DNA of 50,674 nucleotides from Alphaproteobacteria bacterium (GTDB lineage Bacteria; Pseudomonadota; Alphaproteobacteria; Elsterales; Elsteraceae): the NCBI GenBank assembly GCA_004292755.1, contig RDXE01000046.1, forward strand, positions 1-50,674. Reading direction: 5' to 3'. The notes beneath the pieces are model-generated. The model did not search any database. It saw only the letters and a list, made by a program, of their open reading frames with translations, and was not told the origin of the DNA. The position numbers and the translations under genes were made by a program. The stretch's first letter is position 1. Every line of letters starts with the position of its first letter. Below, one piece after another: positions 1 to 50,674 of the stretch.

Positions 1-96
1 ACGGGCTCCGCTCCACAGGCCATTGCTTCAACCGCGCCCATGCGCAACAACAACCGCCAGACTCTAATTCCCGTTGGATGAAAGATGGGGGTCAGG
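1..96. other. Left-edge non-coding junction segment
   Basis: Frame 1 of the plus strand is open from the window edge to a TGA at 79-81, so this could be the last 26 codons of a gene running in from the left, but nothing in that peptide is recognisable. Right after it, 86-104 reads GGGGGTCAGGTCACTTTGA, which ends at the stop of the AT-rich nuclease-ATPase gene. From memory, GGGGTCAGGTC-type strings recur in proteobacterial genomes near REP-associated transposases; no transposase is present here, so that link is only a suggestion. Confidence 0.3.
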
Positions 97-1560
97 TCAC
101 TTTGACTCATATATGCCAAAGATTTCTGACTTTGAGAATGACCATGCAGATTTATCAGTGATTGACACGATAACCAAGGCATGTTGGGCTGACTTCTTAA
201 AAGCCTGTGCTGCTTGGAAGATTTTCTGTTGTGATTCCGAGTCCATTTCATCGATGTTGTCAATGATCAAAATGGGCAGTTTCTTCCAATTCTTGACAAG
301 GAAAGCGCACAATTTTTTGAGGTACTCCTCTGGATCTTTTTCGATTTTTTCGTTCATCCACGCGCCGAACTCGATTTTAAATTGAGTTCTATCTGAGTCG
401 TAAAGATGCTTTTTTGTCCCTTCAGAAAGTCTCTTATAGTCAGAGAAAAATATGCCCTGTAAATCATTCCAACTTGGGTAACCACTATCAAACATCTCAC
501 TGTGAACTTTTTCTATCAATCTCCTGATATACCAGGATATTGCCTCAACCGCATTTCCAGAAAAGTCACGCATATCCACATTAGCAACAACACATCGCTC
601 TCTAGTTTCTTTTTGCAAAGTCCTTCTAAAAAATCTATCTAGGAATGTTGTCTTACCTGCGCCAGTGGGCCCAATAATAAACACAGTTTGCCCCTCTGTA
701 GCATGAAATACCCTCGTCACCAAACTGGATAGGTTGTCGTCTAGGCGTCCAAAATCGCGATCAACATTGCCAAGTATCTTCGATGTCATCTTCTCAAGAG
801 TGAAGTCAGCAACCCGACTCTCTCTACTCTCTACAAAACAGTTTATCAAAAGCTCTGGATCGTCACTACCCTGCATCGTGCTAAAATAAACATCAAAAAC
901 TCTGTCTAGATCGGCTGCAAGAGCACTTTTCTGATGGACTGATCGGTCAACATCAGTCAACGCGGTATACTCAGGCAATGGCTCCACAGCACGATTATTG
1001 TGAACCCTATCAAAGGAAAGAGCATAAATCTTCTTTTTCACAGAGTTTATGTGTAGGAGTTCGTAAAATACCTGCCAGTCGAAAATAACGGCGTTCGATG
1101 TTTGAAAGACAAATGATTCTATTTCTCTCCAATTTTTTCCTGGTACGAAGGGTTTTCCAATGATCCAACATTCGCCGTCAGTCAGCACATAAAGTGGAAT
1201 GCCCTCATCAAGAGCATAATTTCTCACTTGGTTGAGTCCGGAAAAACAGTCTCTGAGGGCTGTCCCGCCATTCTTGAATGTCTTAACTTTATTTTTCTCT
1301 ACACTGTTTACCGAAAGCAAGCCTTTTTTCTTTGCCTCTAAAACAATCTTACAAGATTCTCCATCATGTAGAATATAATCAGAATAGCCACTTTCATGTT
1401 TTTTTTCGGTAGTGAGACTAGACAGAGGCCAATCAAGCGATTCTTGAATCACACGTTGAATAATCTGCAGCTTTGTATCCTCTTCTGAATGAATTTGCGC
1501 TTTTATGGTGTTGGCTTCTCCAACTATCGCCTTAAATGCAGGAAGTGCAGATTCGCTCAT
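97..1560 (-). CDS. Restriction-nuclease-like domain fused to P-loop ATPase; candidate defence protein, probably truncated
   Basis: 487 aa. Residues about 20-180 resemble the N-terminal nuclease domain of type I restriction R subunits (HSDR_N): an acidic Glu-Glu-Asp start of the first helix, then Asp61 followed by Glu75-Ala-Lys77, a plausible PD-(D/E)XK site. Residues 270-487 form a P-loop ATPase of STAND/KAP style with Walker A GPTGAGKT (297-304) and Walker B LPILIIDNIDEMD with Asp434. The protein ends only about 45 residues after Walker B, before the helical and repeat regions such ATPases usually carry, so the C-terminus is probably lost. The gene is strongly AT-rich and uses A/T-ending codons unlike every neighbour, which indicates horizontal transfer. 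It stands alone with no methylase, specificity subunit or integrase in view. A nuclease plus NTPase architecture suggests anti-phage defence, but that is inference. Confidence 0.8.
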   Translation of the reverse strand: MSESALPAFKAIVGEANTIKAQIHSEEDTKLQIIQRVIQESLDWPLSSLTTEKKHESGYSDYILHDGESCKIVLEAKKKGLLSVNSVEKNKVKTFKNGGTALRDCFSGLNQVRNYALDEGIPLYVLTDGECWIIGKPFVPGKNWREIESFVFQTSNAVIFDWQVFYELLHINSVKKKIYALSFDRVHNNRAVEPLPEYTALTDVDRSVHQKSALAADLDRVFDVYFSTMQGSDDPELLINCFVESRESRVADFTLEKMTSKILGNVDRDFGRLDDNLSSLVTRVFHATEGQTVFIIGPTGAGKTTFLDRFFRRTLQKETRERCVVANVDMRDFSGNAVEAISWYIRRLIEKVHSEMFDSGYPSWNDLQGIFFSDYKRLSEGTKKHLYDSDRTQFKIEFGAWMNEKIEKDPEEYLKKLCAFLVKNWKKLPILIIDNIDEMDSESQQKIFQAAQAFKKSAQHALVIVSITDKSAWSFSKSEIFGIYESK

Positions 1561-1657
1561 GGCTGGTATTCCCCAACTTCAAGTCGCAAAAGATTTGGTT
1601 CTGGGTCGGCGGGTCGCTTCTGTATTCATTTTACGCTCTGATGAACTTCTATCTTTT

Positions 1658-2374
1658 CTACCGCCGCCCCAACGCTTCCTTAGCAGCAGCCAGTTCCTCG
1701 TCGTCGATGCGCACAGGCGTGCGGTCGGCGGCGACGAGCGTGGAGAGGGTGGCGGACAGGGCCAGCAGGTCGAGGTCGTCAGCCGTGACGACACCTTCGG
1801 TGCTGGTGTCGCGCAGGCCCACTTCAGCATAGCGGCGGCTGGCGCCAGCGCGGGCATCCAGGCGAATGGCGCGCACGTCGAGGATATCAATCGGCTCGGT
1901 GGTGCCCGCGCGGCGCACGCGGATGGCCCGCCCGGTCAGGCTTTCAATCAGGCGCAGGCAGGAGCGGGAGAGCGGCAGCGCCACCTCGCCGCGCAAAAAG
2001 CCCTGCCAAATCGCCGTCGGCTCCAACAAGCGCTGGGCGCGGCGGCGCGCGCGGCGGTTGAAGGGGTTGAGGCGACCGGTGGGTAGCACCGGGATCAAGG
2101 CAGCGCCCACCACGATCACCAGGGTCAAGACAATCGCGAGATGAGCACTGGTTGCCAGGGCGACCACCAGCCCGAGGCAGGAGATCGCCCAGACCACCAG
2201 TGCCGCCACCCGCACGCGGTGTGGCGTGACGGCACTCTCGACCAGACGACGGTCAGGCGTTTGGCGATACAATCCGGTTGCCACCAAAGCGCGTCGCGCT
2301 TCCCGCGAGGCGAGCACCCCGGCGAGAGGGTCGGTCTGGGTGGGCGTGCCGTGATCGGTATCGTCGCGTTGCAT
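1658..2374 (-). CDS. Hypothetical two-TM membrane protein
   Basis: 238 aa of unknown function. A hydrophilic N-terminus of about 55 residues is followed by two adjacent membrane segments (roughly residues 56-105, VWAISCLGLVVALA and AIVLTLVIVVGAALIPVL). An Arg-rich stretch (FNRRARRRAQRLL) then marks the cytoplasmic side, ahead of a soluble C-terminal half of about 120 residues. I chose the ATG at 2374 because AAGGAG lies nine bases upstream. An in-frame GTG at 2395 would add seven residues but has no such site. The gene follows the DLH/SnoaL fusion gene on the same strand after 87 bases. The GC content returns to the chromosomal level here, so it marks the right border of the AT-rich island. 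No family recognised. Confidence 0.75.
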   Translation of the reverse strand: MQRDDTDHGTPTQTDPLAGVLASREARRALVATGLYRQTPDRRLVESAVTPHRVRVAALVVWAISCLGLVVALATSAHLAIVLTLVIVVGAALIPVLPTGRLNPFNRRARRRAQRLLEPTAIWQGFLRGEVALPLSRSCLRLIESLTGRAIRVRRAGTTEPIDILDVRAIRLDARAGASRRYAEVGLRDTSTEGVVTADDLDLLALSATLSTLVAADRTPVRIDDEELAAAKEALGRR

Positions 2375-2461
2375 CGACGCTGTCTCCTTGAACACCTGAG
2401 AGTATCAAGCCTTGCCCCGCGTCGCATTGAAAACCTGCGACTGATCCGGAGGGGAGGGGGG

Positions 2462-3694
2462 TTAGCCCCGTCCCTCACTCTCCGCCCAGCGAGCCATCAA
2501 GGTGTTCGAGGGCACACCGGCGGGATCCAGCAGCTTCTGCGCCGTCTCGACTCCAGCGACTGGCAGGCCGGTTGGGTCCAGCGCACCGATCTGCACCAGC
2601 ACCGAGGCTTGATCCCAGTGAATGTGTTCGTTGTACAGCTTGTTGCCGCGGAAATGGACCACCGCGATCAGCGGTACTTCAACCTTGCGGCCAGTTGGCT
2701 TCAAGCCCGGCAGCAGCCAGTCAATCTCAATATCATGGGTGAAACTGAAGATCATTTCATCCACCAGACGATCCACACCAATCGTTCGTGACAGCGGGGT
2801 CAGTGTGGTGTCTTTCGGCGTCTGCGGGATGAAGTGATGCTTATAGAAGCGATACAAGTGCTGATAGCCAAACCCGCCAGTCAGAGTCGGGACATGGTTG
2901 ACATAGGGTTCGGCCACCATCGTGGTCATCGTCGCAGCAGCATCACGGGTGGCAAATTCCAGCTCGCAATGCTTGTCCCACAGGGCGGAGAGATCGTAGT
3001 GCGGGCCGAGGGTTGGGCGCAGTGTTTCCAGTGAGCGGGAATGGGCGATCTGCGCCGATGCGCGATGATAGGCGTGTCGTGGCGCGTTGAACCCGTGATC
3101 AACACCGGGGTAGCGGAACACCTTGGCGCCGGGCCGGCCAGCGAAGGCCGCTGCGACAGCATCCACTGCGGCTGGCGGCACAAACTTGTCCTCGCCTGCG
3201 AAGTGGAAGGCAATGGGACAGGTGATCTTGGCGGCGCGCGCCAAGTCGGTCTCGATCCCGACGCCATAGTAGCTGACTGCTGCGTCGACTCCGCACTCGG
3301 CCGCTGCCAGATAGGCCAGCTTGCCGCCAAGGCAGAAGCCCAGCGCACCGATGCCACCGGCGACTGCCGGATGGCTGCGCATCGCCGCCACGGTTGCCTG
3401 CATGTCGGCAATCGCGTGGTCGACGTCGAAGCGTTGGTAATACCCGAACGCCTTGCCAAAACTCTCTTCGTCGTAGCCAAGCTCGATCCCTGGCTCCAGG
3501 CGCCAGAACAGGTCCGGTGCCACGACGGTATAGCCTTCCTCGGCCCACAGGTCGGCCACGGCGCGGATGTGCGGGTTGACGCCGAAAATCTCCTGCAACA
3601 GCAGCAGCCCAGGTCCAGACCCAGCCTCTGGGACCGCTACATAGGCTTTGAAGTGGCCGCCATCCTTCGCCGGAACATCAATCCAACTGCCCAT
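2462..3694 (-). CDS. Dienelactone hydrolase fused to SnoaL-like domain
   Basis: 410 aa. Residues 1-225 form a dienelactone hydrolase alpha/beta fold: the Cys nucleophile elbow GFCLGGK, the Asp of AGEDKFVPP and the His of GVDHGFNAP make the usual Cys-Asp-His triad. Single-domain dienelactone hydrolases are about 235 aa. The remaining 170 residues look like a SnoaL/polyketide-cyclase-type alpha+beta domain (ending HIHWDQASVLVQIGALDP). Family members hydrolyse cyclic enol-lactones such as carboxymethylenebutenolide in aromatic-ring breakdown; the substrate here is unknown. The ATG at 3694 is preceded by AAGGGGG at good spacing. It lies 53 bases downstream of the N-formylglutamate deformylase gene on the same strand, so the Bug-type binding protein, deformylase and this enzyme may form one catabolic operon. 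Confidence 0.9.
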   Translation of the reverse strand: MGSWIDVPAKDGGHFKAYVAVPEAGSGPGLLLLQEIFGVNPHIRAVADLWAEEGYTVVAPDLFWRLEPGIELGYDEESFGKAFGYYQRFDVDHAIADMQATVAAMRSHPAVAGGIGALGFCLGGKLAYLAAAECGVDAAVSYYGVGIETDLARAAKITCPIAFHFAGEDKFVPPAAVDAVAAAFAGRPGAKVFRYPGVDHGFNAPRHAYHRASAQIAHSRSLETLRPTLGPHYDLSALWDKHCELEFATRDAAATMTTMVAEPYVNHVPTLTGGFGYQHLYRFYKHHFIPQTPKDTTLTPLSRTIGVDRLVDEMIFSFTHDIEIDWLLPGLKPTGRKVEVPLIAVVHFRGNKLYNEHIHWDQASVLVQIGALDPTGLPVAGVETAQKLLDPAGVPSNTLMARWAESEGRG

Positions 3695-3747
3695 CACCCA
3701 CCCCCCTTATCGATAGACTTGGAGAGTGGCGATGGGGTTGCAGAGTG

Positions 3748-4572
3748 TCAACGTGCCGCGGATGCGGGCATGCCCTCCATCGTTGATCCCGGCACTGGGC
3801 GCCACTGCAAGACAGTGTCAATCACATGAGTCAGCGTGGTGATCATCGCGGCGGCGCGCTCGGGGCACCAGGTCAAGTCGTCCGGCAGATAGCTGGAGCG
3901 GGTCAACTCCATCTGCAGGGCGTGCCAGCCAACCGTCGGTCGACCATAGTGCCGGGTGATGTAGCCACCCTTGAAACGCTGGTCGCGCACCATCTCAAAC
4001 GGTCCAGCCAACAGGGCGGTGACCACGGCCTCGCTCAACTCTGCGGCGCAACTGGTTCCGGCACTGGTGCCAAGGCTGATCGCTGGCAGACGGCCTGAGA
4101 AGAAGCGCGGCACCTCATCGGGAATCGAGTGCAGGTCCAGCAGCACAGCCCAGCCATGAAGCTGGCGAATCCGTGTCAACTCCGCGTCCAGGGCGGCGTG
4201 ATACGGAGCCCAGAAGCGTTGACGGCGCGACACGAAGTCGATGCCCCCAGGGCGGTACCAGAGCGGCTGATGATCAAAGCTGGTCAGAGGCACGAGGCCG
4301 GTCTCATCGGCTCCAGGGTACAGCGGTTGGCCTTCGGGATGCCGGTTCAAGTCAACGACATAGCGACTATAGTGCGCGACCAGCACGCCAACCCCGCGGT
4401 CGGGGGCACTGGCCGCCAGCCGGTCCACGAACAGGTCGGTGTCGGCGCGGGCCTGGCCCACGGGCGTCATCTGGTCTTCCATCTCCGGCGGCACCGCCAG
4501 ACCAGCATGGGGGACAGAGATCAGCAGCGGTGCAGAACCCCGCTGCAAGGTGAAAAGCGGCGGGGTTAGCAT
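3748..4572 (-). CDS. hutG: N-formylglutamate deformylase / amidohydrolase family
   Basis: 274 aa, the usual length for the N-formylglutamate amidohydrolase family, whose founding member releases formate from N-formyl-L-glutamate at the end of one histidine-degradation route. Conserved features include SVPHAG near the N-terminus, the DTDLFVDRL stretch, YVVDLNRHPEG, LLDLHSIP with metal-type Asp/His residues, and KGGYITRHYG near the C-terminus. The ATG at 4572 has GGAGG nine bases upstream; an upstream in-frame extension would run into the preceding gene and has no support. It follows the Bug/TctC binding protein by only 16 bases, so the two are very probably co-transcribed. No hutH, hutU or hutI lies nearby, so the substrate may be a related N-acyl amino acid rather than a histidine catabolite. 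Confidence 0.88.
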   Translation of the reverse strand: MLTPPLFTLQRGSAPLLISVPHAGLAVPPEMEDQMTPVGQARADTDLFVDRLAASAPDRGVGVLVAHYSRYVVDLNRHPEGQPLYPGADETGLVPLTSFDHQPLWYRPGGIDFVSRRQRFWAPYHAALDAELTRIRQLHGWAVLLDLHSIPDEVPRFFSGRLPAISLGTSAGTSCAAELSEAVVTALLAGPFEMVRDQRFKGGYITRHYGRPTVGWHALQMELTRSSYLPDDLTWCPERAAAMITTLTHVIDTVLQWRPVPGSTMEGMPASAAR

Positions 4573-4588
4573 GGGCGGGGTCCTCCAG

Positions 4589-5572
4589 CTATTCTTGCAC
4601 AACGCCAGAGGCGCGCACGATGGGGGCCCACAGCGCCAGTTCGGCCGCCAGATGCTCGGCGGTGTCCTTCGGTCCGGCGCCAATGGGTGTGGCTGCAATG
4701 TCTGCCAGACGCGCCTGCAAGGCAGGATCGGCGATGGCCACGCGGGCGGCTTCGGCCAAGCGCTGGATCACGGCGGGCGGGGTGGCGCGCGGGGCGAGCA
4801 ACGCCGTCCAGCTTCCGCCAACCACGTCGCCGACACCTGCCTCTGCGGCGGTTGGGACTGTGGGCAGCTGCGGCACCCGCGCCGGCGCTGTCACCATCAG
4901 CGCGCGCACAGCACCGGATTGGATTTGCGCCAGAGCAGTGGGCAGATTGTCGATCATCATCTCCACTTGGCCCGCCACCACGTCCTGCATCGCAGGGCCT
5001 GCGCCGCGATACGGGATGTGCTGGATGTCCATGCCGGTGACCCGTCCCAGCCAGTGGGCTTGCAAGTGCCCAATCGAGCCATTGCCCGGCGAGGCGTAGG
5101 AGAAGCGACCGGGCTGCGCCTTCGCCAATGCCACTAGTTCTTGCACAGTGCTGGCTTGCACCTTGGGCGACACGACCAGGACGTTGGGCACACTGACCAG
5201 CAGCGACACCGGCGCAAAATCCCGCAGTGCGTCATAGGGCAGGGTGCGGACCAGGGCCGGGTTGATTGCGTGGGTGGAGACAGTGGCCGCCAGAATGGTG
5301 TAGCCGTCCGCTGGGCTGCGCGCTACCTGGGTTGAGCCCAGCGCGCCGCCAGCACCGCCGCGGTTTTCCACCACGACGTTTTGACCGAGGGTGCGCGCCA
5401 TCTCCCGTCCAACCAGTCGGGCGATGATGTCGGTGGTCCCGCCAGCAGCGAACGGTACGACCAGGGTGACAGGCCGCTGCGGCCAGGTCTGGCTCGCCGC
5501 GGGCAGAGGCGTCAGAACCGCCGCTGCAAGGATCACAGCGATTGCTGTTAACGATGATTGATGCCGGTGCAT
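4589..5572 (-). CDS. Bug/TctC-family periplasmic binding protein
   Basis: 327 aa with a clear signal peptide (about residues 1-28, hydrophobic AVILAAAVLTPLP, cleavage near AASQ). The mature start WPQRPVTLVVPFAAGGTTDIIARLV is diagnostic of the Bug family of extracytoplasmic receptors, which normally feed tripartite tricarboxylate transporters. Further family marks are VVENRGGAGGALG, the SYASPGNGSIGHL loop and HIPYRGAGPAMQDVVAGQV. No TctA or TctB membrane genes are adjacent, as is common for Bug proteins, which are often unlinked to permeases. I chose the ATG at 5572 because GGGGAG lies seven bases upstream; a TTG two codons earlier lacks this. It is the first gene of a likely operon with the deformylase and is divergent from a LysR gene that probably controls it. 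The ligand is likely an organic acid or amino-acid derivative. Confidence 0.93.
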   Translation of the reverse strand: MHRHQSSLTAIAVILAAAVLTPLPAASQTWPQRPVTLVVPFAAGGTTDIIARLVGREMARTLGQNVVVENRGGAGGALGSTQVARSPADGYTILAATVSTHAINPALVRTLPYDALRDFAPVSLLVSVPNVLVVSPKVQASTVQELVALAKAQPGRFSYASPGNGSIGHLQAHWLGRVTGMDIQHIPYRGAGPAMQDVVAGQVEMMIDNLPTALAQIQSGAVRALMVTAPARVPQLPTVPTAAEAGVGDVVGGSWTALLAPRATPPAVIQRLAEAARVAIADPALQARLADIAATPIGAGPKDTAEHLAAELALWAPIVRASGVVQE

Positions 5573-5629
5573 GGTCAAGCTCCCCTTCGGTGATGGCTTG
5601 ACTTTGCTGGTGTTTTTAAGGAATGACCA

Positions 5630-5652
5630 ATTGATCGCAGCGATCCATCAAT
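5630..5652. promoter_or_regulatory. LysR-type operator in divergent promoter region
   Basis: A perfect inverted repeat ATTGAT-N11-ATCAAT lies between the Bug-family gene and the lysR-type gene. It contains the classical T-N11-A core of LysR-type regulator sites. It sits 12 bases before the regulator's ATG, which is where an autorepressing LysR protein would bind while activating the divergent operon. It covers nearly all of the short leader, and a TTGACT box at 5598-5603 could be a -35 element for the regulator gene. Assignment is by motif and position only. Confidence 0.65.
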
Positions 5653-5663
5653 CAGGAAAATCT

Positions 5664-6620
5664 ATGGCTATTGCTGTTCGTCACCTGGCCGCGTTCGAGG
5701 CGTTGGCCGACACCTTGAACTTCACCCGCGCGGCCGAGCGTCTGGGGCTCACGCAGCCCGCGCTGTCCGCCACCATTCAGCAGTTGGAGGCGGAGGTTGG
5801 GGTGAAGCTGGTGGAGCGGTCCAGCCGCGCCGTCCGGTTGACGGCGGCGGGCAGCCGGGTCAGACCCGCAGCCGTCGACGCCTTGTGGCGCTGGCAAGCA
5901 GGTGTGGAGGAGGTGCGCCGCCTTGCCCGCAGCGCTGAGGCTGTGTTGTCGCTCTCCCTCGTGCCATCGGTGATGCGCTTGGTGCTTGGGGACGTGGTTG
6001 CGTTCGTCTCAGCCGAACTGCCTGACCTGCGCCTCGCCACCCGTGAGGCGAGTTCCGAGCAGGTCTGGCGTCAAGTCGCCAATGGCGAGGCTACCCTTGG
6101 CGTTGCGACCCCCTGGGCGGACGCGGACCGCTCGCTGGAGGTCGAGCCTTTGGTCGCTGATCCCTTCACTGTCGTGCTGCGCCCCGACCATCCCTTGGCC
6201 AGCCGCCCAGCGCTGACCTGGGCCGATTTGGCGGCGTGGCCGGTGATCGGGCTACCGCGCGACACCGGCGTGGCGCAAACCCTCGCCAGCCACACCAGCC
6301 TGCCCGATGCCGTCCGCCGCCCCGCCCATGAGGCGACTTCGTCCTCCGGGTTGCGGGCCATGCTGGAGGGTGGCTTGGGCGTTGCGGCCCTCCCTGTGCT
6401 GGCGGCACCGGTCTGGGCCGGGGCGTCCTTGGTGTATCTCCCAGTGACTGACCCCAGCCTTGCCCGTCCGTTGGCCTTGATCCGGCGTGCCGATCACGTG
6501 CCCGACGCGGGCGAGCGGCGGCTGGTCGCCTTCTTGCGGGCGCGGCTTGAGGCGCTTACCGCAATGGCAGATAGATCGCCGTCAACCACTCAGCCGGTGG
6601 CAGGGCCTGACAGTCATTGA
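5664..6620 (+). CDS. LysR-family transcriptional regulator
   Basis: 318 aa. The N-terminal winged helix-turn-helix is typical: LAAFEALADTLNFTRAAERLGLTQPALSATIQQLEAEVGVKLVER, with the effector-binding type-2 periplasmic fold from about residue 90 onward. The ATG at 5664 is preceded by AGGAAA and begins at the usual distance from the HTH; an upstream open extension to 5571 would run through the operator and is not supported. It is divergent from the Bug/deformylase operon, which is the usual arrangement for LysR regulators with their targets. Its last 65 bases overlap the 3' end of the convergent AraC-family gene. The tail after LRARLEALTAMADRS is poorly conserved in appearance and may be an extension created by loss of an earlier stop. 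Confidence 0.93.
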   Translation: MAIAVRHLAAFEALADTLNFTRAAERLGLTQPALSATIQQLEAEVGVKLVERSSRAVRLTAAGSRVRPAAVDALWRWQAGVEEVRRLARSAEAVLSLSLVPSVMRLVLGDVVAFVSAELPDLRLATREASSEQVWRQVANGEATLGVATPWADADRSLEVEPLVADPFTVVLRPDHPLASRPALTWADLAAWPVIGLPRDTGVAQTLASHTSLPDAVRRPAHEATSSSGLRAMLEGGLGVAALPVLAAPVWAGASLVYLPVTDPSLARPLALIRRADHVPDAGERRLVAFLRARLEALTAMADRSPSTTQPVAGPDSH

Positions 6621-7416
6621 GGTAGATTTCGTAGCTCGGCACGTCGGCAGGCTCCTCGCCGGAGGTCTGCAGCCAAGTGCCGTAGAGCCAGGCATAGGGC
6701 TTCTGCAGCTCCGCATAGGGGCCCTGGAACACCAGTCTGGCGGCGCGGGTGGCAGGCAGTGTGACTGGTGTCAGCGTGGGTGGGCAGGCCACCCCGTCCT
6801 CAAGGATGATCCCGGCATGGCTGCGCAGCTGGTCGGCCGGTACCGACGCAGGATCGTCGTAATAGATGCCAATCGACAGCGTGTCCTTGGTCATCAGGCC
6901 CGCGGCTCCGGCCATCAAGAACACGCGCTGAAAGGTGGGTGGAATCTCGCCATAGGGGCCGCGATGCTCCAGCGCGGCCAGGGTGAGGGCAGGGGCGGTG
7001 ACGATGTCGACTTGGTACATGGGCTGATCTCCAGCCAAAGGGTGGGACGATGGCGGCAGCACCAGATGCCCACGGCGCCGATAGGTCGCAGGCGGAACAC
7101 CAAACATGGCTGCAAAGGCCCGACCGAATGCTGCCGTGGACCCATACCCTGCCTGCTGGGCGATGGTGGTGATCGCCAGCGGCCCAAGCACAAGGGCGGA
7201 GGCTGCCCGGTGCAGACGCAAGCGTCGGTGGGTCTCTGCGGGCGTCTCACCAACCAGCGCAAGATAGAGCCGCTGGAAATGATGCGGTGAGAAACACGCC
7301 ACGGCAGCCAATGTATCCAAGCGCAGATCGCGGTCCAGATTGTCACCAATGAAGGCGATCGTTCGGGCGATGCGGTTGGTTAGGTCCTGGCTGCGGGACT
7401 TGGTTTCCGTGGTCAT
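6556..7416 (-). CDS. AraC-family regulator with GyrI-like effector domain
   Basis: 286 aa. Residues about 10-110 hold the two AraC helix-turn-helix motifs (LDTLAAVACFSPHHFQRLYLALVGETPAE and ITTIAQQAGYGSTAAFGRAFAAMFGVPPATYRR). The rest is a GyrI/BmrR-like small-molecule binding domain, recognisable from MYQVDIVTAPALTLAALEHRGPYGEIPPTFQRV and the late PSYEIYLNDCQALPPAEWLTAIYLPL. This order, DNA-binding first and GyrI second, is the Rob/SoxS-like GyrI subgroup often tied to drug or stress response. The ATG at 7416 has AGGAG seven bases upstream. The gene is convergent with the LysR gene and their coding ends overlap by 65 bases. No obvious target gene is adjacent, so its regulon is not visible here. 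Confidence 0.92.
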   Translation of the reverse strand: MTTETKSRSQDLTNRIARTIAFIGDNLDRDLRLDTLAAVACFSPHHFQRLYLALVGETPAETHRRLRLHRAASALVLGPLAITTIAQQAGYGSTAAFGRAFAAMFGVPPATYRRRGHLVLPPSSHPLAGDQPMYQVDIVTAPALTLAALEHRGPYGEIPPTFQRVFLMAGAAGLMTKDTLSIGIYYDDPASVPADQLRSHAGIILEDGVACPPTLTPVTLPATRAARLVFQGPYAELQKPYAWLYGTWLQTSGEEPADVPSYEIYLNDCQALPPAEWLTAIYLPLR

Positions 7417-7501
7417 CTGGTCTCCTGCTCCCAACCATGGCAGAGACCCATTTGATCCAGGTTGCGAATTTGACCGGCGTCGCCGGGGCCGACGACCGTA
7501 A

Positions 7502-7533
7502 ACCCCACCCGCTCCAGCAGGAGCGGGTGGGGT
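7502..7533 (-). terminator. Strong hairpin after 5'-nucleotidase gene
   Basis: A perfect 14-bp stem (ACCCCACCCGCTCC with GGAGCGGGTGGGGT) closed by a four-base loop AGCA lies 22 bases beyond the stop of the 5'-nucleotidase gene. Only a short T run follows on the minus strand, so termination may be imperfect or the hairpin may mainly protect the mRNA 3' end. The next gene downstream is the AraC regulator. Confidence 0.7.
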
Positions 7534-7554
7534 ATTCCGTCTGGGCAGTGGGGG

Positions 7555-9228
7555 CTAGTTCCGCCGGGTGATCCGGCCATCCAGACCAACCCGGGCGTGG
7601 CCGCCGGCAATGAAGTTGGCCACTGTCTCGTCGAGGCCTGGGCCGAAGTCATAGGGGTCGATGGCGCGCTCATTGAACATCGCAAAGCCATCGCCGCCGC
7701 GGCGATTGAAGTTGTTGAAGGCCACGGTGTAGCGGCGGGCCGTGTCAATCGCTTGCCAGGAACCATCGGACTGGCGGGTTTCGGCGCGCACCAAGCGCTG
7801 GCCCGCGGGCTTCGTTGCGTCCCACTCAATGCGCGCGCCTGCCATCTGCAGGAAGCGCCCGGTGTTGTTGGCCTGCGGATTTTCGGCCTGGCTCACGCCA
7901 TGCTCCAGCGCCGCCAACAGATCAGCACCCGTCACCTGGAAGGTGGCGATGGTGTTGCCGAACGGCAGCGCCTCCAGCACCTGACCCATGGTGACCTCGC
8001 CCGCCGCGATGGAGGTGCGAATGCCACCGCCATTCTGCAGCGCCACCTCAACCCCCTTGGAGCGGGTGCCCCACAGAATCGCATCGGCGATCACATTGCC
8101 AAAGGTGCACTCCTGATGGCGGCAGCGGGTGCGGTCGCCATCCAGTGGCTGCTCGACACGGCCAATCACCCGGCGGCGCAGGGCGTCCAAGTCACCAGAC
8201 AGGCTGGCGACGGTGGCGGCCACCTCAGCATTCGGCGTCACGCTGTTGTCCACCAGTTTGGCGTCGCCCTCCCATTTCACGGGCACGCCTGCAGCATCGA
8301 AGGTAACCTGCAAGGTGCCAAGCGCACGGCCATGCTCCCAACTGGTCACCACCAGCACGGGTTGACCACCGGGCGCGCGCTCCACAAGCGGGTAGGGGCC
8401 TTCGGCGCGCGGCACGGTGTTGGACAGCAGGGTGTGGGTGTGACCGCCAACGATAACGTCGATGCCATCGACTTGGCGGGCCAGGTCGCGGTCGGCCCCC
8501 AGGCCCAGGTGCGACAGCACCACGACTTTGGTCACGTTCTGGCTGCGGAAGCTGTCCACTGCAGCGCGGACGGTGTCGACGGCAGCAGCGAACGCGAGCG
8601 TCGGACCGGGGGAGGAGGTGATCGGCGTGTCCGGGGTCACCACACCTACCAAGCCAATGCGCTGGCCGCCGCGCTCGACAATCGTGGTGGCGGGTAGCCG
8701 CCCGCGCAGCAGGTCGTTGCGGCTGGTGTCAACATTGCCGCCCAACACAGGGAAGCGCACACCACCCAGCAGGTCCGCCAGCACTTGCGGGCCATCATCG
8801 AACTCGTGGTTGCCAACCACCATGGCGTCGTAGCCCATGCGGTTCATGGTCTCGTACACGCCGCGGGCCTTGTGGACGGTGTAGAACAGTGTGCCCTGAA
8901 ACTGGTCGCCAGCATCCAGCACCAGCGTGTTCGGGCTGGCCGCGCGGGCTGCCGCGAACAGCGTCGCAAGGCGGGCTGCACCACCAAAGCACTGGTTTTC
9001 CTGCACTTGCTGCGGCGAGCACGCCGTGCCGGAGCGATTGTTGGGCTCCAAGCGACCATGAATGTCATTGGTGTGGACGATGGTCAGCGTGTAGTCCTGC
9101 GCGGCAACCGGGGCGGTAGCGGACAGCATCGCTGCCACCACTGCACCACCCAGCGGGGTGGCCAGGGACAGGGTGCGGCGCGAGGGGTGCTTTGGCGTCT
9201 GGTCCATGGGCGTTTGGTCCTTCGACAT
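7555..9228 (-). CDS. Periplasmic 5'-nucleotidase / UshA-like metallophosphatase
   Basis: 557 aa, matching the UshA family. The N-terminus SRRTLSLATPLGGAVVAAML looks like a Tat-type twin-arginine signal ending near VAAQ. The calcineurin-like catalytic domain shows the metal ligands in order: HTNDIHGRLEPN, DAGDQFQGTLF, VVGNHEFDDG, LSHLGLGAD and VGGHTHT. The C-terminal nucleotidase domain shows ALQNGGGIRTSIAAGEVTMGQVLEALPFGNT and NNFNRRGGDGF. Such enzymes hydrolyse extracellular nucleotides to nucleosides and phosphate. Transcribed alone, ending at a strong hairpin. The chosen ATG at 9228 follows TGTCAGACCCGATG with only a weak ribosome site; the ATG at codon 8 is an alternative that would still keep the twin arginines. 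Confidence 0.93.
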   Translation of the reverse strand: MSKDQTPMDQTPKHPSRRTLSLATPLGGAVVAAMLSATAPVAAQDYTLTIVHTNDIHGRLEPNNRSGTACSPQQVQENQCFGGAARLATLFAAARAASPNTLVLDAGDQFQGTLFYTVHKARGVYETMNRMGYDAMVVGNHEFDDGPQVLADLLGGVRFPVLGGNVDTSRNDLLRGRLPATTIVERGGQRIGLVGVVTPDTPITSSPGPTLAFAAAVDTVRAAVDSFRSQNVTKVVVLSHLGLGADRDLARQVDGIDVIVGGHTHTLLSNTVPRAEGPYPLVERAPGGQPVLVVTSWEHGRALGTLQVTFDAAGVPVKWEGDAKLVDNSVTPNAEVAATVASLSGDLDALRRRVIGRVEQPLDGDRTRCRHQECTFGNVIADAILWGTRSKGVEVALQNGGGIRTSIAAGEVTMGQVLEALPFGNTIATFQVTGADLLAALEHGVSQAENPQANNTGRFLQMAGARIEWDATKPAGQRLVRAETRQSDGSWQAIDTARRYTVAFNNFNRRGGDGFAMFNERAIDPYDFGPGLDETVANFIAGGHARVGLDGRITRRN

Positions 9229-9309
9229 CGGGTCTGACAGGCAAGCGGTTGGCAGAAACGGTGGGGGCTTGGCGGCCCTGCTACAATAGGCTACCGACCG
9301 GTTATGACG

Positions 9310-9336
9310 AAAACCGCCGTCAGACGCGACGGTTTT
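9310..9336. promoter_or_regulatory. Inverted repeat between divergent 5'-nucleotidase and yggS genes
   Basis: AAAACCG (9310-9316) and CGGTTTT (9330-9336) form a 7-bp inverted repeat, with an alternative inner pairing CCGTC/GACGG. It lies 29 bases before the yggS start and about 80 bases from the divergent start, so it could be an operator or part of the yggS leader. No protein can be assigned to it. Confidence 0.35.
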
Positions 9337-9364
9337 GTGACAGCCTCAAACAGCCGGATGCACG

Positions 9365-10042
9365 ATGAACACAGCCTCAATCGCCATCGCGGACGCCCTT
9401 GCCACTCTGGAGGCGGAGATTGCAGCCGCTGCGGCCGTCGCCGGTCGTCCGCGCGCGGCAATCACGTTGACAGCAGTCAGCAAAACCCAGCCCGTAGCCC
9501 GCTTGGAGGAGGCGCTGGCAGCAGGCTTGCGCACCTTTGGCGAGAATCGCGTGCAAGAGGCAGAGGCGCGCTGGCCTGCGCTCCGGTCCCACCATTCCGA
9601 TCTGCACCTGCGCCTGATTGGGCCGCTGCAAACCAACAAGGCAGCCGACGCTGTTGCGTTGTTCGATGTGATCGAAACCGTGGACCGCGACCGGCTTGCC
9701 ATCGCCATCGCGAAGGAACAGCAGCGCCAAGGCCGCCAGATCGGCTGCCTGATCCAAGTGAACACGGGCGAGGAGCCGCAGAAGGCGGGCATCCTACCCG
9801 CCGAGGCCGATGCCTTTATTGATCGCTGCCGAGGCGAGCACGGCCTGACCATCCGCGGCCTGATGTGCATCCCACCAGCCGATCAGCCCGCCGCACCTCA
9901 CTTCGCTTTCCTGGCAGAGATGGCCCGCCGCCACGGGCTGCCAGAGTTGAGCATGGGCATGTCGGCTGATTTCGCCACCGCGATCCGCTTAGGCGCCACC
10001 CACATCCGGATCGGCTCGGCGTTGTTTGGCGCCCGCGGGTAG
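9365..10042 (+). CDS. yggS: YggS/PLPBP-family pyridoxal phosphate homeostasis protein
   Basis: 225 aa, standard length. The family binds pyridoxal 5'-phosphate through a Schiff base and helps keep vitamin B6 and amino-acid pools balanced; no enzymatic activity is established. The PLP lysine is Lys40 in LTAVSKTQP. Other family motifs are FGENRVQEAEAR, HLIGPLQTNKA-type LRLIGPLQTNKAADA, VNTGEEPQKAGILP, RGLMCIPPAD and LSMGMSADFATAIRLGATHIRIGSALFG, all intact. It stands alone here, divergent from the nucleotidase gene and convergent with a peptide-type binding protein. In many bacteria it sits next to proC or pilT genes, which is not the case in this window. Confidence 0.95.
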   Translation: MNTASIAIADALATLEAEIAAAAAVAGRPRAAITLTAVSKTQPVARLEEALAAGLRTFGENRVQEAEARWPALRSHHSDLHLRLIGPLQTNKAADAVALFDVIETVDRDRLAIAIAKEQQRQGRQIGCLIQVNTGEEPQKAGILPAEADAFIDRCRGEHGLTIRGLMCIPPADQPAAPHFAFLAEMARRHGLPELSMGMSADFATAIRLGATHIRIGSALFGARG

Positions 10043-10063
10043 TGGGACCTTCTATCCCGGTGG

Positions 10064-10090
10064 GCGGCGGGGCGTGTTGCTCCCCGCCGC
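10064..10090. terminator. Bidirectional hairpin between yggS and binding-protein gene
   Basis: GCGGCGGGG and CCCCGCCGC form a 9-bp stem around a nine-base loop. An outer CCCGG/CCGGG pair (10056-10060 with 10092-10096) extends it. It lies between two convergent genes and is symmetric, so it can serve both, though no T run follows. Confidence 0.6.
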
Positions 10091-10113
10091 GCCGGGTCAA
10101 CGGACGGGGGCAG

Positions 10114-11706
10114 CTACCGCGCCAACCACACCGCGCCAAGGTCTTGGTTGAGCAGGTGGCTGGGCGTGAAGTCCCACCCTCGCACCGAAGCGGCCATCGG
10201 GACGATGCGCTCAAACCAGAACAACGGCACCATGTAGGCCTGATTGATCAAGTGGGCCTCCATCTGGCGCAGGGTGACGCGACGCTTGGCGCGGTCCAAC
10301 TCGCCGGACTGGGCGTCGAACAGCCGGTCCAACTCGCGATCCGTGAAGCGCGCGGAATTGAGCGGCGGCGGTGAGCGGTCCATCGAGATGTACTTCACCC
10401 ATTGCAGGTTCGGCTCATCGGCAAATTCGGTCGAGAAGTCGATGATGGCATCGAAGTTGCCGGAACTCATCGCGGAGAAATAGGCTGCCGTTTCCAGGTT
10501 GGTCTGCTCCACTGTCACGCCGATCTGGCGCCACTGGTCGATCAGAAACTGTGCGGCGGTTGGGTATGGCGGCAGCGTGCGGGAGCCCAGGACAAAGCGC
10601 AGGTTGCTCTGCCCAGCCTCGGTCAAGAGGCGCCGGGCCTCGGCGCGGTTGCGCTGCATGTCGCGACCCATCAGCGGCAGCGCCTGCAGTTCTTCGTTGG
10701 TGGCGCTCAAGTCAAAGCCGGGTCGCAGCAGGCCGCCGGGATAGCGGATTTGAGAAATCCGTGACAGCGGCTGTGCCGCACCCCAGCGGTCAATCGCGAG
10801 CGCCAGCGCTTGACGCACGCGCACGTCGTTGAACGGCGCCTTCTCGGTGTTGAACGACAAGATGAAGCCGGACAACCAGGGGCCTTCAGCAAACTGGATG
10901 CGATCGCCGAGGGCCTGGCGCAGCCGGTCGCGCTCGGCTGGAGCAATGCCGCGGAATTCCGCATCCACCTGACCACCTTGCAGGGCATTCAGCATGGCTG
11001 AGCCGGTCAACAGGATGTTGCGGAAGCCATCAAGATAGGGCCGCCCCTCGCGGAAATAGCCCTCAAACCGCTTGCCAACCCATTCGGAGCCCGGCGTGCG
11101 GCTGACGAACTCGAACGGACCGGACCCCAGAATGCGCTTTTCGGGATAGCGCGGATCGGCGGCCAGAGCCGCGGCGGAGAAGATGCAGTTGTAGGGGCTC
11201 GCCAGCTTGGTCAGGAAGGATGGGTCTGGCGCGCGCAGGCGAAACACCACGGTTTCGGCATCCGGCGCGTCGATCGCGGTCACGCCAGCAAAATGCTCCC
11301 GCCGGGGGGAGTTGACGCCCTGCGGCGGGGTCTTGATCCGCTCGTAACTGGCTTTCACATCGGCTGCCGTCAGCGGGCTGCCATCGTGGAAGCGGACCGG
11401 TTGATGCAGGCGAAAGGTGTAGCTCAAGCCATCGGCAGAGGCTGTCCAGTCCCGTGCCAGATCACCCTCAATGCTGGGATAGTTTTTGGCATCAAAGCGC
11501 ACCAGGAACGAATAGTGCGGTGCCAAGTGATGGATGACGGTGAACGTATTGGCGGCGTGGCAATCGGTGGTCGGCGGTTCGGAGCCAACGGCGACCCGCA
11601 GCACGCCACCGCGGGTTGGCGTTTGCGCCAGGGCAGCGCTGGCAAGGCCAAATCCCAACACACCCACCGCCGCCCAGGCTGCGGCCCTCATGGTCCTGCT
11701 CGTCAT
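10114..11706 (-). CDS. ABC transporter substrate-binding protein, peptide/nickel family 5
   Basis: 530 aa. The signal peptide (MTSRTMRAAAWAAVGVLGFGLASAALAQ) is clear, and the mature protein begins TPTRGGVLRVAVGSEPPTTD, typical of DppA/OppA-like family 5 receptors. Further signatures are YSFLVRFDAKNYPSIEGDLARDWTAS, YTFRLHQPVRFHDGSPLTAADV, LGSGPFEFVSR and the late QMEAHLINQAYMVPLFWFERI. The ATG at 11706 follows GGGAGGAA; a longer open frame upstream is without support. No DppB, DppC, DppD or DppF genes lie in the window, so the receptor is an orphan and must serve a permease encoded elsewhere. The ligand, whether peptide, glutathione, sugar or opine, cannot be told. Confidence 0.93.
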   Translation of the reverse strand: MTSRTMRAAAWAAVGVLGFGLASAALAQTPTRGGVLRVAVGSEPPTTDCHAANTFTVIHHLAPHYSFLVRFDAKNYPSIEGDLARDWTASADGLSYTFRLHQPVRFHDGSPLTAADVKASYERIKTPPQGVNSPRREHFAGVTAIDAPDAETVVFRLRAPDPSFLTKLASPYNCIFSAAALAADPRYPEKRILGSGPFEFVSRTPGSEWVGKRFEGYFREGRPYLDGFRNILLTGSAMLNALQGGQVDAEFRGIAPAERDRLRQALGDRIQFAEGPWLSGFILSFNTEKAPFNDVRVRQALALAIDRWGAAQPLSRISQIRYPGGLLRPGFDLSATNEELQALPLMGRDMQRNRAEARRLLTEAGQSNLRFVLGSRTLPPYPTAAQFLIDQWRQIGVTVEQTNLETAAYFSAMSSGNFDAIIDFSTEFADEPNLQWVKYISMDRSPPPLNSARFTDRELDRLFDAQSGELDRAKRRVTLRQMEAHLINQAYMVPLFWFERIVPMAASVRGWDFTPSHLLNQDLGAVWLAR

Positions 11707-11783
11707 CAGTTCCTCCCGCTGTGGTCGACTCTTGACCGTCCGACCATCTGGAGTCCGTTTACCAGACAGGCTATGCTGGCGCC

Positions 11784-12002
11784 ATGTCCAAGCCACCCGT
11801 CCCCGCTTCATCCGCCCGTCCCCCCGCCCCGGCGGTGATGGATGATGATCCGAACGATCCCGTCGGCGTCGCCCTGCGCGGTGTCAATGGCAAGGTGAAG
11901 AACGCCGTCGTCACCAAGATTCGCACTCTGGTGGACAAAGACCCCGAGGCGTTTGTGCGCGGCATGCGCCAGTTCCTGTACCAGGGCGGCTCGAAGGAAT
12001 AG
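11784..12002 (+). CDS. Small conserved-looking hypothetical protein
   Basis: 72 aa. The first 25 residues are Pro/Ala/Ser-rich and probably disordered. The rest, DDDPNDPVGVALRGVNGKVKNAVVTKIRTLVDKDPEAFVRGMRQFLYQG, has the look of a compact conserved helical domain. I do not recognise a named family. Codon use matches the neighbours, with GC-rich third positions. It is divergent from the peptide-type binding protein gene (77 bases between starts) and convergent with the YbdK-type ligase gene, with 20 bases between stops. No strong ribosome site precedes the ATG, which lowers certainty of the exact start. Confidence 0.7.
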   Translation: MSKPPVPASSARPPAPAVMDDDPNDPVGVALRGVNGKVKNAVVTKIRTLVDKDPEAFVRGMRQFLYQGGSKE

Positions 12003-12022
12003 GGGATTATCGGTAAGCGGCA

Positions 12023-13150
12023 CTACAGCGCCGCCGTCTCCTCAATCAAGCTTTGCACCACGGCGCGCAACGCCTCGGCGCGGTCGGCACCAGCCGCAAG
12101 GGCGGCGTGGTACACCCGCAGCTGCCGGTCGGCTGAGGTGCCATCGGCAAGAATGGTGCGGGCGTGCGCGACCTCCGCCACACAGTCCAGCGCTTCGGCG
12201 TCGGGGGCGGTGAGGTGCAGCAGCTCTTCCAGCAATTCGGCGAAGGGCACCTTCTCGCCCCGGCCGAAATCGACCAGATCCGCCTCGGTCCCGCGGCGTT
12301 GGGCGCGCCACCGGTTCTCGCGGATCAAGTGGCGGGAATACAGGCGCCAGCGCTGGTTTTGACGCTTCAGGCGCCACAACATCCGCAGCAAACAGCGATA
12401 GAGCGCTGCAAGGCACAGCACATCCGCCAGCCGCGGGGTGGCGTCGGCGATGCGCATCTCCAGCGTTGGAAAGCGGGCGGAAGGACGGATGTCCCACCAC
12501 AGGCGGCTGGCATCCTCGATCAAGCCGGGCTCGACCAAACGCTGGACCAGCCGCTGATACTCCGACCAGCCCTCAAACACTTCGGGCAAGCCGGTGCGCG
12601 GCAAGCCATCAAAGATGGTCAGCCGATAGGATTTCAGGCCCGTCGGCTCGCCCCGCCAAAACGGCGAGGAGGTTGCAAGCGCCAGCAGATGCGGCAGGAA
12701 GTAGACCAGCTGGTTCATCAGATCGATGCGCAGCTCATCATCCTCAATGCCGACATGGACGTGCATGCCGCAGATCATCAAGCGGCGACCGGCACCTTGC
12801 AGTTCTTCCGCCAGTTGTTGGTAGCGTGCGCCCTCCGATGGGCTGGCGTTGCGCCATTCCGCGAAGGGGTGGGTGGCGGCAGCGATGGGGGCAAGGCCGC
12901 GGGCGGCGCATTCCTCAATGATCGCACCGCGCAGGCGCACCAGATCGGCCCGTGCCTCGGCCAAGCTGCGGCACGGGCGGGTTGCCACTTCGATCTGACT
13001 TTGCAGAAACTCCTTCATCACCTGTCCGGCCAGCTTGGCCTGACAAGCGTCCAACAGGTCGGGCGGGGCCACGGCCAGCGCGCCGCTGGCCCGATCCACC
13101 AAGTGGTATTCCTCCTCGATGCCGAGGGTGAAGGCCGGTTCCTGGCTCAT
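12023..13150 (-). CDS. YbdK-type carboxylate-amine ligase (GCS2 family)
   Basis: 375 aa. The start FTLGIEEEYHLVD is the GCS2 nucleotide/metal-binding signature. ATHPFAEW, CGMHVHVGIEDDELRIDLMNQL, LLALATSSPFWRGEPTGLKSYR and WWDIRPSARFPTLEMRIAD follow in the order seen in YbdK-like weak glutamate-cysteine ligases. Family members join a carboxylate, usually glutamate, to an amine with ATP; the real substrate of this subgroup is not established. The ATG at 13150 overlaps the stop of the upstream N-formylglutamate amidohydrolase gene in an ATGA, so translation is coupled and the two proteins probably act in one pathway. A long upstream open extension lies inside that gene and is not used. Confidence 0.92.
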   Translation of the reverse strand: MSQEPAFTLGIEEEYHLVDRASGALAVAPPDLLDACQAKLAGQVMKEFLQSQIEVATRPCRSLAEARADLVRLRGAIIEECAARGLAPIAAATHPFAEWRNASPSEGARYQQLAEELQGAGRRLMICGMHVHVGIEDDELRIDLMNQLVYFLPHLLALATSSPFWRGEPTGLKSYRLTIFDGLPRTGLPEVFEGWSEYQRLVQRLVEPGLIEDASRLWWDIRPSARFPTLEMRIADATPRLADVLCLAALYRCLLRMLWRLKRQNQRWRLYSRHLIRENRWRAQRRGTEADLVDFGRGEKVPFAELLEELLHLTAPDAEALDCVAEVAHARTILADGTSADRQLRVYHAALAAGADRAEALRAVVQSLIEETAAL

Positions 13151-13935
13151 TCGATCATGGCGTCGGGCGCGCCAAGCTCCAATGTGGCGAGAATGGGTGG
13201 CAGCAGCCGGGCCAGCCGGTCGGCCCAGGCCTCGCACCCCGCCTCATCGCTGATCAAATCCTGACGGATTTCAAAGGTGACGTGGGGCAGCTTCGCCGCG
13301 ACAGCATGGGTGGGCACCGTGAAGCCCGCGGGGTGACGGCCGGAGTAGGGCAGGTTATCCCCCACCACCAAATCGCCCTCGGCCTCCAGAGCTGTGAGCA
13401 ATGGCTCCGCAATGCGGCCATCCTCCCCCCACAAAATGCCGATGTGCCAGGGGCGCTGGAAGCCATCCATCACCGGCGTGCAGGAGTGCATCGACAGAAT
13501 CGCCGGGCGGATGCCGCGGGCGAAAAAGCCATCCAGCACCCGGGCAATCGCCGTGTGGTAGGGGCGAAACAGCCCCTCGATGCGCGCCGCGCGCTCCTCT
13601 GGTTCCAGCCCGACATTGCCGGGCACCGGCGTGCCATCGGACACCACCGGCATCGCCGATGCCTCGGCCGGGCAGCGGTTGCAATCAATGACCAGGCGCG
13701 AATAGCCGGACGCCACCAAAGTGGCCCCCAACGCCCGCGACAAATGCCGCGCGGTCGACAACGCCCCAATGTCATAAGCGATGTGGCGGTCAAAGGCAGC
13801 CGCCTCCACCCCCAACATCCCCAACGCCTGCGGCACTGCGCGCCCGGCGTGATCACACAACACAACAACAGGGGCCCGGCCCGGATACTCCTGGACCGTA
13901 ACCGGCGGCGGATCGCCAGGGGACAGCAACGACAT
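13147..13935 (-). CDS. N-formylglutamate amidohydrolase-like protein (second copy)
   Basis: 262 aa. The family is recognised by VVLCDHAGRAVPQALG, HIAYDIGALSTARHLSRALGA, LVIDCNRCPAEASAMPVVSDG, ILSMHSCTPVMDG and VGDNLPYSGRHPAGFTVPTHA, with the His/Asp/Glu metal-site residues in place. It belongs to a different subgroup from the HutG-like gene at 3748-4572, with which it shares only the general fold. It is the first gene of a two-gene unit with the YbdK-type ligase, joined by a 4-base overlap. That pairing suggests that one enzyme makes and the other opens an amide of glutamate or a similar acid. In this reading the protein is a general N-acyl-amino-acid or gamma-glutamyl hydrolase, which is inference. 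Confidence 0.9.
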   Translation of the reverse strand: MSLLSPGDPPPVTVQEYPGRAPVVVLCDHAGRAVPQALGMLGVEAAAFDRHIAYDIGALSTARHLSRALGATLVASGYSRLVIDCNRCPAEASAMPVVSDGTPVPGNVGLEPEERAARIEGLFRPYHTAIARVLDGFFARGIRPAILSMHSCTPVMDGFQRPWHIGILWGEDGRIAEPLLTALEAEGDLVVGDNLPYSGRHPAGFTVPTHAVAAKLPHVTFEIRQDLISDEAGCEAWADRLARLLPPILATLELGAPDAMIE

Positions 13936-14161
13936 GACGACAGGATGACGGGGCCTGCTGGGAGAGGCAAGGGGGTGGGGTTGGGGCCAATGCCGGGATA
14001 ACGGGGTTCAGGCATCCGACCGCGTGTTTGGTGTTACGACCAACACTGCGCCATCACAAACTATTGGGATCTGTCGGGGGGCAAGCCTCTATGCGACCAG
14101 ACTTTTATTTTCTGTGAGAGTGTAGGAGTCGGCTGACGATCCGCCTCAACCGTCGCCCTCC
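13936..14161. other. 226-base gap without a convincing gene
   Basis: This gap separates the amidohydrolase gene (start at 13935) from the stop of the SRPBCC gene. It contains an imperfect repeat TTGGT-N6-ACCAA within 14029-14050 and an AT-rich patch (ACTTTTATTTTC, around 14100). It probably holds the promoter of the amidohydrolase-ligase unit. No RNA gene or coding frame could be supported. Confidence 0.4.
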
Positions 14162-14575
14162 CTACCCCTCCACCCGAGCCTTCAGCTGTGCGAGGGTGGT
14201 TGGTAGGCCGTGGTTGATCGCCGGGACCAGGATGCGGGCGAGCAGGGGTTTCAGCAGCCCGCCGATGCGGACGCGGTGCAGGATTTCGGTGCCGCCGGGT
14301 GCGGGGGTCAGTTCGTGCTCGAACACCAAGTGAAAGGCCCAGGTTTTGCTGGTGAGGGTGAAGGCTTGATCGGGCTGGAGCGCCGTCACGGTGATCGGTA
14401 TCGCGCGGCCTTTGGTGGGAACCAGAGTGCCGGTTGCGCCCAGCGTCAGGCCGCCGTGCAGCACTGCGCTGCGTGTGTCTGGGTCCCAGGTGGGCCAGCC
14501 AGCAACATCTCGGTACACCGCGAAAATCGCAGGTGCTGAGGCCGCGGCGACAAGAGAGTGTGTGATCACCAGCAT
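14162..14575 (-). CDS. SRPBCC / polyketide cyclase-like lipid- or ligand-binding protein
   Basis: 137 aa, the usual length of a single START/Bet v1-like SRPBCC domain. Sequence marks are the first strand HSLVAAASAPAIFAVYRDVAGWPTWDPDTRSAVLHGGLTLG split by the expected helix pair, the later FHLVFEHELTPAPGGTEILHRVRIGG, and a long C-terminal helix ending LAQLKARVEG. Proteins of this fold bind hydrophobic ligands in a deep pocket; the ligand and role here are unknown. The ATG at 14575 is preceded by GAGGGG seven bases upstream. It starts 11 bases after the stop of the Hsp70-like gene and is probably co-transcribed with it. Confidence 0.88.
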   Translation of the reverse strand: MLVITHSLVAAASAPAIFAVYRDVAGWPTWDPDTRSAVLHGGLTLGATGTLVPTKGRAIPITVTALQPDQAFTLTSKTWAFHLVFEHELTPAPGGTEILHRVRIGGLLKPLLARILVPAINHGLPTTLAQLKARVEG

Positions 14576-14586
14576 GCTCAATCCCC

Positions 14587-15867
14587 TCACCCCACCCCCA
14601 CCAACCCCAGCGCGATGGAGACCAGCTGGTCGCCGGTTTCCACGCGGCCCGGTGGGAAGCGCTGTTCGAACAGGCGGCGCACGGCTGGCACGTATGAACT
14701 GCCACCGGTGAGGAACACGCGGTCCACCTGCTCTGGCGCCAAGCCAGCGCGGGCGAGGCAGAGGTCGACTGCGTCGGCGATGCGCTGAAGATCGGGTGCA
14801 ATCCAGGCTTCGAAGTCGCGGCGGGACAGCGGCAGCGCGATCTCGTCATCGCCCAGGCGCACGGCCAGCACGGTGTCCTGCGCGTCCGACAGGGCGCGCT
14901 TGGCGTTGGCAACGGCGCGATAGAGCAAATAGCCTTGCTCGCGCGCCAGGAACCCGATCAGGCGGCGCACCGGGGCGGGGTCCTCCGACGCGCGGGCCAA
15001 TTCATCCAGCTCCCGCAGGGTGCGCTGGCTGCGCATCAACGCCAGATGATTCCAGCGGGCCAGGTCGGCGTAGTACTGCACCGGCATGTCCAGCCACTTG
15101 CCGAAGGAGCGATAGCGCCCGCCCTTGCCCAGCAAGGGGGCGATGGCTTCTTGCACGATGCGCTGGTCAAAGGCGTCGCCCGCCACGCCAACCCCGGCGT
15201 GGCCCAGGGCATCGGCGCTGGGTTGGCCACCACCAGCACCCGGCTCAAAGCGAATGACGGAGAAGTCAGAGGTGCCGCCGCCAAAATCACCCACCAACAC
15301 CGTCGCTGGCCCAGTCAAGCGGCGGGCAAAGTGATAGGCGGCCGCCACTGGCTCGTACACAAAGCGGATGTCGGGAATGCCAAACGGCTCCAACGCCGCG
15401 CGGTAGCGCGTTTCGGCCAGGGTGTCATCGGCATCGATCCCCGCGAAGGCAACCGGGCGGCCCACCACCAACCGCTCCGGCCAGACGGGCAAATGGTCGC
15501 CGGTGTGATGGCGATAGCGGCGCAGGAAGGCATGCATCAAGTCTTCAAAGCGGAAGGTGCGGCCCTCAATCCGTGTGTCCTGGAACAGGGGGCTGGCGGC
15601 GAAGGTTTTGATCGATTGCAGGAACCGGCACTCCTCGCGCCGGTCCAAAAACACGTCGACGGCGAAGGGGCCAGCCTCCACCTCCAACTGGCGGGGCGTT
15701 GCCTCCTCATGCCAGAACGCCAGCACGGTGCGGAACACCCCGTCCGGTGCCTCGCCATGGGGAATCGGCAAGGCGAGCGGCTGGCCACCAGGGCCGGGAA
15801 TCGCGGCGACCGTGTTGGTGGTGCCGAAGTCCAGTCCCAACACCGGGGGCAGGTTGTTCAGAGTCAT
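14587..15867 (-). CDS. Hsp70-family protein, YegD-like
   Basis: 426 aa. The actin-like ATPase core is complete: phosphate-1 motif LGLDFGTTNTVAA near residue 12, phosphate-2 motif VGDFGGGTSDFSVIRF, and the adenosine motif RVFLTGGSSYVPAVRRLFEQRFP near the end. It stops there, without the substrate-binding beta-domain and lid of DnaK, as in YegD (about 450 aa). Such short Hsp70 relatives are putative chaperones with unknown clients. The ATG at 15867 gives the expected N-terminus just before the phosphate-1 motif; an upstream open extension is Arg-rich and unsupported. It is followed by the SRPBCC gene, and divergent from the DsbA-like gene 182 bases away. Confidence 0.92.
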   Translation of the reverse strand: MTLNNLPPVLGLDFGTTNTVAAIPGPGGQPLALPIPHGEAPDGVFRTVLAFWHEEATPRQLEVEAGPFAVDVFLDRREECRFLQSIKTFAASPLFQDTRIEGRTFRFEDLMHAFLRRYRHHTGDHLPVWPERLVVGRPVAFAGIDADDTLAETRYRAALEPFGIPDIRFVYEPVAAAYHFARRLTGPATVLVGDFGGGTSDFSVIRFEPGAGGGQPSADALGHAGVGVAGDAFDQRIVQEAIAPLLGKGGRYRSFGKWLDMPVQYYADLARWNHLALMRSQRTLRELDELARASEDPAPVRRLIGFLAREQGYLLYRAVANAKRALSDAQDTVLAVRLGDDEIALPLSRRDFEAWIAPDLQRIADAVDLCLARAGLAPEQVDRVFLTGGSSYVPAVRRLFEQRFPPGRVETGDQLVSIALGLVGVG

Positions 15868-16049
15868 CGCCCACTCTCGCCACACGCTTGCGGGTCGGCG
15901 GGTGTAGCGGCTTGCGGGCCGTCTCGCAAGGGAGGCAATGCGCGCTGCCATGCCATTGCCCCCTTTGGGGTTAAGACTATCTGCCCTGTCGATTGAAGTG
16001 GCGCTGGCACGGCGCTATCGTCCGGCGCCGCGAGAGTAGGGATGACGTC

Positions 16050-16751
16050 ATGAACATGAAGCTGGTTGCAGTGGGTGGGGGTGCTGTGGCGATTGCCCTG
16101 GCGATTGGCGCGTGGGCGTCGTTCAGCAGCGGGCGGATTGACCCATCGGTGCCAGCCGCCGTCGCCGCTGCGCAAACTGCCGCAACCCCCAGCGGTCAAG
16201 CCCCGCAGGTGGCGACGGTGCCCGCTGGCATGGTGATTGAGCCAACCGACCGCGTGCTCGGCAACCGGGAGGCACCGGTGCAGATCATCGAGTACGCCTC
16301 GCTCACCTGCCCGCACTGCGCGGACTACAAGGCGAACACCTTCCCCGAGATCAAGCGCAACTGGATTGATACCGGCCGGGTCCGCTATGTGTATCGGGAT
16401 TTCCCGCTGGATCAGGTGGCGCTGCAAGCCTCGGTGATCGCCCGCTGCGCGCCGGAAGAGCGGTACTTCCCCCTGCTGGAAGCGCTGTTCCAAACCCAGG
16501 GCCAATGGGCCACTGCGTCCGACCCAGTGGCGGCCCTGCGCCGCATCGGTCGGCTGTCGGGTATGACCGAAGAGCGGATGACCGAGTGTCTGGCCGATCA
16601 AAGCCTGCAAGAGGCCGTGCTGCGTCAGCGTCTGGGCGGGGCGCAAACCTTCGCCGTGTCTGGCACGCCGACGATTTTGATCAACGGCGTGGCGGTGCGC
16701 GACCGCAGCTATACCGCCATTGATCAGGCCCTGCGCCAGGTCGCGCGGTAA
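16050..16751 (+). CDS. DsbA-family thiol oxidoreductase
   Basis: 233 aa. An N-terminal membrane anchor or signal (residues 4-22) and an Ala/Pro linker precede a thioredoxin-fold domain with active site CPHC at Cys87 and Cys90 and the cis-Pro loop VSGTPTILINGV. It is a BdbD/DsbA-like exported oxidase or isomerase for disulfide bonds. The start codon lies in the palindrome ATGACGTCAT (16042-16051). The first ATG of that palindrome opens a three-codon frame (ATG ACG TCA TGA) that ends on the real start codon, and AGGG lies just upstream. smc begins three bases after the stop. This DsbA-smc order is common in alphaproteobacteria and helps confirm the lineage. Confidence 0.92.
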   Translation: MNMKLVAVGGGAVAIALAIGAWASFSSGRIDPSVPAAVAAAQTAATPSGQAPQVATVPAGMVIEPTDRVLGNREAPVQIIEYASLTCPHCADYKANTFPEIKRNWIDTGRVRYVYRDFPLDQVALQASVIARCAPEERYFPLLEALFQTQGQWATASDPVAALRRIGRLSGMTEERMTECLADQSLQEAVLRQRLGGAQTFAVSGTPTILINGVAVRDRSYTAIDQALRQVAR

Positions 16752-16754
16752 TCC

Positions 16755-19700
16755 TTGCAGTTCAACCGCCTCCGTCTGGTCGGCTTCAAATCCTTTGTGG
16801 AGCCGACGGATTTGGCGGTGGCACCGGGGCTGACCGGGATTGTCGGCCCCAATGGCTGCGGTAAATCCAATCTGGTCGAAGCGCTGCGCTGGGTGATGGG
16901 GGAAACCTCGGCCCGGCAAATGCGCGGCGGCGAGATGGATGATGTGATTTTCGGCGGCACCACCACGCGCCCGGCGCGCAACTTGGCCGAAGTGGTGTTG
17001 GCGATTGATAACAGCGACCGGCGCGCCCCGGCCCAATTCAACGACCATGAGGAGTTGGAGATTGTCCGCCGGATTCACCGCGGCGAAGGCTCCAGCTATC
17101 GCGTCAATGGGCGGGAGGTGCGCGCCCGCGACGTGCAATTGCTGTTCGCCGATGCTGCAACCGGCGCCCATTCGCCTGCTCTGGTCAGCCAGGGTCGGAT
17201 CGGTGCCCTGATCGCCGCCCGGCCAGGGGACCGCCGGGCGATCTTGGAAGATGCCGCGGGGATCGCTGGGCTGCACGCCCGCCGCCACGAAGCCGAACTG
17301 CGCCTAAAAGCCGCCGAGGCCAACCTCACCCGGCTGGATGACGTGCTGATGGCACTGGACGGTCAAGCCAAGGCCCTGCAACGCCAAGCCCGCCAGGCCC
17401 AGCGCTATCGCAATCTGGGCGAGCAGATCCGCAAAACCGAAGCCGTGGTGCTGGCCGCTGCCTGGGCGCACGCGATTGCCGCCCGCACCCAGGCAGGGGA
17501 GGGGTTGCTGAGCGCCGAAGCCGTGGTTGCCCAGCGCGTGGGCGAGGCTGCGACAGCCGCCCGCATCCAGGCCGAGCGTGAAGCCGATCTGCCACCTTTG
17601 CGCGCCGCCGAGGCAGCAGCGGCCGCCACTCTGCAACGCCTGACCCTCGCGCTTGGTGAACTGGAGGCAGAGGGCAAGCGGGTGGCCGATCGTCGCCGGG
17701 GGCTGGCGCAGACCACTGAGCAGATCCTGCGCGACGTGGAGCGTGAGCGCAGCCTGGAGGGCGATGCCGCTGCCGCCCTCGCCCGTCTGGGCGAGGAAGA
17801 GGCCGCCCTTGCGCGGCAGGAGGCGGTGGAGGCACCGCGCCGGGTTGGCCTGACGGAGCGGGTGGACGCTGCCAAGCGCGCGATGGATCAGGCCGACGCC
17901 GCTGTTCAGGACTTGACCCGCGCCGTCGCAGGCGAAGAAGTGCGGCGCCAGGATCTGGAGCGCCGTCGCCAGGAAGCCACCAGCCGCGTGCAACGGTTGG
18001 AGCGCGAACGCGCCGCTGCGGTTGACCGGCTGCGGCTCGCCGAAGCCGATCCCGCCCTCGCCTTCGATGCCGCCGCTGCCGACCAGGCGATCGAAGCGGC
18101 TGAGAGTGCTGCAGCCACCGCGCGCGCAGCCCTGGACCGACTGGCAGCAGAGCGGACCGAGGCTGCAGCAGCGGATGCCGAGGCTGTTCGTACCGTCCAG
18201 GCGCTGGAGGGTGAGATCGGGCGTCGGCAAGCGGAGGCCAAGGGCATTGCCGCTCTGCTGACCCCCGCGGCTGGCAAGGCCGGGCCGCCAGTGCTGGATC
18301 GCATCGCTGTCTCGCCCGGCTATGAGGCCGCGTTGGCGGCCGCCCTGGGGGAGGATGCGCTGATCCCCCTCGCCGTGACAGGGGCTGAACTGGTGCGCTG
18401 GGGCCTCCATGCCGGGGCAGAGACGGCGAGCTTGCCCGGCGCTGGCCCCCAGGCGGCCGAGCCCCTGGCGCTGCATGTCGAGGTGCCGCCTGCGCTGCGG
18501 GCACGGGTCTCGCAGGTGTGGGTGGTGGCCGATGCAGACTTGCTGACGGCTGCGGCTCAGCTGCAGCCGGGTCAACGCGTGGTCACCCGCGCGGGTGACC
18601 TTGCGCGCTGGGATGGCTTTGTCCGGCGCGCCGATGCGCCCGTTGCTGCCCAGGCGGAGGCAGCCCAGCGTTTGGCCCGGCGCAATCGGCTGGCAGCGCT
18701 GGACGCAGAGTTGGCGGACCTTGCCACGCGGCGGCGCGAGGCGGTCGCTGTGCTGGAGGCCGCCCGGGCGACGCGCCAGCGGTTGGATGCGGCCGATCAG
18801 ACAGCCCGCCACGCGGATCGTCAGGCAGCTCAGGCTGTGCTGACAGCCCGCGATGCCCGGACCCGCGCGACCGCTGCCGTCGCAGCGGCCGAGGCGCGCG
18901 CGACCGCTGCCCGCACGGCACTGGACCGGGTGGACGCGGACGTGAGCGAGGCTCAGACCGTCGCGACCGCCGTTCATCAAGAGATTGCAGCCCTGCCCGA
19001 TCTAGCCGAGCGGCGGGCGGCCGTATTGACGGCGCGCACGGTGCTGGCTGAGGCACGCTCCACCCTGGCCGAGGCGCGCGGCGATCAGGATCGCCTGATC
19101 CGCGACCAAGCCGCCCGGTTGCGCCGCGGTGAGGCCATCCGCGCCGAGCGCTTGACCTGGGACAACCGCCGCGGCGGGGCGGCTGCGCGTTTGGAGGATT
19201 TGGCAACCCGGCGCCAGGAAGCAGAGGCAGAAGCCGCGCTCTTGGCGGAGCGTCCCGCAGCGCTGGAGCAGGAGCGGCAGACCCTGGCCAGTGCGATTGA
19301 AACCGCAACCAGCCAGAGGCGGGCAGCAGCCGACCAGTTGGCCCATGCCGAGACCGCACGCACCGAGGCAGATCGCGCCGCACGCCGGGCGGACGCTGCG
19401 GCGGCCGATGCGCGCGAGGCGCGGGTGCGGGCGGAGGCAGCCGTGGACGCGGCCAAGCGCGAGGCCGAGGCTGTCGCCCACCGCATCGCAGAGCGGCTGG
19501 GGTGCCGCCCCGATCAAGTGGCGGCAGTGGCGGAGATCGACCCTGCCGATCCCCCGGATGAGGACGCCGCGCGCCAACGCCTGGAGCGTCTGGTGCGCGA
19601 GCGCGATGCCATGGGGCCGGTCAACCTGCGCGCGGACGCCGAATTGACTGAGCTGGAACAGCAGATTGGTGCCCTCACGGCCGAGAAGGACGATCTGCAG

Positions 19701-20234
19701 CAAGCCATCGCCCGGCTGCGCGGCGCGATCTCCCAGATCAGTCGCGAGGGGCGCGAGCGCTTGATGGCCGCGTTTGAGTTGGTGAACGGCCACTTCGAGC
19801 GCCTGTTCACCCGCCTGTTTGGCGGCGGCCGCGCCCTTTTGGAGTTGACCAACACCGAAGACCCCTTTGCCGCCGGGCTGGAGATCATGGCAAGCCCACC
19901 TGGCAAGAAGCTGCAAACCCTCTCGCTGTTATCCGGCGGCGAGCAAGCGCTGACGGCGTTATCGTTGATTTTCGCCGTGTTCCTCACCAACCCGTCGCCG
20001 ATCTGCGTGCTAGACGAAGTGGACGCCCCGCTGGACGACGCCAATGTCGACCGCTTCTGCACCCTGCTGAGCGAAATCGCCGAGGCGACCGGCACCCGCT
20101 TCCTAGTGGTCACCCACCACCGCCTGACCATGGCGCGCATGGACCGCCTGTTCGGCGTCACCATGATGGAACGCGGCGTGTCCCAACTGGTCTCCGTCGA
20201 CCTCCGCCGAGCCGAGGCGCTGGTGGATGGGTAG
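16755..20234 (+). CDS. smc: Chromosome segregation protein SMC
   Basis: 1159 aa, full length for bacterial SMC. The N-terminal head has Walker A GIVGPNGCGKSNLVEAL (about residues 29-45). Long Ala/Arg/Glu-rich coiled coils (about 165-500 and 640-1000) flank a hinge around residues 500-620 (LLTPAAGKAGPPVLDRIAV region). The C-terminal head has the signature LLSGGEQALTALSLIFAVF and Walker B PICVLDEVDAPLDDANVDRF. The protein forms an ATP-driven ring that organises DNA and helps segregate chromosomes, usually with ScpA and ScpB, which are not in this window. The start is a TTG at 16755; it gives QFNRLRLVGFKSF, the canonical SMC N-terminus, and lies three bases after the DsbA-like stop, so expression is probably coupled. 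Confidence 0.97.
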   Translation: MQFNRLRLVGFKSFVEPTDLAVAPGLTGIVGPNGCGKSNLVEALRWVMGETSARQMRGGEMDDVIFGGTTTRPARNLAEVVLAIDNSDRRAPAQFNDHEELEIVRRIHRGEGSSYRVNGREVRARDVQLLFADAATGAHSPALVSQGRIGALIAARPGDRRAILEDAAGIAGLHARRHEAELRLKAAEANLTRLDDVLMALDGQAKALQRQARQAQRYRNLGEQIRKTEAVVLAAAWAHAIAARTQAGEGLLSAEAVVAQRVGEAATAARIQAEREADLPPLRAAEAAAAATLQRLTLALGELEAEGKRVADRRRGLAQTTEQILRDVERERSLEGDAAAALARLGEEEAALARQEAVEAPRRVGLTERVDAAKRAMDQADAAVQDLTRAVAGEEVRRQDLERRRQEATSRVQRLERERAAAVDRLRLAEADPALAFDAAAADQAIEAAESAAATARAALDRLAAERTEAAAADAEAVRTVQALEGEIGRRQAEAKGIAALLTPAAGKAGPPVLDRIAVSPGYEAALAAALGEDALIPLAVTGAELVRWGLHAGAETASLPGAGPQAAEPLALHVEVPPALRARVSQVWVVADADLLTAAAQLQPGQRVVTRAGDLARWDGFVRRADAPVAAQAEAAQRLARRNRLAALDAELADLATRRREAVAVLEAARATRQRLDAADQTARHADRQAAQAVLTARDARTRATAAVAAAEARATAARTALDRVDADVSEAQTVATAVHQEIAALPDLAERRAAVLTARTVLAEARSTLAEARGDQDRLIRDQAARLRRGEAIRAERLTWDNRRGGAAARLEDLATRRQEAEAEAALLAERPAALEQERQTLASAIETATSQRRAAADQLAHAETARTEADRAARRADAAAADAREARVRAEAAVDAAKREAEAVAHRIAERLGCRPDQVAAVAEIDPADPPDEDAARQRLERLVRERDAMGPVNLRADAELTELEQQIGALTAEKDDLQQAIARLRGAISQISREGRERLMAAFELVNGHFERLFTRLFGGGRALLELTNTEDPFAAGLEIMASPPGKKLQTLSLLSGGEQALTALSLIFAVFLTNPSPICVLDEVDAPLDDANVDRFCTLLSEIAEATGTRFLVVTHHRLTMARMDRLFGVTMMERGVSQLVSVDLRRAEALVDG

Positions 20235-20494
20235 GGGGAGCGTTGGCCGAATCCGAGAGCACGGTGCCCTGGTAATCCGCGTAGCCGACAGGGTACCAGT
20301 GGAAGGTCTGGGTATCAGTGACCTCTGACTACATCCGGGCAGCCGAAGTGAAGTAACTCCGCACAACAGGCGGCTGTACGCCCAAGTTCAATGTAGTATT
20401 CAGCCGCAACAGGCCGAAAGGCCTGTCGACCGGCATCGATCAGATTACCCCAGCGAGAAATTGAATGCTTCTGTCCTGCGGTGCCAGACCGCGA
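20235..20494. other. Structured gap after smc
   Basis: No gene is seen in these 260 bases. Two hairpins stand out. GGTGCCCTG (20263-20271) pairs with CAGGGTACC (20289-20297), nine pairs including one G-U, with CAC/GTG flanking pairs beyond one bulged base. ACAGGCC-GAAA-GGCCTGT (20409-20426) is a perfect 7-bp stem with a GNRA tetraloop. The first may end smc transcripts. The second could belong to a small RNA or to the end of the convergent small gene, but I cannot name either. Confidence 0.45.
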
Positions 20495-20887
20495 TCACCC
20501 CAGTGAGCGGGAGATGACTGGCCAGAGGCCGAGGCCCAGCAGAATCACGAAGGACACCACGATGGCGATCATGATGCCCTTGCCAGTGGGGCTGATGGCT
20601 TTGCGGCGGGCGGGTTTGGTGGCGGTTTTGGAGCCGACCTTGACGTAGCCTGCGGGCGGTTGAACGCCGGAGCCGACAGTCCCGGAAGTCGGTGGCTTGC
20701 CCAGCATTTCGCGGGTGATGATCAGGAATTTGGTGGCGTCGTTGGCGTCTTTCACCTTCGCGGAGGCCAGCGTCTGCATGGAGGCTAGCTTTTCACGGGC
20801 AATCTTTTCGGCAGCGCCACGGTCGGCGCCCTCACCCAGATAGATGGCTTTGTTGGTGGTGCTGATGCCTTCGGCGATCCAGGGCAT
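20495..20887 (-). CDS. Small tail-anchored membrane protein, unknown function
   Basis: 130 aa. The soluble N-terminus reads MPWIAEGISTTNKAIYLGEG and continues with an Ala/Lys-rich helix (AAEKIAREKLASMQTLASAK). A Gly/Pro/Lys-rich linker follows, then one C-terminal membrane segment GIMIAIVVSFVILLGLGLWPV with only six residues after it. The topology is that of a tail-anchored cytoplasmic protein. I do not recognise a family. A much longer open frame extends upstream to 21160, but the ATG at 20887 is preceded by GCGAGG and starts the only protein-like sequence. It is downstream of the ScfR/RamB-type regulator gene on the same strand, starting 70 bases after its stop. Confidence 0.7.
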   Translation of the reverse strand: MPWIAEGISTTNKAIYLGEGADRGAAEKIAREKLASMQTLASAKVKDANDATKFLIITREMLGKPPTSGTVGSGVQPPAGYVKVGSKTATKPARRKAISPTGKGIMIAIVVSFVILLGLGLWPVISRSLG

Positions 20888-20957
20888 GGGGACCTCGCGC
20901 ACGGGTGCGAAAGCGCACCCACCCGTGTGGCGGGTGCGATGGCGCACCGTATATGTG

Positions 20958-22382
20958 TCAGGCCGCTGGAGTCCACCAGGGGCCGGGGCCGCTGCGGTGT
21001 TCATCGGCCAAAGCAGCCGATGTTTCACCGAACTGCATCGGCAGGGCGCGGTCAGCACAGTCCGCCCGCGGGCACAGCCGACAGGAAATGCCAGCCGCCA
21101 CGGTCTGGTCTGCGCCGATGCCATCGCAGTGGGCGATCTCGCTCGCATGGCTGGCGCCACATCCGATTACCACCACCGCTGGCACCAGCGCGCGAGCGGC
21201 CCCGCGCCGCGCGGCGGCTGCGCTTTCCACCGTCCGCGCCAAAAGAATGAAGCCCGTGCCATCGGGCAGGCGCACCGGTGTGGTGACGATCCGGCCCGGC
21301 CGTGCCAGGGCGTCGGCCACTGGCAGGCGGGGGCACAGCTGACCAAAGCGCGGCGGCGTAAACCCCGGCAGCGTCAAGCGCTTCAAGACCGCGCCAGCCG
21401 CATCCACCTTCAGGAAGAAAAACGGCACGCCCGGCTGGCCTGGGCGGCGCAACGTAGCCAGACGATGGGCCACCTGCTCGAAACTGGCGCCGAATCGCCG
21501 CTGCAAGGCAACCAGATCATGGCGCAGCGCGCGGGCAGCCTCGGCGAAGGCATCGTAGGGCAGCATCACCGCACCAGCAAAGGCATTGACCAGAAGGCGC
21601 CGGGCCAGGGCATCGGCATCGCCGGTGGTCAGTTTGGAGCCTGCGGCCAGCCGCTCGATCAAGGTGCGCTGGGTCAACCAGCCGATCTGCACCGCCATCT
21701 GGAAGGTGCGCGAGGCGGGGGACAGCAACTCCGACAGCATCAAGCGCCGGGTGTTCTGATCAAACCGGCGCAACGCCCCGCTCAACGCCTCATCGGGCAC
21801 AATTGCCACATCAACGGCGAGTCGTGAGCCGAGATACCCCTCCAACCCTTGGGCCAGACGGCCTGGCGTCAAGTTGGCATCCTTCCACAGCGCCTGTGCC
21901 GCTTGTTCGATTTGCGCGAAGTGGCCATCGCGGCTCTGATGGAAATCGGCTACCTCCTCCCACGGCATGCCGACCGGCACGGCGTCGTCGCTGTCGCTGG
22001 CCGAGGCGGCAGTGGTGGTGCCGCGTCCACCGCGCCACGCTTGGTAGAGCGTCAGGATGGCACGCGCGACCGCGGGCGAAGCCTGAATAGCCTCCTGCAG
22101 GTCAGCGGTTTTCAGCTCATGCCCATCGAACAGCGGGTCGGAGAACACCTCCATCAAGTCGGTAAGGGCGCGCCCCTCGTCCTCGGCCCGGAAGCCTGCC
22201 AAGTCGACGCCGAACCGCTCGGCCAGGCGCAGCAGCAAGGTGACCGACAGACCGCGCTGATTGTGCTCGATCAGGTTCAAGTAGCTGGGGCTGATGCCCA
22301 GCCGCTCGGCCATCTGAACCTGGGTGAGCTTCTGGTCTTGGCGCAGGCGGCGGACACGCGCGCCGAGGCGGAGTTGGGCCAT
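20958..22382 (-). CDS. ramB: ScfR/RamB-type XRE regulator, divergent from isocitrate lyase
   Basis: 474 aa. The N-terminal Cro/CI-type helix-turn-helix is [41 protein letters not shown]. The middle corresponds to the ImmA/IrrE-like region and the C-terminus to the short-chain fatty acyl regulator domain, with a conserved Cys cluster [11 protein letters not shown]. The ImmA/IrrE region lacks a HExxH zinc-protease motif, so it should be a sensor rather than a peptidase. RamB/ScfR proteins respond to acyl-CoA or acetate status and regulate acetate and glyoxylate genes; the divergent neighbour here is aceA itself, which supports the assignment strongly. The ATG at 22382 follows AGGACC; an upstream ATG lies within the promoter region. 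Confidence 0.93.
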
Positions 22383-22402
22383 GGCAGGTCCTGTGTAAAA
22401 TT

Positions 22403-22440
22403 CACAAACACACAAACTGCAAACTGTCACAGTGTCAATG
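22403..22440. promoter_or_regulatory. Putative regulator binding region between ramB-like gene and aceA
   Basis: Three copies of CAAAC lie in tandem at 22405-22409, 22413-22417 and 22420-22424 (spacing eight and seven bases). They adjoin the palindrome ACTGT-C-ACAGT at 22423-22433. RamB sites in other bacteria contain TTTGCAAA-like cores, and AAACTGCAAACT here is similar. The position, about 20 bases from the regulator start, suits autoregulation plus control of aceA. Confidence 0.5.
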
Positions 22441-22568
22441 ATTTCTGGATTTCTGACGTGCGACCAACAGGTTATTGTGTGTTAAGCCGATCCATGGCTA
22501 TTCCTGTTGCACCGCACACCACCGCCTCCCCACGCAAATCGGTGAGCGGCAACAACAGGAGAGCCCCG

Positions 22569-23852
22569 ATGTCCACTACTCCCGATCGGTTCGCCGGCAT
22601 CAAGCGCGATTACACCCCGGATGACGTGAAGCGCCTGTCTGGGTCGGTGAAGATTGAGCACACGCTGGCGCGCCGCGGCGCGGAAAAGCTGTGGTCCTAC
22701 CTGCATTCTGAGCCCTACATCAACGCGCTGGGCGCCTACACAGGCTGCCAGGCCATGCAGATGGCGAAGGCCGGGTTGAAGTCGATCTACCTGTCCGGCT
22801 GGCAGGTGGCGGCTGACGCCAATAATGCAGGCGAGATGTACCCTGACCAGTCGCTCTACCCGGCCTCGTCCGTGCCGGAAGTGGTGCGTCGCATCAACAA
22901 GACCTTCATTCGCGCTGACCAGATCCAGACCATGGAAGGTAAGGGCGATCTCGATTACTTCCTGCCCATCGTCGCCGACGCGGAAGCTGGCTTCGGTGGT
23001 CCGCTCAACGCCTTTGAGCTGATGAAGGCGATGATCGAAGCCGGTGCCGCTGGCGTCCACTTCGAAGACCAGTTGGCCTCTGAAAAGAAGTGCGGCCACT
23101 TGGGCGGCAAGGTGTTGCTGCCAACCCAGCAGGCGATCCGCCAGCTGAACGCGGCCCGCTTGGCGGCCGACGTGATGGGCGTGCCGACTGTGTTGATCGC
23201 TCGCACCGATGCGCACTCGGCGCAGCTGATCACCAGCGACATCGACCCGCGCGATCACGCCTTCCTGACGGGTGAGCGCACTCCGGAAGGCTTCTTCCGC
23301 CTGAAGCAGGGCCCGCAAGTTGGCGTGCAGCATGCCATCGCCCGCGGCCTCGCCTATGCGCCATATGCCGACCTCGTGTGGTGGGAAACCTCCGAGCCGA
23401 ACCTGGACGAAGCGCGCGAGTTTGCTGAGGCCGTGCACAAGCAGTTCCCGGGCAAGCTGTTGGCCTACAACTGCTCACCGTCGTTCAACTGGCGCGCCAA
23501 GCTGGACGAAGCCACCATCGCAAGCTACCAGAAGGAACTGGGCGCGATGGGCTACAAGTACCAGTTCGTCACGCTGGCTGGCTTCCACAGCCTGAACCTG
23601 ATCACGTTCGAGATGGCGAAGGGCTATAAGGAGCGCGGCATGGCCGCTTACTCCGAAATCCAGCAGCGCGAGTTCGCGAACGAGCAGCATGGCTTCACGG
23701 CCGTGCGCCACCAGCGCGAAGTTGGCACCGGCTACTTCGATGCCGTTGCCGTTGCAATCTCGGCGGGCCAGTCCTCGACCACGGCGATGTCCGGCTCGAC
23801 CGAGCATGACCAGTTCCACGGCTCCGAGAAGTTGGCGCCAGCGGCTGAGTAA
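22569..23852 (+). CDS. aceA: Isocitrate lyase
   Basis: 427 aa, standard length for bacterial isocitrate lyase, which splits isocitrate into succinate and glyoxylate so that cells can grow on acetate or fatty acids. The active-site segment [16 protein letters not shown] carries the catalytic Cys, and [89 protein letters not shown] and [12 protein letters not shown] are all intact. The ATG at 22569 follows AGGAG. A far longer open frame upstream overlaps the regulator on the other strand and is not coding. It ends at a clear terminator and is the natural target of the divergent RamB-like regulator. Malate synthase is not in the window. Confidence 0.98.
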
Positions 23853-23887
23853 CCGCTCGCGGTCGGTAGTCCACTCCTGATCCACTG

Positions 23888-23920
23888 ACCCGGTGGGTGT
23901 GTCCCGCCCACCGGGTTTCT
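23888..23920 (+). terminator. Rho-independent terminator of aceA
   Basis: ACCCGGTGGG (23888-23897) pairs perfectly with CCCACCGGGT (23907-23916) around a nine-base loop, and TT follows. It is 36 bases past the aceA stop and separates aceA from the DUF4170 gene. Confidence 0.8.
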
Positions 23921-23961
23921 GAACCAAACGCACTGACAATCCAGATCTGAAGGGGGTTCCC

Positions 23962-24156
23962 ATGGGCAAGCAGTATTGGGTGATTGGCGGCGAGTTCGAA
24001 GACACCAGCTTCACGCAACTCTCGAACGGTGGCGCCAAGATCTTCGGGCCGTTCCATTGCTACGAGACCGCCCGCCGCCAGTGGGACGAGATCTCGATTG
24101 CACACCGGCCGCAAGCGACTGTCCGGTTCCAAATCACCGAGACCTCGCGGCGTTAG
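23962..24156 (+). CDS. DUF4170 family protein
   Basis: 64 aa, the typical size of DUF4170 proteins, a small alphaproteobacterial family without known function. The characteristic start KQYWVIGGEFEDTSFTQL, the GPFHCYETARRQW segment and a final strand ATVRFQITE are present. The start codon is preceded by AAGGGGG at ideal spacing, so it should be well translated. It lies about 110 bases after the aceA stop but beyond a terminator, and is itself followed by two hairpins, so it appears to be a free-standing transcription unit. Confidence 0.9.
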   Translation: MGKQYWVIGGEFEDTSFTQLSNGGAKIFGPFHCYETARRQWDEISIAHRPQATVRFQITETSRR

Positions 24157-24163
24157 TTGGGTG

Positions 24164-24187
24164 GCGGCGGTACGGTTGTACCGCCGC
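24164..24187 (+). terminator. Hairpin after DUF4170 gene
   Basis: GCGGCGGTAC and GTACCGCCGC form a perfect 10-bp stem closed by GGTT, starting eight bases after the stop codon. There is no T run, so it may slow polymerase or protect the mRNA end, with real termination at the next hairpin. Confidence 0.65.
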
Positions 24188-24227
24188 AGCCGCACTGGCG
24201 CACCGATGCGGCACATCGGGCCAACTT

Positions 24228-24258
24228 ACCCCGTCGGAGCAATCCGGCGGGGTTTTTT
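24228..24258 (+). terminator. Strong rho-independent terminator
   Basis: ACCCCGTCGGA pairs with TCCGGCGGGGT (one G-U) around the loop GCAA and is followed by TTTTTT. This is the clearest intrinsic terminator in the window and ends transcription of the DUF4170 gene. Confidence 0.9.
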
Positions 24259-24372
24259 GCTTCGATCCCCGGCCCTCTACCCGTCGGCGAGGCCTGAGGC
24301 TGAGACATGGCAACGCAGTGTGACAGGCTGTCCGTGCTGGTATTTCGGCCGCGACACGGGCATGATCGACCC

Positions 24373-24702
24373 ATGCCAAGTCCAAACTGGGAAGCCTTCA
24401 CCCACAGCGATCCCGCGGGGTCCGACGCCTATCGGGGCCTCGTGAAAACAGCGTTGGCTGGGGGCGCATTGGACGCCACCACCAAGGAATTGCTCTACGC
24501 GCTGTTGCTGGGTGTGCAGGGTTATGGCCCCGGCATGCGCTCCCACCTCGACAAGCTATTGGCGCAGGGTATGACACCCGAGGCTTTGCGTGAGGCCGTG
24601 CGGGTTGTGCTGCCGGCGTGCGGCATTGCCCGGTTCCTGCCGCTTGTCCCAGTGGTGGAGGAGGCGATCGCAGCCGCCACTTCCCCTTCGCCTGCGCGAT
24701 AG
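24373..24702 (+). CDS. Carboxymuconolactone decarboxylase-like (AhpD fold) protein
   Basis: 109 aa. The helical pattern matches the CMD/AhpD fold: ALAGGALDATTKELLYALLLGV, then MRSHLDKLLAQGMTPEALREAVRVVLPACG and a final helix. The CxxC active-site pair of AhpD-type peroxidase partners is absent, since the segment before SHLDKLL reads GVQGYGPGMR. The protein is therefore more like decarboxylase-type or inactive members, and its reaction is unknown. I chose the ATG at 24373, where the sequence becomes protein-like; there is no good ribosome site, so the start is uncertain. The PAS-GGDEF gene begins four bases after its stop, so the two are probably co-transcribed. Confidence 0.78.
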   Translation: MPSPNWEAFTHSDPAGSDAYRGLVKTALAGGALDATTKELLYALLLGVQGYGPGMRSHLDKLLAQGMTPEALREAVRVVLPACGIARFLPLVPVVEEAIAAATSPSPAR

Positions 24703-24706
24703 AGCA

Positions 24707-26002
24707 ATGCCGGCGACGGGCGAGAGGGTGGAGCCGAGACTGAGCCACCTTAGCCCCCCGGCAAGGCCGCGGGTCGATCGCTCCTCGCGCTCGGCCAGCA
24801 GTGACGCGTGGCAGACTGATTCCGATGGTGTGATCAGCCACTTGGCAGACCGGGTGCATCGGGATCTGGGGTTACCGGGGCGTTGGTTGATCGGTCGCTC
24901 CATTCCGGCCATCGCCGCCCTGGTGGCACCAGCCGACTCGCGCTGTTTGTGGACAGAGTTCGCAAACATGGTTGCAGCGCCACAGAGCTTTCGCGATCAC
25001 CCGCTGCCTTTCACCACCACAGCGGGGGAGGTGTTGTGGTTCCGCGTGTCAGGCGCCCCGCGGCGCCATGTGGGTGGAGGCTTTGGTGGTTTTCGCGGTC
25101 GCATTGAGCGCACGGCCACTGCCAGCGATCCACTGCTCACGGCCGTGGATATGATGCCCGACGCCGTTGGGGTGTATGATCAGACTCTGTGCCTGGTACG
25201 CTGGAACCGGGCGTTTGTGCGCTCCAACGAACCGATCCAGGACCGGCTGCGTCCCGGTATGGGGTTTGGCGACTTGATCCGGGCCGCGTGGTCAATTGGG
25301 TTCTACCCAGGCGACAGTGACGTTGACAGCTTCATTCGCGAGCGCGAGATCCTGTTGCGTGGTGGTGCTCAGTTTCGGCGTGTGCGCCCCAATGGCACGG
25401 CTGGTCTCTACCGCTATCTGCCTTTGCCAGGGCAGGGGGCGATGACGCTGGTGACCGACATCACGGAGTTGGAGCGTCAATCGGCTGACCTCCGCCGTCG
25501 TGCAACCATCGACGCGCTGACTGGGGTCGCCAATCGCGGTTGCTTGGTTGAGACTGCAACGGCAATCGTCGCCGAGAGTCTGGCGGAGGGTCGCCAGACT
25601 GTCGTCGGCATCCTCGACCTCGATCACTTCAAGCGGATCAATGATACCTACGGCCATGCTGGGGGAGACGCGGTGCTGGTCTCCACCGCTGCCACGGCCA
25701 AGCGGTGTTTGCGCTCAGCTGACCTGTTTGGTCGTCTCGGCGGGGAAGAGTTTGCCTTCGTGCTGACCGATGTTGGGCTGGACGAAGCACGGCATGGCGC
25801 TGAGCGTTTGCGCACCACATTGGCCACAACAGAGATATGGTACGAAGATCAGGTGATCCGTGTGACTGCCAGCATAGGGTTGGCTGAAGTCGGTGCATCT
25901 GCTGCGACTTTTGAGCAAGCACTCGCGCTGGCAGACAAGGCGCTGTATGAGGCTAAAGACCAAGGGCGGAACTGTGTTCGGGTCTGGCGATGGTCCAGCT
26001 AG
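24707..26002 (+). CDS. PAS-GGDEF diguanylate cyclase
   Basis: 431 aa. About 170 N-terminal residues without a recognised domain are followed by a PAS-like segment (TAVDMMPDAVGVYDQTLCLVRWNRAF). A GGDEF domain begins at DALTGVANRGCLVE and carries LDHFKRINDTYGHAGGD, the catalytic motif GGEEF, and SIGLAE. An RxxD inhibitory site (RSAD) lies exactly five residues before GGEEF, so product feedback control is expected. The enzyme should make cyclic di-GMP from two GTP. No membrane segment is evident, so it is cytoplasmic. It follows the CMD-like gene by four bases and precedes a gene of the same layout with a decayed GGDEF motif. The start at 24707 is uncertain because the ribosome site is poor. Confidence 0.9.
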   Translation: MPATGERVEPRLSHLSPPARPRVDRSSRSASSDAWQTDSDGVISHLADRVHRDLGLPGRWLIGRSIPAIAALVAPADSRCLWTEFANMVAAPQSFRDHPLPFTTTAGEVLWFRVSGAPRRHVGGGFGGFRGRIERTATASDPLLTAVDMMPDAVGVYDQTLCLVRWNRAFVRSNEPIQDRLRPGMGFGDLIRAAWSIGFYPGDSDVDSFIREREILLRGGAQFRRVRPNGTAGLYRYLPLPGQGAMTLVTDITELERQSADLRRRATIDALTGVANRGCLVETATAIVAESLAEGRQTVVGILDLDHFKRINDTYGHAGGDAVLVSTAATAKRCLRSADLFGRLGGEEFAFVLTDVGLDEARHGAERLRTTLATTEIWYEDQVIRVTASIGLAEVGASAATFEQALALADKALYEAKDQGRNCVRVWRWSS

Positions 26003-26046
26003 ATTTCAGTGCGTGACAGGGTTGTAGCCATTGTTTGCTTGCCAGC

Positions 26047-26091
26047 ATCTGCGTCCTCACTTATTCAACGGTTGGGGAGTTAGACGCAGAT
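26047..26091. promoter_or_regulatory. 9-bp inverted repeat before degenerate GGDEF gene
   Basis: ATCTGCGTC (26047-26055) and GACGCAGAT (26083-26091) are perfect inverted copies separated by 27 bases. They end ten bases before the start codon of the following gene. In RNA they could fold into a hairpin that shields the ribosome entry site; in DNA they could be two half-operators. The GGAG at 26076-26079 lies in the loop. Confidence 0.5.
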
Positions 26092-26101
26092 CGGACTCAT
26101 C

Positions 26102-26920
26102 ATGGAACCCCAGTCGTGGCAGACGATCCCATCGGCCCCCTTCTCGGCTGATCTTGCTGCCGCTGTGCTAGAGGCATTGCCTGCTGCTGTTGCCCTGGTA
26201 TCGGAACACAATCGTCTGCTCGCTTGGAATCGCGCCTTTGCCCAGCGCTTTCAATCGCTATCCCGCTCTGCTCTTGGCGCTGGGGTTGGGCTGGATGATC
26301 TGTTCGCCCAGGCGCTCGCGGTCGGTTTGTACGCCCCCACGGCCGTTGCGGCCTTGGAAGTGTTGATTGACGATCGTGGGTCTGGCATCCCGATCATTGT
26401 TGCTGACACTGCGGGTATGCGGTGGCGCCATCAATGGCGCCCGCTGCCGCCGTCCCATCCAGTGGGTCGTGGCTGTCACCTGCTGGTGATTGACGAGTTC
26501 TCGGCTGTCCATGACACGGATCGCGGCCGCCCGGGCGTTGATCCTGAAACCGAATTGGCGGATCGCGATGCCCTGCTGCGGGAGTTGCAGCGTCGCATCG
26601 ACCGGGATGAAACCGCCGCCCTGCTGCTGGTGCGTCTGCCGGAGACCGGTGGCGGCGCGCTGCTCAGCTCCGGCGCCGTGGCGTTGGTGGAGGTATGCGG
26701 CACCGATGGTCTGATTGCGCGCCTGCGCGGTAGCGAGTTGGGCGTGCTGCTGCCAGCCTCTGGCGAGGCAGAGTTGGCCGAATGGCGCCGCCGCGTGGCG
26801 GAGGCGATTGCCAATTGCAGCATCGCGCGGGTTGCTGCCGGTTTGGTGCCGCGCGAGGGCAGCGCCATTGATGCCTTGCGCACCATCGCCCGCGCGTTGG
26901 AGACCGGTCGCGCGCGCTGA
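26102..26920 (+). CDS. PAS protein with degenerate GGDEF domain
   Basis: 272 aa. The N-terminal half is PAS-like (VLEALPAAVALVSEHNRLLAWNRAFAQRF), clearly related to the PAS segment of the preceding diguanylate cyclase (MMPDAVGVYDQTLCLVRWNRAF). The second half aligns with GGDEF domains: DPETELADRDALLREL in place of DxLTGLxNR, and RLRGSELGVLLPASGE in place of R-GGDEF-xxLLP. The catalytic GGDEF/GGEEF has become RGSEL and the metal-binding region is shortened, so it cannot be an active cyclase. It may bind GTP or cyclic di-GMP, or regulate its neighbour by heterodimerisation. It sits 99 bases after the active cyclase on the same strand, which suggests gene duplication followed by decay of activity. 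Confidence 0.82.
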   Translation: MEPQSWQTIPSAPFSADLAAAVLEALPAAVALVSEHNRLLAWNRAFAQRFQSLSRSALGAGVGLDDLFAQALAVGLYAPTAVAALEVLIDDRGSGIPIIVADTAGMRWRHQWRPLPPSHPVGRGCHLLVIDEFSAVHDTDRGRPGVDPETELADRDALLRELQRRIDRDETAALLLVRLPETGGGALLSSGAVALVEVCGTDGLIARLRGSELGVLLPASGEAELAEWRRRVAEAIANCSIARVAAGLVPREGSAIDALRTIARALETGRAR

Positions 26921-27031
26921 CCGGACAGCCGATCCACCGCATATCATTTGCCGACCCAACGGATCAGGCTTTCTGGCTGCAGCCACCGGGGTTATGGTCG
27001 GTATACCCTTGCCGCTGCTGGTGCTGCTCTC

Positions 27032-27880
27032 ATGTGTCGTTGGCTTGCCTATTCTGGCCGTCCCATCCCAATGGACACGCTGCTGTTCAAGCCCGGCAAC
27101 TCGCTGATCCGCCAAAGCTTGTCGGCGCAACGTTCCATCGTGCCGACCAACGGCGATGGCTTCGGGCTCGGCTGGTATGGCGACCTGCCGTATCCCGGTT
27201 TGTTTCGCGATACCATGCCCGCCTGGAATGATGCCAACCTGCGCAGCTTGGCGGAGCAAATCCGCGCGACCGCATTCTTTGCCCATGTCCGCGCTTCCAC
27301 CGGCACCGCCACCACGCGGCTGAACTGCCACCCGTTTCGGTGGGGACGCTGGTTGTTCATGCACAATGGCAAGATTGGCTGCTGGCCGCAGGTAAAGCGC
27401 GAGCTGGAGCATCGCATTTCGGAGGAGTTTTACCCCTTCCGCGAAGGCACCACGGATTCGGAGGTGCTGTTCTACCTGCTGCTGGGGCATGGACTCGCAA
27501 CGGATCCCCACGGTGCCTTCGAGCGTGCCATTGGGGAGGTGCTGGAGGTGATGCAGCGTCACCGGGTCACTGAACCCTTGCGCATCGCTTGTGCCGCCAC
27601 CGATGGCAGACGCACCATCGCGCTGCGCTATTCCTCTGACCGGCAGGCACCGTCCTTGTTCTTTGGGCGCGGCTGCGACATCTGGGTGGAGGAGGGGGAG
27701 GTTCATTTTGACCCCGGTCGCGGCTGCGTGCTGATTCTGTCGGAGCCGCTGGATCAAGTCTCCGCCTCCTGGTCGGAGGTGGCCGAGGCCAGCCTTCTGA
27801 CGGTAGAGGCCGGTCAAGTCTCGGTCGCACCCTTCACTCCGGTCGGCGGCCATGTCGCCTTGCCCGAGGCGGTGGCCTAG
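27032..27880 (+). CDS. Class II glutamine amidotransferase, YafJ-like
   Basis: 282 aa. The protein starts MCRWLAYSG, so removal of Met exposes the catalytic N-terminal Cys of Ntn-type glutamine amidotransferases. Other conserved parts are NGDGFGLGWYG, AFFAHVRASTG, NCHPFRWGRWLFMHNGKI and REGTTDSEVLFYLLL. YafJ-like proteins have the glutaminase fold but no synthase domain; the acceptor is unknown, though a relative (EgtC) acts in ergothioneine synthesis. The ATG at 27032 is fixed by the Cys requirement although the ribosome site is weak. gpsA follows 16 bases after its stop. No Egt genes are nearby. Confidence 0.92.
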   Translation: MCRWLAYSGRPIPMDTLLFKPGNSLIRQSLSAQRSIVPTNGDGFGLGWYGDLPYPGLFRDTMPAWNDANLRSLAEQIRATAFFAHVRASTGTATTRLNCHPFRWGRWLFMHNGKIGCWPQVKRELEHRISEEFYPFREGTTDSEVLFYLLLGHGLATDPHGAFERAIGEVLEVMQRHRVTEPLRIACAATDGRRTIALRYSSDRQAPSLFFGRGCDIWVEEGEVHFDPGRGCVLILSEPLDQVSASWSEVAEASLLTVEAGQVSVAPFTPVGGHVALPEAVA

Positions 27881-27896
27881 CGCGGCAGGTGCTGTA

Positions 27897-28898
27897 ATGG
27901 CGTCGACACAGTCCAGTCCAACCGTTGAGGTGCTGGTGGTCGGTGGTGGCCGCTGGGGCACCGCCCTGGCTGTCGCTGCCGAGCGGGCGGGGCGCCGTGT
28001 TGCCCTGCAGGTGCGCGACCCGGCACTGGCGGACGCTCTGGCGGCCGGTCGTCACCCCGCGTTCCCCGACGCTGAATTGCCCCGGATGCTGGCGTCGACC
28101 TCTGCCTGTGACGCCGAGGTCGTGGTGCTGGCGGTGCCTGCCCAAGTGGCGGCGGCGGTTGCCAGCCAGCTGCCGCCAGCGCCAAGCCCTTTGTTGCTGG
28201 CTGCCAAGGGCATCGAACAGACATCTGGTCGCTTGCTGGCTGATGCTGTCGGGTCGGTGGCGCCCAACCGACCCCTTGCCGTGGTCTCAGGTCCCACCTT
28301 CGCCAGCGATGTGATCCGGGGGCTGCCAACGGCCTGCGTGATCGCTGCTGCCGAAATGGCGTTGGCCAATCGCTTGGTGCAGCTGTTCGGCAGCCCAACC
28401 TTCCGCCCCTATGCCAGCACGGATCTGGTGGGGGTGGAGGTGTGCGGCGCCTTGAAGAACGTGCTGGCCATCGCCTGTGGCATCGCCGTTGGCCGCGGGC
28501 TTGGCGACAATGCGCGCGCCGCCCTGACCACGCGGGGCCTGGCGGAGATGGCGCGGGTTGCAGTGGCGGCCGGTGGCAGCCTGGACACGGTGATGGGGTT
28601 GGCCGGGGTGGGCGATCTGGTGCTGACGGGGTCGTCGCATCAAAGCCGCAATTTCACCTTGGGGATTGGCATCGGCCAGGGCCAGACGCTGGCGGAGTTG
28701 ACGGCGGGGCGCACGGTGGAAGGTGTTGCCACCGCCCGTGCCGCGGTTCACATGGCCGCGGCGTTGGGGGTGGAGGCACCAATCCTGGCTGCTGTGGACG
28801 CCGTTTTGCATCAGGGCGCGTCCGTCGCTGCGGCAATCACGGCCTTGCTGGCGCGCCCATTTCGCGATGATGGCTGGCGAGCGGTGCCGCCGACGTAA
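27897..28898 (+). CDS. gpsA: NAD(P)-dependent glycerol-3-phosphate dehydrogenase
   Basis: 333 aa. The Rossmann motif VLVVGGGRWGTALA lies at the N-terminus, followed by the usual LLAAKGIEQTSGRLLADAV, AVVSGPTFASDVIRGLPTA, EVCGALKNVLAIACGIAVGRGLGDNARAALTTRGLAEM (with the catalytic Lys of CGALKN) and LAGVGDLVLTGSSHQSRNFTLG. The enzyme makes sn-glycerol 3-phosphate from dihydroxyacetone phosphate for phospholipids. The ATG at 27897 follows GGCAGG. The EVE gene downstream is a frequent neighbour of gpsA in alphaproteobacteria, which supports chromosomal core location. Confidence 0.97.
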   Translation: MASTQSSPTVEVLVVGGGRWGTALAVAAERAGRRVALQVRDPALADALAAGRHPAFPDAELPRMLASTSACDAEVVVLAVPAQVAAAVASQLPPAPSPLLLAAKGIEQTSGRLLADAVGSVAPNRPLAVVSGPTFASDVIRGLPTACVIAAAEMALANRLVQLFGSPTFRPYASTDLVGVEVCGALKNVLAIACGIAVGRGLGDNARAALTTRGLAEMARVAVAAGGSLDTVMGLAGVGDLVLTGSSHQSRNFTLGIGIGQGQTLAELTAGRTVEGVATARAAVHMAAALGVEAPILAAVDAVLHQGASVAAAITALLARPFRDDGWRAVPPT

Positions 28899-28937
28899 GA
28901 TATCGGCGGGCAGTGCCGCCAAAGGGGTGGTAGGATC

Positions 28938-29348
28938 ATGGCGTACTGGTTAGTAAAGTCTGAGCCCTTCAAGTATTCATGGGACCGAATGGTCGCCGAT
29001 GGTCGCACCCATTGGGATGGTGTGCGCAATTACCAGGCCTCCAATAATCTCAAGGCCATGCGGGTCGGGGATCGGGCGTTCTTCTACCACTCTAACGAGG
29101 GGAAGGAGATTGTGGGTATTGTGGAAGTTGTTCGCGAATACTATCCTGATCCATCCGATCCTGACGGTAAGTTCGGGATGGTCGATGTCGCTGCGGTGCA
29201 AGCCTTGGCAACGCCGGTTGGCCTCGCGGCGATCAAGTCCGACCCTGTCCTGGAAGGCATCGCGCTGGTGCGGCAATCCCGCTTGTCGGTGATGGAGGTC
29301 AGCGAGGCACACTGGCACCATCTCTGCCGCCTGGGGGGACTTGCCTGA
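28938..29348 (+). CDS. EVE domain protein
   Basis: 136 aa, a stand-alone EVE domain (related to THYN1, PUA-like fold). Recognised from AYWLVKSEPFKYSWDRM, THWDGVRNYQASNNLKAMRVGDRAFFYHSNEGKEIVGIVEV and the later FGMVDVAAV. EVE domains bind modified bases in DNA and in some bacteria partner with restriction or RNA-modification systems; as a single-domain core-genome protein next to gpsA its role is not defined. A GGTAGG stretch lies before the start codon. Its stop overlaps the start of the Rieske gene by one base (TGATG), so the two are translationally coupled. Confidence 0.95.
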   Translation: MAYWLVKSEPFKYSWDRMVADGRTHWDGVRNYQASNNLKAMRVGDRAFFYHSNEGKEIVGIVEVVREYYPDPSDPDGKFGMVDVAAVQALATPVGLAAIKSDPVLEGIALVRQSRLSVMEVSEAHWHHLCRLGGLA

Positions 29349-29704
29349 TGACTGCTGCGTTGCCGCCTGCTGTCGCTCTCTGCCGTCCGGAGGAGATCAC
29401 CGAGGGGGAGGCACGCCCCGCCAGCGTGACCACCACCTGGGGCGAGACGGTTGGTTTGATCATTGTGCGCTGGGGCGGTGCGGTGCGCGTGTTCAAGAAT
29501 TGGTGCCCCCATGCCGGCACGCCGCTCGATTGGGCACCCGGCATGTTCTGGAACACGGACCGCACGCTGCTGCTGTGTGCGACCCATGGGGCTCAATTTG
29601 AACCGGACACCGGCTTCTGCTTGTACGGCCCTTGCCGCGGCAAGCGCTTGGAACTCTGGCCGACGGATATGCGCGACGGCGTGCTGCACGCGCTGGCGGG
29701 GTAG
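29348..29704 (+). CDS. Rieske [2Fe-2S] domain protein
   Basis: 118 aa. The cluster ligands are Cys53 and His55 (CPHAG) and Cys77 and His80 (CATHG), the ferredoxin-type Rieske pattern. There is no signal peptide, membrane anchor or oxygenase domain, so it is a small soluble electron carrier or redox sensor like those serving oxygenases or nitrite reductases. Its start overlaps the EVE stop. It converges on the secreted-protein gene with six bases between stops, leaving no room for a separate terminator. The electron donor and acceptor are not visible. Confidence 0.92.
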   Translation: MTAALPPAVALCRPEEITEGEARPASVTTTWGETVGLIIVRWGGAVRVFKNWCPHAGTPLDWAPGMFWNTDRTLLLCATHGAQFEPDTGFCLYGPCRGKRLELWPTDMRDGVLHALAG

Positions 29705-29710
29705 CCAGAG

Positions 29711-30190
29711 TTAGGGGAATTGGCGGCCCGGCAGGCGCTCGACCAAGCGCCACTCGCACGAGCCGCTGTCCACCTCGCACAGCAGTATCGTGTCTTCGCG
29801 TCGGAGCGCCGCATTGCAGGTCACGCGATTGAACCGTGGGCTATGCCCACACACCATATCGTTGTGGAGTTCGACCGTGGTGCGGATGCTGTCGCGGCGG
29901 TCCCCCAACATCAACTCTCGCTCGCCTGGTGAGGGGTAGAAAGCCCAAAAGCCGATTCGCTCGCGGCGATGGCGCCAATGGGTGCTGTACCCAATCAGAA
30001 GGCGGTTCAGGTCAGCTTGAGGCAGGAGATTAGCACCAGCCGCCACTTCATCATGGAGGGAGGTGACACGGTCTGCCCCTGTCTGGGCAGAAGCACCGCT
30101 TGTCGCAAGAACAATCGCGACCACGATCAAAACGGGCGTGATCGCCAAGGGGCTTCTCACCGGGCAGCCATCAGCGCGGCGGCAGGGCAT
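29711..30190 (-). CDS. Small exported hypothetical protein next to caspase gene
   Basis: 159 aa from ATG 30190, or 149 aa from a GTG at 30160. The GTG start gives the neater signal peptide (RSPLAITPVLIVVAIVLATSGASAQ, cleavage after AQ). The mature part of about 125 residues has Cys residues in VCGHSPRFNRVTC and LLCEVDSGSCEW, which could form two disulfides, and a final strand region WRLVERLPG. I recognise no family. With the ATG start the gene overlaps the end of the caspase-like gene by 20 bases; with the GTG start it begins ten bases after it. Either way it appears to be co-transcribed with the caspase gene, and both products are exported. Confidence 0.65.
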   Translation of the reverse strand: MPCRRADGCPVRSPLAITPVLIVVAIVLATSGASAQTGADRVTSLHDEVAAGANLLPQADLNRLLIGYSTHWRHRRERIGFWAFYPSPGERELMLGDRRDSIRTTVELHNDMVCGHSPRFNRVTCNAALRREDTILLCEVDSGSCEWRLVERLPGRQFP

Positions 30191-32144
30191 CCAGTTGGAT
30201 GCGCGCGATGCTGGCGAAGCGTCCGGTCGGAAAGGCTTCGAGATACGCGCGAAGCGCAGCGGCGCGTTGCGCGGGCTCGGTTAGGGACTGAGTGGCGGTC
30301 CAGAACTGCAGGTCGGCTGCGCTGTCGGTTGCGGGTGTGCTGCGGGGGAGCGAGGCGGCCGGTTGGGCTGCCACCGGCACAAAGAAAAAATCACTCTCTA
30401 AGGAGCTATGGTCCCACGGCACCTGTCGACCGTTGGTGGCTTGGCGAACTGAGGCGCGCACGCGGGTGAGCATTTGGCGCACCTCAATACCCGGCGTCTT
30501 CATATGCTCCAGCAGTGCAGCCGTGAACGGGCTGTGGCGGGTTAAGCCATCCTCTGCCACGTTGCCCGGCTGGGTGGCGTAGGCGATCAGGGTGCCACTG
30601 CCGGTTTGCACCGCGGCCAATCCAGTGCCGACGGCGCTTGAGCGAGTGCCCATGGACCGCGCGAGAGAGCGGGCCAGCGGGTTATCCCGGCAAGCATCCA
30701 GGAACACAAGATTGACGCGCCTCGCGCTCTCCATTTGGTCAAGCACAAGGTCCAAGTCAACGGCTTCAAACCGTAAGTCCCGCTCGTGCTTCAGTTGTAC
30801 ATCGGTTGGCAGGATGTAGTTCTTGGCGCCAACCTGCATGCCGTGACCGGCGTAGAAGAACAAGGCGACGGTCGCTTGATCCAGCCGAGCCGAGAAGCGG
30901 CGGATCGACTGTTCCAGCGCAGTTCGGTCGGTGTCCTCCACCAACTCACTGTCAAAGCCCAGCGCTGTGAGGGCGGCATGGACCGCGCGTGCGTCATTGG
31001 GTGGGTTCGGCAGGGGTGACGCGGCCTGATACTTGCCAATCCCCACCACCAGAGCGACCCGCTTGCCAGTTGACTGCGCGGTGCTGCCAAGAGCCGCAGC
31101 AGCCGCTGCCGCTGCCACGGGGGGTACCGGTGGGACCACCACCGGCGCTGGCGGCGGAGGTGGCGCCGCTGCTTGTGGTGGCGCCGCGGCTTGCGGTGGT
31201 GCCGCGGGCGGCGTTGCTGGCGGTGCTGCAGGTGTAGGCGCCGCCGCAGCGACGACCGGGGCCTGTGGTGGGCGTGCCCGCTCGGCAATCGCCCGCCGCT
31301 CCGTCTCAGGGCGGCGGCCATCGGCAATGAGGCGCGGCAGTTGCGCGTCGCTGATGGTCCCCGTCAGGGGCAAGGAGTTTGCGCGCTGCCACGCGAGCAC
31401 AGCCTCCCGCGTGCCGCGACCGGCTTCACCATCGATGACACCGGAGTAAAGACCGATGGCGCGCAAGGCCTCCTGCACCTCGCGGACCCGTGCCTGGGCA
31501 GCCTCTCGTTCGGCGGCGGCGCGGGCCTCGGCCTGTCGTTGACGCTCGGCTTCGGCTTGCTGCTGGCGCTGCCGCTCCAACTCTGCCTGCTGTTGGCGCT
31601 GGGCTGCGGCTTGCTGCTGACTTTGGGTTTCGGCTGCTGCTCTGGCTTGTTCCTCCCGTTCCAACCAGGAGGGAGCAGCAGCAACGCCAGCATTGGCGGG
31701 TGGTTGTGCGCGAGCGGCCAAACTGCCGGGCGCGGGGGTTGAGACCCCCCCTGACACACGACAATCATGGGCGAACTGCACCTGAAACCGCTCCTCGCCA
31801 TCACCAGTAACCCGCGCAGCCTCGAAGCTGAGGCTGAGGCGCGCTGGCCCACGCTGGCCCATCTCGGTTGGGGGCGTGACACCGGTGAGCACCAGGCGGT
31901 TGCCAGATACCGTGCCGGAATAAATGGAGTCGCCGCGCCGATGGGGGCGCGTGAATCGGGCTTGGTTGTCCTTAATCTCCAGCACGCCATTGGCGCTGTA
32001 GGGTTCCCCACCCCAATTCCGCGCAGTGCACTGAAGAAACAGGCGCCAGGTGCCGTCATAGGCCTGACCAGCGGCTTCCGGCGCTGCGCCCAACGACGCC
32101 GCACCCAAAGCAACTGCGAGTGTGATCGATCGAAACCAACGCAT
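30171..32144 (-). CDS. Exported caspase-like (peptidase C14) protein with peptidoglycan-binding domain
   Basis: 657 aa in five parts. A signal peptide ends near AAGQ27. A beta-rich domain (28-130, DGTWRLFLQC onward) is of unknown type. A Gln/Ala/Arg coiled coil (160-218) leads into a peptidoglycan-binding helix bundle (219-275, VQEALRAIGLYSGVIDGEAGRGTREAVLAWQ split over the motif). A Pro/Ala linker (291-355) follows, then the caspase domain (360-600), with catalytic His434 in YAGHGM and Cys485 in LDACRDNP. The tail AYLEAFPTGRFASIARIQL resembles the ending seen on other alphaproteobacterial caspase-like proteins. The product should act in the periplasm at the cell wall; the substrate is unknown. 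A small exported protein is encoded immediately downstream. Confidence 0.92.
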   Translation of the reverse strand: MRWFRSITLAVALGAASLGAAPEAAGQAYDGTWRLFLQCTARNWGGEPYSANGVLEIKDNQARFTRPHRRGDSIYSGTVSGNRLVLTGVTPPTEMGQRGPARLSLSFEAARVTGDGEERFQVQFAHDCRVSGGVSTPAPGSLAARAQPPANAGVAAAPSWLEREEQARAAAETQSQQQAAAQRQQQAELERQRQQQAEAERQRQAEARAAAEREAAQARVREVQEALRAIGLYSGVIDGEAGRGTREAVLAWQRANSLPLTGTISDAQLPRLIADGRRPETERRAIAERARPPQAPVVAAAAPTPAAPPATPPAAPPQAAAPPQAAAPPPPPAPVVVPPVPPVAAAAAAAALGSTAQSTGKRVALVVGIGKYQAASPLPNPPNDARAVHAALTALGFDSELVEDTDRTALEQSIRRFSARLDQATVALFFYAGHGMQVGAKNYILPTDVQLKHERDLRFEAVDLDLVLDQMESARRVNLVFLDACRDNPLARSLARSMGTRSSAVGTGLAAVQTGSGTLIAYATQPGNVAEDGLTRHSPFTAALLEHMKTPGIEVRQMLTRVRASVRQATNGRQVPWDHSSLESDFFFVPVAAQPAASLPRSTPATDSAADLQFWTATQSLTEPAQRAAALRAYLEAFPTGRFASIARIQLDALPPR

Positions 32145-32226
32145 GTCGAATCATTACCACGCAGATCAGGCGATGTCACCGCAGACACCAAGCCCAGTGG
32201 CGTGATGTCTGCGGTGAGCAGGCGGA

Positions 32227-33873
32227 TCAGTGGCCGGGGACAAGATTGGCGAAGAAGTCGTTGCCCTTGTCGTCCACCACGATGAAGGCCGGGAAGTCTA
32301 CGACATCGATCTGCCAGACGGCTTCCATGCCCAACTCGGCATACTCCAGCACCTCAACCTTCTTGATACAATCCTGCGCCAGTCGTGCCGCAGAACCACC
32401 GATTGAGCCCAGATAGAAGCCGCCATGGGTGGCGCACGCCTTGGTCACCTGAGCCGAGCGATTGCCCTTCGCCAGCATGACGAAGCTGCCACCCGCGGCC
32501 TGGAATTGGTCGACATAGGCATCCATGCGACCGGCCGTGGTTGGGCCAAAGCTGCCGGAGGCATAGCCGTCTGGTGTTTTGGCGGGGCCGGCATAGTAGA
32601 TCACCCGCTCCTTAAAGTATTCCGGCAAGCCATCCCCCGCCTCCAACCGCTCGCGAATCTTGGCGTGGGCCAGGTCACGCGCGACAATGATTGGACCAGT
32701 CAGGCTCAAGCGGGTGCGGATCGGGTATTGCGACAGTTGCTTGCGGATGTCCGCCATCGGGCGGTTGAGGTCAACGTGAACCACGTCGCCTGCCAGCGCT
32801 GTCTCATCAATGTCGGGCAGATACTGGGCCGGATTGGTCTCCAACTGCTCCAGGAACACGCCCTCTGCGGTGATCCGCCCGAGGATTTGCCGATCGGCCG
32901 AGCACGACACGCCAATCCCAATCGGGACCGAGGCGCCGTGGCGCGGCAGACGGATCACGCGCACGTCATGACAGAAATACTTGCCCCCGAACTGGGCGCC
33001 GATGCCCATCTGGCGGGTCAGATCGAGGATTTCCTGCTCAAACGCCAGATCACGGAAGGCCTGGCCGTAGGCATTGCCCTCAGTCGGCAGCGCATCGAGG
33101 TACTTGGTGGAGGCAAGCTTGACTGTCTTCAGGTTCAGTTCAGCCGAGGTGCCGCCAATGACAATCGCCAAATGGTAGGGCGGGCAGGCAGCCGTGCCGA
33201 GGGTGCGGATTTTCTCGTCCAGGAACTTCAACAGCAAATCCTTGCGCATCACGGATGGGGTTTGCTGATACAGAAAGGTCTTGTTGGCTGACCCACCGCC
33301 CTTGGCGATGAACAGGAAATCATAGGCGTCCCCAGTCGTCGCATAGATATCGATCTGGGCTGGCAGATTGTCGCCGGTGTTCTTTTCCTTGAACATTTCC
33401 AGCGGCGCCAATTGGCTGTAGCGCAGATTGGTTTCGGTGAAGGTCTTTCGCACACCAAGGGCCAGGAACGCCTCATCATCCGCGCCGGTCCAGACCTGTT
33501 GACCCTTCTTGGCCATCACAATTGCGGTGCCAGTGTCCTGGCACATCGGCAGCACACCACCGGCAGCGATGTTGGCGTTCTTCAGAAAATCATAGGCCAC
33601 GAAGCGATCATTGGGGGAGGCTTCGGGGTCATCCAAGATCGCGCGCAGCTGAGCCAGATGGCCCGGCCGCAGCAGGTGGCTGATGTCGCGGAACGCTTGG
33701 TCGGCCAGGGCGGTCAACGCCTCTGGTTTCACGGTGAGAATGGTTTGACCGTTGAAGCTGGCGGTGCTGACCCAATCCCCCTCCAGCTTCTTCCAGGGCG
33801 TCTTGCCCTTCACGCGGGGAAACAGGGGATGGAAATCGAAGTCCGTCGGCACGGAAGCGAGGCTATCAGGCAT
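32227..33873 (-). CDS. fumA: Fumarate hydratase, class I (iron-sulfur)
   Basis: 548 aa, full length for the single-chain class I fumarase that interconverts fumarate and malate in the citric acid cycle. The N-terminal domain shows [42 protein letters not shown] and [10 protein letters not shown], whose Cys residues ligate the labile [4Fe-4S] cluster. The C-terminal beta domain shows [47 protein letters not shown] and MLAKGNRS. The ATG at 33873 follows GGTGAG. The start region sits downstream of a 341-base gap with possible alternative hairpins. The enzyme is oxygen-labile, which fits with the oxygen sensor and redox genes elsewhere in the window. Confidence 0.96.
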
Positions 33874-34214
33874 GGTCCGGCTCACCAGCAAAGAATGGGG
33901 CTCGCGGGACTGTGCCCCAGATGCACACCGGGTTGCTAGCCGCGCGCGTGTCGCCGCCCCGTCGGTGGGGCACGACCGACGCCCAGGGACTAGCCGATCG
34001 GTCAGTCGCCGATATCACGAGACAGGGTGTAGATCGTCCGCACCGCAGCTTTTGTTTGCCCGCTTGGGTGTGGTCGCCAGACAGCGCGGCAATGGCGCTG
34101 TCGGCTCAGGATGTGCGGGCAATCGGCGTCGAGGCGCGATCAATCGCCTCAGACGACGTCAATGCCCTTGAGCATACCAGGAGGTAAGACGGCGATACCC
34201 TTTGGCCGTCTCGG
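33874..34214. other. 341-base non-coding leader region before fumarase
   Basis: No gene is supported here. TGGGGC (33896-33901) can pair with GCCCCA (33914-33919), and GCCCC (33956-33960) with GGGGC (33967-33971). Alternatively TGCCCC (33913-33918) can pair with GGGGCA (33967-33972), which excludes both. The end nearest sspB carries AGACGGC/GCCGTCT (34187-34193 with 34205-34211), a hairpin starting a few bases after the sspB stop. The fumarase promoter should lie here but no sigma-70 site is obvious. Confidence 0.45.
34187..34211 (-). terminator. Hairpin at the end of sspB
   Basis: AGACGGC and GCCGTCT form a 7-bp stem around an 11-base loop, four bases after the sspB stop codon. No T run follows on the minus strand, so it is a weak or assisted terminator. 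Confidence 0.45.
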
Positions 34215-34688
34215 CTACTTCCGCCGGAACCGATCCAGTGCCACGACATTGGAGCCATCATCGGCCTTGCCGGGCTCGGTCGCCGTGACCTCGGCTTCAG
34301 CGGCTGGTTGGTCAGCGTCGGGTGCCGCGTCGGAGGTAAGCTGGAACTGCAGGCCGAAATGGGCGGCGGGGTCGTTGAAGGCAGTGATGGCTGCAAAGGG
34401 CACAACCACAGTCTCAGGTACGCCGGCGAAGGACAGGCCAACCTCAAACTGGTCGGCCAGCACCTTCAGATCCCAATACTGGTTTTGGATGACGATGGTG
34501 ATCTCGTCGGGGAAGCGCTCGCGCTGGGCGTCGGACAGTTGCACGCCAGGGTGGCGCGTGCGGAAGCTGATGTAGAAATGATGCTCACCAGGCAGACCTT
34601 TGGCGGCAACGCCCTTCAGCGCCTCCCGCACCACACCGCGCAGGGCGGATTCGATCATCCGGTCGTAGGCAAGCTCGAACCCTGTCAT
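34215..34688 (-). CDS. sspB: SspB-type ClpXP adaptor
   Basis: 157 aa, typical of the alphaproteobacterial SspB. Adaptors of this family hold ssrA-tagged proteins and deliver them to the ClpXP protease. The folded domain covers about residues 1-115 (YDRMIESALRGVVREALKGV, HHFYISFRTRHPGVQLSD, FPDEITIVIQNQYWDLKVL, FEVGLSFAGVPETVVVPFAAITAFNDPAAHFGLQF in segments). An acidic Ala/Asp/Glu-rich linker then leads to the short C-terminal tail SNVVALDRFRRK, which corresponds to the ClpX-binding peptide. The ATG at 34688 is preceded by GGGGAG. The tmRNA gene that makes the tag lies directly upstream on the same strand. Confidence 0.95.
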   Translation of the reverse strand: MTGFELAYDRMIESALRGVVREALKGVAAKGLPGEHHFYISFRTRHPGVQLSDAQRERFPDEITIVIQNQYWDLKVLADQFEVGLSFAGVPETVVVPFAAITAFNDPAAHFGLQFQLTSDAAPDADQPAAEAEVTATEPGKADDGSNVVALDRFRRK

Positions 34689-34744
34689 TGCACTGCTGCT
34701 CCCCACACTGACCGCCGCAGCGCGCGGGATTGTGTGCTGCGCCG

Positions 34745-35055
34745 ATCCAGTGGGGGGCTTCTGTTGCCCGGTGCCCCCCGAACCGCGTTCTTGAGCTAGT
34801 GCCCTAACACCCTAGCGGGTGGTTAGGCAGCGGCCTTCAGAGCGGGTGCAACGTTGTCGTTGGCACCTGTGAGTATGGCCCGGTAACGGCGGAACCATGC
34901 CGAGCGAAAACCATGCCTTTACCACGCACGTCGATCCTGTTTCGCCCCCATCGGATGCCCTGGTGGGCAGGAATGGTGGAGGCGCCGGGTACCGCCCCCG
35001 GGTCCGTAACGTCTATTCCACACAGCGTTTATCGCCATAGTCGGTTGCCCGACGT
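34745..35055 (-). ncRNA. ssrA: Permuted two-piece tmRNA
   Basis: On the minus strand the acceptor piece comes first and ends GGCGCCTCCACCA at 34974. Its T-arm stem CCGGG-GGCGGTA-CCCGG lies just before, and about 24 bases of spacer follow. The coding piece then starts at 34949 with GGGGGCGAAACAGGATCGACG, the standard tmRNA 5' sequence. The acceptor stem GGGGGCG/CGCCTCC pairs fully with one G-U. The tag frame at 34864-34823 reads ANDNVAPALKAAA followed by TAA. This order is the circular permutation typical of alphaproteobacteria, where the spacer is removed to give two RNA chains. tmRNA frees stalled ribosomes and tags the product for ClpXP. Outer ends are approximate, and a G-rich hairpin (34752-34779) marks the 3' end. 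sspB follows on the same strand. Confidence 0.95.
34752..34779 (-). terminator. Hairpin at the 3' end of ssrA
   Basis: GGGGGGC and GCCCCCC form a 7-bp stem around a 14-base loop, 44 bases after the end of the tag frame. It may end the tmRNA transcript or be its last internal helix. The sspB start lies 63 bases further on. Confidence 0.55.
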
Positions 35056-35060
35056 TGTTA

Positions 35061-35089
35061 GATATAGGGTGGAATCCGGCCCCCGCAAA
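35061..35089 (-). promoter_or_regulatory. Candidate ssrA promoter
   Basis: On the minus strand TTTGCG (35089-35084) and TATATC (35066-35061) are separated by 17 bases, a reasonable sigma-70 spacing. It would start the RNA near 35054, at the 5' edge of the acceptor piece. It lies between the TRAP permease stop (35107) and the RNA. The -10 is better than the -35. Confidence 0.45.
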
Positions 35090-35106
35090 GAGGTTCTCGC
35101 CAGGGC

Positions 35107-36903
35107 TCACGCAATGCCAGCCAGTCCGGCGACGGCGATTGCCAGGGCTGCCGCGCCACAGCGGCGCCACAGCGGGGCCTCTGCAATCAACGCATAGCTG
35201 GCAAACCACAGCGCCACAGCCACTTTCACGGCAGCGATCAGTGCCCAGAGCGGTCGCTCACCCAGGTCCAGCAGGGCGGGGTTCAACACGAAGGCCAAGG
35301 GGATCAAGAACAACCCAAGGCCCAGGCGCATGGCGCGAAACGCCACGGGCAGCCATGGGGTTTGGGCGATGGTGCTGGCGATGAACACGTTCCCGCACAC
35401 GGGCGGCGTGATCGTGCACAAGAGCGCGTACCAGAACACAAACATATGCGCCTGCAGGGGTGGCAGGCCGAGATTGATCAAAGCAGGCCCTGCGACCGAC
35501 ACGCAGATCACGTAGGCGGCCGTGGTCGGCAGTTCCATCCCCAACACCAAACAGGCGACGGCCGTCAACACCAACGCAGCCCACAGCATGCCGCCGGAGG
35601 TGCCAACGATCACGGAGGTGATCTTCACCCCCAGCCCGGTCATGTTGAACACGCCCACAATCAGCGACGCACACAAGATGATCGAGGCGATCTGGGCAAT
35701 CTGCCGGGCGCCATCGACCAGGGCAGACTCCAGCCGCGGCAGCCAGCCGCGAATGTCCAGCCGCCCATCGCCATTGGCAGCCAGCATCAAAACGCCGATG
35801 CCAGCTGCCAGCATCGCAGCATAGGCGGCGGTGTAGTCGGTCAGTGCCAACATCCCCAGCAGCACCAGGAAGGGGCAGAGGAAAAACGGCACCGTCGCGC
35901 AAACTCGCCGCCAGCCGGGCAGGTCCGCTGCCGACAGTTTGGGCAGGCCCAGCCGTCCGGCGAAGTGATCAATGCCAATCCAGACAGTGGCAAAGAACAG
36001 GACTGAGGGCAGCAAGGCTGCCACCATCAACTCGGCATAGGGCACGCGCAGGAGTTCGGCCATCAAGAAGACGCCCGCCCCCATCACTGGCGGCATGATC
36101 TGGCCACCAGTGGAGGCGACAGCCTCAACCGCGGCGGCAAAGCTGCGCGGATAGCCTGAGCGGATCATCGCTGGAATGGTGATTGTGCCAGTCGAGGCCA
36201 CATTGGCCGAGGCAGAGCCCGAAATCGTGCCATAGAGGGCGGAGGCCACCACCTCCACCTTCGCCTCGCCCGCGCGGTAGCGACCGGCCAGTTGGGTTGC
36301 CAAGGCCATGAACCCAGCCCCTGCCGCACCCGCCGCCACCACGGAGCCCATCACAAGAAACGGTGCCACCAGATCGACCGAGATGCCTGTGAGAGAGCCC
36401 CACAAGCCCCCCTCCGCCAGCACGAGCCGACCGAGAATCCCCTCCAGCGGGATGCCAGCATGGCCCCACTCCCCAGGGATCAAATCGCCCCAGACAGCAT
36501 AGGCTAGGCAGAGGGCGGCAACGCAGGGCATCACCCACTTAACTGCCCGTCGCGCAAGGTCCAGCACGATCAGGATCAGCGCCAGACACACGAGCGGCTG
36601 CCACCACCCCTCGGTCCAACCATACTGATCGGTGATCCGGCGGTGATCGATGGCAATCCAGCCGGTGATCGCCAGACCGGTGAGGCAGAATACGCTGCCG
36701 ATGCCGCGGCTGATCCAGCCGCCATTGACCCCGATTATAAACACCCAGGGCAGCGCGAGGGCCAGATGCAACGGTCGGCTCACCATTGCAGGCACCAGCC
36801 CCGTGAACACCAGCCAGACATGACAGCCGACCGTGATGGCCGCGGCGAGTGCCACGGCCATCCGAGCCATTCCACCGCGCGGGGCGGCGTTGTCAGGGGT
36901 CAC
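35107..36903 (-). CDS. TRAP transporter fused permease (4TM/12TM)
   Basis: 598 aa and strongly hydrophobic throughout, with roughly 16 membrane segments, as expected for fused small (DctQ-like) and large (DctM-like) subunits. The large-subunit signatures are clear: SALYGTISGSASANVASTGTITIPAMIRSGYP, VEAVASTGGQIMPPVMGAGVFLMAELL (each with the repeat-1 and repeat-2 hairpin character), MELPTTAAYVICVSVAGPAL and FVFWYALLCTITPPVCGNVFIAS. Such fused permeases work with TAXI-type receptors in sodium-driven uptake of organic acids. The start is a GTG at 36903 that overlaps the receptor gene's stop (GTGA), so translation is coupled; a second possible start is ATG at 36870. Confidence 0.93.
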   Translation of the reverse strand: MTPDNAAPRGGMARMAVALAAAITVGCHVWLVFTGLVPAMVSRPLHLALALPWVFIIGVNGGWISRGIGSVFCLTGLAITGWIAIDHRRITDQYGWTEGWWQPLVCLALILIVLDLARRAVKWVMPCVAALCLAYAVWGDLIPGEWGHAGIPLEGILGRLVLAEGGLWGSLTGISVDLVAPFLVMGSVVAAGAAGAGFMALATQLAGRYRAGEAKVEVVASALYGTISGSASANVASTGTITIPAMIRSGYPRSFAAAVEAVASTGGQIMPPVMGAGVFLMAELLRVPYAELMVAALLPSVLFFATVWIGIDHFAGRLGLPKLSAADLPGWRRVCATVPFFLCPFLVLLGMLALTDYTAAYAAMLAAGIGVLMLAANGDGRLDIRGWLPRLESALVDGARQIAQIASIILCASLIVGVFNMTGLGVKITSVIVGTSGGMLWAALVLTAVACLVLGMELPTTAAYVICVSVAGPALINLGLPPLQAHMFVFWYALLCTITPPVCGNVFIASTIAQTPWLPVAFRAMRLGLGLFLIPLAFVLNPALLDLGERPLWALIAAVKVAVALWFASYALIAEAPLWRRCGAAALAIAVAGLAGIA

Positions 36904-37871
36904 TTCAAGCTGTCCGGAATCGCGATCCCCGCCTCGGCATAGTAGCGCGCAGCCCCTGGATGCAGGCGGATTTGCAGGCTGGTGATCTGCTCGGGTGCAA
37001 CAGCATTCCACCAGGGATTGGCGCGCGCCATCTCGGCCCGGCGGGTCCAGAAGATGCGCGTTAGCTCATACGCCGTCGCGTCGTCCATCCGGGTGGTGCC
37101 GTACATGCCGACGGGGATGGCGATGGTTGCCGTATCGGTTGTCACCCCTTGGTAGGTGTTCGCGGGGATAACCACGCGGGCAACGGTCGGGTCTGCCTCC
37201 TGCAAGCCTGCCAACAGGGCATCATTCAGCGCCAGCAGCCGGATCGGAGTGCCAACGGCCAGCTCTTGCAGATTGGCCGCGGGGTGGGAACTGCCGGAGG
37301 CAAAGCCATCGATCTGGCGATTGCGCATTGCAGCGATGGCGGCGCCCAACTCAACCTCGGGTGCCGTCACCCGCCCCTCAATCCCAAGACGGCGGAACAA
37401 TTCCCGCGTGGAGCGTTCGGTGAAGGTGCCGCGGCCTCCCGCCACGAAGGATTTGCCGACCAAATCCTCAAAGCTTTGGATGCCGCTGTCGGCGCGCACC
37501 ACCCAGTGCATGGTGACCGGTGGCATGGTCCACAGCGCGCGGATTTGGTCAAAGCCCGTGCCTTCTTGGAAGGGCGCGCGGTTTGCCATCGCGTCGCGCA
37601 CCAGCGAGGGCGGCGAGGTGAAGGTAAAGGCACCGGGGCGGCGCGGCGCTTCGCGCACGTTCTGCACGCTGCCTTGGCTTTCTTCCACGGTGGCACTGAT
37701 CTGGCCATTGGTGGCGGTGCGCAGTGCCTCAGCCAGCTGGACCGTCATCAAATAATAGCTGGAGCCAGCAGTTGCCGCCTTCAGCGTCACGCGGGTCTGC
37801 GCCTCTGCCGGCCCTGCCAGCATGATGGCTGCCACGGTCATCGCGGCGCCGATCGTCTTCAAGCCCATCAT
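36900..37871 (-). CDS. TAXI-family TRAP transporter receptor
   Basis: 323 aa. A signal peptide (KTIGAAMTVAAIMLAGPAEAQ) precedes the mature TAXI fold: LKAATAGSSYYLMTVQLAEALR, VQNVREA, the FVAGGRGTFTERSTRELFRRLG segment typical of this family, and the later NTYQGVTTDTATIAIPVGMYG and LHPGAARYYAEAGI. TAXI receptors catch dicarboxylates, glutamate or similar anions in the periplasm and pass them to a fused TRAP permease, here the coupled downstream gene. The ATG at 37871 has GGGGAGG upstream. The ligand cannot be told from the sequence. Confidence 0.94.
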   Translation of the reverse strand: MMGLKTIGAAMTVAAIMLAGPAEAQTRVTLKAATAGSSYYLMTVQLAEALRTATNGQISATVEESQGSVQNVREAPRRPGAFTFTSPPSLVRDAMANRAPFQEGTGFDQIRALWTMPPVTMHWVVRADSGIQSFEDLVGKSFVAGGRGTFTERSTRELFRRLGIEGRVTAPEVELGAAIAAMRNRQIDGFASGSSHPAANLQELAVGTPIRLLALNDALLAGLQEADPTVARVVIPANTYQGVTTDTATIAIPVGMYGTTRMDDATAYELTRIFWTRRAEMARANPWWNAVAPEQITSLQIRLHPGAARYYAEAGIAIPDSLK

Positions 37872-37988
37872 GATCCCTCCCCAGGGTTGGTGTTTGGACA
37901 GGCGTAGCAGGAACTGACGGCGCGGAAAACACATGCCAACGCGCGGTGACGGCGTACCTGCGTCAGTGGGTCACGGATGATCGCCATC

Positions 37989-38006
37989 GCGAACGGACTG
38001 GTTCGC
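37989..38006. promoter_or_regulatory. Inverted repeat upstream of HD-GYP gene
   Basis: GCGAAC-N6-GTTCGC is a perfect 6-bp inverted repeat placed about 35 bases before the HD-GYP start codon. An AT-rich TACTATATTTTC follows and may be a -10 region. It could be an operator for the HD-GYP/globin-sensor operon or for the divergent TAXI operon. Confidence 0.4.
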
Positions 38007-38040
38007 AGTCAATACTATATTTTCTTCGGGGGAGGGAGTG

Positions 38041-39279
38041 ATGCCAACAATAACCACAGGCGATATGTTGTTTTCCGTCGGTCTGGCGATGGACCAGATG
38101 ACCCCCGATTTGGTTCGCCATCACACAACGACTGCAATGCTGACCGATCTGATGGCAGAGACCGCGGGCATCTTTGGTGTCCGACGGCGGCGCCTGGTTA
38201 AAGCCGCAATGATCCATGACATGGGAACTTTGGTTGGGCGAGAGAGGGTTGATTCAACCTTCGATCACGCAGCGGTGGGGGCCGCAATGGTGTCCACCTG
38301 CGCGCCGCTGGCCGATTTGAGCAACCTGATCCGCCACCATCACGCGCCGCATCAAATTGATCCCGATGCCCCCGATGCGTTCGACATCGGCTTGTTGTCG
38401 ATTGCAGACTTTGTTGCTGATCGGCTGCGCCCGGATGTTCCGATCCTTCTGCAAAGCCGGGATGTGCTGGATTTGCTCCAGACCAGTGCCGATCCAGCGG
38501 ACCGCGTGCGCTGCCGGGCGATTGATTGTTGCTTGGAGGCGTCGCGCTCCGAGGCGTTCTGGCTCAGCCTGGACTTACGCATCGCGACCCGACGGCTGCG
38601 CGAGTCCCTGCATTCCGAGCCGATCCTGGATCGCGATGGCGTGCTGTCGTTGATGCACCTGATCGGCCTTGCAATTGACAGCAAGAGCAGCTTCACCGCC
38701 AGTCACTCTGCCGGTGTGGCCGTAGTGGCGCGCGCGCTGGGCTATCTGTGTGGCCTGCCGGACAATGCCTGCTGGCGGTTGGAGGCTGCTGGCTACCTGC
38801 ATGATATCGGCAAGCTCGGGGTCTCCAACGACATCCTGGAAAAGCCCGGTCGTCTGGACGATCTGGAGGTCAAGATGATCCGCGGCCACTCCTTCATGAG
38901 TTGGGCGATCCTGTCAGAAGTGCCGGACATGTCCGACATCGCGTTGTGGGCCGGGCTGCACCACGAACGGCTGGACGGCAAGGGCTATCCCTTCCAGCGG
39001 CGTGGCGATGATATCCCGTTGGAGGCCCGCATCCTTACCATTGCGGATCGGTTCACAGCCCTGGTGGAAACCCGGCCCTATCGCCATGGCCTGGAAACCA
39101 CGGAGGCGCTCAGCATGCTGCGCACTGCCGCCAGCGATGGCGAAATCGACGGCGATGTGGCGCGCGAGCTTGGTTACTACGTGGAGGACATCGACCGTCG
39201 GCGCGAATTGGCGCAAGCGGAAGAACGCTGGTTTGGGCGTGCAGCGCGCGAAGCTGGCAATCGAGAGGGGATGCACTGA
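38041..39279 (+). CDS. HD-GYP protein with additional HD-like domain
   Basis: 412 aa. The C-terminal half is an HD-GYP domain: [21 protein letters not shown], the signature [11 protein letters not shown], and [19 protein letters not shown]. The residues needed for the metal centre and for cyclic di-GMP hydrolysis are present. The N-terminal half has a second HD-like pattern ([35 protein letters not shown]), unusual for this family and possibly another metal-binding domain. The predicted role is to hydrolyse cyclic di-GMP. The ATG at 38041 follows GGAGGG. Its stop overlaps the start of the globin-coupled chemoreceptor gene by one base, implying joint action in one signalling unit. Confidence 0.92.
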
Positions 39280-40625
39280 TGACAGTCTCGGCTCCCAAAC
39301 CCACCGCCATCGCCCGCCGTCGGGCGCTGGCGGGCTGGTCCACCCGCGACGATGCCTCCCTCAAAGCCGGCGCAGAAGTGCTGGGCCGCGAGGTTGGGCC
39401 GATCCTGGACGCATTCTATGCCGCCGTGCGGGCCGACCCCGCTTTGCGCGAGCGGTTCCCCTCGGACGCAGCTGTGGCCCATGCCCGCGCGCGGCAGGAG
39501 GATCACTGGCGTGAGTTGTTCACCGGCCAAATGGACGAGAGGTACACCGACTCAGCAGATCGGATCGCCAAGGTGCATGCCCGCGTGCGATTGCCGTTGG
39601 CGGAATACTTCTCGGCCTATGCCTTTGTCGCGGCCGAGTTGGCGCGCCGGGTGATCGGCGCGGCTGACCGCCGGGCAGCACCTGTGGCCGACCTTGTGGC
39701 GGCAACCATGCGCGCAACCATCCTCGACATGGCAATTGTCGCCGATGGCTATCTGGCTGAGACCGAGCACCAGCATGCCCAAATGCTGGCGGGTCTTGCC
39801 CAGCAGTTTGAAGCGTCGGTTGCCACGCTGGCGGCCGAGGTTGATGCCGGTGTCGCCACTCTGGCGGAGCGTACCAACCGCTTGGCCGAGGCTGCCACCC
39901 AAGTGGATGGCCAAGCAGGCGGCATGGTGGAGGAGGTGCGCCGCACCCGCGAGAGTGTGCAAAGCTCGGCCGCTGGCACCCGTCAACTGCACGCTGCCTC
40001 CAATGAGATCGAGCGTCGTGCTGTCGAAGCCGCCACCCTTGCCCGCTCGGCTGCGGCCGATGCCAGTGCCACCCGCGCCGTGGTGGATGGCTTGGCGGCC
40101 GATGCCGCGGGAATTGGCACCGTGGTGCGCCTGATCACTGAGATCGCGGGTCAAACCAACCTGCTTGCCCTCAACGCGACCATTGAGGCCGCACGGGCTG
40201 GCGATGCAGGCCGCGGCTTTGCCGTGGTGGCGACGGAGGTCAAGCGCCTCGCCCAACAGACTGCAGCCGCCACTGGCCGCATTCGCGACCAAGTCGGTGC
40301 GATCCAAGCCGCCAGCCAAACCGCTGCCCAGCGCGTGGGGGCGACAGCCGAGACCATCGGCACCATCGACCAGTCCGCCGCGCAGATCGCCGTCGCCGTC
40401 CATCAGCAAACGGCCGCGACCGAGGAGATCGAACGCGCCCTGGGCACAAGCGAGCGCGCCGCCACGGAAATCGACCGCGGCATCACGGCCGTCGCCGATG
40501 TCGGCCAAGCGTTGAAAGACCTCGCCAGCACGGTGGCCACTGTCGGCCAACGGCTTTCCAGCACAGCTGAGAACCTGCGCAGCAGTGTTCAGGAATTCTC
40601 CGGGCAGTTGAGAGGGGCGGGGTAG
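39279..40625 (+). CDS. Soluble globin-coupled chemoreceptor (methyl-accepting protein)
   Basis: 448 aa. Residues 20-180 form a protoglobin-type haem sensor whose proximal His is His100 ([14 protein letters not shown]). The rest is a methyl-accepting signalling domain with the tip [40 protein letters not shown]. No membrane segments are present, so this is a cytoplasmic oxygen-sensing receptor of the HemAT type. It should signal through CheA/CheW to flagella or to another output; no che genes are nearby. It starts on the last base of the HD-GYP gene, so oxygen sensing and cyclic di-GMP turnover appear to be linked in one transcript. Confidence 0.94.
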
Positions 40626-40708
40626 GGGGAGAGGCTGAGTTCTTCCGCGCGGGCTTCCGACAATAGCGGGCGACGAGCAACCAGACCGAGAGGACAAGGC
40701 TCCGCTCC

Positions 40709-41566
40709 TCAGAGCCCTCGTGTGCATCCAAGGGGTGTTGCTCGCCCCACCCACTCCAACACCCGTTTGCGGACCGGGGTGAGTGGGCCCAGCTGGGCCG
40801 TGCTCAGCCACAGGCAGGTGCGCAGGGTGATCAGGCGGTGGGCTTCGGCTAGAGCTTCGGGTGGGGGCAGGGGGTGGTAGGCAGCCCGCACGGAGGCGGT
40901 GTCGGCTGGGGTGAGCCAGCGGTTGAGGCGGGGGTCGAACAGGCCTGCCCAGGGGTGGAGGGCGTCGGCGAGGTCAAGGGCGGCGGGGCCGGTTGCGACC
41001 CAGTCGATGTCGACGGCGACGGCCTCGCCACTCGCGCGGATCAGCCAGTTGCCGGGGTGGCAGTCGGACAGCAGCAGTACGGGTGCGGGCTCGGCGACGG
41101 CTGGAGCGGCTGCCAGCGCCTGCTGCAACCGCCGAAGGGCGGGTAAGGCCGGGGTGGCAGTCAGAGCCTCCTGCCGCAGGCTGGCAAAGCTTTGGCGCGG
41201 CAGAGTGGCAAGGGCTGCGTCCAGCGGGTGGGCGTGGAGGGCTGCCAGCGCACGGCCAATCGCAGCGCCGTCAGCCGGGAGCTGTGGCAGACGGCCCGTG
41301 ATGTGCTCCACCAACAGCCCCCCCAGGGGCAAGTCTGGCAGGGGCGGAATCTCGGCGAGCAGGCGTGGTGCATGCTCCCCCGCCAGAGCCCGGAACGCCG
41401 TCTTGGCCGCGGCAAAGCGGGCCGCATCCTGGTGGCGCGGCAGGCGCAGCCGCCCGGCAGCGGTTACTGCGTGATCGTGGCTGGAGCCAACAGCATCCAC
41501 GGGCGGGGCGGGGGGAACGCCCAGCCAGCGGCAGGCAGCCGCGATCCGCCGGGTGGTCGCGGCCAT
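40709..41566 (-). CDS. Aminoglycoside phosphotransferase-like kinase
   Basis: 285 aa. The APH/choline-kinase fold is marked by LGGLLVEHITGRLPQLPA, the catalytic loop LLLSDCHPGNWLI (usually HGDLHxGN) and the metal Asp in VAVDIDWV. The Ser-Asp-Cys form keeps the Asp and Asn needed for catalysis but loses the usual His. The first part of the N-lobe appears short, though FAAAKTAFRALA has the expected Lys-containing strand. The protein is not an obvious antibiotic-resistance enzyme; such kinases often act on small hydroxyl metabolites. It starts 41 bases after the ETF-QO stop on the same strand. A frame reaching 41779 exists but overlaps ETF-QO. Confidence 0.82.
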   Translation of the reverse strand: MAATTRRIAAACRWLGVPPAPPVDAVGSSHDHAVTAAGRLRLPRHQDAARFAAAKTAFRALAGEHAPRLLAEIPPLPDLPLGGLLVEHITGRLPQLPADGAAIGRALAALHAHPLDAALATLPRQSFASLRQEALTATPALPALRRLQQALAAAPAVAEPAPVLLLSDCHPGNWLIRASGEAVAVDIDWVATGPAALDLADALHPWAGLFDPRLNRWLTPADTASVRAAYHPLPPPEALAEAHRLITLRTCLWLSTAQLGPLTPVRKRVLEWVGRATPLGCTRGL

Positions 41567-41607
41567 CACCGCTGACCGGTGCCTCGCCCTTGTCACCCGT
41601 GCGTGCG

Positions 41608-43245
41608 TCACATGTTCGGATAGGTTGGGCCGCCGCCGCCTTGAGGCACGACCCAGGTGATGTTCTGCGTCGGGTCCTTGATGTCGCAGGTTTTGCAGTG
41701 GACGCAGTTCTGCGCGTTGATTTGAAAGCGCGGCTCGCCACCCTCGGGTCGCACAATCTCGTACACACCGGCCGGGCAATAGCGCTGGGCTGGTTCATCA
41801 TAGAGCGGCAGATTGTGCGCGACAGGCACCGTCGCATCGGTCAGCCTGAGATGCACCGGCTGGTCTTCCTCATGATTGGTGCCACTGAGGAACACGCTGG
41901 ACAGCCGGTCGAACGACACCACGCCGTCGGGCTTTGGATACTCAATGCGGGGCATCTCAGCGGCTGGCTTCAGGCAGGCATGGTCCGGTGTGCCGTGACC
42001 CAGCGTGAATGGCAGCTTCAGGCCTAAGGTTTCTGCCCACATGGTGAACCCGCCAAAGGCGGTGCCCAGCCACAGACCCAGCTTCAAGCCAGGCTTCACA
42101 TTGCGCACACGGCGCAAATCCTCATACACCCAGCTGCTGCGGTAGGCGGCTGGGTAGGCCTCCAGCCGATCCCAGGCGCGCCCTTCGGCCAGAGCGGCCG
42201 CTGCCGCCTCGGCCGCCAGCATCCCGGTCTTCATGGCGTTGTGACTACCCTTGATCCGCGGCAGGTTGACGAATCCAGCCGCACACCCGATCAGCGCGCC
42301 GCCGGGGAAGATCAGCCCGGGTACAGACTGCAATCCCCCTTCGTTGATTGCCCGCGCGCCATAGCTGATCCGTTCCCCGCCTTCAAAGGTTGGGCGGATG
42401 GCGGGATGGGTCTTGAAGCGCTGGAACTCCTCAAACGGGCTCAAGTGCGGGTTCTGATAGTTCAAATGCACCACGAACCCAACCGAGACCAAGCCATCTT
42501 CCAAGTGATACAGAAAGGATCCGCCACCGGTTTTGCTGTCCAGCGGCCAGCCCTGGCTGTGCATCACCAATCCTGGGCGATGACGCGCCGGGTCCACCCG
42601 CCACAATTCCTTCAACCCGATGCCATAGGTCTGGTGCTGAACACCCTCGCGCAGGCCAAAGCGCGCTTCCAACGTTTTGCTGAGGGAGCCGCGGACACCT
42701 TCGGCAAACAATGTGTACTTGGCGCGAAGCTCCACCCCCGGTGTGTAGGAGGCCAACTGTTCGCCCGTGCGCGAGATGCCCATGTCCCCCGTGGCAATGC
42801 CGACCACCCGCCCATCATCGTCATACAGCACCTCAGCGGCGGCGAATCCGGGGTAAATCTCCACCCCCAGCCCCTCGGCCTGCTCGCCCAGCCAGCGACA
42901 CAGGTTGCCAAGGCTGACAATGTAGTTGCCGTGATTGTGCATCAGCGGTGGCAACAGCCAATTGGGCAGCGTGATCTTGCCGGTGCGGGTCAGGATCAAG
43001 AATTGATCCTCGCTGACAGCGGTTTTCACCGGGGCGCCCATGGTCTGCCATTCGGGCAGCAGTTCGGTCAGCGCAATCGGATCGATCACGGCGCCGGACA
43101 GGATATGCGCGCCAACCTCGCTGCCTTTCTCGACCACACAGACACTGGCGTCGGGCGCCAGCTGTTTCAGCCGAATGGCTGCGCTGAGCCCTGCCGGACC
43201 GGCGCCGACGATGACGACATCATACTCCATCACCTCGCGTGACAT
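41608..43245 (-). CDS. Electron-transfer flavoprotein-ubiquinone oxidoreductase
   Basis: 545 aa, the usual length. The N-terminal FAD site is YDVVIVGAGPAGLSAAIRLKQL. The C-terminal [4Fe-4S] ferredoxin-like part is NAQNCVHCKTCDIKDPTQNITW. ETF-QO passes electrons from fatty-acid and amino-acid dehydrogenases, through ETF, to the quinone pool at the membrane. Other signatures are GSEVGAHILSGAVIDP, GGAGFVNLPRIKGSHNAMKTGMLAAEAA-type AAGFVNLPRIKGSHNAMKTG, and SVFLSGTNHEEDQPVHL. The start follows GGAAGAGGGACCC. It is divergent from the uracil-DNA glycosylase gene and is followed by the APH-like kinase. The etfA and etfB genes are not in the window. Confidence 0.97.
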   Translation of the reverse strand: MSREVMEYDVVIVGAGPAGLSAAIRLKQLAPDASVCVVEKGSEVGAHILSGAVIDPIALTELLPEWQTMGAPVKTAVSEDQFLILTRTGKITLPNWLLPPLMHNHGNYIVSLGNLCRWLGEQAEGLGVEIYPGFAAAEVLYDDDGRVVGIATGDMGISRTGEQLASYTPGVELRAKYTLFAEGVRGSLSKTLEARFGLREGVQHQTYGIGLKELWRVDPARHRPGLVMHSQGWPLDSKTGGGSFLYHLEDGLVSVGFVVHLNYQNPHLSPFEEFQRFKTHPAIRPTFEGGERISYGARAINEGGLQSVPGLIFPGGALIGCAAGFVNLPRIKGSHNAMKTGMLAAEAAAAALAEGRAWDRLEAYPAAYRSSWVYEDLRRVRNVKPGLKLGLWLGTAFGGFTMWAETLGLKLPFTLGHGTPDHACLKPAAEMPRIEYPKPDGVVSFDRLSSVFLSGTNHEEDQPVHLRLTDATVPVAHNLPLYDEPAQRYCPAGVYEIVRPEGGEPRFQINAQNCVHCKTCDIKDPTQNITWVVPQGGGGPTYPNM

Positions 43246-43325
43246 GGGTCCCTCTTCCTCCCGCTGCCGCAGGCATCACTGCTGCGGGCTTGACTCTGTC
43301 CCAGTCGAGACAGCTTCGTGCGTCG

Positions 43326-44222
43326 ATGCACGCCGCTGTCAGCTCTGATCTCTCCACCCTGTTGGCCTGGCACCTCGCCGTTGGCTGCGACGAGACGCTG
43401 GCCGATGCCCCGATCAACCGTTTGGCCACGCCGCAACCCGTGGTACCGGCGCCAGAGGCACCTCAGATGCCCCGCGCGCCAGGCCCGACGCGTCCATTCG
43501 CCGCGCCACCCGTGGCCGAACCTGCTGCCCGCGCGACCACGACTGCGGCATCAGCGCGCACTGCGACACCATCACCACCGCCGTCGCGCCCTGCGACGCC
43601 ATTACAACCGCTCTCGCGCAACGAGGCGCTGGCAGCAGCAGAAAGCCTTGCAGCAGCGGCCGTGGACATCGCTGCCCTCGACGCTGCCATTCGGTCCTAC
43701 ACCGGATGTGGGCTGAAGGCCACGGCCATCAACACCGTGGTTTCGGATGGCAACCCTGCATCGGATTTGATGGTGTTGGGCGAGGCGCCGGGAGCCGAGG
43801 AAGATCGTCGCGGTCTGCCCTTTGTCGGGGCATCCGGCAAGCTGCTGGACCGGATGCTGGCGGCCATCGGTCGTTCGCGCGAAACTGCGTACATCTCCAA
43901 CGTTGTCTTTTGGCGACCGCCAGGAAACCGCACCCCCACTGCTCAAGAACTTGAATTGTGTTTGCCGTTCGTTCTCCGGCGGCTGGAACTAGTGCGACCG
44001 AAAGTGTTGATGATTGCAGGCGGAGTCGCGGTCAAAGCAATCTTGCAGCGATCCGAAGGCATAATGAAACTCCGAGGCCGTTGGTTTACCCATTCGCTCT
44101 CCGATGGTTTGCAGATTCAAGTTATGCCAACCTACCACCCTGCATTCCTCTTGCGATCGCCAATACAAAAGCGCGATGCATGGCGTGATCTCATGCAAAT
44201 CCAAGTAAAGATGCAAGACTAA
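43326..44222 (+). CDS. Uracil-DNA glycosylase, family 4-type (Fe-S)
   Basis: 298 aa. An Ala/Pro-rich disordered segment (about residues 30-100) is followed by the glycosylase domain. Its motifs are LMVLGEAPGAEEDRRGLPFVGASGKLLDRMLAAIG, VVFWRPPGNRTPTAQELELCLPF and the late TYHPAFLLRSP. This bacterial group removes uracil from DNA; some members carry an [4Fe-4S] cluster, for which Cys of YTGCGLK and the later LCLPF fit. The ATG at 43326 is the first plausible start outside the divergent ETF-QO gene. The last third (from about 43930) has much more A/T and rarer codons than the rest of the gene, a sign of mosaic origin or of a 3' overlap element. Confidence 0.92.
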   Translation: MHAAVSSDLSTLLAWHLAVGCDETLADAPINRLATPQPVVPAPEAPQMPRAPGPTRPFAAPPVAEPAARATTTAASARTATPSPPPSRPATPLQPLSRNEALAAAESLAAAAVDIAALDAAIRSYTGCGLKATAINTVVSDGNPASDLMVLGEAPGAEEDRRGLPFVGASGKLLDRMLAAIGRSRETAYISNVVFWRPPGNRTPTAQELELCLPFVLRRLELVRPKVLMIAGGVAVKAILQRSEGIMKLRGRWFTHSLSDGLQIQVMPTYHPAFLLRSPIQKRDAWRDLMQIQVKMQD

Positions 44223-44334
44223 AACTTTTCATGGGCTGGAATGTGGCGGATTCCGGGCGCTTCCGCCTGTTTACCCTGGCGTGTCACATTTTTCATTTGT
44301 CAGCGGCATGGCGAATGTTCTATGCACCGCCCCC

Positions 44335-46242
44335 ATGTCGGAGACGCTTGCCCGTCGGGCCCGGCCGTTTGAGGCCAATCGGTTCGACCTCCCGTCCCAT
44401 CGACCTCGCCGCCCGCGCCGTCTTGGTAGGGCGGGCGTTGTGGTCGGATTGCACCTTGTCGCAGCTGCGGCAACCCCGGCCCTTGCCAGTTCCAGTGCTG
44501 GCGAGGCGTGGTCGCTGGCCCATGGTCATGCCGATCAGCTGACCCTCCCAGCGGTGCTCAGCGCGGACGATGCCGCGCGCTACCGCCGCGCCTTCGCTGC
44601 ACAGGCGAAGGGTCAGGTTTGGGAGGCTGACCGCTTGCTGGAAGCGGTGACGGACAAGGGTCTGGTTGGCGTTGTGCTGGCGGAGCGCCTGCGCACCCAG
44701 CGATCGCCGAAGCGGGCAGAGGTGGTGCAGTGGCTCAGCCAGTACGCCGACCATGCCGCAGCACCAGCCATGCTGGCGCTGGCCCGTCGCCTGGGTGCCG
44801 GTCCGCTGCCGCCGGTGGCGCCGACCGTCGGCATCGCGGGTGGAGCCGAGGAAGATGGCGGTTGGCGCGACCGGCCGTACCGGTCCAGCGCCCCTGCAAC
44901 GCCGGAGGCGCTGGCCCTGGCGCAGTCGCTGGAGCGCCGGGTTGATGCCGCGCTGAAGCAGCGCAATCCGGACGCCGCCCTCGATCTGCTGCAAGCCCTG
45001 CGCAACACGCAAGCGCTGGATCCCGTCCAGGTGGATGGTTGGCGGGCAGCAATCGCCATGCATCTGTTCGCCCATGGCCGGGATCGCGAGGCTTTGCTGT
45101 TGGCGGCCAGTGCCGCGCGCTCTGCCCAGCATGTGCCGCAAGCCCCCTGGGTCGCAGGTCTTGCTGCCTGGCGCCTCGAGCGTCGGGGCGAGGCGTTGCG
45201 CCACTTTCAAGCCGCCTACAGCAGCGCTGCGGCATCGGCTTGGACCAGAGCTGGCGCTGCCTACTGGGCTGCCCGCTCGGCCCTGGCGATCCGCCAGCCG
45301 ACGGTCTACCTGCAATGGCTGGAACGCGCAGCTGACCTGACGCCAACCTTCTACGGCCTGCTGGCGCGCCGCCAGTTGGGCCGTGACGCGGGCGTGGACT
45401 GGAGCCTGCCGCTGATCGGGGTTTCCGAGTTGCAAGCCCTGGATCAAGCCCCTGGTTTCTGGCGGGCACTGGCACTGTTGCAGATCGATCAGCGGGACTT
45501 GGCAGAGGCGGAGGTGCGGCGCGCCTTCCCATCGGCCCCGGCTGCTGTGCAGCCGTTGGCACTCACCATTGCGGAGCGCGGTGGTATGCCGGGGCTGGCC
45601 ATGCGGCTGGCGCAGCGGGTGGAGCACACCCACCAGCGCCGGTACCCCGCAGCCGCTTGGCCAATCCCGGTGTGGAGCCCGCCCGCTGGCTATCGGCTGG
45701 ACCCCGCACTGGTGTTCGCCGTGATGCGCAAAGAGAGCCAGTTTGAGCCCTCCGCCCGCAGCCGCGCGGGTGCCGTTGGCTTGATGCAAGTGATGCCCGC
45801 CACCGCCCGTGCCATGGCGGAGACTCGGCTGGACCCGGCTCAATTGGCGGATCCCGCCCGCAATCTGGAGATTGGCGAGCGGTTGTTGGCCTATCTGCTG
45901 GGTTTGGACCGGGTGAAGTCTAACCTGTTTCATATGGCAGTTGCCTACAACGGCGGGGCAGGGTTGCTGGGCCATGTGCAAAGCACGGTGACCCACCATG
46001 ACGATCCGCTGTTGTATCTCGAGGCGATTCCAATCACGGAGACCCGGCTGTTCGTGGAGCGGATGATCGCCAATTACTGGCTGTATCAACTGCGCCTGCG
46101 GCTGCCGACGGATAGTTTGGATGACGTTGCCGCGGGCGGCTGGCCGGTGTATCGGGGACGCTCGCCGGTGGAGGTTGCGCAGAATCCTGGGTCCTCTGCG
46201 GCCCAGCCCCCCGGTCGGAGTGCCCCTGATGCCCGGAATTGA
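44335..46242 (+). CDS. Exported soluble lytic transglycosylase (Slt-type)
   Basis: 635 aa. An Arg-rich N-region precedes a hydrophobic signal (GVVVGLHLVAAAATPALAS). The middle 400 residues are alpha-helical superhelix repeats typical of Slt70. The catalytic domain near the C-terminus is VFAVMRKESQFEPSARSRAGAVGLMQVMPATARAMAE, where the Glu of RKESQF is the catalytic acid, followed by AVAYNGGAGLLG. The enzyme cleaves peptidoglycan glycan chains to form anhydro-muropeptides in the periplasm. Upstream starts at 44281 and 44308 are also possible, since none has a good ribosome site. Its last 14 bases overlap the moaB start. Confidence 0.92.
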   Translation: MSETLARRARPFEANRFDLPSHRPRRPRRLGRAGVVVGLHLVAAAATPALASSSAGEAWSLAHGHADQLTLPAVLSADDAARYRRAFAAQAKGQVWEADRLLEAVTDKGLVGVVLAERLRTQRSPKRAEVVQWLSQYADHAAAPAMLALARRLGAGPLPPVAPTVGIAGGAEEDGGWRDRPYRSSAPATPEALALAQSLERRVDAALKQRNPDAALDLLQALRNTQALDPVQVDGWRAAIAMHLFAHGRDREALLLAASAARSAQHVPQAPWVAGLAAWRLERRGEALRHFQAAYSSAAASAWTRAGAAYWAARSALAIRQPTVYLQWLERAADLTPTFYGLLARRQLGRDAGVDWSLPLIGVSELQALDQAPGFWRALALLQIDQRDLAEAEVRRAFPSAPAAVQPLALTIAERGGMPGLAMRLAQRVEHTHQRRYPAAAWPIPVWSPPAGYRLDPALVFAVMRKESQFEPSARSRAGAVGLMQVMPATARAMAETRLDPAQLADPARNLEIGERLLAYLLGLDRVKSNLFHMAVAYNGGAGLLGHVQSTVTHHDDPLLYLEAIPITETRLFVERMIANYWLYQLRLRLPTDSLDDVAAGGWPVYRGRSPVEVAQNPGSSAAQPPGRSAPDARN

Positions 46243-46768
46243 CGAGCGCTTGACCTTCCTGCCAGTCAACATCGCAGTGTTGACGGTATCTGACACCCGG
46301 ACGCTGGAAACCGATACCTCGGGTCGGCTGTTGGTGGATCGCATTGCCGCCAGCGGGCACCGGTTGGTGGATCGCGCCCTTGTCCCCGACGAGGTGGATG
46401 CGATCGTCGCCCGTTTCCAAGGCTGGATTGCCGATCCGCTCGTGGATTGCGTGATCTCCACGGGCGGGACCGGCATTACCGGCCGCGACATCACGCCAGA
46501 GGCGATGAACCGGGTGCTGGAAAAAGAGATCACGGGGTTTGGCGAGCTGTTCCGGATGCTCAGCTACCAGACCATCGGCACCTCGACGATGCAGAGCCGG
46601 GCGATTGGCGGCGTTGCGAATGGGACCTACTTGTTTGCGTTGCCTGGTTCCTCCGGCGCGTGCCGCGATGCGTGGGACCAGATCCTGTTGTTCCAGTTGG
46701 ACAGTCGTCACCGGCCCTGCAACTTGGTCGAATTGATGCCTCGGTTGAAGGAACACTTGAAGCGCTGA
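46229..46768 (+). CDS. moaB: Molybdenum cofactor biosynthesis protein MoaB
   Basis: 179 aa, full MoaB/MogA length. The fold is shown by NIAVLTVSDTRTLETDTSG, the nucleotide-binding region VISTGGTGITGRDITPEA, and FALPGSSGACRDAWDQIL. MoaB-type proteins bind molybdopterin and adenylylate it in some organisms. The ATG at 46229 lies within the end of the transglycosylase gene and is preceded by GGAG nine bases upstream, so the two are co-expressed although functionally unrelated. Only one base separates its stop from that of the convergent glycosyltransferase gene. Confidence 0.95.
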   Translation: MPGIDERLTFLPVNIAVLTVSDTRTLETDTSGRLLVDRIAASGHRLVDRALVPDEVDAIVARFQGWIADPLVDCVISTGGTGITGRDITPEAMNRVLEKEITGFGELFRMLSYQTIGTSTMQSRAIGGVANGTYLFALPGSSGACRDAWDQILLFQLDSRHRPCNLVELMPRLKEHLKR

Positions 46769-46769
46769 G

Positions 46770-47876
46770 CTACTTGCCCTGATAGCGCTTCAACGGCGGC
46801 GTCAGCAGTGCCTCCAGTGCAGTCAACACGGCTGAGACGGGGATCACCTCCATACTCGGCGATCCAAAACTCTGTGCGGTCAGAATCGTGCCGCGGGCAA
46901 CGGACGGTGCAAACTTGTCCGGGCTGGTTGGACCGAACAGCGATAGCAGCGGAATATCGGCCGCTGCCATCAAATGGCCGCCACCGGAATCATTGGCGAT
47001 GGCTGCCTTGCAGCGCCGCGCGACGGCGATGGTTAAGTCAGCCGGGAAGCCCAAGCTTTCCGCAACGCGTGTTTGCAGTGGGAAGTGAGCGCTGGGCACG
47101 GCATCGCCAATCATCTTGCGCCAATGCCCTTCCTTTGGGCCGAGGATGAACACCGGGGTGCGCCCCTCGCGCTCCAGCGTTCTGCCTACCGTAATGTAGT
47201 GTGCCAGCGGCCAGCATTTGTGGGTGCCGCCAGCGCCTGGGACCAAGCCCACATAGAACAGGCCATCGGGTAGCAGTTGGCGCGCCGCATCGAGGGAGCG
47301 TTGCGGCAGCGCCAGCGGCGGCCCAGGTTGGGCCGGATAGCCGGTGCCCAGTTCCATCAAGTCCAGCAGTTCCCGGCTCAAGAGGCGCGGCGCGTGATAG
47401 CCAGATGGCGGGCGCACGGTGGAGAACGCGAACCCGCCAGCGGGGGACACAAAGCGATCAGCGGTGATCCGGCGCAGAATCAGCGTGGTCAGCAAGCGCC
47501 GCTGGGTGTCGATCACCAAGTCAAAGCGCTGGTCACCCAACGGGCGGCCAAACAGCTCCCCCCAGCGGGAGCCGATGTCCGCTTCATCAATCACAGCATC
47601 CAGCAACGGTTCCACCAGCGGCGCCAGCTCATGGCGATACGCACTGCGCCCTTTGCCCGCCAACCAGACCAGCTGCGCCTGCGGCAAGGCGGCGCGCAAT
47701 GCCCGGACCAGAGGCAGTTTGATCAACCCGTCTCCAATCAGATCCAAGCCAACATAAACAAGAATCCGCGCGGTTGCTGGTAGTGGTGGTGATCCTGCGG
47801 CGATCAACCGCTGCGACACCGCGCCCACCGGGTTTGGGGTTCCATCGTCATTCTTTGCGGTTAGCGTGTGTGGCAT
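46770..47876 (-). CDS. Glycosyltransferase family 9 (heptosyltransferase-like)
   Basis: 368 aa. The start RILVYVGLDLIGDGLIKLPLVRALRAALP is the N-terminal Rossmann of GT-9 enzymes, and the C-terminal donor site reads AIANDSGGGHLMAAADIPLLSLFGPTSPDKFAP. PGAGGTHKCWPLAHY is the usual middle motif of ADP-heptose:LPS heptosyltransferases. The enzyme probably adds a sugar to the lipopolysaccharide core in the cytoplasm, although the exact sugar is unknown. The ATG at 47876 follows GGGAG. It is divergent from the acyl-CoA synthetase gene with 41 bases between starts, and convergent with moaB. Confidence 0.92.
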   Translation of the reverse strand: MPHTLTAKNDDGTPNPVGAVSQRLIAAGSPPLPATARILVYVGLDLIGDGLIKLPLVRALRAALPQAQLVWLAGKGRSAYRHELAPLVEPLLDAVIDEADIGSRWGELFGRPLGDQRFDLVIDTQRRLLTTLILRRITADRFVSPAGGFAFSTVRPPSGYHAPRLLSRELLDLMELGTGYPAQPGPPLALPQRSLDAARQLLPDGLFYVGLVPGAGGTHKCWPLAHYITVGRTLEREGRTPVFILGPKEGHWRKMIGDAVPSAHFPLQTRVAESLGFPADLTIAVARRCKAAIANDSGGGHLMAAADIPLLSLFGPTSPDKFAPSVARGTILTAQSFGSPSMEVIPVSAVLTALEALLTPPLKRYQGK

Positions 47877-47917
47877 CCGCGGCTCCCGCGCGCAAAAACA
47901 ATCAAAAGGGTCACCCG

Positions 47918-50641
47918 ATGAGCATTCGCCACTTGGACCGGCTGTTTGCCCCAAAATCGATTGCGCTGATTGGTGCCAGCCGGAAACCCCACTCGGTTGG
48001 GGCCGTCCTGGCGCGCAATCTGTTCAGCTCCGGTTTCGCTGGTCCGATCATGCCGGTCAACCCGCATGAGACGGCAATCAATGGTGCGTTGTGTTACAAG
48101 GAGGTCAGCGACCTGCCGATCGTGCCCGATCTTGCCGTTGTGGCAACCCCACCCGACACGGTGCCAGGGTTGATCGGCAAGCTGGGCGAGATGGGGTGCC
48201 GCTCGGCTGTGGTGCTGACCGCAGGCTTTGGCGAGGGCACCGACGCTGCACAGAAGGCCGAAGGCGAAAAGCGGGTGGAAGCGATGCTGCACGCGGCCAA
48301 GCCGCACCTGCTGCGCATCGTTGGGCCGAACTGCCTTGGCATCGCTGTGCCCGGCGTCGGTTTGAATGCCACCTTTGCCCATGTCACCCCGCAAAAAGGC
48401 GACGTCGCGCTGGTCACTCAGTCCGGGGCGGTGGCGACAGCGCTGCTGGACTGGGCAGCTTCCCACGGGATTGGCTTCAGCCATGTTGTCTCCATGGGCG
48501 ATATGAGCGATGTCGATTTCGGCGACATGCTGGATTACCTGGCCGCGGACTCTTCGGTCCGTGCGATCCTGTTGTACGTGGAGCATGTGACCCACGCCCG
48601 CAAATTCATGTCAGCGGCGCGGGCGGCTGCGCGCTCCCGCCCGGTGATTGTGGTGAAGAGCGGGCGCACGGCGCTGGCTCAGCAGGCCGCAGCCTCGCAC
48701 ACTGGTGCACTTGCCGGCTCGGATGAAGTGTACGACGCAGCGTTCCGGCGCGCGGGCATGCTGCGCGTCCACACCCTGGCCGATCTGTTCGGTGCAGCCG
48801 AGATCCTGGCCCGTGCCCGCCGCCCCAACGGCGACCGGCTGGCGGTGCTCACCAATGGCGGCGGTCTGGGCGTGATGGCCGTTGATGCCATGGCGGGCGA
48901 GGCAGTGCAGTTGGCCAATTTGGCACCGGAGACAGTGGAAAAGCTGAACCGCGTGCTGCCGCCGACCTGGAGCCATGCCAACCCCGTCGACATTATCGGT
49001 GACGCGGGGCCGGAGCGCTATCGCGCCGCCCTCGACACGCTGATGGACGCGCCCGAGGTGGATGGTGTGCTGGTGCTCAACTGCCCGACGGCACTGGCCG
49101 AATCCGATGAGGCGGCTGGTGCGGTGGTCGCGTCCACTGCCGATCGCCCGGCCGATGGGCGCAAGACGGTGTTGACCTCCTGGCTGGGCGACCACACCGC
49201 CGTGAAGGCGCGCAAAGTGTTTGCAACGGCCCGCCTGCCCACCTTCACCACGCCCGAAGATGCGGTCCGCGGCTTCGGTCAATTGTCGCGCTTCCGCCGC
49301 AACCAAATGGAGTTGCTGCAAACCCCGAAATCGGTGGAGGGGGAGTTTGACGTCGACCTCGCCCGCGCCCGCGGCCCGGTTGAACTGGCCGTTGGCGAAG
49401 GGCGCAAGTGGCTGGATGAGGCCGATGCCAAGCAGGTGCTGAAAGCGTTCGGCGTGCCCGTGGTGGAAACCCGCAAAGCCAGCGACCCGAATGCTGTCGC
49501 TGCCGTTGCCGCCCAGATTCACAATGGTGGGCGTCTGGCGATCAAGATCCTGTCGCCCGACATCCTGCACAAGTCGGACGTCGGCGGCGTGGCCCTTGAT
49601 CTTGTCTCGCCGGGGGCCGCAGCCGATGCCGCGCGTGCGATGTTGGAGCGGGTGAAGCGCATCAAGCCGGAGGCACGGATTGATGGGTTCACCGTGCAGC
49701 AAATGGTGTCCAAACCGATGGCGCACGAGTTGATCTGCGGCATCACGGTCGACCCAACCTTTGGCCCCGTGGTGATGTTCGGCAAGGGTGGGGTTGCTGT
49801 GGAGGTGATCCGCGACACCCAGTTGGCGCTGCCGCCGCTCAACATGACGCTTGCGCGGGAGTTGATGGAGCGCACCCGCGTGTGGCGTCAATTGCAGGGC
49901 TATCGTGGTCGGCCAGCGGCTGACATCGATGCGATTGCGCTGGCGCTGGTGAAGCTGGCGCGGCTTGCGACCGACGTGCCGGAGATCATGGAAATCGACA
50001 TCAACCCGCTGCTGGCCGACGAAGCAGGCGTGGTGGCCCTGGACGCGCGCATCGCCGTGACCGCTGGCTTCCGCCTGCGCCCGGCAATCAAGGCCTATCC
50101 GGCGGAGTTGGAGAAGACGATCACACTGCGCGATGGTCAGCGCCTGAAGCTGCGCCCCGTGCGCCCGGAAGATGCTGCCATTTATCGCCCGAACCTGGAG
50201 AAGTGCGACCCAGCCGACATTCGCATGCGCTTCTTTGGTCCGTTGAAGACAGTGCCGGAAACCCTGATCGCGCGTCTGACGCAAATCGACTATGACCGCG
50301 AGATGTGCTTCCTCGCCACCCCGGAAGAAGAAACTGGTGAGATTTTCGGTTGGGTTCGCGTTACCTCGGACCCCGACAATCTGCGCAGCGAATACGCCAT
50401 TCTGGTGCGCAGTGACTGGAAGGGTCACGGGCTTGGCTGGACCTTGATGGAAGAAATCATCGCCTATGGGCGCGCCCGCGGCACTGGCGAGATTTGGGGC
50501 ACCATTCTGCGCGAGAACGATGCGATGATCGACATCGTCCGGCAACTGGGCTTTCACATCACCGGCGACCCCGACGACACCACCTTGGTCAAGGCTCGCC
50601 TACCACTGAACGATAGCGCCGAGCGGCAGGCAGCGCAGTAA
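47918..50641 (+). CDS. ADP-forming acyl-CoA synthetase fused to GNAT acetyltransferase
   Basis: 907 aa. The order is a CoA-binding Rossmann domain (1-130, FAPKSIALIGASRKPHSVGAVL), a succinyl-CoA-ligase-like domain with the conserved His in SHTGALAGSDE, an ATP-grasp domain (about 480-710, LAIKILSPDILHKSDVGGVAL, VMFGKGGVAVEVIRDTQLALPPLN, EIDINPLLAD), and a C-terminal GNAT domain (about 730-890, LRPVRPEDAAIYRPNLEKC to YAILVRSDWKGHGLGWTLMEEII). It is the Pat/YfiQ architecture, in which the GNAT part acetylates lysines in metabolic enzymes such as acetyl-CoA synthetase, but here the synthetase part also looks complete. Start ATG follows AAAAGGG. Confidence 0.93.
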   Translation: MSIRHLDRLFAPKSIALIGASRKPHSVGAVLARNLFSSGFAGPIMPVNPHETAINGALCYKEVSDLPIVPDLAVVATPPDTVPGLIGKLGEMGCRSAVVLTAGFGEGTDAAQKAEGEKRVEAMLHAAKPHLLRIVGPNCLGIAVPGVGLNATFAHVTPQKGDVALVTQSGAVATALLDWAASHGIGFSHVVSMGDMSDVDFGDMLDYLAADSSVRAILLYVEHVTHARKFMSAARAAARSRPVIVVKSGRTALAQQAAASHTGALAGSDEVYDAAFRRAGMLRVHTLADLFGAAEILARARRPNGDRLAVLTNGGGLGVMAVDAMAGEAVQLANLAPETVEKLNRVLPPTWSHANPVDIIGDAGPERYRAALDTLMDAPEVDGVLVLNCPTALAESDEAAGAVVASTADRPADGRKTVLTSWLGDHTAVKARKVFATARLPTFTTPEDAVRGFGQLSRFRRNQMELLQTPKSVEGEFDVDLARARGPVELAVGEGRKWLDEADAKQVLKAFGVPVVETRKASDPNAVAAVAAQIHNGGRLAIKILSPDILHKSDVGGVALDLVSPGAAADAARAMLERVKRIKPEARIDGFTVQQMVSKPMAHELICGITVDPTFGPVVMFGKGGVAVEVIRDTQLALPPLNMTLARELMERTRVWRQLQGYRGRPAADIDAIALALVKLARLATDVPEIMEIDINPLLADEAGVVALDARIAVTAGFRLRPAIKAYPAELEKTITLRDGQRLKLRPVRPEDAAIYRPNLEKCDPADIRMRFFGPLKTVPETLIARLTQIDYDREMCFLATPEEETGEIFGWVRVTSDPDNLRSEYAILVRSDWKGHGLGWTLMEEIIAYGRARGTGEIWGTILRENDAMIDIVRQLGFHITGDPDDTTLVKARLPLNDSAERQAAQ

Positions 50642-50674
50642 CGTCGAGACCGTTCCCAGCGACAGCCCGCCGTC

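What the first reader, a model, noticed from the sequence alone, without database searches (positions are those of the whole stretch)
64..1660. AT-rich single-gene island coding a restriction-nuclease/ATPase fusion
The gene at 97-1560 differs sharply in base and codon use from all flanking genes, and its product joins a PD-(D/E)XK-like HSDR_N domain (Asp61, Glu75-x-Lys77) to a STAND/KAP-style P-loop ATPase with intact Walker A and B. Nuclease plus NTPase fusions of this layout are recurrent in phage defence. No methylase, specificity subunit or known partner is present, so if functional it would be a compact one-gene system that senses something other than unmodified DNA. This is the best candidate in the window for an undescribed system.
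Basis: partly seen in the sequence, partly recalled or inferred. Interest (0 to 1): 0.62.

Follow-up and report, generated by a model that had tools for sequence, protein, structure and literature searches.

The report
Broken nuclease-ATPase-cold-shock defence-like gene
The AT-rich gene is real, but it is only the front half of a longer gene that a jumping DNA element has cut in two; intact relatives in plasmids, prophages and chromosomes of many bacteria join a DNA-cutting domain, an ATP-driven switch and (in one branch) two nucleic-acid-binding 'cold-shock' domains, and look like an unnamed one-gene anti-virus system.

Summary
In detail: ORF 97-1560 (minus, 487 aa) is 41% GC in a 65% GC contig, with invariant PD-(D/E)XK residues (E52, D61, E75-A-K77, Q111, Y115) and an intact P-loop. 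But the 'compact one-gene system' is not intact here. Window 1-99 is the end of an IS3-like element (full copy G000:C28:1-1290), and the ORF's stop codon is the element's first three bases. Beyond the element, in frame and equally AT-rich (C28:1292-2155), lies the gene's 3' end with two cold-shock domains (CSDs); about 195 middle codons are absent. Intact relatives (57 genome loci, 6 viral contigs, several plasmids) read HSDR_N-like nuclease, ORC/Cdc6- or STAND-like NTPase, helical/winged region, then two, one or no CSDs. The gene is poorer in GC than its flanks in 61 of 62 loci, has no conserved partner, and is cargo among P2-like phage genes in three viral contigs. No PADLOC or NCBIfam model and no paper found names this architecture. 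Most likely it is a nucleic-acid-sensing nuclease defence family; here it is a pseudogene. Defence-island enrichment was inconclusive; function is untested.

The parts
1..99 (.). End of an IS3-like insertion element (terminal inverted repeat at 87-99: GGGGGTCAGGTCA); the full element is G000:C28:1-1290, outside the window
   Evidence: 100% identity to C28:1-99; matching inverted ends and two transposase frames
97..1560 (-). 5' remnant of the interrupted nuclease-NTPase-CSD gene; 97-99 is the stop codon supplied by the IS, own gene sequence is 100-1560
   Evidence: Aligns to positions 6-489 of the 965-position family profile; 31-45% identity to long relatives
991..1560 (-). Residues 1-190: HSDR_N-like PD-(D/E)XK nuclease domain (E52, D61, E75-A-K77, Q111, Y115)
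   Evidence: Invariant residues in 60 of 60; HSDR_N above cutoff in relatives; model
100..750 (-). Residues 271-487: P-loop NTPase core (Walker A 297-305, Walker B D434-N435-x-D437, conserved T468-D469), cut before its C-terminal lid region
   Evidence: AAA_22/AAA_16 matches; ORC/Cdc6-, CED-4-, RdrA-like fold
1561..1660 (.). Short region between the start of the gene and the GC-rich host gene at 1658-2395 (minus); upstream edge of the AT-rich island
   Evidence: Sequence and composition

Best explanation
The ORF is the 5' remnant of a horizontally spread single-gene family: HSDR_N-like PD-(D/E)XK nuclease, ORC/Cdc6-STAND-type NTPase, helical/winged region, and in this branch two C-terminal cold-shock domains. 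In this genome an IS3-like element interrupts it and about 195 codons are lost, so it is very probably inactive (shown at sequence level, confidence about 0.93). The intact family is most likely an anti-phage or anti-plasmid system: the CSDs bind single-stranded nucleic acid made during infection, the NTPase changes state or oligomerises, and the nuclease then cuts DNA, probably aborting the infection (inferred: about 0.6 for a defence role, about 0.35 for this order of events).
For: IS end and stop codon coincide. The 3' part with two CSDs lies across the IS, in frame and equally AT-rich. Nuclease and NTPase residues are invariant across phyla. GC of the gene is below its flanks in 61 of 62 loci. 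Carriage on plasmids and among P2-like phage genes in L122, L124 and L125. No recurrent partner gene. Patchy: no full-length relative in 60 related genomes. Precedent: CoCoNuTs combine NTPase, PD-(D/E)xK and CSDs (PMC11090510); P2-like phages carry anti-phage cargo (PMC9122126).
Against: Defence genes near the family are not clearly commoner than in an outer-ring control. More than half of the relatives sampled lack CSDs, so CSD sensing cannot be the mechanism of the whole family. Junction C52-IS-C28 is inferred across an assembly break, without a target duplication. No experiment.
Confidence: 0.6

Rival explanations
1. The intact family is a restriction enzyme in the ordinary sense: the NTPase and C-terminal domains recognise DNA by modification state or structure and the nuclease cuts it (type IV-like), without abortive signalling.
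For: The N-domain belongs to the HSDR_N type; one plasmid copy lies near type I restriction genes; NTPase resembles DNA-loading ORC/Cdc6 and TnsC proteins.
Against: No translocase helicase domain, and no methylase or specificity gene as a recurrent neighbour. CSDs generally bind RNA or ssDNA (PMC11090510), not duplex DNA.
Confidence: 0.2
2. The 487-aa product is a complete, working short form: a nuclease-ATPase without C-terminal sensor.
For: All catalytic and ATP-binding residues are intact, with no other stop or frameshift in 487 codons.
Against: The stop codon belongs to the IS; the end falls just before the conserved FFLPxP and lid/winged region present in all relatives; the 3' part with CSDs survives across the IS. 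None of the full-length relatives ends here.
Confidence: 0.05
3. The family serves the mobile elements that carry it (e.g. plasmid or prophage maintenance, exclusion of rivals, or nucleic-acid processing in replication) rather than host defence.
For: Copies on plasmids and in prophages; ORC/Cdc6- and TnsC-like NTPase.
Against: Many copies are chromosomal with no replication or transposition gene as a recurrent neighbour; integrases lie near only six loci. Exclusion of rivals would still be defence in effect.
Confidence: 0.15

Closest known systems
HsdR / type I restriction R subunit, N-terminal nuclease (Pfam HSDR_N PF04313, HSDR_N_2 PF13588)
   Same: Nuclease domain with the same motif order; 14 of 52 relatives match HSDR_N at E<=0.01
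   Different: No helicase motor, no HsdM/HsdS; coupled instead to an ORC/Cdc6-STAND-like NTPase and CSDs
Antiviral STAND proteins (Avs) with N-terminal nuclease
   Same: Single protein, N-terminal nuclease effector, central STAND-like NTPase (NB-ARC/CED-4-like fold); STAND-nuclease fusions are known cargo of P4-like satellites (PMC9122126)
   Different: No PADLOC Avs model matches; C-terminal CSDs instead of long repeats; NTPase nearest ORC/Cdc6
CoCoNuTs (type IV restriction, McrBC-related)
   Same: Combine an NTPase, PD-(D/E)xK nuclease and one or two CSDs; predicted to target RNA (PMC11090510)
   Different: Multi-gene, McrB-type GTPase, coiled coils; this family is one gene with a different NTPase
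RdrA of RADAR
   Same: NTPase fold similarity (Z 11.8)
   Different: RADAR needs the deaminase RdrB and its ATPase has no HSDR_N nuclease; no such partner recurs here
Retron Se72 effector (CSD protein, NCBIfam NF038236)
   Same: The single CSD of the planctomycete form is nearest this model (E=1.1e-6)
   Different: Below that model's cutoff (28.4 against 82 bits); no reverse transcriptase or retron RNA was looked for or seen

Membership tests
PD-(D/E)XK nuclease, HSDR_N type | Catalytic D...ExK (and QxxxY) in an alpha-beta-beta-beta-alpha-beta fold | tested here: met
   D61, E75-A-K77, Q111, Y115 invariant in 60 of 60; predicted order of elements fits; HSDR_N above cutoff in relatives L068 and P0003. 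The window protein itself only reaches E=0.046
PD-(D/E)XK nuclease, HSDR_N type | Fold match of the isolated N-domain to a solved nuclease | tested here: inconclusive
   The NTPase filled the fold-search lists; sequence profile of the N-domain gives HsdR 3h1t only at E=0.38 though in register
STAND / ORC-Cdc6 type P-loop NTPase | Walker A and B with an AAA+/STAND-type core | tested here: met
   Invariant Walker A/B; ORC/Cdc6 Z 13.9, CED-4 Z 11.5, ZAR1 Z 11.1. STAND versus ORC/Cdc6 is not decided
KAP NTPase | Match to the KAP_NTPase profile | tested here: not met
   Below cutoff in the window protein (17.9 against 20 bits); 1 of 52 relatives matches at E<=0.01
Type I restriction-modification | HsdR helicase motor plus HsdM and HsdS | tested here: not met
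   No helicase domain above cutoff; no HsdM/HsdS as recurrent neighbours
Avs (antiviral STAND) | Match to Avs models; long C-terminal sensor repeats | tested here: not met
   No Avs model among PADLOC matches of the window protein or five relatives; C-terminus holds CSDs
CoCoNuT | McrB-type GTPase CnuB with McrC-type CnuC and coiled coils | tested here: not met
   No McrB/McrC domain in the Pfam results; single gene
Cold-shock-domain protein (full-length gene) | Pfam CSD above cutoff | tested here: met
   22 of 52 relatives match CSD; the C28 part of this gene scores exactly 27.0 bits, at the cutoff
Anti-phage defence gene | Protects cells against phage | not testable with these tools
   Needs cloning and phage challenge
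Anti-phage defence gene | Defence genes enriched around the family's copies | tested here: inconclusive
   Nearest genes against an outer-ring control: 41 and 158 matching PADLOC models per about 146 genes against 39; the tool does not give per-gene counts

The most novel reading that the evidence does not exclude
The intact two-CSD family is an undescribed single-gene immune receptor in which C-terminal cold-shock domains sense viral single-stranded nucleic acid and gate, through an ORC/Cdc6-like ATPase, an HSDR_N nuclease, with no methylase or partner.
Probability: 0.35. Interest if true: 0.7.

Novelty: new variant of a known kind. Interest (0 to 1): 0.48.

Why it matters
The copy in the window is a broken relic, but it leads to a widespread family (Pseudomonadota, Cyanobacteriota, Planctomycetota, Acidobacteriota, Bacteroidota and others) with a defined architecture that none of the libraries searched names as a system. 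Cold-shock domains on an ATP-gated nuclease suggest direct sensing of single-stranded nucleic acid, which one cloned gene could test. It also shows that an apparently intact ORF at a contig end can be an IS-truncated gene.

Tried and rejected
Searching with the window protein alone found nothing in genome or viral contigs; an alignment of full-length relatives was needed. KAP label: rejected. Conserved partner gene: none. Empty site in the same-genus genome: the flanking genes lie on different short contigs, so adjacency of C52 and C28 could not be shown. Target-site duplication: none at C52/C28 or C52/C25; read as deletion or recombination between IS copies. Missing middle piece in the own genome: not found; a short segment between two IS copies, dropped from the assembly, is not excluded. 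hhalign of the N-domain profile against one HsdR sequence: weak but in motif register. Literature searches found no paper naming this architecture; the library holds open-licence papers only. Named phage records: no match. Fold searches: the P-loop filled the PDB lists, so residues 1-190 and the CSDs were hardly tested there; the viral library gave a phage CspD at low rank.

Full report
1. What is there. ORF 97-1560 (minus strand) encodes 487 aa. Its GC is 40.7% against 65.4% for the rest of the contig; no other segment of that length falls below 59.8%. The window is the entire contig C52 of a 95-contig, 4.21-Mb draft genome.

2. The gene is cut. Window 1-99 is identical to C28:1-99 on the opposite strand. 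C28:1-1290 has the layout of a complete IS3-like element: overlapping transposase frames and 13-bp perfect ends TGACCTGACCCCC...GGGGGTCAGGTCA; the IS3 label is from the layout, not from a family search. The ORF's last sense codon ends at window position 100, and the TGA stop is the element's first three bases. Contig C25 begins with another 99-bp copy of the right end, so there are at least two copies.

3. What it was. tblastn in plasmids finds eight records where one place covers at least 80% of the query; the seven clearest are 31-45% identical. Intact relatives among them are 957-981 aa, one is 823 aa. Pfam gives HSDR_N or HSDR_N_2, AAA_22/AAA_16 and cold-shock domains, CSD E down to 7e-18. 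The C28 flank to the right of the IS is 42.5% GC up to 2155, reads in frame from base 1292, and aligns over 284 columns to the C-terminus of the Phaeobacter relative, both CSDs included (26% identity, E=1e-28). A profile of full-length relatives finds two pieces of this gene in the genome, positions 6-489 on C52 and 684-949 on C28, plus an ordinary cold-shock gene on C18. About 195 codons are therefore missing. No target duplication is seen. The likeliest history is IS insertion followed by deletion or by recombination between copies.

4. Active sites. In 60 aligned sequences E52, D61, E75-A-K77, Q111 and Y115 are invariant, and so are G297, G300, G302-K303, T305, D434-N435, D437, D469 and W473. 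AlphaFold2 on the window protein (mean pLDDT 82) gives a confident N-domain of PD-(D/E)XK order; its NTPase resembles ORC/Cdc6 (Z 13.9, 2.7 A over 154 residues), TnsC, RdrA, CED-4 and ZAR1. The full-length Kiloniella model (pLDDT 84) adds a helical/winged region and two small beta barrels at about 831-903 and 910-979.

5. Family. 57 genome loci and six viral-contig loci were found. Three forms exist: two CSDs (about 950-990 aa), one CSD (planctomycetes, about 890 aa; the CSD of L112 is nearest the retron Se72 effector model), and none (mostly 800-835 aa, many with an Arg/Lys-rich tail). The tree puts the window copy in a group with 16 two-CSD members (100/100) and beside Aurantimonas (99/97).

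6. Context. GC of the gene is below its flanks in 61 of 62 loci (sign test 3e-17). No neighbour recurs apart from shared surroundings in close cyanobacteria, common enzymes, and integrases near six loci. In L122 the gene lies between a P2-like tail terminator/completion pair and a baseplate gene; L124 holds a gpA-like nickase and an integrase; in L125 it is near a tail-fibre gene. P2-like phages are known to carry anti-phage cargo, though the published hotspots lie at other positions (PMC9122126). Defence genes occur near several copies, but an outer-ring control was not clearly lower. None of 60 related genomes has a full-length relative. Other copies are broken too: an Acinetobacter one is split by ISAba1, a Rhizobium one is frameshifted.

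7. Mechanism. Shown by sequence: domain order, invariant catalytic and ATP-binding residues, CSDs in part of the family, mobility, disruption here. Inferred: that CSDs bind single-stranded nucleic acid of the invader, that the NTPase acts as a switch, and that the nuclease then cuts DNA and aborts infection. CoCoNuTs are a precedent for NTPase, PD-(D/E)xK and CSDs in one system (PMC11090510). CSD-less members must sense by other means.

8. Verdict. Observation correct but incomplete; 'one-gene system' fits the family, not this copy; the family is not named in any library searched; a defence role is likely, not proven.

Noticed in passing
window 34732-35070: Permuted tmRNA gene (tag ANDNVAPALKAAA), a layout known from alphaproteobacteria.
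   Followed up: no
G000:C25:1-99 and C28:1192-1290: A second right end of the same IS leads into ordinary GC-rich sequence on C25; the matching left flank is missing from the assembly.
   Followed up: partly
L039:9971-14093 (Acinetobacter sp. SH20PTE14 plasmid): Another copy of the family gene is interrupted by ISAba1, with both halves still 84-87% identical to an intact relative: a second, independent IS disruption.
   Followed up: yes
L041:9944-12873 (Rhizobium sp. CIAT894 plasmid): Copy whose reading frame changes near 10600, annotated only in part as a hypothetical protein.
   Followed up: partly
L112:5467-8133 (Gemmata MAG): One-CSD form whose C-terminal CSD is nearest the retron Se72 effector model.
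   Followed up: no
L100, L105, L108 and similar loci: CSD-less members often end in an Arg/Lys-rich tail (up to 27% R+K in the last 60 residues), perhaps a substitute for nucleic-acid binding by CSDs.
   Followed up: no
plasmid hits H9-H24: A more distant set (21-28% identity over about 60-85% of the window protein) on Klebsiella, Rhizobium and other plasmids, one annotated as a predicted type IV restriction endonuclease.
   Followed up: no
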